Source: a virus. From it: a stretch of 33,726 nt of DNA. A program made the translations under genes and the position numbers. The stretch is from positions 1 to 33,726 of IMG/VR virus record IMGVR_UViG_3300009158_000014. The stretch is one strand, 5' to 3'. Shown piece by piece: positions 1 through 33,726 of this stretch (position 1 is the stretch's first letter; the number at the start of each line of letters is the position of its first letter). Below the pieces are notes generated by a model. The model was not told where the DNA came from, made no database searches, and worked only from the letters and a program-made list of their open reading frames with translations.

Positions 1-123
1 CCGCCGAAACTTGAATCAGGGTCAACAATAGACCCAATACGCGGCAAGAAAGATTGCCCAGCGTTGTTTATGAATGCCAAGTCTGCCGCTAATCCAATGT
101 TGTAATTGCGAAGCGCTGATGTA
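1..123. repeat. Terminal direct repeat, left copy (circular assembly overlap)
   Basis: These 123 bases are identical to 33604-33726. The tailspike reading frame continues in phase from position 1 into 33603, so the repeat is best read as the overlap of a circular contig, not as a biological terminal repeat. The unique genome is then 33,603 bp. Confidence 0.93.
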
Positions 124-2228
124 TTGGACACCATAATGGTGGTGTAATCAGAAGTGTTGACAAATTGCGGAACGGCTGTTCCTGCGTTTGTATTACTGTT
201 TACGCTTAATCTGTTTATCTCAAAATTTGAACTTGTACTACTAGCAAGGAAAGCGCTCACAAGTTTTGAAACCATGTTCCCACTAATGTCATGCGAACAC
301 ACTCCAGAAGAACCGCCCGACCTCGTTGTGATCCGGGCAAATATCTTCATTGGGCCAGTAATTTTGTTGTTGGTGATTGACCCAAAAAGAGGGTAAGTCG
401 ATTCTGTTGCTTCTGAATCTTCGGAAAAACTGTACAGAACTCCTGTGGCTTCAGGAACATTGTTGAAAACCATGTTTCCGTCTACGGTAAACATTCGAGG
501 TCTGGTGCTTACCACTCCCTCATAGAAAAGCACGCATCGACCTCCAGTAGTTCCACTTGCGCCTGTTCCTGATGTGTCAAACGGGTTCACCCCACCCGGC
601 CCAACGTCAAAGTGAAAGATGTTTTGAGACACCACGCCCGAAGTTATTTGTGGATTTATTAAAACGAAACCACCATAGATTGCAAGACTTGCAAATCTAA
701 TTACGTTGTTTGTAATAATGGACTCATCGGCTTGCACCTTAACTGCTCGACCCTTGCAATTTACAAATTGATTGTTTGTAATTGTTGCCGATGAAGGAAT
801 GTATGTCGACCCATATGTCAACCCACCAAACACAACTAACCCGTCGCAATTGATGTTTAGGGTTGCACTTGTTGTTTCGTTGTTTGTAATAGTGTCAAAC
901 AAGTTGCCACTAATATTTGTATTTTGTGGGTAAGTAAGGCTCCCTAAATCTTCCGCAATCACCATGCCTGTAGTGGCGGGATTGTTTGAGCCAACCTGTC
1001 TATCGTGATTCAAGAACTTTGAAGCCGTAACACTAACAAACTTGAATCCACCAAACAACTGGAGTCCACCATTGGAAAACCAAATGGGACTATATGGAGA
1101 CGCCGGAGCTCCAAGCAAAGTTCGCCATGAATTTGAAAACTCGCAATTGTTAACATAAACAGACGATCCGCCTTGAACTGTTTCTATTTTCTTAAAGCAA
1201 ACCTGAGCCTTTTGATTTGCATCAAATCGCAGTCCTTCTAAATTTATGTTGTAACTGCCAGAATAAAAGCAGAACATAAACGCGACTTGGGTGCTTGATG
1301 TGCATTTAATTGTTGCCCCATCACCAACAAGAGATACGTCATTGGTAAGAACCCCAAATATCTGAGCGCCGTTTATTGTGTCCCCCATCGTTGACATCAC
1401 ATATACCCCAGCAGGGAAATACACAGCATTTCCTAGCGTCATGGCTGAATTAATTGCCGCCTGAATGGCTACGCGGTCGTCCGTTGCGCCATCACCAACC
1501 GCCCCGAAGTCTTTCACGCTGACCACGTCGCGCAGCTTGTTCTGCAAGGTGCGTGATGTTGCGCCTGTTCCAGCAGCAAGGAACGAAAGCCGTGCATCGT
1601 TGCCTACAGTCGCCGTAGTGCTTGTCGTGCCATAGGCAACGGCAAACGTGCGTCCGGCAGACAAGTCGCCGCCTCCGGTCAAACCTGTGCCAGCAGTCAT
1701 AACCGTAGCGCCGAGCGCCTTGTTAGACAAGGCCGTGACTAGCCCAGTAATCTGCGCCTGTCCAAGAGTGAGGACATCCGTACCCCCGGTTGCGTGCGTA
1801 CTAGCGTGCGTTGATGGGGTGCGGTCGTTGCTCAGTCGCGCATCGTTACCTACGCACGCGGTCGTACCTGACGAGCCGTAGGAGACGTTCAGCGTGACAT
1901 CAGCCGAAAGAGCGCCACCGCCACCCATGCCCGTCCCAGCGATTACCTGCCGCGTAGTAGCCACTTTGGCAGCAAGGTCGGTGCTAAGGCTTGTGATCTG
2001 CGATTGCGACAGCGTGAGGGGGTCAGACCCGGCCGCTGTGTGGGTGCTAGCGTGAGCGAGTGGAGCAACTGGGGCTGTAAGCCGTGCATCGTTGCCTTGG
2101 CAGATCGTGCCAGCGGTCGTACCAAAGTCTGCGGCAATGGTTCCCGTCCCGGTGATCGTTCCCCCGGTCAAGCCTGTGCCTGCGGTGATGGCGGATACCG
2201 CCCCTACATTGATGACTACGTCAGCCAT
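1..2228 (-). CDS. Tailspike / tail fibre with pectate-lyase-like fold (N-terminal 742 codons; continues at 33603-33291)
   Basis: The ATG at 2228 overlaps the stop of the upstream gene (TAATG). The frame stays open to base 1 and, through the circular junction, to a stop at 33291, giving 846 aa. Residues about 16-218 hold three copies of a roughly 73-residue module (AGTGLTGGG at the start, VGNDARLS in the middle, STHAS..GGTD.LTL later; the third copy is cut short). At about 235-262 comes VKDFGAVGDGATDD, the hallmark of Pectate_lyase_3-type phage tailspikes, followed by a long Ser/Asn/Gly/Thr-rich region rich in beta-helix-like turns. The product probably trimerises at the tail tip and binds or cleaves a surface polysaccharide; no catalytic residues are assigned. 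The part below about position 1400 is clearly AT-richer than the rest of the genome, which suggests recent exchange. Confidence 0.9.
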   Translation of the reverse strand, partial: MADVVINVGAVSAITAGTGLTGGTITGTGTIAADFGTTAGTICQGNDARLTAPVAPLAHASTHTAAGSDPLTLSQSQITSLSTDLAAKVATTRQVIAGTGMGGGGALSADVTLNVSYGSSGTTACVGNDARLSNDRTPSTHASTHATGGTDVLTLGQAQITGLVTALSNKALGATVMTAGTGLTGGGDLSAGRTFAVAYGTTSTTATVGNDARLSFLAAGTGATSRTLQNKLRDVVSVKDFGAVGDGATDDRVAIQAAINSAMTLGNAVYFPAGVYVMSTMGDTINGAQIFGVLTNDVSLVGDGATIKCTSSTQVAFMFCFYSGSYNINLEGLRFDANQKAQVCFKKIETVQGGSSVYVNNCEFSNSWRTLLGAPASPYSPIWFSNGGLQLFGGFKFVSVTASKFLNHDRQVGSNNPATTGMVIAEDLGSLTYPQNTNISGNLFDTITNNETTSATLNINCDGLVVFGGLTYGSTYIPSSATITNNQFVNCKGRAVKVQADESIITNNVIRFASLAIYGGFVLINPQITSGVVSQNIFHFDVGPGGVNPFDTSGTGASGTTGGRCVLFYEGVVSTRPRMFTVDGNMVFNNVPEATGVLYSFSEDSEATESTYPLFGSITNNKITGPMKIFARITTRSGGSSGVCSHDISGNMVSKLVSAFLASSTSSNFEINRLSVNSNTNAGTAVPQFVNTSDYTTIMVSNTSALRNYNIGLAADLAFINNAGQSFLPRIGSIVDPDSSFG

Positions 2229-2587
2229 TAGACTGCTCCTGCTTTGGTGTTTACTTGGGCAGCGCCGAGCGAGATAAGCCGCTTAGTGACGCTGGAAGGG
2301 AAGAAGATGTCGAGGTCATACCGGGCGCTGCCAAGGGGCATAGTGGCAGTCGTAGCGGCTGGGACGATGATTGTCCCGGTCGTCTTGGCTACGTTGAGGG
2401 TAATCATGGGCGGCGACCCTGTAAGGCTTGAAGCGACAAGGAAGCCAGCCACGTCAGGCTGCGAGACGGTCAAGCGCCACTCGGTAGCCGTACTGAGGGC
2501 GGGGTAGGTGTTCGGCCACGTTCCTACGCTGACCGTCTCTTGGTATTCGCCGCCCCTTGAGAAGATGATGTTCCACCGCTGATTCAT
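2228..2587 (-). CDS. Small tail protein with BppU-like/Ig-like domain
   Basis: 119 aa. The ATG at 2587 follows a good Shine-Dalgarno site (AAGGAG), and the stop overlaps the tailspike ATG. The sequence alternates beta strands and has a typical ending (TGTIIVPAATTATMPLGSARYDLDIF), a pattern seen in BppU N-terminal and related small tail proteins whose domain evaluates a tail-fibre-attached beta sandwich. It probably forms part of the baseplate or attaches the tailspike encoded immediately downstream. The family match is from pattern only; a plain unknown tail protein is the alternative. Confidence 0.75.
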   Translation of the reverse strand: MNQRWNIIFSRGGEYQETVSVGTWPNTYPALSTATEWRLTVSQPDVAGFLVASSLTGSPPMITLNVAKTTGTIIVPAATTATMPLGSARYDLDIFFPSSVTKRLISLGAAQVNTKAGAV

Positions 2588-2610
2588 TTCCGCTCCTTAC
2601 TTGGTTCGAC

Positions 2611-4392
2611 CTACTGTTGCTGGACGCAAGTTACCTTAACCGCGTTCGGCATTGAGAACCAATATTGCGGTTCGTAGGGTGGAGTTGGCATTCCTTGGCT
2701 GGTATGCGTTGGGAACTGCTCGACCATGTGAACGATGGTGTCGGTGCAGATCGGGAGCGCCTCAATTGTTGCGTTGCTGTAGTGCGACTGAAGCACCCCG
2801 GGAGCAACGCGGGAGCCGCTGGTGTTCCCGTTCTCGGCCATGTTGCGGGCAACAAGTGCGCCCGCTGCCGTGCGGGCGTATGCCCCGATGGAGACACTTG
2901 GGGTAGCGCCAACGGTCGGGTTTGGCTCGACTTCCACGAACGAATACGCCCAGCGCCAGTTGCCGTAATACTCGCTACCCGTGATCTTTGCCGGGAATGA
3001 GCGGCACATCGGCGGCGGTACGTCAATGATGGTCGCCCCAACGCAATTCCGGTACGCCTGCGCGTTGCCTTTGACGGTGACAATGTCCCTCGGCTCGCTC
3101 CAGCTCGTTCCCTGCAACCCGAAGCGCCAGTCGGTTTCGTCCGCCGAGGTGATGGTGTAGGGCGACCACTCCCCATCAATGACCGCAAGGCGGTAGGAGA
3201 CGTTGCCTAGCTGCCCGATATTAGAAGAAACTGAGGTGTACCAAGGAATCCACCCAGCCCAAACGGTGCGCCCAAAAGGAATGTTGCTGTTGCGGTCGGC
3301 GTAATCGTCCCGCATCTTGGTAGAGAGGGTGGTCGGGTTCCAGCCCGGGCTAGTCGTTAAGACCGCCCCGGTATTGTCCTGCACCACAATTGACGCGTCC
3401 GTGATGTAGGCCGCTCCGATGTCGTTCGGGGCGCGGGAGAAGGTAGCCGCCGAGCCTGCCGCATAGACTTGGCTTGTCGTGAAACTTTGCCCGGTAGCGG
3501 GGACGTTGGCAATGGTGCAATTGTCGTAGTACGTCAAGCCCTCGACCATGCGCTGAGGAAACACCACGCTACAAGTGAGCGGGGCGCGGGCATTAAACCC
3601 ATTCGCGTTGTAAAGGGTGACTAGCGCGTCGGTACTGGCTGCTGGGCCGTTGACGGGCTGCATCCCTCCCCGCATCGCCGTCTTGTAGCCGCTCATCTTG
3701 AGGTTGTATTGTCCCTTCAGATTGCTGCGGCTAATGAACCGCGTAGCTGTGCCGTCGCTAATGATGACCTGCTGATTCGCCACCGCAATCGCATCAAGAA
3801 CCGTAGCAAGGCTGACGTTTGGCGAGCCGTAAAGGTCGCTCAATCGCCTCATGTACTCCGGGCTTCGCACCGTAAACCCAACCGGGGCAGTTAGGTTGTC
3901 GGCGCTTGCCGCCGTGCTGACTTGTGCAAGGAGTTCGGTGTAGGTCGTAATCGGAGTCGGAGCAGTCGCGTCATTGACCTGCCAACGACCGTCCGACGAC
4001 CACGTTGGGGCAAGGGCAATACCAAGAACGGCCGCCGATGAGAATTGCCAGTACCAACGCTCGTCCACGAATTCCACTAGCACCGCTCCGCCTTGCTGTG
4101 TCCAGTAGAACGGCTGTGGAGGGCGGGCGTACAAGCCGCTGATGACCACCGACAACCCGCTTGAATCCTCAAGGGTCAGGGAGACGGTTGTCTCGGCGTA
4201 GAGTTCCGTGAGCTGCGTTGAGGCAATCAGGACGCTGACGCGAGTGTGCTGCGTCATCCCGACCGGAACATCTACCCGGAACAAGTCAGCCTCGGGGATG
4301 CCAATCTGCCGCGCCGTGTCCTGCATCACAGCATCAGGCAAGAGGACAGGGATGATGTCCACGCCAGAAGTGATGTACGCCTGTACGCCCAT
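2611..4392 (-). CDS. Large tail tip / minor tail protein, unknown family
   Basis: 593 aa. The ATG at 4392 overlaps the stop of the preceding gene (TAATG), so the two tail-tip genes are translationally coupled. The N-terminal ~180 residues (SVLIASTQLTELYAETTVSL, FVDERWYWQF) look like a hub-type domain and the remainder is Ser/Thr/Asn-rich beta sequence. I recognise no enzymatic motif and no NlpC/P60 peptidase. Position between the tape measure and tailspike genes argues for the distal tail tip. Function beyond structural is not supported. Confidence 0.8.
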   Translation of the reverse strand: MGVQAYITSGVDIIPVLLPDAVMQDTARQIGIPEADLFRVDVPVGMTQHTRVSVLIASTQLTELYAETTVSLTLEDSSGLSVVISGLYARPPQPFYWTQQGGAVLVEFVDERWYWQFSSAAVLGIALAPTWSSDGRWQVNDATAPTPITTYTELLAQVSTAASADNLTAPVGFTVRSPEYMRRLSDLYGSPNVSLATVLDAIAVANQQVIISDGTATRFISRSNLKGQYNLKMSGYKTAMRGGMQPVNGPAASTDALVTLYNANGFNARAPLTCSVVFPQRMVEGLTYYDNCTIANVPATGQSFTTSQVYAAGSAATFSRAPNDIGAAYITDASIVVQDNTGAVLTTSPGWNPTTLSTKMRDDYADRNSNIPFGRTVWAGWIPWYTSVSSNIGQLGNVSYRLAVIDGEWSPYTITSADETDWRFGLQGTSWSEPRDIVTVKGNAQAYRNCVGATIIDVPPPMCRSFPAKITGSEYYGNWRWAYSFVEVEPNPTVGATPSVSIGAYARTAAGALVARNMAENGNTSGSRVAPGVLQSHYSNATIEALPICTDTIVHMVEQFPTHTSQGMPTPPYEPQYWFSMPNAVKVTCVQQQ

Positions 4393-6224
4393 TACGCGTA
4401 ATCCTGTGGCGTTCCAAGTTGATAGGCCTGCGCGTCACTACCGAGCGCGAGAACCGATGCGCCCGGGGTCTGCACGTCAGGGTCGTATCCAAGTGTGAGC
4501 GGAGCCGCAACGCTGGGGCTTGCGCCTGTCGGCCACCATTGCCGACGACCTGCCACGGTTGAATAGCCGTTGCTCGTTGCCCCGCCACCGTCATACGACT
4601 CAAGCGTGCGGGTGTAGACCCCGATGAATGTCCGGTTTCCACCCTGATCGACTTCGCCGAAATTGACCTTCCAGTCATCGGTTACAACCACGAACCCGCT
4701 CGGGATTGGTCGGAAGGTGCGGACGGGAGGGATGTTCGTCCGCTTGACGATGGTTGTCTCTTCAACCGTGACCACCGCCTTGCCCGTCTGGAAGACAAAG
4801 TCGGAGCCTTCGGTGTAGAGCGTTTGCAGTCGGTGCATCCGCGTGTTGGTGTTCACCTTGGTAGAGGTGATCGCTTGGTCAACAGAGGTGACAACCCCTT
4901 GATTGTCATACTGTGCAATGGGTGTCTCAAACGGCCCGGTAGACATAGTTGCGTTGGCGGTCGCAAGTTCTGTGTCCGGAATACTGATAGAGATGGTCGG
5001 CGTACCGGGGCTGCAATAGTCGGTAATGACTGCGATACAAGACGACACCGCTATGGTCTGCGGCTGGCCTGAATTCAGCTTGGCGCTTGTGCCGTTTCCG
5101 TACCAATGCGGAACACCAGCCACGCCCTTATATGGCCCGTATGGATCTGAGTAGGTCGGGCATGATCTGCCAACCGTGAAGAACTTGCCGATGTACTGAG
5201 CAAGCGGAACAGACCCGTTTACAACGCCCACGATGTCCGTACCAACGGCTGGGGAAAGGGCTTCAAGTTCAAACCTGATCTTGGCCTTCTTGAACATATC
5301 CTGCTCAGTCACCACTAGCCGCATGATCTTGCAGCGCACAAAATTGATGCGGGATTGCGCCAGCACAACCGCCGACCAAATCATGTGTCGCACGTCCCCG
5401 GTGACATCGCCTTCAAGGTCGCAGTTGAATTTCAGCGTTGCATATGTAAGGGCAGACGCATTGCGCTCGTAGGTGAAATCAGCCGACCCGGTAAACGCGC
5501 TATCCGGCAATGCCGTGCGAGCGTTGGAGTCGGTGATTTCGTAGATGAGGGTGTTGCCTGTTTCGTTGTAGGCAAAGGTCTGCGAGTCGCGCCGCCAATT
5601 CCCTTCCATAGTCATAACTGGGAGAATGGCGCGGCGGAACAAATCCGCCCACGGCGCTCTAGTTATGACCTGCCCAACGGTTCCATTGAGAGCTGCGCTG
5701 TGTCCGGTTGCCGTTGCGCCAAGGTTTACTACCAGCGTGCCAGACACCGTTCGCGTGATATGACCAGCCGCATCTAACGAGAACCGCGAAGTCCAACGGT
5801 GCGAGGTAATTGGGTAGGGAACATTGAAGTCGCCAATGTTGCCGGGATATGCAATCGCCGCCATAACGGTAAAATTGCAAACTGCTGCCCGTATGCCGCT
5901 GATTTCCGTGACGTTTATAGTTACAAGCGGGCCGCGCAAAGCGTCTGGGTAAATGACGGAAAATAAATCTTGGTCGCCCTCTGGTGTGCTAACGAAAAGA
6001 TTTACACCTGTGACGCGGCCAACAACGCCAATATTCAAGTCTTGCAATTTAACGTATGTGTTTAATCCGTCCGAAATTAAACCACTACCGGAAACGTGTA
6101 TTTCATAACGAATAAGCGTGAAACCATCTTCAGCGTAGATAGGTCGCCATTCGTAGGAAGAAATGTTGACATTATCAATTCGGTAAATTTCTGTGTCATA
6201 AATAACCGTCAGGTGGGTTGGCAT
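4392..6224 (-). CDS. Large tail tip / minor tail protein, unknown family
   Basis: 610 aa. The ATG at 6224 lies just after the tape-measure stop (TAATCATG). It begins MPTHLTVIYDTEIYRIDNVN and is strongly beta-rich, with several Trp/Tyr-flanked strands and a central stretch containing DLEGDVTGDVRHMIW. No known catalytic motif is seen. Position immediately after the tape measure matches distal-tail or tail-hub proteins of siphoviruses. The N-terminal coding part (about 5850-6224) is AT-richer than the rest of the gene, a hint of mosaic exchange. The structural call is an inference from position and composition. Confidence 0.8.
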   Translation of the reverse strand: MPTHLTVIYDTEIYRIDNVNISSYEWRPIYAEDGFTLIRYEIHVSGSGLISDGLNTYVKLQDLNIGVVGRVTGVNLFVSTPEGDQDLFSVIYPDALRGPLVTINVTEISGIRAAVCNFTVMAAIAYPGNIGDFNVPYPITSHRWTSRFSLDAAGHITRTVSGTLVVNLGATATGHSAALNGTVGQVITRAPWADLFRRAILPVMTMEGNWRRDSQTFAYNETGNTLIYEITDSNARTALPDSAFTGSADFTYERNASALTYATLKFNCDLEGDVTGDVRHMIWSAVVLAQSRINFVRCKIMRLVVTEQDMFKKAKIRFELEALSPAVGTDIVGVVNGSVPLAQYIGKFFTVGRSCPTYSDPYGPYKGVAGVPHWYGNGTSAKLNSGQPQTIAVSSCIAVITDYCSPGTPTISISIPDTELATANATMSTGPFETPIAQYDNQGVVTSVDQAITSTKVNTNTRMHRLQTLYTEGSDFVFQTGKAVVTVEETTIVKRTNIPPVRTFRPIPSGFVVVTDDWKVNFGEVDQGGNRTFIGVYTRTLESYDGGGATSNGYSTVAGRRQWWPTGASPSVAAPLTLGYDPDVQTPGASVLALGSDAQAYQLGTPQDYA

Positions 6225-6226
6225 GA

Positions 6227-7069
6227 TTAAACTTTCGCTCCCATGAGGGCTAGGTCTGCAAGGAACGGAGCATTTAGCGCCCTGTAATTATTAGGGTCTG
6301 GGGTCTTGCGGTTGAGAGAGCGAAGCTCCCTTTCAATGTCTCGCCACAACTTGACAATCGGAGACTCTGGCATTGCCCAATCAAACAAATCAAGACCGCC
6401 AGCGGGAATAAACTTACGAGCGGCTTCGCGTGATGCGCCGCCATAGGTTGCATACTTTGACGCTTCGGCCATGTATTTCGCAAACGCAGCCATGACGTTA
6501 ATGATCTTGGGCAAACTGCGAACAATGCTTTCCAAGATGTCCCCTAGTAGTTTGGTGATGGGGCGAAGGAATACCGAACCCATAGAAGCAAGCACCGTCT
6601 TGATCTCAAGCGTAGCCCGGTCAACCCGACCCGCTTCCTTGATCTGCGACCCGATGCTTCCGCCATACTGACTGCCAAGCCGGAACTTGGTCATCATCAT
6701 GGTGATTTCATTCCCCATCTCTGCCATCTGAATGCCCGGGCTGTATTCGCGGATTTCGCCAGCCATCTCCATGATGAACTTGTGCAGGGACAGAAGGGCA
6801 TCGGCAACCGCCTTCACCGCCGAAATCAATACCCCAAACGCGGCAGCGGCTACCCCAATAGCCATACTAATGCCAGCCAATGCTTTCCCTACCATCCCAA
6901 TCGCTCCGTCTACTGCCTTGCCAGCGGAATCAAGTGCCTTGTTCATGCCTTGCCCAAGAATGGACTTGACTGCTCCGGCTCCCGATGATCCGCCACCAGC
7001 CGCAGCGCCGCCCGCAGACGAACCGCCGCCCTCGTTGATGTCGATGGTGATCTTGCCTAGGTCTTGCAT
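6227..7069 (-). CDS. Short tape measure-like protein
   Basis: 280 aa from the ATG at 7069, which overlaps the upstream stop (TAATG); an in-frame ATG at 7084 would overlap the upstream gene by 16 bases and is less likely. After a Gly/Ser/Ala-rich segment comes a long hydrophobic stretch (GMVGKALAGISMAIGVAAAA and following), then amphipathic helices (MMMTKFRLGSQYGG, LGDILESIVRSLPKIINVMA). Helical, with hydrophobic segments, directly downstream of the tail chaperone genes: the tape measure position. It is unusually short. At the usual ~0.15 nm per residue it would set a tail of roughly 40 nm. It could instead be a tail-tip membrane-insertion protein. Confidence 0.7.
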   Translation of the reverse strand: MQDLGKITIDINEGGGSSAGGAAAGGGSSGAGAVKSILGQGMNKALDSAGKAVDGAIGMVGKALAGISMAIGVAAAAFGVLISAVKAVADALLSLHKFIMEMAGEIREYSPGIQMAEMGNEITMMMTKFRLGSQYGGSIGSQIKEAGRVDRATLEIKTVLASMGSVFLRPITKLLGDILESIVRSLPKIINVMAAFAKYMAEASKYATYGGASREAARKFIPAGGLDLFDWAMPESPIVKLWRDIERELRSLNRKTPDPNNYRALNAPFLADLALMGAKV

Positions 7070-7533
7070 TATTGAACCTCCCATGTCATCTCAAACGCGC
7101 ACAGGAAAGTCTCGGTTCCACGCATCCAACCGACCGCCTCGTCTACCGCCTCGATCTGCCCACCGCTGCGCCATGTGAGCGGGATGGTCAGCCGACCACC
7201 AAGCGTGTTCTGGATCAGAAGCGTGCGTAGCCCGTCGATGAATTGCTCAATACCTTCACCCCCGGCAATGCGCTCGGTAGCCCGGTTGGTATTGTCGAGC
7301 AGGCCGCGCCACCAGACCGTGATCTGGATCGTTGACTCAAGCAGCCCAACGCCGCTACGAGGGTGCAGGGCAGCGTCGCCGCTCGGGACGATCTGTACCG
7401 CATACTGGGCAAGCATCTCGTCTCCGGGCTTCTCCGCCACATACACGGCATCCCCGTAGTTGTTCGCGGACATCCAATTACGGATTTCGTCACGCAGCGC
7501 AAGCCAAATTCCAGCGTTACCTTGCACGGTCAT
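7069..7533 (-). CDS. Tail completion / terminator-like protein
   Basis: 154 aa. Its ATG overlaps the stop of the frameshift extension (ATGA) and its stop overlaps the tape-measure ATG. Recognisable features are a helical start (IWLALRDEIRNWM) and beta strands such as STIQITVWWRGL and ETFLCAFEMTWEVQ, the arrangement of small tail-terminator/minor tail proteins that decorate a tail ring. Lying between chaperone and tape measure is unusual for a terminator, so the exact role is open. No sequence motif fixes the family. Confidence 0.7.
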   Translation of the reverse strand: MTVQGNAGIWLALRDEIRNWMSANNYGDAVYVAEKPGDEMLAQYAVQIVPSGDAALHPRSGVGLLESTIQITVWWRGLLDNTNRATERIAGGEGIEQFIDGLRTLLIQNTLGGRLTIPLTWRSGGQIEAVDEAVGWMRGTETFLCAFEMTWEVQ

Positions 7534-7790
7534 CGTTGCTCTACCGCCTTGCTGTGTTGAATTTGCATACGCGTCTTGAAGGCAAGGGATGCGTCACCCG
7601 TAGCAAGGCGAATGGTGTGCTCGGTCAGCTCGGGCGATCCAAACGCAACAGCAATGCCTTGCGCGAATACGAGGGACTGTCGCGCTTCAATCATGGGGAT
7701 GTTCTGCGCTAGTCCCATTGCTGTGTTCTCGTCAAATTCCGAGGGGAGCCGTCCGTATGTCGCAACGAATAGGGATACTCCCCTTGCTAT
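7530..7790 (-). CDS. GT-type C-terminal extension of tail assembly chaperone, reached by -1 frameshift
   Basis: After the upstream 84-aa chaperone reads to its last sense codon AAA (7792-7790), a -1 slip re-reads base 7790 and continues ATA-GCA-AGG to a TGA at 7532-7530, adding 86 residues (fusion about 170 aa). The extension frame is open back to the slippery site and reads naturally (GRLPSEFDENTAMGLAQNIP). The only ATG start for a free-standing protein (7718) would discard half of this conserved-looking stretch. In lambda-like phages the longer GT product binds tape measure and tube protein during tail assembly. An independent 62-aa gene is the alternative. Confidence 0.75.
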   Translation of the reverse strand: MARGVSLFVATYGRLPSEFDENTAMGLAQNIPMIEARQSLVFAQGIAVAFGSPELTEHTIRLATGDASLAFKTRMQIQHSKAVEQR

Positions 7791-7796
7791 TTTCCC
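7742..7796 (-). promoter_or_regulatory. Programmed -1 ribosomal frameshift signal
   Basis: The minus strand carries the slippery heptamer G-GGA-AAA (7796-7790) in the correct zero frame, directly followed by the TAG stop. Five bases after the heptamer, AGGGGAG (7784-7778) can pair perfectly with CTCCCCT (7748-7742). Heptamer, short spacer and downstream stem are the classical layout; lambda G/GT uses G-GGA-AAG. Confidence 0.82.
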
Positions 7797-8041
7797 GCCT
7801 GCTCTACCGCCTGACCCATACGCGCAAAGACTGCAAAGAGGATCTCGTCCGACGCGTTAGCAGCTACTTCGGGCGAGCGTGCTACTTTTCGTAAGGCTGC
7901 TGCGACATCCGCGACTTGCGGTTGCCCGTCTTGCTTTCCGCTCAATGCGGCGAGCGCCTCGTTCCATTGAACTACCAACGCGCCGGACGGGATTTCGATG
8001 CGGAACAAGAGCGGGTCGGTATCTGGGGAAAGGTCGATCAT
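7787..8041 (-). CDS. Tail assembly chaperone (lambda G-like, short product)
   Basis: 84 aa from the ATG at 8041, one base after the stop of the tail tube gene; a TTG at 8065 is a longer but less likely start. The sequence is small, acidic and helical (VQWNEALAALSGKQDGQPQV, PEVAANASDEILFAVFARMG). It sits between the tube protein and the tape measure, and ends at a canonical -1 frameshift site. This gene order and the frameshift are the defining marks of tail assembly chaperone pairs, whose sequences are otherwise poorly conserved. Confidence 0.8.
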   Translation of the reverse strand: MIDLSPDTDPLLFRIEIPSGALVVQWNEALAALSGKQDGQPQVADVAAALRKVARSPEVAANASDEILFAVFARMGQAVEQAGK

Positions 8042-8042
8042 G

Positions 8043-8531
8043 TCAAGTAGTATAAGAAGCGGCAAGCAAATTGCTACCGTCTGGGATGGCGCGGAAGGTC
8101 AAACCCATACGTTGCTCGACGTTACCGAATTGCGAGTGAGCAAACCCCTCGCCCATCACGAAGCAACGCCCAAAGGTGTAGCCCGTCTTGTTGACTGTTG
8201 CCGGGGCGATCTTGACCCCAAACGTGCCGCTATCAGCAACGAGCAAGCGGCCAACGGTCGAGGAGAACGCCGCCCCGCGCTGGCGCGTCTGAAGGCTTGT
8301 CAGAACCGCCGCGTCCCACTTAACCAACGTGACGGTAATCGTCGCGCTCGTGTTTTGTACCACCATCTCCTCAGGAGTCGCACCCGACGAAACGGTCTTG
8401 ATCTCATGGATGTTGTCCGAATAGGTGACCTGCGGGAGGCTGTCGTTGTCGGTCTGCCCGAGTTCGACATACCCAGCCCCGACATTGACGAAGATTGACG
8501 TTGGGCCAGCGACGAAGATTGCGGTTGCCAT
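8043..8531 (-). CDS. Major tail (tube) protein
   Basis: 162 aa. The ATG at 8531 overlaps the preceding stop (TAATG). The protein is beta-rich with the flow typical of tube proteins: an N-terminal strand pair (TSIFVNVGAGYVELGQTDND), VVQNTSATITVTLVKWDAAV in the middle, and a C-terminal strand (MGLTFRAIPDGSNLLAA). The SATITVTL...WD pattern resembles tail tube families. It is followed directly by the frameshifting chaperone genes, which is the standard order. There is no sheath gene, so the tail should be non-contractile. Confidence 0.75.
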   Translation of the reverse strand: MATAIFVAGPTSIFVNVGAGYVELGQTDNDSLPQVTYSDNIHEIKTVSSGATPEEMVVQNTSATITVTLVKWDAAVLTSLQTRQRGAAFSSTVGRLLVADSGTFGVKIAPATVNKTGYTFGRCFVMGEGFAHSQFGNVEQRMGLTFRAIPDGSNLLAASYTT

Positions 8532-9220
8532 TACTTGAGTTTTCCTTTGAGGATCTTTGCTAGACCGATTCTAATGGTTTTGCCTATGGCACTAAATTCC
8601 ACGGCGGTCGGGACGAGGAACGGACGGGCGGGAACGTCTACGCCACCCCACGCCATGACGTAATCCTTGCCTCGGGACAGGTTCTCGGTGTTGGGGTTCG
8701 CCCCGGTCGCATGGGTGCGCTTGCCCTTGCGGGTCAGCGGGATGAAGTTTGGGCCGTCCGTTGAGAAGCCCTTCTCATGGTAGATGCCGTAGATAGCGCC
8801 CGACATCGTCACAGAGAGGCGGGCGGGGCCAGTCTGCTCGGCTTTAGCCCCAATCGACCGCAGTAGGTTCCCGGTGTCGCGAAGAGGCTGACCACCATTC
8901 CGGTAGGACTGCCCGGACATTTTGTACTCGGTCACCATGACGTTCTTCACAACGACCGAGCCGTCCTTCTTCTTACGGCTGACCGCCTTGAGGACTTGAC
9001 GGGTCGCGCTGGCAACCTCGCCCTCCCGGGGCTTCTTGGTCGTCCAGAACTCGCCCGACATGGGCTTCAGCGCCGCAAGGGCGACCGTCTCCCCGTTCGG
9101 GCCGCGTCCTTCGCTCTTTGCAATGTGCTGCTTGGCGTAAGCCGAGATCGCCGCCGCAATGCCGTTGCGGACAGACTCGTTGGCAAGTGCCTTGCTGATT
9201 CTCTTGCGCCACGGCTCCAC
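8531..9220 (-). CDS. Virion morphogenesis protein (Mu gpG / HK97 gp10-like)
   Basis: 229 aa with a GTG start at 9220, one base after the upstream stop. Typical family marks are QPLRDTGNLLRSI in the middle, a strand ending GAIYGIYHEKGF, and a C-terminal ARPFLVPT segment followed by a basic helix. In Mu-type and HK97-type phages, proteins of this group complete the tail end or the head-tail joint. A long basic insertion (SRKKKDGSVVVKN) precedes the motif. It lies between the gp36-like connector and the tube protein, as expected for a joining protein. Confidence 0.82.
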   Translation of the reverse strand: MEPWRKRISKALANESVRNGIAAAISAYAKQHIAKSEGRGPNGETVALAALKPMSGEFWTTKKPREGEVASATRQVLKAVSRKKKDGSVVVKNVMVTEYKMSGQSYRNGGQPLRDTGNLLRSIGAKAEQTGPARLSVTMSGAIYGIYHEKGFSTDGPNFIPLTRKGKRTHATGANPNTENLSRGKDYVMAWGGVDVPARPFLVPTAVEFSAIGKTIRIGLAKILKGKLK

Positions 9221-9221
9221 G

Positions 9222-9716
9222 TCAGCGCCCCGGCATCGTGTTCGGGAGGCGAGGGCGGAAGAAGCTGCTATTGCTTACCCCGTTGTACCACGCAAGCGTC
9301 TGCAATGGGGTGGCTTGCACCGCAGGCACGCCTGCATCGGCGGCCTTGGCGACCGCCCCGAATATCATCTTCCCATCCCGGAGTGCTTCCAGCATGGAGT
9401 ACGCCTGCTTCAGGCGCTGCTCAACGGCTGGGGTGATCTTCATGGCGCGGCGCTGAAAGAGCGCCTCAACCGCCAAGTCAACTACGAGCGTCATCAGCAG
9501 GGGGTCACGAGCCGCTGAGAGCGTCGTCAAATCCAAATCGGTGTAGATGTTGCCTACACGCGTGTACGCCTGCACGATCCCCGTAGCGCGGTCTAGCGCG
9601 TGCTGCGTGACCGGGTTGGAGCCGAGCATAGGACTGCCGAGGTCGCTGCACAGTTGTGCAATGATCTGAGCGTCGAGCGCGGCTTCCAAATCGGCGTAGG
9701 TGGCGTATGCGGTCAT
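9222..9716 (-). CDS. Head-tail connector (Mu gp36-like, DUF1320)
   Basis: 164 aa. ATG at 9716 with AGGCGGA upstream as ribosome binding site. The start YATYADLEAALDAQIIAQL, then ALDRATGIVQAYTRVGNIYT, DPLLMTLVVDLAVEALFQRR and a helix ending YSMLEALRDGKM follow the gp36 family in order (short helical protein beginning with a Y-[AV]-T-x-[AE]-D motif). These proteins bridge portal ring and tail. Position just downstream of the major capsid gene agrees. The C-terminus carries an extra ~40-residue tail. Confidence 0.82.
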   Translation of the reverse strand: MTAYATYADLEAALDAQIIAQLCSDLGSPMLGSNPVTQHALDRATGIVQAYTRVGNIYTDLDLTTLSAARDPLLMTLVVDLAVEALFQRRAMKITPAVEQRLKQAYSMLEALRDGKMIFGAVAKAADAGVPAVQATPLQTLAWYNGVSNSSFFRPRLPNTMPGR

Positions 9717-9785
9717 ATAGGTTCCGCCTAGAGAGGGGGGTGGGAACCGAAGTCCCCACCACCCTCATCCTGAGAGGCTGAAGAA

Positions 9786-10829
9786 TCAGCTCGTGACATC
9801 AGCAACCAACACGCCTGAGACTGGGGAAACCAGTTCGGAGGTGCTGTTGTCAATGACGCGGCCTTCAATACGGCGATCCTTCGGATCGTCCCAGTTCTCA
9901 ACCGTCATATCTTCAAAGGCGAAGATCTGGCAGGTGCTGAACGAGGTCGAACCTTCGACACCAACCAAGCCACCGGGGCGGCTCACGAAGATTGCCGAGT
10001 TGCCGTACACGAACGAGCGAGTCGTCGAGGCTGCGCCCTTGCGGGTCGTAATCTTGACGGAGTCGTCAACGACAACCGACACGCCGAACAGATTCGGTGG
10101 GAGACCGTAACGGGAGAAAATATCCCCACCCTGAAGGAACGGCAGCGCTCCGGCTGCGTAGTTCTTCACGTAGTCGCGGACTTCGGCAGTCTGGGAAAGC
10201 GCATTGGCAATGGTCGGACTAATGACCATGCAAATGTCTTCACTACGAACCGCGCCGCCAGTAGCGAGCGAGATGCGCTGAAGAGCGGTCTGAACGCCCT
10301 TCTGAATGTTGTTGCCAGTCGAGGCAGTCCACGCACCAACGCCAGAGTTGGCGGTTCCGGTTGCGTAGTAGTTACCTGCGTTGGTGAACGAAGTCACGGC
10401 TGCGGAGCCAGTCAGCGCGGTGGCCGTTCGCATGGAGCGAGCGGTCATAGCGAGCTGTGCCTTGCTGCGAGCGTGCTGGGCAACGATGTCCCACGCGGCT
10501 TGCTTGACTGTCTCGTTCGGAATGTAGAACGGGAAGGCAAAGCGTTGAGCCGTGAAGGTAACGAAGTCATGCTCGTTCATCTTGCCGACCGGGCGGTCGT
10601 TACCAAGAGGCCAAGCGAATTCGTTGGTGTCGGTCACGCGGACGTTGTCGTCTGAATTAAGACGCAGGTAATACCCCGTCTGCTGATTGCAGGCAACGAT
10701 TTGAGCGTAACGGGTGATGGCAAACGAATTCACCGCACGGGTGAACTCAACTTGGAGAGCGCCAGTTGCGAGCGCGTTGGTGGAGGGGACGTAGGTATTT
10801 AGACCGCCTCCGACTGTTACATAGGCCAT
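9786..10829 (-). CDS. Major capsid protein
   Basis: 347 aa. The ATG at 10829 has an almost perfect Shine-Dalgarno site (AGGAGGT, 10842-10836), the strongest in the window, fitting the most abundant protein. The sequence has an N-arm, a long helix with TVKQAAWDIVAQHARSKAQL, and a C-terminal half with ICMVISPTIANALSQTAEVR, VYGNSAIFVSRPGG and WDDPKDRRIEG, all in the order of HK97-fold capsid proteins of gut and aquatic phages. Neighbours are protease/scaffold and decoration protein upstream and connectors downstream. Confidence 0.88.
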   Translation of the reverse strand: MAYVTVGGGLNTYVPSTNALATGALQVEFTRAVNSFAITRYAQIVACNQQTGYYLRLNSDDNVRVTDTNEFAWPLGNDRPVGKMNEHDFVTFTAQRFAFPFYIPNETVKQAAWDIVAQHARSKAQLAMTARSMRTATALTGSAAVTSFTNAGNYYATGTANSGVGAWTASTGNNIQKGVQTALQRISLATGGAVRSEDICMVISPTIANALSQTAEVRDYVKNYAAGALPFLQGGDIFSRYGLPPNLFGVSVVVDDSVKITTRKGAASTTRSFVYGNSAIFVSRPGGLVGVEGSTSFSTCQIFAFEDMTVENWDDPKDRRIEGRVIDNSTSELVSPVSGVLVADVTS

Positions 10830-10854
10830 TAGATGACCTCCTTTCGAGTGCTAA

Positions 10855-11250
10855 TTAAGCGAGTGTCTTGGTTGCGGGGAGGCGGTATGCCCAGAAGATG
10901 ACACCATCAGCGGCGGCAGGTTCAAGGGAAACGAACATCGGCATATTGCCGCTAGTTACCGTGATTGCCTTGCCGCCCGTTGTTGGGATCAAGCCAATGC
11001 CAGCGGTAGCGATTGCCGCACCAGCTTCGATCTGCACGCAGTTCGATGGCTGGAGGGAAATCGGGTCAGAGGTAGCCGATGCCGCATGAACGGTAGCGTC
11101 AAATCGACGGGTTGAGCCGTCGCAAACGCCTACAACGTAGTCGGTTACTGCGGTCGCTGGCGCACCAGCGAAGTTAGTCGTCGACATCTTGCAGATGCGG
11201 AAGGGGTTGATGTCAGTAGCGGCAACGAGATTAGGTGAGAATTGAAGCAT
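10855..11250 (-). CDS. Capsid decoration/cement protein
   Basis: 131 aa. ATG at 11250 preceded by AAGGAC. Small beta-rich protein with a long Gly/Ala/Thr content and a segment DPISLQPSNCVQIEAGAAIA followed by GIGLIPTTGGKAITV, resembling the DUF2190-type capsid cement proteins in length and pattern. It sits between the scaffold and the major capsid genes, where cement or decoration proteins usually lie. The family assignment is by appearance only. Confidence 0.72.
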   Translation of the reverse strand: MLQFSPNLVAATDINPFRICKMSTTNFAGAPATAVTDYVVGVCDGSTRRFDATVHAASATSDPISLQPSNCVQIEAGAAIATAGIGLIPTTGGKAITVTSGNMPMFVSLEPAAADGVIFWAYRLPATKTLA

Positions 11251-11264
11251 TGTTGTGTCCTTTT

Positions 11265-11876
11265 TTAGCCCTTCATCCGGGCGTTAATTGCCTTTGCAAA
11301 CTCTTCAGGCTTGCCAGCAAATTGCTTGACGAGTGAGCCAACGTCACCAATGTCCATGCCACGCGGCAGGGCTGCTCGGCTCATATCAATCTTGGTTCCG
11401 ATTGGGTCGCGTGCGAACAGGTCGCGCCATGACTCAAGGAGAGCGACTGGGTTACGGGAGGACTGCAACTGACCGACAAGCGCCTCGCGCTGTGAGTCTG
11501 GGATGCGGTAGCCCTCCTGCTCCATGATCTCCACTTCGCGCTCAAACTTCTCGCGCTTCAACTCGGCTTCAAGACGGGCGAACCGCGACTTGAGGCGAGC
11601 GTTTTCCGAACGAAGAGCGTAGGTCGAGCGACGGCTGGCGACGACTGGTTCGTCTTCCATGTCGCTGTCTTCGTCTTCTGCCTCGATGTCGATGTGGACT
11701 TGACCTTCGGACTCTTCGTCCATTTCCATCTCGTCCTTCATCTCATCGTCGTCCGCAGCCATCTCGTCCTTATCGTCCGAGTCGTCCGCGAACTTCTTCT
11801 TCATCATGTCCGAGAGTTCGGAGATGGCGCACTTCATGGCCTCCAACTCCTCGCGCATATCGTCGCTGGATGCCAT
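11265..11876 (-). CDS. Nested scaffold protein from internal start (Mu gpZ-like)
   Basis: An in-frame ATG at 11876 (residue 190 of the protease gene) is preceded by AAGGAGGAGG (11891-11882), one of the best ribosome binding sites in the window, placed about five bases before the start. It would yield a 203-aa protein consisting only of the acidic and coiled-coil scaffold part. The same arrangement, a scaffold made from an internal start in the protease gene, is known for Mu I/Z and lambda C/Nu3. Seen: site and frame. Inferred: use. Confidence 0.75.
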   Translation of the reverse strand: MASSDDMREELEAMKCAISELSDMMKKKFADDSDDKDEMAADDDEMKDEMEMDEESEGQVHIDIEAEDEDSDMEDEPVVASRRSTYALRSENARLKSRFARLEAELKREKFEREVEIMEQEGYRIPDSQREALVGQLQSSRNPVALLESWRDLFARDPIGTKIDMSRAALPRGMDIGDVGSLVKQFAGKPEEFAKAINARMKG

Positions 11877-12443
11877 GCTGGCCTCCTCCTTGGTAGTCGT
11901 CGGGATGAATGTATTGAGTCCGCCACCAGCCCCGACGAGGTCATGGTTGGACTTTGAACAAGTGATCTTCTCGCCCTTGCGGGTGAAATGGGTGTCCGGG
12001 AGGGGGCGGCGCGGGGTTTCACGCCCGAGCAACGCCACCTCGGATAGATGGTTTGATCCTGACCAAATCTCAGCCGACCGACGCGGGAAGGCGTTGGTGG
12101 CAATGAAGCGGTCGAAAATATCGCGGTTGACTTCCATGTCGCCCACAATGTACCCAATTCCATCGCGTTCTTCGTAGGAAATTGTGGGGAATCGACCGAC
12201 AGCGGACTTCGGTTCCTTGCCGTCCTTCTCGTGCATGATGACGAGGCGAGGGAACGAGCCGCGAGCCATGTGCTTGCGCGTACTAGCGACGATGTCCTTG
12301 AGGCGCTTGTTGTTGAACCGCTTGAGTTCCGGGTCGGCCTCGCCGTCGTCGATGGCTGGGTCGAACGCCATGAACAGTTCGACGCGCTCAATCATGACCT
12401 TGTCGCCGTCTTCGGCGACTGTGTGAGATGTCTTTGCGTTCAC
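11265..12443 (-). CDS. Prohead protease-scaffold fusion (Mu gpI-like)
   Basis: 392 aa. GTG start at 12443 with AGGAG seven bases upstream; it overlaps a 40-aa gene by GTGA. Residues about 15-150 form the protease-like part (KRLKDIVASTRKHMARGSFP, AVGRFPTISYEERDGIGYIV, RRSAEIW...LSEVALLGRETP), matching Mu I-type prohead proteases that mature the capsid. After a linker, residues about 190-300 are extremely acidic, followed by a charged coiled coil (NARLKSRFARLEAELKREKF) and a short C-terminal helix, the scaffold part. I do not assign the catalytic residues. An internal in-frame start expresses the scaffold alone (separate entry). Confidence 0.83.
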   Translation of the reverse strand: MNAKTSHTVAEDGDKVMIERVELFMAFDPAIDDGEADPELKRFNNKRLKDIVASTRKHMARGSFPRLVIMHEKDGKEPKSAVGRFPTISYEERDGIGYIVGDMEVNRDIFDRFIATNAFPRRSAEIWSGSNHLSEVALLGRETPRRPLPDTHFTRKGEKITCSKSNHDLVGAGGGLNTFIPTTTKEEASMASSDDMREELEAMKCAISELSDMMKKKFADDSDDKDEMAADDDEMKDEMEMDEESEGQVHIDIEAEDEDSDMEDEPVVASRRSTYALRSENARLKSRFARLEAELKREKFEREVEIMEQEGYRIPDSQREALVGQLQSSRNPVALLESWRDLFARDPIGTKIDMSRAALPRGMDIGDVGSLVKQFAGKPEEFAKAINARMKG

Positions 12444-12562
12444 GGTCTTCTCCTCTTTGCGGTCGAGTTCTTTGTCCTTGCGCTCTGCCCATGCCTTGCC
12501 CGCAGCTCAAGGCCACGGGCAGCATTGGATGCCATCTCGGTAGTCGGCTTCAGGTCGATCAT
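12440..12562 (-). CDS. Small coupled ORF, 40 aa
   Basis: The ATG at 12562 overlaps the upstream stop (ATGA) and its TGA overlaps the GTG start of the protease gene (GTGA), so it fills the gap exactly. It begins MIDLKPTTEMASNAARGLEL, which looks like the start of small phage head-region proteins, then becomes basic (STAKRRRP at the end). The second half may be frameshifted: another frame reads KAWAERKDKELDRKEEKTV straight into the protease start. It may be a genuine small coupling gene or a decayed remnant. Confidence 0.55.
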   Translation of the reverse strand: MIDLKPTTEMASNAARGLELRARHGQSARTKNSTAKRRRP

Positions 12563-13890
12563 GGGGTGGTCAGGGTCTGAATCTGGGCATTAGACAAACG
12601 CGTTGGGAAATACTTGATGGTGCGAATGCTGTTGTTGAGCATGACGGTCGTGTCGGTGATGCTCGTCCCGTTCGTGGACGGGCCGCCAATACTCAACCAC
12701 GTTGGGGCAACGGTAAACGCCAGCGTCCCCGTAGCAACCGTCCCACCGTTCAGGCACAGGCTCGTAGCCGTACTGGCGTAACTGAATGCGCCCCTTGTCA
12801 ACGCGTTGGCGGTCAGGCTGTTTGCCGTTGTGACGGTCGATATCGCTCCAAAGTCTGCCAGCCGCAGGGTAAGCGCCGAGGCGGTTTGATACATATGCAA
12901 ATGCTGGGTTAATACGTCGCTCGTTGCAATTACCGAACGAGCGGTCGCGCTTGACGCGCTGCCGTACCAATTAGCAACGAACGTACCCGTTGTCCCACCC
13001 GTGTACCACGAGCTGAAGTTTGACCCCGCGGCAATGATGGCGGTGTCAACTGCGCGGGGGACGGCTGCGGTGGTGGTGGCAATGTAGGAAGAACCTAGCC
13101 CCGTTTCTTGTTGAACACCCCAAATATATAACGCAACCGCTGATGAATCTCCGGGGAATGCACTTGTACCTATGTATGTACTGCCGCTACCGTTTTGCGT
13201 GTAAAAATTTGCGTATATACCGCCCGCTTGTGCGGTATACGTTGCTGTCAATTTGTACCAGCCGAGCGGGTACGCGGTTTGCGTCAATGTTGGAACATTT
13301 GCACCAGCGGCAACCGGGGACGTTGACCCAGACAAATCCCACTTTGCTATACATAAACCACCGTCCCACGATGTGTACAACTGCGTTCTAAGACCAGATT
13401 TGGCCCAAAACGAAAGCGTATACAAAGTAGCGGTTGTATTTGCTGTTCCTTTTTGCAGAAGATGGGTAGTGGTAGTTGCGCTTTCGGTGATACCAGACGA
13501 ATACGCTATGTTGTTTGGTGACAACAGCGAGCTAGTAGCAACGGTTATATTTGAAGCAAACCATCCCGATTGCGTCAAATCTTGCGAGTATGTCAACAGA
13601 TTTGTCGCTGGGGCTTCAATCAGCAACCCCTTGGGTACAAGCGTTGTCGGGTCGTAGTCAAACCGGGGATCTTGTGCGCTTGTAACGGTTGTAACGTAGC
13701 CGCTGCTGTTAATGAAGGAAGCCAACGCCGTAGCGTCTGCGCGGCTGAACGTAATGCGCGGGTCAAGCGTTCCACCCATCGCCGTGAAATCAAGGGACAG
13801 GGTCGAGCCGTCACCAGCGCGACCCATCAGCTTGCTCGCACGAGACGAGCCGCTGATCCGTGACATCCTTGGACGGTTTGCTCGATTCAT
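12559..13890 (-). CDS. Head or tail fibre-like protein with LamG-type beta sandwich
   Basis: 443 aa. The ATG at 13890 directly follows the upstream stop (TAAATG). A basic N-terminus (NRANRPRMSRISGSSRASKL) leads to LDFTAMGGTLDPRITFSRAD, PKGLLIEAPATNLLTYSQDL and a long Ser/Thr-rich beta region ending IRTIKYFPTRLSNAQIQTL, the pattern of concanavalin-like carbohydrate-binding phage proteins. It lies among head genes rather than with the tail genes, so it could be a capsid fibre or head-displayed adhesin. A middle part (13130-13620) is AT-rich, like the tailspike, which suggests exchange of receptor-binding modules. Confidence 0.78.
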   Translation of the reverse strand: MNRANRPRMSRISGSSRASKLMGRAGDGSTLSLDFTAMGGTLDPRITFSRADATALASFINSSGYVTTVTSAQDPRFDYDPTTLVPKGLLIEAPATNLLTYSQDLTQSGWFASNITVATSSLLSPNNIAYSSGITESATTTTHLLQKGTANTTATLYTLSFWAKSGLRTQLYTSWDGGLCIAKWDLSGSTSPVAAGANVPTLTQTAYPLGWYKLTATYTAQAGGIYANFYTQNGSGSTYIGTSAFPGDSSAVALYIWGVQQETGLGSSYIATTTAAVPRAVDTAIIAAGSNFSSWYTGGTTGTFVANWYGSASSATARSVIATSDVLTQHLHMYQTASALTLRLADFGAISTVTTANSLTANALTRGAFSYASTATSLCLNGGTVATGTLAFTVAPTWLSIGGPSTNGTSITDTTVMLNNSIRTIKYFPTRLSNAQIQTLTTP

Positions 13891-14448
13891 TTACAGGTTA
13901 GCCCAGAAGGTTCCCATGTCTGGCGTGCCGCTTGACTTGAATTGCGCGGTGACGTAGGAAGCCCCGGCAACATCAACCATCGCGTAGGCGGGTTCCACGT
14001 TGGAGGCCACCGCCGTAGCGGGCGAGTACAGGTTGGCGGCAGGGGTTCCGCTCACCTGCGTGATGCTGGAGAACGTGCGCGTGTTCGCCACGTCAATGGT
14101 GTAGTTCGGGACGGTTCCGCTTGTGAAACCGAGCGTGAAATCCGCGAGGACGGTCGGCAAGTACCAGAAACTCGTGCCAGCAGCATCAAGGTACTTGCGC
14201 CAGCCGAGGAGCCGCATACCAATGGTGGTCTGCGCGGAGGTCGCAGACACAAGGAACGGCATGACGTACAGGAGCGAAGGGTTCGTCCCGCTTACCGATG
14301 CCGTGTTGATGTCCCACAGGAGGGCGGTTCCCGTTGTGCTAGTTGGCGCAGCGTTGAGCAGGACGGCCTGCGCTGCGGTGTAGGTTGCAGGGACGGTAGC
14401 GACCGTGACCTTGCGGAAGTTCTCTTGGGCGGTGTTGATTACGGGCAT
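13891..14448 (-). CDS. Structural protein of head region, unknown family
   Basis: 185 aa. The ATG at 14448 directly follows the preceding stop (TAAATG). The protein is beta-rich, Thr/Ala/Ser-rich, with one small domain (TTIGMRLLGWRKYLDAAGTS) and the ending SGTPDMGTFWANL. Composition and position between the head morphogenesis genes and the fibre-like gene suggest a virion protein, perhaps the base to which the fibre-like protein binds. No family is recognised. Confidence 0.72.
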   Translation of the reverse strand: MPVINTAQENFRKVTVATVPATYTAAQAVLLNAAPTSTTGTALLWDINTASVSGTNPSLLYVMPFLVSATSAQTTIGMRLLGWRKYLDAAGTSFWYLPTVLADFTLGFTSGTVPNYTIDVANTRTFSSITQVSGTPAANLYSPATAVASNVEPAYAMVDVAGASYVTAQFKSSGTPDMGTFWANL

Positions 14449-15417
14449 TTACAGTTCTCCTCTGCGCTTCATGTCGAGCGCGATTGCGACCGCTTGGTCT
14501 TGTGGCTTGCCTTCTTTGATGAGCTTGGCGATCTTCGCGCCGACAACTGGGTCAGCGGCGGACATGATCTTCAGCCCTGCCTTCTGCTCCTCGGTCTGCT
14601 CGCGGGTCATGCGGGTCTTTGTGCCGGGGCGGGAGGACTTCATTTGTCCAAAGTCAATGGTGACAATCCCAATGTGCTGCGCTGGGCCGTCTTGATCTGC
14701 GGGATATTGATTCTCGCGTGCTGTGATTGCCGATTCCGGAACGCCCATTTGCTTCATTGCTCCCTTGAGTTTGGAAACCATTTCGGTTGCCTTGCCCTTT
14801 TGGTCAATGAACTCAACGTGTGCAACGCCGAAACGGCTTGACGCGCTGATATTGTCCGGCTTGAATCCAAACCGTGAAATCAAAGACCTCAATTTGGTTT
14901 CAATATCGCCAGCAAACGCCAACTTCGCGCCATCCCGTGAGAAGCCTGCGGCCTTTGCCACGGCGCGGAAGCCACCGCCATAGGTGTACCCCTTGGGGTC
15001 TTTCGCGTATTCCTTGGTCATCTTCGCCAGCATCTTGTTGAAAGTGGCGTTGTCGGCCTTGGGGTAGTTGTTTTTGATCCACGTCCGCATCATCAATTCG
15101 TCGCGGGCATCAATTGCAAACGCCACCTTCGCGCCGGGGCGGGTGGACTTTGCTTTGCCTTCAAATTGCAACCATTTAGCATGAGCAAAATCCGCAAGGC
15201 TTAGTGCTTTTTTTGCATTTGAATCAGCAGAAGAAAGCACCGCGTTGATTTCGTTTGAATGACTATTGATTACATAAATCTTGTCTTCAAACTTGAACGC
15301 ATCGCCAATTTCATAACGCTGAAACGCTATCTTTGCGCCGTTGCCAGCAGCAAATCCAAGACGGGCGGCGATTTCCTTGCGTGTGTTGCTCATGTCGTGC
15401 ATCGTAGCGATCTCCAT
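14449..15417 (-). CDS. Multi-domain protein with RPGAK motif repeats
   Basis: 322 aa from the ATG at 15417 (ATGs at 15402, with GGAG upstream, or 15393 are also possible; the last gives MSNTRKEIAARLGF, like the related gene at 20185). Short basic motifs divide it: FAAGNGAKIAF (22-32), STRPGAKVAFA (91-101), FSRDGAKLAFA (159-169), SSRPGTKTR (261-269). Between them lie small globular segments, the third (170-260) alternating strands and helices as in a ferredoxin-like fold. The end (KLIKEGKPQDQAVAIALDMK) is a small helical motif common in phage proteins. Function unknown. The same motif recurs in the 19067-20185 gene, suggesting shared processing or a modular origin. Confidence 0.78.
   Translation of the reverse strand: MEIATMHDMSNTRKEIAARLGFAAGNGAKIAFQRYEIGDAFKFEDKIYVINSHSNEINAVLSSADSNAKKALSLADFAHAKWLQFEGKAKSTRPGAKVAFAIDARDELMMRTWIKNNYPKADNATFNKMLAKMTKEYAKDPKGYTYGGGFRAVAKAAGFSRDGAKLAFAGDIETKLRSLISRFGFKPDNISASSRFGVAHVEFIDQKGKATEMVSKLKGAMKQMGVPESAITARENQYPADQDGPAQHIGIVTIDFGQMKSSRPGTKTRMTREQTEEQKAGLKIMSAADPVVGAKIAKLIKEGKPQDQAVAIALDMKRRGEL
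15127..15143. repeat. 17-bp dispersed repeat encoding RPGAK motif
   Basis: CTTCGCGCCGGGGCGGG on the plus strand, identical to 19364-19380 and 19574-19590. On the minus (coding) strand it encodes the RPGAK core. Imperfect copies occur at about 14619, 14924, 19083 and 19804. Confidence 0.85.
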
Positions 15418-15427
15418 TGCGATTTAT

Positions 15428-17338
15428 TTATGCGTTTACGAAACCGGGGTCAGGAACTTGACGCGTGTCCACTAGGCGTTGACGCGCTCCGTTGTGCTTG
15501 GCAATAGCGGCTGGGTCTATCGTCCCGTTCGGGCGTGTCCAACGCTCGCGCAACGCCTCGGCGGCGGGGACGGGGATGATGGCGCAGCGACAGTTGCTTA
15601 CGACTATACTGTCAGCAAGAAGAATGCCGCTGCTACTACGGAAGTCATACACATGGCCAGACCAATCAGAAACAACATCGACATCGACGACATCGTCAAG
15701 CGTTACCGCGCTGGCGAAAGTACCAACCAAATCGCCAAATCTGTCGGCGTTTCTCGCAATGCAATCGACGTGCGGCTCAAGCGTCGCGGCGTTCATCTCC
15801 GCACGCAAGGGGAGTCCGAATTGTTGAAATGGAGCCGGATCAAACAAGATCCTGCCGCTATCAAGCGTCAATGCGGAGCCGCTTGGGCTGCTATCAAGGG
15901 TCGGGCGCAGGGCATTGAATGGCTTACCAATCGTGCCAAGTCCCGCTCTCGGCGAACTAGCCCGGACGAGCTGCCGCTCCTTGATGCCATCCGTGCGCTC
16001 GGCGTTGACGGTATCGAACACCAGCACGCGGTCGGCCCATACAACCTCGATTTCGCCCTGCATGGAAAGCGCGTCGCCATAGAACACATGGCGGGAAGTC
16101 TTCGCATTGACAGTCGTTGCGGCTACAGCCTTCGCCGCAAGCGTGTCGAATACCTGCAGGGCTGTGGGTGGCAGGTGGTCGCCCTTGTCGTTTCCGGATC
16201 GTTCCGCCGGGTTCATGGCGTTGCCGCTGCGGCGCAGCATCTTGTCGCCAACCTTGACAGCATAAGCAGGCAACCATCCTCGGCTGGTGAGTATTGGGTG
16301 GTTGGCTGTCGCTGTGACAGTATGACCAGACCGCGTATTGAGGTTTACCAACGCTCCGCGATATAGCGAACGGAAGCCGATATCGACCGCTCCTTCAACG
16401 GGTTGCCATCCGGGGAAGCAGTTGAACCCCAACGGCGGGGCAATCCCAAGGCGGTCGAAGTCTGCCATCGTCCCAACGTAGCCGTCAAAGGCTCGATGCG
16501 TGTCCCGCGTGCGCGGGTCTTTGGTGGCGCTGAATTGCACCAGCGGGACGAACGCCTGCACCCGCTCATCGCGTAGGACTTCGGCGCTGCCCTCGGTCAT
16601 GGCGCGGTTCGTGTTTGTCCGTAGGACGGTTTCAAGGCGGGAGGACGTTAGCCCTGTCCCGGTCATCAGTTGGGCGGTGGTCACGAAGTCGCCAAGGTTC
16701 ATGGTCTTGATGAGCTTGCCGACCACGCTCTTGGTGGGGCGCTCTTCGATGACCTGCGCGATCAGTTCCTGCACCATGCGCGTCTGAGCGGGGTTCATAG
16801 CGGTGACGAAGAAGGTGGTATCAACGATCCGCTTGACCCGGGAGATAGCGCCTTGCGGCCCCCTTGTAACACCGCGTAACAACGAATCGAGGATCGGGGA
16901 TTGCTTGCGGAGGTCAGGAAGGGCGTTTTCGCGCTCGTGGTCGGTCACGTCCCCGGCGCTGGCGGCTGCTGCCTTAATGAGCAGCTCCCAGTCGGCGCGT
17001 GAGATTGGGACGCGCTTCCTGAACCAACCTGTGATCGGAGCCATCCATTTCGTCCCGAAGCCCTCAAGGGAGATCGGTACGTCTCGGTCAAACTTGACCG
17101 CGTCCCCATCGTCCAGCATTCCTTCGATAGCACCGTCAGGGATCTTGGCGGTGTCTACCGTGTCACGCGCCCCGAACAACCACGATGCCATCAGGAGCGC
17201 CGCAGTTGCCTCGTGGAACTCTGCCCACGCGGCAAGAGCATCTTCGCCCCTGACCTGAGCCGCAACCGCTCGGCGGTACGCCTGCTGCGACTGGCGCAAG
17301 ACTTTGCGGAGGTGCTTGTCGAGGTTGGCTTTGGTCAT
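15428..17338 (-). CDS. Head morphogenesis protein (Mu gpF / SPP1 gp7-like) interrupted by an intein
   Basis: 636 aa precursor. ATG at 17338, overlapping the portal stop. The N-extein (1-306) is helical and contains the family segment TGLTSSRLETVLRTNTNRAM, then SATKDPRTRDTHRAFDG and PPLGFN. The C-extein (583-636) begins CRCAIIPVPAAEALRERW. Joining them restores GFN-CRC, the conserved NCRC-type signature of gpF/gp7 minor head proteins, giving a 360-aa product of normal family length. Residues 307-582 are a Hint-type intein (separate entry). These proteins sit inside or at the vertex of the capsid and help DNA ejection or assembly. The gene follows the portal, as in Mu and SPP1. Without splicing the signature is broken, so function should require the intein to be active. 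Confidence 0.9.
   Translation of the reverse strand: MTKANLDKHLRKVLRQSQQAYRRAVAAQVRGEDALAAWAEFHEATAALLMASWLFGARDTVDTAKIPDGAIEGMLDDGDAVKFDRDVPISLEGFGTKWMAPITGWFRKRVPISRADWELLIKAAAASAGDVTDHERENALPDLRKQSPILDSLLRGVTRGPQGAISRVKRIVDTTFFVTAMNPAQTRMVQELIAQVIEERPTKSVVGKLIKTMNLGDFVTTAQLMTGTGLTSSRLETVLRTNTNRAMTEGSAEVLRDERVQAFVPLVQFSATKDPRTRDTHRAFDGYVGTMADFDRLGIAPPLGFNCFPGWQPVEGAVDIGFRSLYRGALVNLNTRSGHTVTATANHPILTSRGWLPAYAVKVGDKMLRRSGNAMNPAERSGNDKGDHLPPTALQVFDTLAAKAVAATTVNAKTSRHVFYGDALSMQGEIEVVWADRVLVFDTVNAERTDGIKERQLVRASSPRAGLGTIGKPFNALRPTLDSSPSGSALTLDSGRILFDPAPFQQFGLPLRAEMNAATLEPHVDCIARNADRFGDLVGTFASAVTLDDVVDVDVVSDWSGHVYDFRSSSGILLADSIVVSNCRCAIIPVPAAEALRERWTRPNGTIDPAAIAKHNGARQRLVDTRQVPDPGFVNA
15605..15649 (+). 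promoter_or_regulatory. -10-like box and Shine-Dalgarno site for antisense endonuclease
   Basis: TATACT (15605-15610) matches the -10 consensus in five of six positions, and GGAAG (15640-15644) lies eight bases before the ATG at 15653. No convincing -35 is seen. Both lie within the intein DNA, so the element would move with its own expression signals. Confidence 0.45.
15653..16366 (+). CDS. Vsr/DUF559-like homing endonuclease with HTH, encoded antisense within the intein
   Basis: 237 aa from the ATG at 15653 (the frame is open back to 15479, but this start has a ribosome binding site). Residues 10-46 form a helix-turn-helix (IDDIVKRYRAGESTNQIAKS, then VGVSRNAIDVRLKRRGV). Residues 104-185 match the Vsr/DUF559-type nuclease layout: SPDELPLLDAIRALG (Glu106), EHQHAVGPYNLDFAL (Gln123, Asp133), KRVAIEHMAG (Glu144), then RRKRVEYLQGCGWQVVALVV. 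The whole gene lies inside the intein (15593-16420) and each codon is the exact reverse complement of an intein codon. HTH and nuclease core coincide with the central linker of the intein; only the ends overlap the Hint blocks. Probably makes the cut that drives homing into intein-free gpF genes. A chance antisense ORF is the alternative, but two ordered domains make it unlikely. Confidence 0.8.
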   Translation: MARPIRNNIDIDDIVKRYRAGESTNQIAKSVGVSRNAIDVRLKRRGVHLRTQGESELLKWSRIKQDPAAIKRQCGAAWAAIKGRAQGIEWLTNRAKSRSRRTSPDELPLLDAIRALGVDGIEHQHAVGPYNLDFALHGKRVAIEHMAGSLRIDSRCGYSLRRKRVEYLQGCGWQVVALVVSGSFRRVHGVAAAAQHLVANLDSISRQPSSAGEYWVVGCRCDSMTRPRIEVYQRSAI

Positions 17339-18828
17339 CGCTTGCGCTTGCGGACGGCGGCTACCTTCGGCGCTTCAGGGGCTGGCTCGTCGCCCTCGCT
17401 CTCGTTGCCCTGCCCAAGCATGGCGGAGAGCGGGTTGCTCGATGCGCCCGCGCTGCCAGCGGCTTGACCGCCGAGGACGGATTCCCCGTCTTCTGGGTCG
17501 GACAGACCAAGGAGGTCGCGGACTTCGCGCTCGCTGACGCGGCCACCCATTTGGATGAACGTCTGAATCGCTTCCAGCCGCTCCTTGGGGTTCGGACGCT
17601 CCGGGGCAAAGACGAACCGAATGCGGCGTGCGTCCTCTTCGGAGGCTCCGAGCATCCCAGCAATGATGCGAACGAGGTCGGTGGTCAGGCTCTCCGCGAG
17701 GCAATCCGCGTGATAGCGGATAACGCGAGAAAGGGTATCGGCGTGGAGGTCGGCAACGCCTGACCCCATACCCGTCCCGCCAGCCTCGCTCGAGAGCGAC
17801 TGACCGAGGATGGCTTCCTTGAGTTTGCCTGAGAGCCAGTTCACCAACTCCATGAAGATCTGAGCGCGGCCACCGTTCGCGTCCTTGATGTCGATGTCGT
17901 ACATGGACTCGGTCGGCGAAATGCGGGGCAGGACGACCGAGTTGTCATTGACCAAGTTCTGCAAGATGGTCATCATCTCGCTCTTGGCGGCATCGTTCCC
18001 TGCTGGGTAGTACCCAACGCGGATGCCAAGGGCGTACCGCTCCACATAGGCGGCGGCGTTCTGTAGGACTTCCTGCTTCAGGAGCCAGATGTACCAACAG
18101 ACATCTCGCGCACCTACGCCACGGTAAACCGTCTCGGCGCTGTTCGGGTCGATGAAGTTAGGCGCGGTGGTGAAGACGCGGTGCAGGACAATGGCGCGGC
18201 GTTCGTTGTCATCGAACAGGTGGACGAGCGAGTCAAAGCCGAGGTCGGTGACGGATGCTTGATTGATGTAGGCGCTACCAACGCGCATCGCCACGTTCCC
18301 GGTCTGGTCAAAGGCAAGGGTATCGGAGGCGAGCGGGAGCCATTCGCGGATGCGTACCCCAAGGCGCGGGTCGCGGTCGTAGACCACGTTCACGGCGCTG
18401 CACCCGTACCAGACGGCTTCGTGCAGAGAGCGGAACATATCGCTACGGCGCGGGGCTGCGCTGATGATCTCGGCAATGCGCTCGGCGAGCTTGACGAGGC
18501 GGGGTTCTGATTCGTCGTCGGAAAGGACGTTCCACTCCAACCCGGCAAGGGTGACGAGCAGGGAGCGCAACACGCCCTCAATGTCCGCGTCCGCACGCAT
18601 CATCGCTTGATAGTTTGGGTCAAGGCGGTAGGCGAGGCTGGAGTTCCGCAGCATCAGGCTGGCGGTGCGGAAGAACGTCCGCTGCACTTCCACGGGCATG
18701 GCGAGCGGCCCGGTCAGTCCACGATCAATCGGAGGCGGCAGCGGCTTGCGCGGTCGCTTGGTTGGTGGCAATCCTGCGCCGGGGATCGACTGACGTTGCG
18801 AGAGCGGGTTGTTAATCGGGTCGGGCAT
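17335..18828 (-). CDS. Portal protein (DUF935, Mu gp29-like)
   Basis: 497 aa from the ATG at 18828, which overlaps the upstream stop (TGATG); a longer in-frame start inside the upstream gene is not needed. Family marks in order: DPNYQAMMRADADIEGVLRS, a strand LAGLEWNVLSDDE, LHEAVWYGCSAVNVVYDRD, then YVERYALGIRVGYYPAGND and KLKEAILGQSLSSEAGGTG. Forms the dodecameric DNA channel at one capsid vertex and docks terminase. The Pro/Ala-rich C-terminal end is variable. Terminase lies upstream and the gpF-like protein follows, the usual packaging order. Confidence 0.9.
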   Translation of the reverse strand: MPDPINNPLSQRQSIPGAGLPPTKRPRKPLPPPIDRGLTGPLAMPVEVQRTFFRTASLMLRNSSLAYRLDPNYQAMMRADADIEGVLRSLLVTLAGLEWNVLSDDESEPRLVKLAERIAEIISAAPRRSDMFRSLHEAVWYGCSAVNVVYDRDPRLGVRIREWLPLASDTLAFDQTGNVAMRVGSAYINQASVTDLGFDSLVHLFDDNERRAIVLHRVFTTAPNFIDPNSAETVYRGVGARDVCWYIWLLKQEVLQNAAAYVERYALGIRVGYYPAGNDAAKSEMMTILQNLVNDNSVVLPRISPTESMYDIDIKDANGGRAQIFMELVNWLSGKLKEAILGQSLSSEAGGTGMGSGVADLHADTLSRVIRYHADCLAESLTTDLVRIIAGMLGASEEDARRIRFVFAPERPNPKERLEAIQTFIQMGGRVSEREVRDLLGLSDPEDGESVLGGQAAGSAGASSNPLSAMLGQGNESEGDEPAPEAPKVAAVRKRKR

Positions 18829-19070
18829 CAGGATTTCTCGTATGCAAGGGCTTTGATCTGGTCTACCGTCATGCGCTTGACAACGCCGTTTGGCTGCTTC
18901 ACCTCGTAGGAGGTTTGCCACGTTGGCGGGTTGGTCTGCCCGCTGCGGAAGTCAAGCGTATACCCGAGGCGCTTGAGTGCCGCTTCGGCTTGGTCGATGG
19001 TCAGCTTGCGCTTGCTTGTCGGCAGGGCGAAGATGCCCAGTCGGCGCATGATCGCCTTGCGCTGGCTCAC
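18828..19070 (-). CDS. Small basic protein, 80 aa
   Basis: GTG start at 19070 overlaps the upstream stop (GTGA), and the stop overlaps the portal ATG, so it is tightly coupled on both sides. The N-terminus (SQRKAIMRRLGIFA) resembles the starts of the two RPGAK-motif proteins (KEIAARLGFAA, DIEKRLGFAAQ). The rest is a small alpha/beta unit (IDQAEAALKRLGYTLDF, then PNGVVKRMTVDQIKALAYEK). Function unknown; perhaps a detached domain of the neighbouring repeat-motif protein. Confidence 0.7.
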   Translation of the reverse strand: MSQRKAIMRRLGIFALPTSKRKLTIDQAEAALKRLGYTLDFRSGQTNPPTWQTSYEVKQPNGVVKRMTVDQIKALAYEKS

Positions 19071-20185
19071 GCTTTCGCCTTCACGCCGGGGCGGGCAAAT
19101 CTGTGACCCCCTGCAATCTCTAGCCTTTGCTGAAACTTTTGACCCTGCGGGGTTGCTTTTGAACCTGCGGAAAGTTGACGGTAAAGTTTTGCGGCATTCA
19201 ATGCCACCATCACCGTGTCGGTTGGTTGCGAATACTCAGCATCCAATTTAAGCAACAAGGCGCGGTCTTTCCTTGCGGATGGCTTGTCTGTAATGGCTTG
19301 CCCACTTGCGCCTAGCGACGAATACAAAGTTTCCAATTCAGGAACCCGAAGACCAAACGTAGACTTCGCGCCGGGGCGGGCAAAGCCCTTGTATGGCTTA
19401 GACAGATCCAAGATTTGAACCCGGAACGAATGCCAACCTGCTGCCGCTGCACGCTTCTTGACATCTTCCATCTGGGCAGGAGTCTTGGCTTGCGTTGAGA
19501 GAACCTTCTCATGCAGGCGATCAGTCTCGCCCTTGGGCAATCCCCAAAGCACATATTCCTTTTCAAACTTCGCCTTCGCGCCGGGGCGGGCGGCGGTGGT
19601 GCTAGGAATACGCCATGAGCCTCCGCTGTATCGAAGTCCTTGGTCATACGCCTTTTGGTATCCGCGTTCGTACTCTTCAATTCCGTTCCAAGATTCTTCG
19701 TGCGTAGTGTCGTACCTCTCCCAGCCGTTCCCTTGATTTACCTCTACGGCTATATATCCGTTGTGCAGTTTTTTCGTGCGGAACTGAGGCTTTGCAAACT
19801 TCGCCTTCGCGCTAGTGCGGGCAAAATGAAGTCTTGTGACTGGATATTTCTTCATTCCGGATTCGGCTTTTTCCGCTTCAGCTTCAACCTTTGCGCGAGC
19901 GGCATCGTTTGGCGCATTGCGCCAAGCCTTGTCCCATGCGTCGTGTCGTGCCAGCGCGGACTTCGCGGCTGCTTTACCTGCTGCCATAATTGCGCGGTCT
20001 TCGCTGGTAATTTGATACTGCGAGTTACTTGAAATCCTTTTGCCTGCTGCGTCACTAGCCGCCAAGGCGGCGTATTCGGAATTAGTAACGGCTAGGTAAC
20101 CTACGTTCTTTTTTGGGGCGGCCATCTCAGCCTTCACGCCTTGCGCCGCGAATCCCAAACGCTTCTCGATGTCTTGCTTGCTCAT
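19067..20185 (-). CDS. Multi-domain protein with RPGAK motif repeats
   Basis: 372 aa from the ATG at 20185 (AAAGGA upstream; a TTG at 20212 is less likely). Motifs: FAAQGVKAEMA (12-22), FARTSAKAKFA (121-131), AARPGAKAKF (198-207), FARPGAKSTF (268-277), and FARPGVKAKA as the last ten residues. They separate small unrelated segments: a helical Ala/Lys-rich one (30-120), one with HNGYIAVEVNQGNGWERYDT, one with EYVLWGLPKGETDRLHEKVL, and a helical one (278-362). Basic, Ala/Lys-rich and encoded between terminase and portal. It could be a polyprotein of internal capsid or DNA-binding peptides cut at the motifs, or a product of module shuffling at the repeats. No enzyme is recognised. Confidence 0.78.
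   Translation of the reverse strand: MSKQDIEKRLGFAAQGVKAEMAAPKKNVGYLAVTNSEYAALAASDAAGKRISSNSQYQITSEDRAIMAAGKAAAKSALARHDAWDKAWRNAPNDAARAKVEAEAEKAESGMKKYPVTRLHFARTSAKAKFAKPQFRTKKLHNGYIAVEVNQGNGWERYDTTHEESWNGIEEYERGYQKAYDQGLRYSGGSWRIPSTTAARPGAKAKFEKEYVLWGLPKGETDRLHEKVLSTQAKTPAQMEDVKKRAAAAGWHSFRVQILDLSKPYKGFARPGAKSTFGLRVPELETLYSSLGASGQAITDKPSARKDRALLLKLDAEYSQPTDTVMVALNAAKLYRQLSAGSKATPQGQKFQQRLEIAGGHRFARPGVKAKA
19364..19380. repeat. 17-bp dispersed repeat encoding RPGAK motif
   Basis: Identical to 15127-15143 and 19574-19590; encodes the motif at residues 268-277 of the enclosing protein. Confidence 0.85.
19574..19590. repeat. 17-bp dispersed repeat encoding RPGAK motif
   Basis: Identical to 15127-15143 and 19364-19380; encodes the motif at residues 198-207 of the enclosing protein. 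Confidence 0.85.
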
Positions 20186-20225
20186 GTGGTTCCTTTGTTG
20201 AGTAGTCCGCAAGCATCGTACCGAT

Positions 20226-21692
20226 TCAACCGAACATTCTGCGCTTGACTGCGCGAGAATCGAACATCCTGCTCGTGTCGGTCGCCACGGTGACCGCGCC
20301 GCCTGAGGTCACCACCGTCCCGCTCGACGCTGCGGTGCAGAGGTCAACGATGCAATCGACCGTGTCGTCGTGACTGCCAGCGGGGAACGCGAGCATTTCG
20401 TCAAGGGTGGAGCGGAAGTCGGCGTGAACTTGCCCATCATGGTTCTGCGGGAACAGGAGCTTGCCCTGCTCAACGAACGGCTGGGCGGCGGCTGCGCGTA
20501 AATGCTTGTCGGCGGTGCGGGTCACGGCGATTGTGGGCTGGCGGCAGTCTTGGCGAAACTGGTCGAACACGCCCTTCTGCGGCCCGTTCGCTTCCGCTAG
20601 CACCATGCCCACGCCTCGGCGCTCGACAAGGTCTTTCGCCATGCGGGCGAAGTCGGGGAAGGACTCACGGACGCGGAGGATGTCGGTGAGGTACAGGTTG
20701 CGGGCTTGGTCAACCTCCCCAACGATGCAGACCGAGTAGTCGGGGTCGTCGCGCTCTTGGCGCTTCTTTCCGTAGCCCCAGTCGATGGCGGCGACCGTGC
20801 GCGTGCCGAGGGGGACTGTGCCGGAGCGGTAGTACCGCGTCCATTCCGGTCGAAAGATCAGGAGGTCGGAGGACAGCGGAACGAGTTCGTAGGCTCTGGC
20901 ATATGCCATCGGCCCCATCTCGCGGCGCTTCTGGTCGAGGATCTCAGGCGTGAACACGCTTGCCCACGGGCTAATCAGTCCCCGGCAAGGCTCGCGCAAG
21001 AGCGTGCCAGCGCGTTCGCATTCGCGCCTCCAGTCGGCGGTAATGTCGTCCGTATGGAAGGGGGTCGCCGTGCGCCAAATGCGGGCGGGGTGCTTGGCGC
21101 TTGGGTCAAGCATGGGGAGCCAGATGTTGTTCATGGCTTCCTTGACCTGTGCGCGGAGGGTCGGCTGTAGAACGGCGTTGCGTAGGTCGCAGATGTCATC
21201 CGGCCACAAGACATCGGCGCGTCCGCCCGTGCGCCCGAAGATGCCGGAGGCTTGGACGGAAGGGTCACGCCTCGCCCCTACCCCGGGCGCGGTGATCGAC
21301 CACGCCATCACGGTGTCTTCCCCGGGCTTGAGTTCAACGTGCGGGAAGGTGGCGCGGTAGATGGGGCTACGGATGATGTCACGCAGGAAGCGGGATGTGG
21401 CGCTTGCGGCTTCGTCGTTCTGCCCAATCAGCTTAAACCGTGTCGCTGGGCGGCGACCGAGCCACCATGCGGCAAGGTAGGTGAGGGTCGAGGTCTTGGC
21501 GTGTCCTCGGGGTAGTTCCGCGTACCAACTATGGTGCTTCAGCCCGTGCGCGAGCAGACTGCGCTGAAGGTCGGAGACGGGCTTGCCGAGGCACAAGGCC
21601 AAGAACGCTGCCGGGTTCTCTCGCGCTGCGGCGACCGCTTGCTCCGGGGTCAGGCTTTGCGCTTTGGTTTTCGCTTTGGCTTTGGAAGGCAC
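20226..21692 (-). CDS. terL: Terminase large subunit
   Basis: 488 aa with a GTG start at 21692 that overlaps the small-subunit gene by 43 bases. ATPase part: ELPRGHAKTSTLTYLAAWWL carries a Walker-A-like PRGHAKT, and GRADVLWPDDICDLRNA the Walker B aspartates. Nuclease part: VAAIDWGYGKK and a late HDDTVD, the acidic residues of RNase-H-like terminase nucleases. It translocates and cuts concatemeric DNA at the portal. A very basic N-terminus (KAKAKTKAQ) is unusual. Packaging type cannot be told from this; no cos-like site was identified. Confidence 0.92.
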   Translation of the reverse strand: MPSKAKAKTKAQSLTPEQAVAAARENPAAFLALCLGKPVSDLQRSLLAHGLKHHSWYAELPRGHAKTSTLTYLAAWWLGRRPATRFKLIGQNDEAASATSRFLRDIIRSPIYRATFPHVELKPGEDTVMAWSITAPGVGARRDPSVQASGIFGRTGGRADVLWPDDICDLRNAVLQPTLRAQVKEAMNNIWLPMLDPSAKHPARIWRTATPFHTDDITADWRRECERAGTLLREPCRGLISPWASVFTPEILDQKRREMGPMAYARAYELVPLSSDLLIFRPEWTRYYRSGTVPLGTRTVAAIDWGYGKKRQERDDPDYSVCIVGEVDQARNLYLTDILRVRESFPDFARMAKDLVERRGVGMVLAEANGPQKGVFDQFRQDCRQPTIAVTRTADKHLRAAAAQPFVEQGKLLFPQNHDGQVHADFRSTLDEMLAFPAGSHDDTVDCIVDLCTAASSGTVVTSGGAVTVATDTSRMFDSRAVKRRMFG

Positions 21693-22069
21693 TTGGGAGG
21701 CTGGATCTGGTTGAGGCTTTGAGCGACTGCGTCAAGGGCTTGATCTCCGAGGTCGTGCAGGATCTCGACCCGGTCGGTCGGCGTACCAGCGTCAAGGCGA
21801 GTCATTCGATCCTCTTCCTTGGCTGCATCAAGCGCGAGGCGTTCAACCGAAATGATGGTGGCGGAGGCTCGCGCAACATCGCGGGACTTGGATTCCGAAT
21901 TGGCTAGTACCCGCGAGGCGCGGCCGACGATGGCTTGCTTGATGACGGGGTCAATCGACCAACCTGCGCGAATTGCTGCCATGACCATGCGAAGATCATT
22001 GCGAGGCCTCCCCTCCCCCTCCCAGCGGGATGAGTCGATTGGCGATTGCATTTCCTTCTCCTTTGACAT
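21650..22069 (-). CDS. terS: Terminase small subunit-like protein
   Basis: 139 aa from the ATG at 22069, one base after the methyltransferase stop and preceded by GAGGAAG. A helical region GRPRNDLRMVMAAIRAGWSI then DPVIKQAIVGRASRVLANSE resembles small terminase DNA-binding domains. A coiled-coil centre (VARASATIISVERLALDAAK) would oligomerise. The basic end (KCLPKPKRKPKRKA) overlaps the large-subunit start. Position directly before terL is the main support. Confidence 0.75.
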   Translation of the reverse strand: MSKEKEMQSPIDSSRWEGEGRPRNDLRMVMAAIRAGWSIDPVIKQAIVGRASRVLANSESKSRDVARASATIISVERLALDAAKEEDRMTRLDAGTPTDRVEILHDLGDQALDAVAQSLNQIQPPKCLPKPKRKPKRKA

Positions 22070-22070
22070 C

Positions 22071-23285
22071 TTACACTTCCTCAAGGGTCGCGGTTTGCCC
22101 AGTCAGGGTTTCCCATCGCTTGACGATGACATCGCAATACTTGGGGTCAATTTCGATACCGTAGCAAATGCGCCCAAGCTGCTCACTTGCAAGGAATGTA
22201 GAGCCTGCGCCACCAAACGGTTCATACACAAGGCCGTCACGAGGGCAGGAATTTGAGATGGCACGCGCTGGTAGGGCAATGGGTTTCTGTGTTGGGTGTT
22301 CGTATGTCGATGAAGAATCCCGGGAAATGCGCCAAATATCAGAGGCTGCGTCTTCTGTCCGAGCGCCGTACCACTTGTTTAAGCCGCCCCCGCCAGTCTT
22401 AAACCCGTGAAAGATGATCTCGTATTGATTGTGGTAGCCGTTTGGCTTCATGGTAAAGCCGTTCTTCATCCAAATAAGATGCCGGGGCAATGAGTGGCAG
22501 AACTTCTCAAACAGCTTCTGATACAGATACAGATTGCCCTCGCCACCGCAGAAATACAACCGGGCATCGTCTTTGGTTGCCAAGGTCACGGCAAGGTCAA
22601 ACGAAAACGGAATCGCCGTCTGGGTCAAATCTCCAGCAATCATTTGCGTGGAGCCTTTGCGCTTGCCCTGAACATTGACTCCATACGGCGGATCTGTAAA
22701 CACCATGTCGGCCTGTTTCTTATTCATCAGCCGCTCTACGTCTTTGGTCTTAGTGCTGTCGCCACAGAGGAGGCGGTGCTTGCCAAGTAGCCACAGGTCG
22801 CCGGGTTGCGTGATGGGGTTGGCAGGCGGTTCTGGTATTTCTTCCTCGATTACTTCGGGCGAGTTTGCGTCGGCAAGTTTGGCAAGCTGCTTTTCGTCAA
22901 AGCCTGTCGCGGCAAGGAGTTCCTCGTCATCAATGGCAATAGCGGCGAGCTGCTGATGCAGGGCAGACTCATCCCATTCCGCCAGCTCGGCGGTGCGGTT
23001 GTCCGCAATAGCAAAGGCGGTCGCCTCGCTGCCGACAAGGTTGGTACGGATTGCCTTGATGGTCGTCCAGTTCAGCGCCCGCGCCGCCATAAGCGTTCCG
23101 TTACCAGCAACGACCACCCCGTCCTGATTGACCACAATCGGCTTCTGTTGCCCAAATCGGACAAGGGATGCCTTGATGGCCGCAAGGTTCTGATCACCGT
23201 GCTTGCGGACGTTTGCGGGGTCGTTGTGCAGGTCGGCGCAAGGAATGTCTTCGATGCCCGCGCTGGCTAGTTTTGACTTGCTCAT
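22071..23285 (-). CDS. ParB-domain DNA methyltransferase (adenine-N6 or cytosine-N4)
   Basis: 404 aa. The ATG at 23285 overlaps the HTH gene stop (ATGA). Residues 10-105 form a ParB-like nuclease domain (NDPANVRKHGDQNLAAIKAS, VVVAGNGTLMAARALNW). Residues about 165-395 are a class beta methyltransferase: FTDPPYGVN catalytic motif first, then the SAM-binding motif VYEPFGGAGSTFLASEQLGR. Usual length and domain order for phage orphan methyltransferases. It probably modifies phage DNA against host restriction or marks sites for packaging or regulation. No cognate restriction enzyme lies nearby. Confidence 0.9.
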   Translation of the reverse strand: MSKSKLASAGIEDIPCADLHNDPANVRKHGDQNLAAIKASLVRFGQQKPIVVNQDGVVVAGNGTLMAARALNWTTIKAIRTNLVGSEATAFAIADNRTAELAEWDESALHQQLAAIAIDDEELLAATGFDEKQLAKLADANSPEVIEEEIPEPPANPITQPGDLWLLGKHRLLCGDSTKTKDVERLMNKKQADMVFTDPPYGVNVQGKRKGSTQMIAGDLTQTAIPFSFDLAVTLATKDDARLYFCGGEGNLYLYQKLFEKFCHSLPRHLIWMKNGFTMKPNGYHNQYEIIFHGFKTGGGGLNKWYGARTEDAASDIWRISRDSSSTYEHPTQKPIALPARAISNSCPRDGLVYEPFGGAGSTFLASEQLGRICYGIEIDPKYCDVIVKRWETLTGQTATLEEV

Positions 23286-23536
23286 GACTTTCGCTTTCTC
23301 AGAATCAACTCAAATCCGGCAGCGTGCGCGATTGCGAGCGCGGAGTCAAACGCGGGCTTGCGCCTCCCGTTGCGTGTCCCCGGTGTCCCAAGGAGGCAGC
23401 GGACGGTATGAGCGCGGAGGATTCCTTCCGCATCCATGCGGTTTGCAAGCTCGCCTCTGGTCATGCCCTGCCGCTCAACGGCGGTGCGAATGTGTTCTTT
23501 GAAATCGTCGTAAGTGTTGATGGCGGTGGCGGACAT
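23282..23536 (-). CDS. Small HTH DNA-binding protein
   Basis: 84 aa, ATG at 23536, stop coupled to the methyltransferase (ATGA). A Cro/CI-type helix-turn-helix is visible at FKEHIRTAVERQGMTRGELA followed by NRMDAEGILRAHTVRCLLG, and the end (DSALAIAHAAGFELILRKRK) continues the XRE pattern (AL.IA.A.GF.L.L). It is a candidate transcription regulator of the leftward unit or of the methyltransferase gene. Its operator is not identified. Confidence 0.75.
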   Translation of the reverse strand: MSATAINTYDDFKEHIRTAVERQGMTRGELANRMDAEGILRAHTVRCLLGTPGTRNGRRKPAFDSALAIAHAAGFELILRKRKS

Positions 23537-23880
23537 ATGCTTTCGAGTATAGCGCTAGATGGAGACGGTCGGCGCGAAACGCTGACGGAGCGGTTCATTT
23601 CCTTGCTGTGGGGGTCTTGCGCCCATCGCATGAGCATGGGGATGCGGACGGTGAACCAGTCGGTGGTGGGGAGTTTCTTGACGTACTCCTCGCGGAAACG
23701 GCCGTGGATGCGGTGTCGGACTTGCACCGAGGTGCGGAAGGGGCTGACTTGGATGACAATCCCGTCTTGGTCGACGGCAACGATCCCGGTCGCGGTGCGC
23801 CCGACCGTGAAACCCTCATGGGAGAAGTAGGTGGCGAGTTGATTGAGCTGCTGGGCTATCGGCTTACTGGTGTATCTCAT
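23461..23880 (-). CDS. Unknown early/replication-region protein, 139 aa
   Basis: ATG at 23880 with AGGAG five bases upstream. It begins MRYTSKPIAQQLNQLATYFS, has a compact beta region (GIVAVDQDGIVIQVSPFRTS) and a basic middle. The final ~25 codons overlap the HTH gene in another frame and look less protein-like (ICPPPPSTLTT), so the true product may be slightly modified there. No other ORF explains 23537-23880. Function not recognised. Confidence 0.6.
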   Translation of the reverse strand: MRYTSKPIAQQLNQLATYFSHEGFTVGRTATGIVAVDQDGIVIQVSPFRTSVQVRHRIHGRFREEYVKKLPTTDWFTVRIPMLMRWAQDPHSKEMNRSVSVSRRPSPSSAILESICPPPPSTLTTISKNTFAPPLSGRA

Positions 23881-23946
23881 GAGTCTCCTAGATTGCCCTG
23901 TGCGGCGTTCCTTGTGGCAGGATGGGGTGGAAGGCGTATTTAGGGT

Positions 23947-24408
23947 TCAAGCGCGTCTCGGGGCAACCCTGCCCCACTGCGAGCGGACGTAGTCAACGGC
24001 AACGGCGAGTACGCGGGCGGTAGTGGGGACGTAGGTCATCATCTCGCGCACGGCTTCGATCTCGGCATCGGTCACGGTGGCGAGCGTCTTTGCTGCCCAC
24101 GATTCCCATTCTGCAAGCTCGCTCGCGCTGGGCGGGATGCAGGTCTGGGCGCGGGTGTCCTCGATTTCGGTACTGGCTACCCCGGCGGTGTGGGCGGTAG
24201 CGGTGATCTTGCAGTACGCCTTGTGAATGGCGGACAGGTCGGGGCGGCTGTCGCGTTCAAGGCGGTGCTGCTTGATGCACTCGCGCAGGATGTCCTGCTT
24301 CAGTTGTCCCCAGCGTTCGTTGAGGAGGTCGCCTTCCTCCGGGGTGGGCTTGTACTTCGGCCACAGTTTGCACAGATAAATCTTGTTGTCGATCCACGTT
24401 GTTTGCAT
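23947..24408 (-). CDS. Unknown replication-module protein, 153 aa
   Basis: ATG at 24408 with AAGGAG upstream. The N-terminus (YLCKLWPKYKPTPEEGDLLN, ERWGQLKQDILRECIKQHRL) has the W-P...T-x-E-E pattern of small phage replication proteins that act with the helicase loader, but the match is loose. A central Thr/Ala-rich linker leads to a helical C-terminus (MTYVPTTARVLAVAVDYVRS). It lies directly after the DUF1376 replication gene. The role is inferred from context. Confidence 0.68.
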   Translation of the reverse strand: MQTTWIDNKIYLCKLWPKYKPTPEEGDLLNERWGQLKQDILRECIKQHRLERDSRPDLSAIHKAYCKITATAHTAGVASTEIEDTRAQTCIPPSASELAEWESWAAKTLATVTDAEIEAVREMMTYVPTTARVLAVAVDYVRSQWGRVAPRRA

Positions 24409-24426
24409 TGGTCTCTCCTTGTCGGT

Positions 24427-24969
24427 TTAGAACGGTGTCCAGTTCGGATCGGCTTCTTGAGCAGCCTTAATCTCCGCCCGCCGAAGGCGACGACCCCCCT
24501 TCCCAAGGGGGGTTACGGGGGGATTGGTATTTGTAGTTGTGGTTGTGGTTGTAGTTGCCATCGGTTTGCCATTGGCTGAGCCAATGGCTGAGCCATTACC
24601 TGAGCCATTGGCGGAGCCATTCTTGCCACTCCAACGGGCATCTGCTCCACGCCTTCCGGATTCGCTTCGTTCGTTGTGGCGTTGCTCGACCTTGACGCGC
24701 TCGCGTTCCATGCGCGGGTTCACAAGGCTAGCCATTGGCTTAGCCAATGGCTCAGCCATAGGCTCAAAGCGTCCCCGGATGATTGCCCAGTCGCGCTCAG
24801 AGAGCGGGCAGCGGGTCAGGATTGAACAGGCTTCGCGGTCGTCTGGGATGCCCCCGTTCGTCCACGCGTACATGAGGAGCTGCGTGTACGACCAGCCTTG
24901 GATGGGGGTCATCGTTGCGGTGCTGACCAAGAAGTCAGTCGGGTAAAGCGGGAACCACGGTGTAGACAT
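24427..24969 (-). CDS. Replication initiator-like protein (DUF1376/YdaU) carrying iterons
   Basis: 180 aa, ATG at 24969 with AAGGA upstream; first gene of the leftward unit. MSTPWFPLYPTDFLVSTATM, GWSYTQLLMYAWTNGGIPDD and LSERDWAIIRGRFEP are the DUF1376 signature in order, followed by the usual ESGRRGADARWSGK segment. The linkers are low complexity (EPMAEPLAKPMAS; NGSANGSGNGSAIGSANG; an eight-residue Thr run) because the DNA there consists of 12-bp repeats. A C-terminal tail (RRAEIKAAQEADPNWTPF) ends the protein. DUF1376 proteins occur in phage replication modules next to helicase loaders. Repeats inside an initiator gene recall the lambda O gene origin. Confidence 0.82.
   Translation of the reverse strand: MSTPWFPLYPTDFLVSTATMTPIQGWSYTQLLMYAWTNGGIPDDREACSILTRCPLSERDWAIIRGRFEPMAEPLAKPMASLVNPRMERERVKVEQRHNERSESGRRGADARWSGKNGSANGSGNGSAIGSANGKPMATTTTTTTTNTNPPVTPLGKGGRRLRRAEIKAAQEADPNWTPF
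24557..24627. repeat. 12-bp iteron array 1 (candidate replication origin)
   Basis: Six degenerate units of GCCATTGGCTGA start at 24557, 24568, 24580, 24592, 24604 and 24616 (first unit 11 bp). The alternating units ATTGG and CAATGG make GCCATTGGC / GCCAATGGC palindromes. They encode the Ser-Ala-Asn-Gly repeats on the minus strand. The neighbouring 24530-24555 stretch is a pure GT/T-rich run. Confidence 0.8.
24731..24766. repeat. 12-bp iteron array 2
   Basis: Three units: GCCATTGGCTTA (24731), GCCAATGGCTCA (24743), GCCATAGGCTCA (24755). The first two form an 11-bp inverted repeat AGCCATTGGCT-T-AGCCAATGGCT. Same family as the array at 24557-24627. Confidence 0.8.
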
Positions 24970-24988
24970 TTGCGTCCTTGCGATAGCC

Positions 24989-25067
24989 GTAGGCAGGGCG
25001 GGGAGCGAGTGCGGGCTAACCCGCCCCGCCTACAGTTGTCGAGATGTTGAGCGTTTGCACTCGCTCC
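24989..25067 (-). promoter_or_regulatory. Interleaved inverted repeats; possible pseudoknot in 5' leader of the replication gene
   Basis: Arm pair 1: GTAGGCAGGGCGGG (24989-25002) with CCCGCCCCGCCTAC (25020-25033), 13 of 14 paired. Arm pair 2: GGAGCGAGTGC (25002-25012) with GCACTCGCTCC (25057-25067), perfect. The pairs interleave (A-B-A'-B'), so RNA could form an H-type pseudoknot or two alternative hairpins, ending 20 bases before the ATG at 24969. Confidence 0.6.
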
Positions 25068-25097
25068 GCTATCCCCACGTTTGGGAGTCGCTAGAAA

Positions 25098-25206
25098 TAT
25101 GATACCATAAACCTGCCACCATGTGGCGGGGCGGCCTTGGTCGCTCCTTACCTAACCCCCGGAAGCGCGGCGTGTTGATCGAAAGATCCGCGCCGCGTTT
25201 GTTTTT
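25098..25206 (+). ncRNA. Candidate small RNA with terminator
   Basis: TATGAT (25098-25103) is a good -10 box without a clear -35. About 100 bases follow: a hairpin CCTGCCAC-CAT-GTGGCGGG (25112-25130), an unpaired stretch containing CTCCTTA (complementary to Shine-Dalgarno sequences), then an intrinsic terminator. No ORF lies inside. It may instead be the leader of the early transcript with an attenuator. Confidence 0.35.
25166..25206 (+). terminator. Intrinsic terminator, rightward
   Basis: CGCGGCG (25166-25172) pairs with CGCCGCG (25191-25197), with an inner GATC-GAAA-GATC hairpin carrying a GNRA loop, followed by TTTGTTTTT (25198-25206). It lies upstream of all early genes, so it ends a short RNA or acts as an attenuator. 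Confidence 0.7.
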
Positions 25207-25221
25207 AGGCGTACCAACCGC

Positions 25222-25247
25222 GCCAGCCGACCACCAGCGCGGCTGGC
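25222..25247. promoter_or_regulatory. 8-bp inverted repeat, possible operator
   Basis: GCCAGCCG (25222-25229) and CGGCTGGC (25240-25247) are perfect complements with a 10-base loop and no T-run. Could be an operator for the phage HTH proteins or an RNA hairpin. Confidence 0.4.
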
Positions 25248-25356
25248 ACACCGAGCGGCATCATAATCGGGCGCGGTGTCAATTTATTTGATGCGGATTT
25301 CAGGCTATGAATCTGCAATTATGCATAAATCTGTCAACAAACTCATGTACTAGCCC

Positions 25357-25385
25357 TTGCGTACCGATATACCGTGTAGTACATT
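25357..25385 (+). promoter_or_regulatory. Weak candidate early rightward promoter
   Basis: TTGCGT (25357-25362), 17 bases, TACATT (25380-25385). Only about half-matched to the sigma-70 consensus, but correctly spaced and about 55 bases before the first early gene. Confidence 0.3.
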
Positions 25386-25391
25386 GTGTGA

Positions 25392-25442
25392 GTCAAAGGC
25401 GCGTGCCTCTGACAAACGCAAACAGTTTGAGAGGACTGAACC
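25392..25442 (+). promoter_or_regulatory. Leader hairpin and conserved ribosome binding box, first early gene
   Basis: GTCA-a-AGGC-GCGT-GCCT-c-TGAC forms a hairpin (25392-25413), followed by AGTTTGAGAGGACTGAA just before the ATG at 25443. The same box precedes the genes at 25784 and 26187, and a variant precedes 28815. Confidence 0.65.
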
Positions 25443-25697
25443 ATGCCTAGCCAAGCCCGCCGCCACAACCGCAACGTCCGCAACCAGTCCGTTCACCTGT
25501 CTAACAAGGCGAACCGCCTTGCCCGTAAGGTCGAAGCTCGTTTCGACCCGTCCATGCTTTTGCCGGGCAGCGTGATTGAGACCGAGCGCCAAATCCTTGC
25601 CGGAATGCACGGGGATTGGTGCAAGATGGTGCTGACCGCCGCGCAAGCAGTCAGCGCCAAAGGCGAGGCCGCATGGTCTCGGATTGTAAACACCTGA
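25443..25697 (+). CDS. Small early protein, 84 aa, unknown
   Basis: ATG at 25443 after the conserved GAGAGGACTGAA box. A basic N-terminus (SQARRHNRNVRNQSVHLSNK, then ANRLARKVEARFD) precedes a helical half (ETERQILAGMHGDWCKMVLT). It is the first gene of the rightward early unit, where phages often keep host-takeover proteins. The basic start would allow nucleic acid binding. No family recognised. Confidence 0.72.
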   Translation: MPSQARRHNRNVRNQSVHLSNKANRLARKVEARFDPSMLLPGSVIETERQILAGMHGDWCKMVLTAAQAVSAKGEAAWSRIVNT

Positions 25698-25783
25698 TAT
25701 CGACCGCGCACCGACCCCCGCGAGGGGGAAGGATGCGACGGCCGATACCGACGCAACGCACCTAGTTTGAGAGGACTGAAGCC
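25695..25783 (+). promoter_or_regulatory. Structured intergenic RNA element A with CsrA-type GGA sites
   Basis: Starts at the stop codon of the upstream gene. Outer imperfect stem 25698-25712 with 25731-25747 (about 14 pairs); inner hairpin CCCCC-GCGA-GGGGG (25715-25728). AAGGATG (25729-25735) matches the core of the CsrA consensus, and AGAGGACTG lies at the ribosome binding site. Element B has the same outer arms and a different, still paired, inner hairpin. Confidence 0.72.
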
Positions 25784-26098
25784 ATGAGCGACGCAATCAC
25801 CATTTCGATCCCAGAACACAACTACCTCGCCGTTCAGCACGTCACGCGCATGGAGCCTTATGCGGTTGCGCTCGGCCACATGGGCTACGACGCGATTCTC
25901 CCGGCGGCTCAAAAAATCAAGGACGGCGTAAGCCTCGCCGTGATCCGCGCACACGCTGACATCGAGGTCGTTGACCGCGACAACGAAAGCGCCTTCAACG
26001 CGTGCCTCGATGCAATTCAAGCAGCTGAAGATGCCTTCGAAGCCCGCCACACAATCACGGTGGGCATCATCCGCTCAACCGTGCGGCAGCTGTCTTGA
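25784..26098 (+). CDS. Small early protein, 104 aa, unknown
   Basis: ATG at 25784 after the conserved box. Compact alpha/beta sequence: SDAITISIPEHNYLAVQHVT, a helical centre (LPAAQKIKDGVSLAVIRAHA), acidic DIEVVDRDNESAFNACLDAI, and VGIIRSTVRQ at the end. Slightly acidic and without membrane segments. It is flanked on both sides by near-identical RNA elements, so its expression is probably controlled with its neighbours. Function unknown. Confidence 0.72.
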   Translation: MSDAITISIPEHNYLAVQHVTRMEPYAVALGHMGYDAILPAAQKIKDGVSLAVIRAHADIEVVDRDNESAFNACLDAIQAAEDAFEARHTITVGIIRSTVRQLS

Positions 26099-26186
26099 TA
26101 TCGACCGCGCACCTGTCCACCCTCTGGGGTGGGCGGGATGCGACGGCCGATACCGACGCACACACCCAGTTTGAGAGGACTGAACC
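26096..26186 (+). promoter_or_regulatory. Structured intergenic RNA element B (paralogue of element A)
   Basis: Outer arms 26099-26113 and 26136-26152 are identical to element A; the inner hairpin is CCACCC-TCTG-GGGTGG (26117-26132), different in sequence but fully paired. GGGATG follows and AGTTTGAGAGGACTGAA (26169-26185) precedes a TTG start. Confidence 0.72.
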
Positions 26187-26519
26187 TTGACCGCCCGCCA
26201 TAACGACCCAGCAACCAGCCACATGGCCGCCGAGGACATGGTCAGCAAACTTGCAGGGCTACAAGCCGCGCTCCTAGCCGCCTTCAAGGCGGCAGGGGCG
26301 TATGGGCTGACCTCGGACGAAGCCGAAGCCGCAGCGCACCTACACGCGGGGGCGCGTCGCCGTGTCAGCGAGCTGCACGCGGCAGGGCTGATTGCCCCGA
26401 CTGGCGCTACGCGACTCGGTCGCGCTGGTAAGGCGCAACGCGTGTTCGCGGCTGTTGTCTCCTCTATCCCCGATAGCCTCTTTGCCACCACCCCTACCGA
26501 AAGGAAATTCCGATGCTAG
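26187..26519 (+). CDS. Winged-helix-type DNA-binding protein
   Basis: 110 aa with a TTG start at 26187, fixed by the conserved ribosome box two bases upstream. TARHNDPATSHMAAEDM is the N-terminal signature of a widespread family of small phage DNA-binding proteins. A helix-turn-helix follows (LLAAFKAAGAYGLTSDEAEA, then ARRRVSELHAAGLIAPTGAT), the R-x-x-E-L-x-x-x-G-L-I motif marking a recognition helix and wing. Probably a transcription regulator or replication accessory protein. The weak TTG start may keep its level low. Confidence 0.78.
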   Translation: MTARHNDPATSHMAAEDMVSKLAGLQAALLAAFKAAGAYGLTSDEAEAAAHLHAGARRRVSELHAAGLIAPTGATRLGRAGKAQRVFAAVVSSIPDSLFATTPTERKFRC

Positions 26520-26857
26520 ACACCAAGAAGATCCGCAAGCGCGAAGTCGAATACGACATCAATGTTGACCAGTTGCCGGGCATCCCGGAAGTCATCGCCG
26601 AGTACCTCATGTCCCACGCCGTGACCGTCCTCCTAGAAGGTCGCTACCAAGTCGATGGCGGCAACCCGGATGCGGGCGACCAGCCAGCATGGCGCTTGCT
26701 CGATTGGAAGATCCTGACTGTGAGCCTTGACGGGCAAGTCCTTGACCATGACGAGCGCGTCCCGTCAGACTTCCCGATGGCGCTCGTCATCAACAGCACC
26801 TACTCGCGCCACACGCGGGAGTACCTAGAGGCGCGGCCGCCGGAGATGTACGAATGA
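26513..26857 (+). CDS. Early protein, 114 aa, unknown
   Basis: ATG at 26513, inside the last codons of the upstream gene, with AAAGGA upstream. Reads as a globular acidic alpha/beta protein (VEYDINVDQLPGIPEVIAEY, PAWRLLDWKILTVSLDGQVL, FPMALVINSTYSRHTREYLE). Overlaps on both sides point to translational coupling. No family recognised. Confidence 0.72.
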   Translation: MLDTKKIRKREVEYDINVDQLPGIPEVIAEYLMSHAVTVLLEGRYQVDGGNPDAGDQPAWRLLDWKILTVSLDGQVLDHDERVPSDFPMALVINSTYSRHTREYLEARPPEMYE

Positions 26858-27210
26858 AAAACTGCAAGACCTGTGCGGAATTGCTTGAGTCGCTCAAGGC
26901 GGCTACCGCACTCATCAAGGACGCGACCGCGCAAATCAAAGAACTACGCATTGACCTGCACTCGGCTGAATGCGAAACCAAAGCCTTGCGAATACAACTA
27001 GCAAATCGGAGTGGTCAGGTGAAAGGTCTTCAAGGTCTTATCGACAAGCAAACGAGGAGCGAGCGGTTTATGCAACTTCAAATAAAGAAGGGCATTACGG
27101 AGAAGGGTGATTTACACGCTGACATAATTGCCAGCGCAATCGAACAGGCACTAGCGGCTCCTGCGCCAACCCTGTCGAAGCGGTCAAAGCGTTTGGGTTC
27201 TCAAGGTTAA
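26854..27210 (+). CDS. Coiled-coil protein with N-terminal CxxC, 118 aa
   Basis: ATG at 26854 overlaps the upstream stop (ATGA). MKNCKTCAELLESLKAATAL has a CxxC that could bind metal, followed by a long heptad-like helix (AQIKELRIDLHSAECETKAL, GQVKGLQGLIDKQ) and a basic end (LSKRSKRLGSQG). Such small helical proteins in early phage operons often bind host factors; no specific role is supported. Confidence 0.7.
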   Translation: MKNCKTCAELLESLKAATALIKDATAQIKELRIDLHSAECETKALRIQLANRSGQVKGLQGLIDKQTRSERFMQLQIKKGITEKGDLHADIIASAIEQALAAPAPTLSKRSKRLGSQG

Positions 27211-27228
27211 ATACAAGAAGGCAAAGTA

Positions 27229-27618
27229 ATGGAAGAAGAAGACAACCGATGGGCGCGGCCTGTGCTGCATGACGTGGAATGGAATCGCAAGGACGGATAC
27301 CCCGCATGGCTGAATGAAGACCGCGTCCAGCGCGGGCTGGCTGGCAAGTTTGACCGCCCGGTCTTAATCATCGTGAGCGGCGACCCCATGCTGCATTCGG
27401 TAGATGAGTCGGACGGCAACCCGGTAATTGCCTACTGGCGGGCTTCGGTCTACCTGTTGCAGACCAACCCCGAGGGTATCGAGGGGACGCGGTTCAGCAG
27501 CTTGTGCCTCTTTGAAGAGGGGGATACGCAGGACGAGATACGCGAGGATCTGATGAACCGCGTTGTGAACTTCATCACGAAATGCTCGCCAAACACAAAG
27601 GTCGCTCATGTCAACTAA
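27229..27618 (+). CDS. Early protein, 129 aa, unknown
   Basis: ATG at 27229 with AAGG ten bases upstream, 18 bases after the preceding gene. Acidic, Trp-rich start (MEEEDNRWARPVLHDVEWNR), then FDRPVLIIVSGDPMLHS, VIAYWRASVYLLQ and an acidic helix (GDTQDEIREDLMNRVVNFIT). No motif identifies it. The stop overlaps the CsrA-like gene, so the two are coupled. Confidence 0.7.
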   Translation: MEEEDNRWARPVLHDVEWNRKDGYPAWLNEDRVQRGLAGKFDRPVLIIVSGDPMLHSVDESDGNPVIAYWRASVYLLQTNPEGIEGTRFSSLCLFEEGDTQDEIREDLMNRVVNFITKCSPNTKVAHVN

Positions 27619-27823
27619 CACCATCGCAGGCGGCTTCCTGACCATCACTATCCGTAAGCGTGACGAGTCGATCATCCTGCTTGACGAGGCAGGGGAGCAG
27701 GTCGCGCAGATCTTTGCCAACCTGCAAGGCTCAAGCAATCACGACCGTATCCGCGTCTCGATCCGCGCCGACCAGCGGTACAAGATCACGCGGTCAAAGG
27801 GGGAATCCCGTGTTCAAGATTGA
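27608..27823 (+). CDS. csrA-like: CsrA-like RNA-binding regulator
   Basis: 71 aa, ATG at 27608 with AAAGG eight bases upstream, overlapping the preceding gene. After a ~9-residue extension, FLTITIRKRDESIILLDEAG corresponds to the CsrA start (LxLTRKxxESIxI), RIRVSIRADQ to VRIGIxAP, and YKITRSKGES to the VHREE segment with its RNA-binding Arg. The middle is longer than in the bacterial protein. CsrA dimers bind GGA motifs, often at ribosome binding sites, and block or alter translation. The early leaders of this phage carry GGA motifs of that kind, so it may regulate its own operon or capture host CsrA targets. Confidence 0.68.
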   Translation: MSTNTIAGGFLTITIRKRDESIILLDEAGEQVAQIFANLQGSSNHDRIRVSIRADQRYKITRSKGESRVQD

Positions 27824-27956
27824 CATCCTAACGGTGGAGGGCATCCGCAAGGACAAGAGCAAGGGGATGAAGCAGTCGGATATCGCCCGGAAGTACCGGG
27901 TCAGCCGTTCAGCGGTGTGCCGTATCGTGTTGGGGAGTCGCCGCGTTGCGCGGTAG
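27810..27956 (+). CDS. Small HTH protein, 48 aa
   Basis: GTG start at 27810, with AAAGGGGG upstream, overlapping the end of the CsrA-like gene. The product is almost entirely a helix-turn-helix of the resolvase/homeodomain-like type (VEGIRKDKSKGMKQSDIARK, YRVSRSAVCRIVLGSRR). It is the last gene before a strong terminator. Probably a DNA-binding regulator or the DNA-binding part of a larger system. A longer ORF in the same frame from 27660 is mostly an out-of-frame reading of the CsrA-like gene and is rejected. Confidence 0.72.
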   Translation: MFKIDILTVEGIRKDKSKGMKQSDIARKYRVSRSAVCRIVLGSRRVAR

Positions 27957-27971
27957 TCAAGGTTTTTGCGG

Positions 27972-28012
27972 CGATCCCGCCGGGGGGCGTTCCCTCGGCG
28001 GGGTCGTTTTAT
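27972..28012 (+). terminator. Intrinsic terminator after the first early gene block
   Basis: CGATCCCGCC (27972-27981) pairs with GGCGGGGTCG (27997-28006; one G-U pair), loop about 15 bases, followed by TTTTATT. The surrounding gap 27957-28139 has no gene. Confidence 0.85.
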
Positions 28013-28139
28013 TGTGGGCGCGGCAAATCTTCAAACGCCCTGCGCCAAAAAAACAGAAGCAAGATACGCTCACCACGGTGAAGCAAGAACTACACCGCAT
28101 AACGCTAAGAGACGACCTATACCGGGGCGAGGGTTAATC

Positions 28140-28322
28140 ATGCGCGGGGATTGGGAAGAGGACATCATCGACCGCATCACGGCGAGCGAGTCCACCGACC
28201 CCCTGCTCAAAGAAGCCGCTAGCGAGATCACCTATATGCGCGAGCAGCTCACCGCACAAATCAAAGAAGTCAACCGCGCACGGCAAGCGCTTCTTCTGTG
28301 CCAGCGGGCGCAACGTGCTTGA
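28140..28322 (+). CDS. Small acidic/helical protein, 60 aa
   Basis: ATG at 28140, preceded by GAGGG; the longer in-frame ORF crosses the terminator and is not credible. GDWEEDIIDRITASESTDPL followed by LKEAASEITYMREQLTAQIK is a pattern common in small phage proteins (DDIVDRLR..., eAA.EI..LR). Probably a helical hairpin. It overlaps the RusA-like gene start and is co-expressed with it. Function unknown. Confidence 0.72.
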   Translation: MRGDWEEDIIDRITASESTDPLLKEAASEITYMREQLTAQIKEVNRARQALLLCQRAQRA

Positions 28323-28725
28323 ATTCGTAGTCGTTGGAATCCCTGCCCCGCAAGGCTCAAAGCGTGCATTCGTGCGCGGCGGCCGCGTTTCGCTCGTGGA
28401 GTCATGCGCGAGGGTCAAGCCTTACCGCGCCCTTATTTCCCTCGCCGCAAGCCAAGCGCGTAAAGACCCACCAACGCAGCAACCTGTAGGGATAGGGATT
28501 ACCTTCGTCTTCGTTCGTCCGAAGAGCCACTACACGAGCAAAGGCGCACTCCGCGCTGGCGCTCCGACCCACCCCGGCAAGCCTGACATCGACAAACTTT
28601 GCCGCGCCGTCCTTGATGCCCTTACGGGAATCCTGTACCACGATGACGCGCAGGTCGTTTCCCTGAACGCTAGTAAACGCTACGGGGTCGCGTCAATGAC
28701 GGCTATTTCGCTTTTCACCTGTTGA
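28315..28725 (+). CDS. RusA-like Holliday junction resolvase
   Basis: 136 aa with a GTG start at 28315 overlapping the upstream gene. FVVVGIPAPQGSKRAF at the start, HPGKPDIDKLCRAVLDALTG in the middle and LYHDDAQVVSLNASKRYG near the end are the RusA family marks; the conserved Asp residues (D in PDID, D of LDAL, DD in HHDD-like YHDD) bind metal and cut four-way junctions. It would resolve recombination intermediates before packaging, together with the downstream ERF annealing protein. Confidence 0.85.
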   Translation: MLEFVVVGIPAPQGSKRAFVRGGRVSLVESCARVKPYRALISLAASQARKDPPTQQPVGIGITFVFVRPKSHYTSKGALRAGAPTHPGKPDIDKLCRAVLDALTGILYHDDAQVVSLNASKRYGVASMTAISLFTC

Positions 28726-28750
28726 CAAACGCGATACGGGGGCGTATCTT
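28722..28750 (+). promoter_or_regulatory. Strong sigma-70-type promoter for ERF operon
   Basis: TTGACA (28722-28727, perfect), 17-base spacer, TATCTT (28745-28750, four of six). The expected start is about 28757, giving a ~58-base leader. The best promoter match in the window. Confidence 0.78.
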
Positions 28751-28756
28751 CCTTAT

Positions 28757-28814
28757 GCCCTAGCATTTCGCCGGGGTCGAGTGCGGCGAGCCGCGCAGTC
28801 TTGAGAGGACGATC
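28757..28814 (+). promoter_or_regulatory. Leader hairpin and conserved ribosome box of ERF gene
   Basis: GCGG-CGAG-CCGC forms a hairpin in the leader, followed by AGTCTTGAGAGGACGATC before the ATG at 28815. The TTGAGAGGAC core is shared with the leaders at 25423, 25764 and 26169. Confidence 0.6.
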
Positions 28815-29585
28815 ATGCAACGAAGTGACACTATCGGGGAGCTAGCGAAGGCGCTTGCGGCCGCAAACTTGGAAATCGTGAACCCCAGCCTTGACGCGGT
28901 GAACCCGCATTTCAAGAGCCGCTACGCATCGCTCGGGGCGATCATCAACGCCGTGCGCCTGCCGCTTGCCCGTCACGGGATCAGCGCCGTGCAGACGGTC
29001 AGCACCGATGGCGGGGCGGTTGGGGTGACGACCACCTTGCTCCACGCGAGCGGGGAATGGATGGCAGAGACGGCCATGTCTGCCCTACCTGACCGCGCTA
29101 CGGTTCAGCAGCTGGGTTCGATTATTACTTACCTTCGCAGGTACTGCCTAGCCTCTGTGACCAACATCGTAGGGGAAGAGGATCAGGACGGGAACGAGGC
29201 AAGCCTGCCAAGCGCACCGCGTAGCGAGCCGCGTAAGCCCTTCAAGCCGCAAGACCCACGGACAGCCGTGCCGCCGCCTCCGACCGCTCCTAGGGCAACC
29301 AAGCCCGTCCCTGAGCCTGTGGCAGAGGTCAAGGCAATGGACGCGTACCCGGACGTGTACGAGGGGACGTTTGACATCCTGCGGGTTGTCGTCCGCGCTG
29401 GCAAGCCCTACGCGATTCAGGTGGACGGCAAGCATGGCAAGGCGTGGATCGCCACCACCGTGCAGGAATACGCCGATCTCGCCAAGGAACACGTCAACGA
29501 CTGTATGCAGTTGCAGGTCGAGCGCGTCGGCGACTCGCTCCAGATCATGAAGGTCACCGCGTCTAAGCAGGAGGTTCCGTTCTAA
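28815..29585 (+). CDS. erf: ERF-family single-strand annealing protein
   Basis: 256 aa, ATG at 28815. N-terminal ~120 residues are the ERF domain: IGELAKALAAANLEIVNPSL, NPHFKSRYASLGAIINAVRL, LPLARHGISAVQTV, LPDRATVQQLGSIITYLRRY then CLASVTNIVGEEDQDGNEA. A Pro-rich linker (PKSEPRKPFKPQDPR type) leads to a beta C-terminal domain, ending KQEVPF, reminiscent of an SSB-type acidic-hydrophobic tip. It promotes annealing and circularisation or recombination of phage DNA. It has its own strong promoter. Confidence 0.9.
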   Translation: MQRSDTIGELAKALAAANLEIVNPSLDAVNPHFKSRYASLGAIINAVRLPLARHGISAVQTVSTDGGAVGVTTTLLHASGEWMAETAMSALPDRATVQQLGSIITYLRRYCLASVTNIVGEEDQDGNEASLPSAPRSEPRKPFKPQDPRTAVPPPPTAPRATKPVPEPVAEVKAMDAYPDVYEGTFDILRVVVRAGKPYAIQVDGKHGKAWIATTVQEYADLAKEHVNDCMQLQVERVGDSLQIMKVTASKQEVPF

Positions 29586-30094
29586 TGTCGCTCTACCAAA
29601 TTACGTCGGAAATGCAGTCCATTCTCGATGCCGTCTTGGACGGTGGCATCGACTCGCCCGAGGCGCAGGCCGCGCTCGACGAGCATCTCACGGGTCTAGA
29701 TGTCGCCCTCGACACCAAGGCCGAGTCCTACGCGGGATTCATTCGTGAGCTAGAGATGCGAGCGGAGTCGAGGGGCAAGGAAGCCTCTCGAATCCGTGCG
29801 CTCGCGGCGGCTGACGATGCCCTTGCCACACGCCTCAAGGAAGGACTAAAGGCGGCAATGGAAACGACTGGGCGGCTCAAGATCGAAACGCCCCGGTTCA
29901 AGCTGTCGGTCGCCGGCAATGGCGGAAAGCAGTCGCTACAGATCGACGACGATGCCGTCAAGGGTCTTGAAGTCCCGCTTGTCAGGGTTGTCACCGAGCC
30001 AAACAAGGAAGCGATCCGAATCGTCCTTGAGGCTGGCGGCGAGATCCCCGGATGCCGCTTGCTCCCTCGCGGTACAAGCCTCCGCATTCGCTAA
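29585..30094 (+). CDS. Gp157-like protein (siphovirus Gp157 family)
   Basis: 169 aa. The ATG at 29585 overlaps the ERF stop (TAATG). SLYQITSEMQSILDAVLDGG, a long helix (DVALDTKAESYAGFIRELEM), ADDALATRLKEGLKAAMETT, and the beta end (RLKIETPRFKLSVAGNGGKQ, ...VPLVRVVTEPNKEAIR) follow the Gp157 family closely. In streptococcal phages the family has been linked to phage resistance or recombination; here it pairs with the ERF protein as often seen in recombination modules. Confidence 0.88.
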   Translation: MSLYQITSEMQSILDAVLDGGIDSPEAQAALDEHLTGLDVALDTKAESYAGFIRELEMRAESRGKEASRIRALAAADDALATRLKEGLKAAMETTGRLKIETPRFKLSVAGNGGKQSLQIDDDAVKGLEVPLVRVVTEPNKEAIRIVLEAGGEIPGCRLLPRGTSLRIR

Positions 30095-30529
30095 TTACTT
30101 TGCCTCTCCCTCGCCGTTGCCTTCGGGTGGCGGCGAGGTTTCTTTTTGCCCAAAGGGAACTAGGCGGTTTAACGCCTCGCGCCGCTTCGCGCATGGGCCG
30201 CAGGAGTTCGCCTTGATCCCAACCGCGTTCGTCATCGCCGCGACCACGTCACCCAGTCCGCGCATCCGAGGGGGCGCAACCGTCCCCGGCGCTGGCGGTT
30301 GCATTTCGGTAGTCAGCTTGGCGCGGGCAGCGGTAGGAGCAGGGCGTGCGCCAAGGAAGAGGGGCGGGTCAATGATGTTGCCTTCCCGCGTCTCGCGCTC
30401 CTCGCAGGTCGCGCACTTGGTCACGTCAAGGTTCTTGAGGCAGAGGGGTACTGTGCCAGCGACGCGCCACGACTTGCAGTCCATAATCGGGAGCGAGATG
30501 CCGGAGACGTTGAGCGTGCCGATGGTCAT
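30095..30529 (-). CDS. CxxC protein, 144 aa, last gene of the leftward unit
   Basis: The ATG at 30529 overlaps the upstream stop (ATGA); the stop abuts the converging Gp157 stop. Two Cys pairs (KCATCEER near residue 40; NSCGPCAKRREALNRLVPF near the end) flank a Pro/Ala-rich linker. The ending (GLGDVVAAMTNAVGIKANSC) is a familiar small zinc-ribbon-like element in phage proteins of the lysis/tail area. Co-transcribed with the Cys-rich protein, with which it may share a role. Function unknown. Confidence 0.7.
   Translation of the reverse strand: MTIGTLNVSGISLPIMDCKSWRVAGTVPLCLKNLDVTKCATCEERETREGNIIDPPLFLGARPAPTAARAKLTTEMQPPAPGTVAPPRMRGLGDVVAAMTNAVGIKANSCGPCAKRREALNRLVPFGQKETSPPPEGNGEGEAK
30109..30147 (+). 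terminator. Intrinsic terminator of rightward early operon
   Basis: CCTCGCCG (30109-30116) pairs with CGGCGAGG (30131-30138), with an inner CC-TTCG-GG tetraloop stem, followed by TTTCTTTTT. Lies 15 bases after the Gp157 stop, inside the 3' end of the converging minus-strand gene. Confidence 0.88.
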
Positions 30530-32364
30530 GATGTGAGGGCGACGACTGAGCCGTCAGACTTGCAGTAGATGCGGGGCGCTTGAAATGAATGCACGCAGGG
30601 TTGCGGCAGGGGATGGTCGATAGCCCATTCGTTGCAGTCCACGCCTTGACCCGGGCAACACGGCGCAGGCTGGTACACGAATGGGTAGGCGTAGCAGCCC
30701 GTGCGCGGGTCGGGCATCCCCGGGCAGAGCGAAGTCCAGCCGTAGACAAGGACAATGTCGGTTCCACCAATGTTGACGGTGATGTCCTCTAGCGGCCAAC
30801 CATCGCGGGCTTCGCAGTTGGTTGCGTCTTGGTAGAAGCCGATGTCCACGCAGATCGGGATAGTGCCATTCCCGTACTCCTGCACGCGCTTCATGGTGTA
30901 CCGCTCCCCAAATGAATACTCGGGGAAAGACAGGCATTGGATGACGTAGTTATTTGGGGTCGCGGTGATAGCCGAGATGGAGGCGTTGCAAGTGTTCTCG
31001 CTCGTCATCCTCCACGGGTAGTCCACGAGCAGGGTCTGCGAAGCGCAAGCGTAGTACCGAGGGGACGAGCCAACGAGCGTGACGGTGATGTCTTGGTTCC
31101 CGTTTGTGAACTCCACGCGGTCAACCGTCAGGGTATCGCCATCCGAATACCCGGGACGGTCGTTTGGTGTCTGCCAGTCGCAGGTGACGCAGGACTGGCG
31201 ATTGCCAAACCAGAACCACGCTGACCACGGCGGGATGCCGGAAGCCGTTACCAGCGCACCGATGCGGTTGTTGATGCGCTCGGCAATGTGCGCGGCGTTG
31301 CCTGAGAAGATCACGATGTCAAGACCGCAGACACTCAGCTTGGGCGCTCCGAGCGTCCCCCAGCCCGTTGCTACCGTGTTGTTTGGGTCGATGTGTACAA
31401 GACCGGACGAGCCAAGAAAGAGCGCATTGAGCGCCGCCTGAGCGTTCGGGTCTTCGGGGTCAATCCCCGGCGCAAAGCAGGCCGGGAAGACGATAGTCAT
31501 GATGTCCTCGTCATGGGACGGGCAACCAAACCCGCCCAGCGAATAGCACGTTCGCACGTCATACGTCTCAAAGCGATCCTCGAAACTGTCGCAGTATTCC
31601 GCGTAGTCGTCGCAGATCGGGGTATTGCCGCAGCAATCCCCCTGCGGCTCGCAGTCCGGGCAAGTCATGTACTGGACGTAATGCTGCGTAACTTGGTTCG
31701 GGCAGTTGGCTGGGCTGACCGGGTCACGCACGGTGCAGAAGCCCATCTCCTGCGACATACCTACGTCAAGGCTGACGATCTCGACTGGCGGCCCGTGATC
31801 GCAACGAACATCCCACGGAACGCCAATCGTCTCAATGCAGGTGCGAGCGGAGCTTGCAATGGTGACGCTCTTCCCTTTGACCGTGCCAGCCTGATCCTTG
31901 AAGTCGTAGCACTCGGCTACCAATTCCTCGCAGGGTAGTTGCGGGTTGTTGGCAATGGCGGGGCCATATTGGGGGATTTGAATGCTAGCGATTCCGCCCG
32001 GGTTCCCTTGCTGCTGGGGATCAGGGTAGCAACATGGGTCGCCTTGAAGAGCGCGGTTCTTGATCTTGACCAATTTGCCTACGTTAACAGGCCATATCGA
32101 CAGCGGATTCGGGCAGGGCAACGCCTCGAAATTGGTCAGGATGTAGATGCAGCAGTCATAGGAGATGTAGTAGCACTTATTCGCAATGTCTGGCGGGTCA
32201 GGAATACCCAACGAAATCAGATAGCCAACGCAGAACTCAATGCGGTCAGGAGCCTGCTCGCAATCAGGAGCGCAGCAATAATCGGCGAAGTAGTCGGTGC
32301 ATTTGAGGGCGTACCAAAGCACGCCGGGGTTGCAGCAACACGAAACCGCCGGGAGTGCGCTCAC
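30526..32364 (-). CDS. Very cysteine-rich virion or secreted protein, 612 aa
   Basis: GTG start at 32364, overlapping a 14-codon ORF (GTGA); an upstream TTG (32454) would read through the membrane-protein gene out of frame and is rejected. About 44 Cys in 612 residues, many as CC pairs (SCCCN, YCCAP, YDCC, DPCC, GDCC, PCC) across the full length, a density seen in disulfide-stabilised extracellular proteins. Segments such as SDGDTLTVDRVEFTNGNQ and VNIGGTDIVLVYGWTSL look like beta domains. A signal peptide-like sequence lies just upstream in another frame (separate finding). Likely exported or on the virion surface, perhaps an adhesin. No homologue recognised. Confidence 0.8.
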   Translation of the reverse strand: MSALPAVSCCCNPGVLWYALKCTDYFADYCCAPDCEQAPDRIEFCVGYLISLGIPDPPDIANKCYYISYDCCIYILTNFEALPCPNPLSIWPVNVGKLVKIKNRALQGDPCCYPDPQQQGNPGGIASIQIPQYGPAIANNPQLPCEELVAECYDFKDQAGTVKGKSVTIASSARTCIETIGVPWDVRCDHGPPVEIVSLDVGMSQEMGFCTVRDPVSPANCPNQVTQHYVQYMTCPDCEPQGDCCGNTPICDDYAEYCDSFEDRFETYDVRTCYSLGGFGCPSHDEDIMTIVFPACFAPGIDPEDPNAQAALNALFLGSSGLVHIDPNNTVATGWGTLGAPKLSVCGLDIVIFSGNAAHIAERINNRIGALVTASGIPPWSAWFWFGNRQSCVTCDWQTPNDRPGYSDGDTLTVDRVEFTNGNQDITVTLVGSSPRYYACASQTLLVDYPWRMTSENTCNASISAITATPNNYVIQCLSFPEYSFGERYTMKRVQEYGNGTIPICVDIGFYQDATNCEARDGWPLEDITVNIGGTDIVLVYGWTSLCPGMPDPRTGCYAYPFVYQPAPCCPGQGVDCNEWAIDHPLPQPCVHSFQAPRIYCKSDGSVVALTS

Positions 32365-32405
32365 GCGACGATGACAATGCAGAGGGCGAGGATGAACAAG
32401 CGCAT
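32361..32405 (-). CDS. 14-codon signal-peptide-like ORF
   Basis: ATG at 32405 (overlapping the upstream stop, TGATG) reads MRLFILALCIVIVA then TGA, which overlaps the GTG of the Cys-rich gene. By a -1 shift at the stop the two join to a normal Sec signal peptide with a cleavage region near SALPA. It may be a leader, or the true start of the Cys-rich gene with a base missing. Confidence 0.5.
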   Translation of the reverse strand: MRLFILALCIVIVA

Positions 32406-32518
32406 CACTTGCCAGCCTTCTTGGTGGCGAGATACCAGCCTGCGCCGAAAGCAATGGCAGCTGCGGCGAGGGCGAACCAAATTGAACCGAGGAGGCTAGA
32501 GAAGTCTGCGAGGATCAT
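32405..32518 (-). CDS. Single-pass membrane protein, 37 aa (holin-like)
   Basis: ATG at 32518 two bases after the lipoprotein gene stop, in a coupled string of genes. ILADFSSLLGSIWFALAAAA followed by IAFGAGWYLATKKAGK is one clear transmembrane helix with a basic C-terminus. Size, charge and position among membrane/lipoprotein genes fit a minimal holin or pinholin-like protein or a small tail membrane protein. No family is recognised, so holin is inference. Confidence 0.62.
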   Translation of the reverse strand: MILADFSSLLGSIWFALAAAAIAFGAGWYLATKKAGK

Positions 32519-32520
32519 GT

Positions 32521-33012
32521 TTATGCCTTTCGTCGTGTCTGGGCTTTTCTGAATGCGGCATCAAACATCGGATCTTGTGCGCGCATTGCTGCAATGTACT
32601 CTCGATCCCCTTCGGGTCGATTGGGGTCTAGCATATCGACCGCCAACTCCGCCGCAACTACTTTCCGGCGAGGAAGCCAACCAATTGCCACCCGGATGGC
32701 TGACCCTATCCCGGTCTGCCACAGGACAATGACGAGCGCTACGGCCACCACGGCAATAGCCCCATAGGTCAGCATGGTCATCCATGCGGGGGTCTTGTCC
32801 TCCACCCCGGACAGGCTGACGTGAATCCCGGACGCGAGCGCGTCAATACGGGTAGCCCGGGCAACGACCTCCGGATCTCCGGTTTCCGTCCCGCGCTGGA
32901 TCAACCCCTGCGCCTCGGCGCGGATGTCGTTGGACGACTGCGCGATCCTCTGCACGGGGCTACAACCCGCGAGAAGCACAAGCATGGCGACCATGAGCCA
33001 CCAACGGCTCAA
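32521..33012 (-). CDS. Lipoprotein with C-terminal transmembrane helix (u-spanin-like)
   Basis: 163 aa from a TTG start at 33012 that overlaps the upstream stop (TTGA); this start gives MSRWWLMVAMLVLLAGC, a correct lipoprotein signal with Cys17, whereas ATG 32994 lacks the positive residue. After a helical periplasmic part (QSSNDIRAEAQGLIQRGTET, ...RIDALASGIHVSLSG) comes a transmembrane segment (YGAIAVVAVALVIVLWQTGI). Lipid anchor outside plus helix inside is the layout of unimolecular spanins (T1 gp11), which join the two membranes at lysis. Common in proteobacterial phages. Length beyond the helix (~50 residues) is longer than usual. Confidence 0.7.
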   Translation of the reverse strand: MSRWWLMVAMLVLLAGCSPVQRIAQSSNDIRAEAQGLIQRGTETGDPEVVARATRIDALASGIHVSLSGVEDKTPAWMTMLTYGAIAVVAVALVIVLWQTGIGSAIRVAIGWLPRRKVVAAELAVDMLDPNRPEGDREYIAAMRAQDPMFDAAFRKAQTRRKA

Positions 33013-33272
33013 CGCTTCTCGATACGCGTAACGCGTTCTTCTAGCCCGCGCACGCGCTCCCCAATAACTTGAATCTGTGCGTTGCCAGCGGTCGCTAGTT
33101 CTTGGATCTTGCCAAGGTCGCCCGCCATCTTTTCGAGGCTCTTGGTCTGCTGCTCGTCGCGTTCCGAACGGCTCCCAGCGTAGACAAGCGCGGCCACTAA
33201 AGCCGTGACCGCCACGAAGAACTGGGCAAAGCGAAGCCATCGGTCGATAGATGAAGCGGTTTCGAGGGTCAT
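33009..33272 (-). CDS. Membrane-anchored coiled-coil protein, 87 aa (lysis cassette)
   Basis: ATG at 33272; ribosome binding site weak. One transmembrane helix (FAQFFVAVTALVAALVYAGS) near the N-terminus, then a coiled coil (QQTKSLEKMAGDLGKIQELA, VIGERVRGLEERVTRIEKR). Its stop overlaps the lipoprotein TTG. It may be a holin or antiholin, or an i-spanin-like partner; no sequence family separates these. No endolysin gene is seen nearby. Confidence 0.65.
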   Translation of the reverse strand: MTLETASSIDRWLRFAQFFVAVTALVAALVYAGSRSERDEQQTKSLEKMAGDLGKIQELATAGNAQIQVIGERVRGLEERVTRIEKR

Positions 33273-33290
33273 GTGTTTGTTCTAAAATAA

Positions 33291-33726
33291 TTACCCAAGA
33301 GTAAACAGCGTAAATTTAAGAGCAAACGATTTGCGGTTTTTGATATTTATCAATCCGGTTGAAGTGTCAATCCACACATTTATCCTATCAGCCGTATTTG
33401 GATTGGTGGTACTGGCAAAATCAATAGCAGCTCCTGCTGATACAGATGTAATGGTGCTAGATCCGTGAAGGAATAAGAAGTTCCCGGTTCCACCTATATC
33501 GCTTGTCAGCATTCTCATGCTTGCGCCGTTAAGAAAATATGACCTGCGAGGGAACGCATACGAGCCTTCAGATGCAACAGAAATGCTTTGCACGCTTACG
33601 GCTCCGCCGAAACTTGAATCAGGGTCAACAATAGACCCAATACGCGGCAAGAAAGATTGCCCAGCGTTGTTTATGAATGCCAAGTCTGCCGCTAATCCAA
33701 TGTTGTAATTGCGAAGCGCTGATGTA
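33291..33726 (-). CDS. Tailspike, C-terminal end (continuation of 1-2228)
   Basis: The same frame as the gene starting at 2228 (position 33683 equals 80 in the other copy). The unique part 33603-33291 adds the last 104 codons, including IDFASTTNPNTADRINVWID and an ending KSFALKFTLFTLG. The first Met in this frame within the window is a TTG inside the repeat and is not a start. AT-rich like the rest of the tailspike C-terminus. Confidence 0.88.
   Translation of the reverse strand, partial: TSALRNYNIGLAADLAFINNAGQSFLPRIGSIVDPDSSFGGAVSVQSISVASEGSYAFPRRSYFLNGASMRMLTSDIGGTGNFLFLHGSSTITSVSAGAAIDFASTTNPNTADRINVWIDTSTGLINIKNRKSFALKFTLFTLG
33604..33726. repeat. Terminal direct repeat, right copy
   Basis: Identical to 1-123; see the left copy. 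It is the overlap that shows the contig is circular. Confidence 0.93.

Follow-up and report, generated by a model that had tools for sequence, protein, structure and literature searches.

A previously undescribed family of structured RNAs positioned directly after stop codons in the early operons of phages with unrelated packaging genes

In T7-like early operons, a single transcript has structured intercistronic regions that serve as RNase III sites, with cleavage inside a long irregular stem. Cluster K mycobacteriophages carry a 13-bp start-associated sequence (SAS) at the start codon and 17-bp inverted repeats (ESAS) just upstream (PMC3203893). The put RNAs of phage HK022, two per genome, lie downstream of early promoters and act over 10 kb (PMC9378689), and the integron attC site recombines by its bottom strand (PMC2727003). 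The element family described here is closest in kind to SAS/ESAS. In each case the non-structural half of a genome contains numerous copies, and imperfect inverted repeats with a variable centre adjoin a conserved translation-start motif (PMC3203893). ESAS is tied to start codons, whereas the element abuts the upstream stop, lies 34-51 nt from the start and has a different consensus. The element further differs in possessing a second hairpin, a pairing between a loop and the 5' end, and a start-motif module separate from itself; it also occurs across phages whose packaging genes are unrelated, and it remains behind operon-last genes, where the operon contains no downstream start. The likeness to T7-like RNase III sites lies in the structured early-gene gaps and in a function that could be to process or stabilise mRNAs, but the element is also strongly conserved in primary sequence beyond the stem and adds an interaction between the helices P1 and P3.

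The window analysed here is the whole of a 33,726-base uncultivated virus record (IMGVR_UViG_3300009158_000014). Its late block, comprising portal, terminase and tail genes, lies on the minus strand, while the early block runs rightward and includes Erf-like and Mu Gam-like genes. Also on the minus strand are a protein (22071-23285) that matches ParB-like and DNA methyltransferase families, apparently as a fusion, and a gene (24427-24969) that contains 12-bp tandem and inverted repeats of the GCTGAGCCAATG type at 24551-24771. A weak sigma-70-like promoter of the early operon is proposed by eye, in the window and in relatives, at 25357-25385 of the plus strand (TTGCGT-17-TACATT); its status is tentative because a strict promoter scan detected none. 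The counterpart in the relatives L010 and L011, also read by eye, is TTGACA-17-TACCAT. Just 3' of this likely promoter is a plus-strand leader hairpin, GTCA-A-AGGC-GCGT-GCCT-C-TGAC (25392-25413), which lies outside the element family. The leader region 25380-25450 folds with a z of -2.5, and a core similar to the apical AGGC-GCGT-GCCT recurs in the leaders of several other phages, including L017.

Three early genes of the plus strand follow. The first (25443-25697) encodes 84 amino acids, and its relatives in L015, L017 and L025 are followed by the same element. The second (25784-26098), of 104 amino acids, has an 88% identical counterpart that opens the operon in L013. The third (26187-26519), phrog_18663-like and of 110 amino acids, has a TTG start and an overlap with the following gene, and no element comes after it. 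Element 1 (25698-25755) directly follows the TGA stop of the first gene (25695-25697), and element 2 (26099-26160) that of the second (26096-26098), both on the plus strand. A 17-base ribosome-binding module, AGTTTGAGAGGACTGAA, is present three times on this strand: behind the first leader, which has no element (25424-25440), and behind each element (25764-25780 and 26168-26184).

At both sites identical arms, TATCGACCGCGCACC / GGATGCGACGGCCGATACCGACGCA, surround inner hairpins that differ and are nonetheless paired. This arrangement was reported in the preliminary description, and each element, taken as RNA, does fold as drawn there, with about 14 outer pairs and the inner hairpin. The folding energies are -32.2 and -39.2 kcal/mol (z of -5.8 and -5.7), and none of 200 shuffled sequences folded as well. 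The 24-mer common to both elements, together with the 17-base box, is beyond chance expectation. The same description placed the elements at stop codons and held that they are not simple terminators, and both statements extend to the family. In a table of 50 copies, 47 begin 0-4 nt past the upstream stop, two overlap the stop and one begins at 6 nt. No T-run follows the window elements, no plus-strand terminator-like site is present in 25250-26650, and a U-run is absent behind the copies in the table.

A search for further covarying copies had been suggested as a check. Pattern scans of IMG/VR with covariance-model checks found at least 49 distinct copies on at least 35 viral contigs, window included; these copies are related to each other, the carriers include near-duplicate contigs of one phage (L014/L018, L019/L027, L144/L266), and the counts are not counts of independent events. 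A single contig, L015, holds as many as seven copies plus a remnant. Its operon leader also contains, at 1859-1898 and 5' of the first gene, a diverged P2-like hairpin ending GGATGCGAC, a placement unlike that of all other copies. The 42.6-kb contig IMGVR_UViG_3300017788_000002 (L155 / L157) is probably complete, given that its ends are repeated (stretch 7-70 recurs at 42485-42548). The carrier groups have few or no proteins in common, and their terminase types differ: phrog_38 in the window, phrog_2 in G014 and G020, and phrog_5989 in G013, the terminases of the window and G013 having no similarity. Rfam 15 contains no family that matches the window at gathering threshold, and only chance-level matches appear at E up to 5-10. 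Cultured phages and plasmids yielded no element, only chance-level partial matches. In bacterial and archaeal genomes, 58 pattern matches were judged from their flanks and inner sequences to be chance, none having the element's hairpin and context. The family is thus previously undescribed: it is not in Rfam, its anatomy and spread are unusual, and its kind is loosely known.

Comparison of the copies makes it almost certain that the elements are a family of RNAs selected for structure. In a 38-copy alignment (A1), the sequence of the inner hairpin is free and its pairing is kept, and the covariation score lies above all 500 shuffles and above all slid controls. The inner hairpin types could not be aligned in one register with MAFFT, and pair counts for this hairpin, P2, therefore understate its pairing. 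The P2 columns and the pair 51/60 head an unbiased mutual-information list among well-filled columns. At 51/60 all four Watson-Crick pairs are represented (A-U in 24, U-A in 6, G-C in 5 and C-G in 3 of 45 copies). Paired changes are also seen at 15/43 (C-G 41, U-A 4), 4/56 (U-A 38, G-C 3) and 5/55 (C-G 37, U-G 7, U-A 1). Covariation had been claimed from the window elements themselves; two copies alone are insufficient as proof, and it is the relatives that supply it, for both P2 and P3.

In the resulting structure, P1 pairs the bases after the stop codon (UCG) with the loop of P3 (CGA), at 25700-25702 with 25743-25745 in element 1 and at 26101-26103 with 26148-26150 in element 2. P2 has a nearly fixed shape and free sequence and stands on an invariant base, which its invariance places beyond the reach of covariation testing. 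It comprises 25707-25712 with 25731-25737 plus the inner CCCCC-GCGA-GGGGG (25715-25728) in element 1, and 26108-26113 with 26136-26142 plus the inner hairpin 26114-26135 in element 2. P3 is defined as a second hairpin because column 51 covaries with column 60 rather than with column 9; it pairs 25739-25741 with 25748-25750 in element 1 and 26144-26146 with 26153-26155 in element 2, and a single base (A49) separates it from P2. The inner hairpin proposed earlier is thereby strongly confirmed as a selected structure, whereas the 14-pair outer stem is not: columns 9 and 51 fail to pair in 33 of 38 relatives, all that persists of the stem is its outermost UCG/CGA, as P1, and the 3' strand makes its own hairpin, P3. 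An HDV-like fold was dropped because the long first stem it would need has two mismatches. In a divergent clade (L144, L155, L174, L256, L302 and L308), the P1 pair 4/56 is G-C in several copies, although mismatches also occur there, and 5/55 is U-A in four, C-G in four and U-G in one. The P3 stem of this clade differs (GGCC/GGCC or GCC/GGC), yet UGCG/CGCA closes it in most cases.

It is most likely the transcript that is selected. Substitutions at pairs 5/55, 48/63, 45/66 and 46/65 give G.U but in no case A.C, and in the U.G-type copies P2 is about 5-10 kcal/mol more stable on the sense strand; these two observations point to the RNA rather than to a hairpin in the DNA of the opposite strand. 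This bears on the proposal that the element is a DNA site, either an attC-like cassette recombination site or a protein operator, with gene and element forming a mobile cassette. Like attC, the element is an imperfect bulged hairpin with a variable tip that stands behind a gene and between shuffled genes (PMC2727003). Gene order does vary between phages, with the joints at the elements, and the elements follow stops; for example, the 84-aa gene that is first in the window occupies second or third place in L017, L015 and L025, and behind a near-identical gene, MCKKQLQ (98% aa), L014 and L017 have inner hairpins that differ. The type of inner hairpin has no clear-cut association with the upstream or downstream gene. 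However, selection here acts on the sense strand, whereas attC recombines via its bottom strand (PMC2727003), and the size of the tip is nearly constant. Unlike an operator, the element accepts any of the four bases at the paired position 51/60. No integrase was found to accompany the element: tyrosine recombinase PF00589 was detected in none of 14 carrier or related records, with 14 of 14 controls positive, the records possibly being incomplete and a host enzyme conceivable. These points leave a DNA site with a very slim chance of being correct.

A further feature of the RNA is the invariant UGCG (25734-25737 in element 1, 26139-26142 in element 2), which can pair either with an upstream CGCA, closing P2, or with a downstream CGCA (25752-25755 and 26157-26160, respectively), closing P3. 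The second pairing (45-48/63-66, UGCG with downstream YGCR) is present in 87% of cells, changes mainly by wobble (G.U) and is far lower when slid. Since the upstream CGCA is also invariant, UGCG has two conserved possible partners. In most relatives the energies of state A (the P2 base) and state B (extended P3) differ by about 0-3 kcal/mol, whereas in the window elements state A is 6-9 kcal/mol better. Because UGCG can pair with either CGCA, the fold that contains P1 is either a static pseudoknot, in which P1 and P3 coexist with P2, or a switch.

If it is a switch, it could be coupled to translation: a ribosome at the stop would cover the 5' strand and free UGCG for P3 (state B), which would govern the next ribosome-binding site or the access of Rho or RNase. 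The mutually exclusive, conserved partners of UGCG and the similar energies of the two states in most relatives are consistent with such coupling, as are the constant distances to the stop and to the next start and the retention of UGCG/CGCA in the divergent clade despite its different P3 stem. However, the window's preference for state A speaks against it, no pairing between element and ribosome-binding site was seen, and copies at operon ends have no downstream gene in the operon. On this evidence a translation-coupled switch appears unlikely. The core is compact and may be pseudoknotted, and some invariant bases lie beyond the helices that were tested; it might instead belong to a new class of self-cleaving ribozyme that cuts the polycistronic message at each gap, and the start right after the stop codon and the punctuation of operons by the copies would suit this role. 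Rfam ribozyme families give no match to the element even at E up to 5-10, there is no known cleavage site, and we regard a ribozyme as highly improbable.

The next start codon, where assigned, is a rather constant 34-51 nt beyond the element, and the ribosome-binding module in this spacer varies by phage group, the same module standing in that group's own leader. The ribosome box with which both window elements were earlier said to end is present, but it is not part of the element, as other phage groups use a different module there. L015, L021 and L025 also have an element after the operon's last gene, just before a promoter; these copies retain P1 and P2 and have lost the 3' strand of P3. Protein identity of the adjoining gene, the 84-aa gene of the window, falls to 29-36% while the core of the element is identical, which indicates selection on the element.

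An action in antitermination or against Rho, like that of HK022 put, would have the nascent two-hairpin RNA bind RNA polymerase and carry it through the untranslated gaps of early operons. The two stem-loops of put stand ahead of the operon or at its beginning, and put antiterminates through the beta' zinc-binding domain of RNA polymerase. The parallels are a phage early transcript, a length of about 60-75 nt (about 60 nt here), two hairpins (one base, A49, apart in the element) and no apparent dedicated phage protein (PMC9378689); no shared phage protein was found to serve the element, and put needs none. Yet put acts over 10 kb (PMC9378689), which would make a copy after every gene unnecessary, and the element follows genes, operon ends included, in up to seven copies per contig. 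This contrast is one of position, and it makes a put-like function improbable. For the points raised against each, the put-like, ribozyme and DNA-site readings are all considered less likely.

The preliminary description had suggested RNA processing or translational control, and both are plausible as putative roles. Our tentative preference, drawn from sequence comparison, is for an intercistronic element that acts on the upstream cistron, on its 3' end or its insulation, through protection, a processing boundary and/or separation from the next gene. An action on the upstream message is favoured because the element keeps a fixed place relative to the upstream stop and also occurs at operon ends. 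The element would serve the cistron ahead of it, folding as the terminating ribosome departs. The compact 3' end would then mark or shield the upstream message against 3'-exonucleases and/or set a processing boundary, and would insulate it from the following gene, for which a separate ribosome-binding module is present. A host factor would probably read the sequence-invariant part, a proposal made because the comparison revealed no RNA-binding protein that every carrier phage shares; the unrelated terminases of the carriers also argue for a host factor. A shared phage RNA-binding protein was considered and rejected, the most widespread common protein being a lipoprotein-like ORF. This ORF (32521-33240 in the window, minus strand), with its lipoprotein-like LLAGC motif, is conserved in 14 of 19 compared records from otherwise unrelated carriers; it is possibly a lysis protein and a hint of hosts common to the carrier phages.

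Some observations count against this reading. The constant 34-51 nt to the next start and the loss of P3 at operon ends hint that P3 may serve the downstream gene, and the sequence invariance (23 columns in A1) is more than a plain protective hairpin needs. The loss of P3 at operon ends, together with the two states, leaves room for the translation-coupled switch. A bolder reading, which we consider distinctly unlikely, is that of a new class of RNA that either acts as a catalyst, cleaving itself, or binds cellular machinery, namely RNA polymerase or the ribosome. Such an RNA would punctuate early operons behind every stop codon and would pass between unrelated phages as a standard part.

The comparative fold specifies precise mutants (P1, P2, P3 and UGCG), making the function directly testable by reporter. 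As an RNA family without a database entry, found alongside unrelated packaging genes and in a fixed position at the stop codon, the element is a candidate for a general phage device that separates or protects neighbouring messages.
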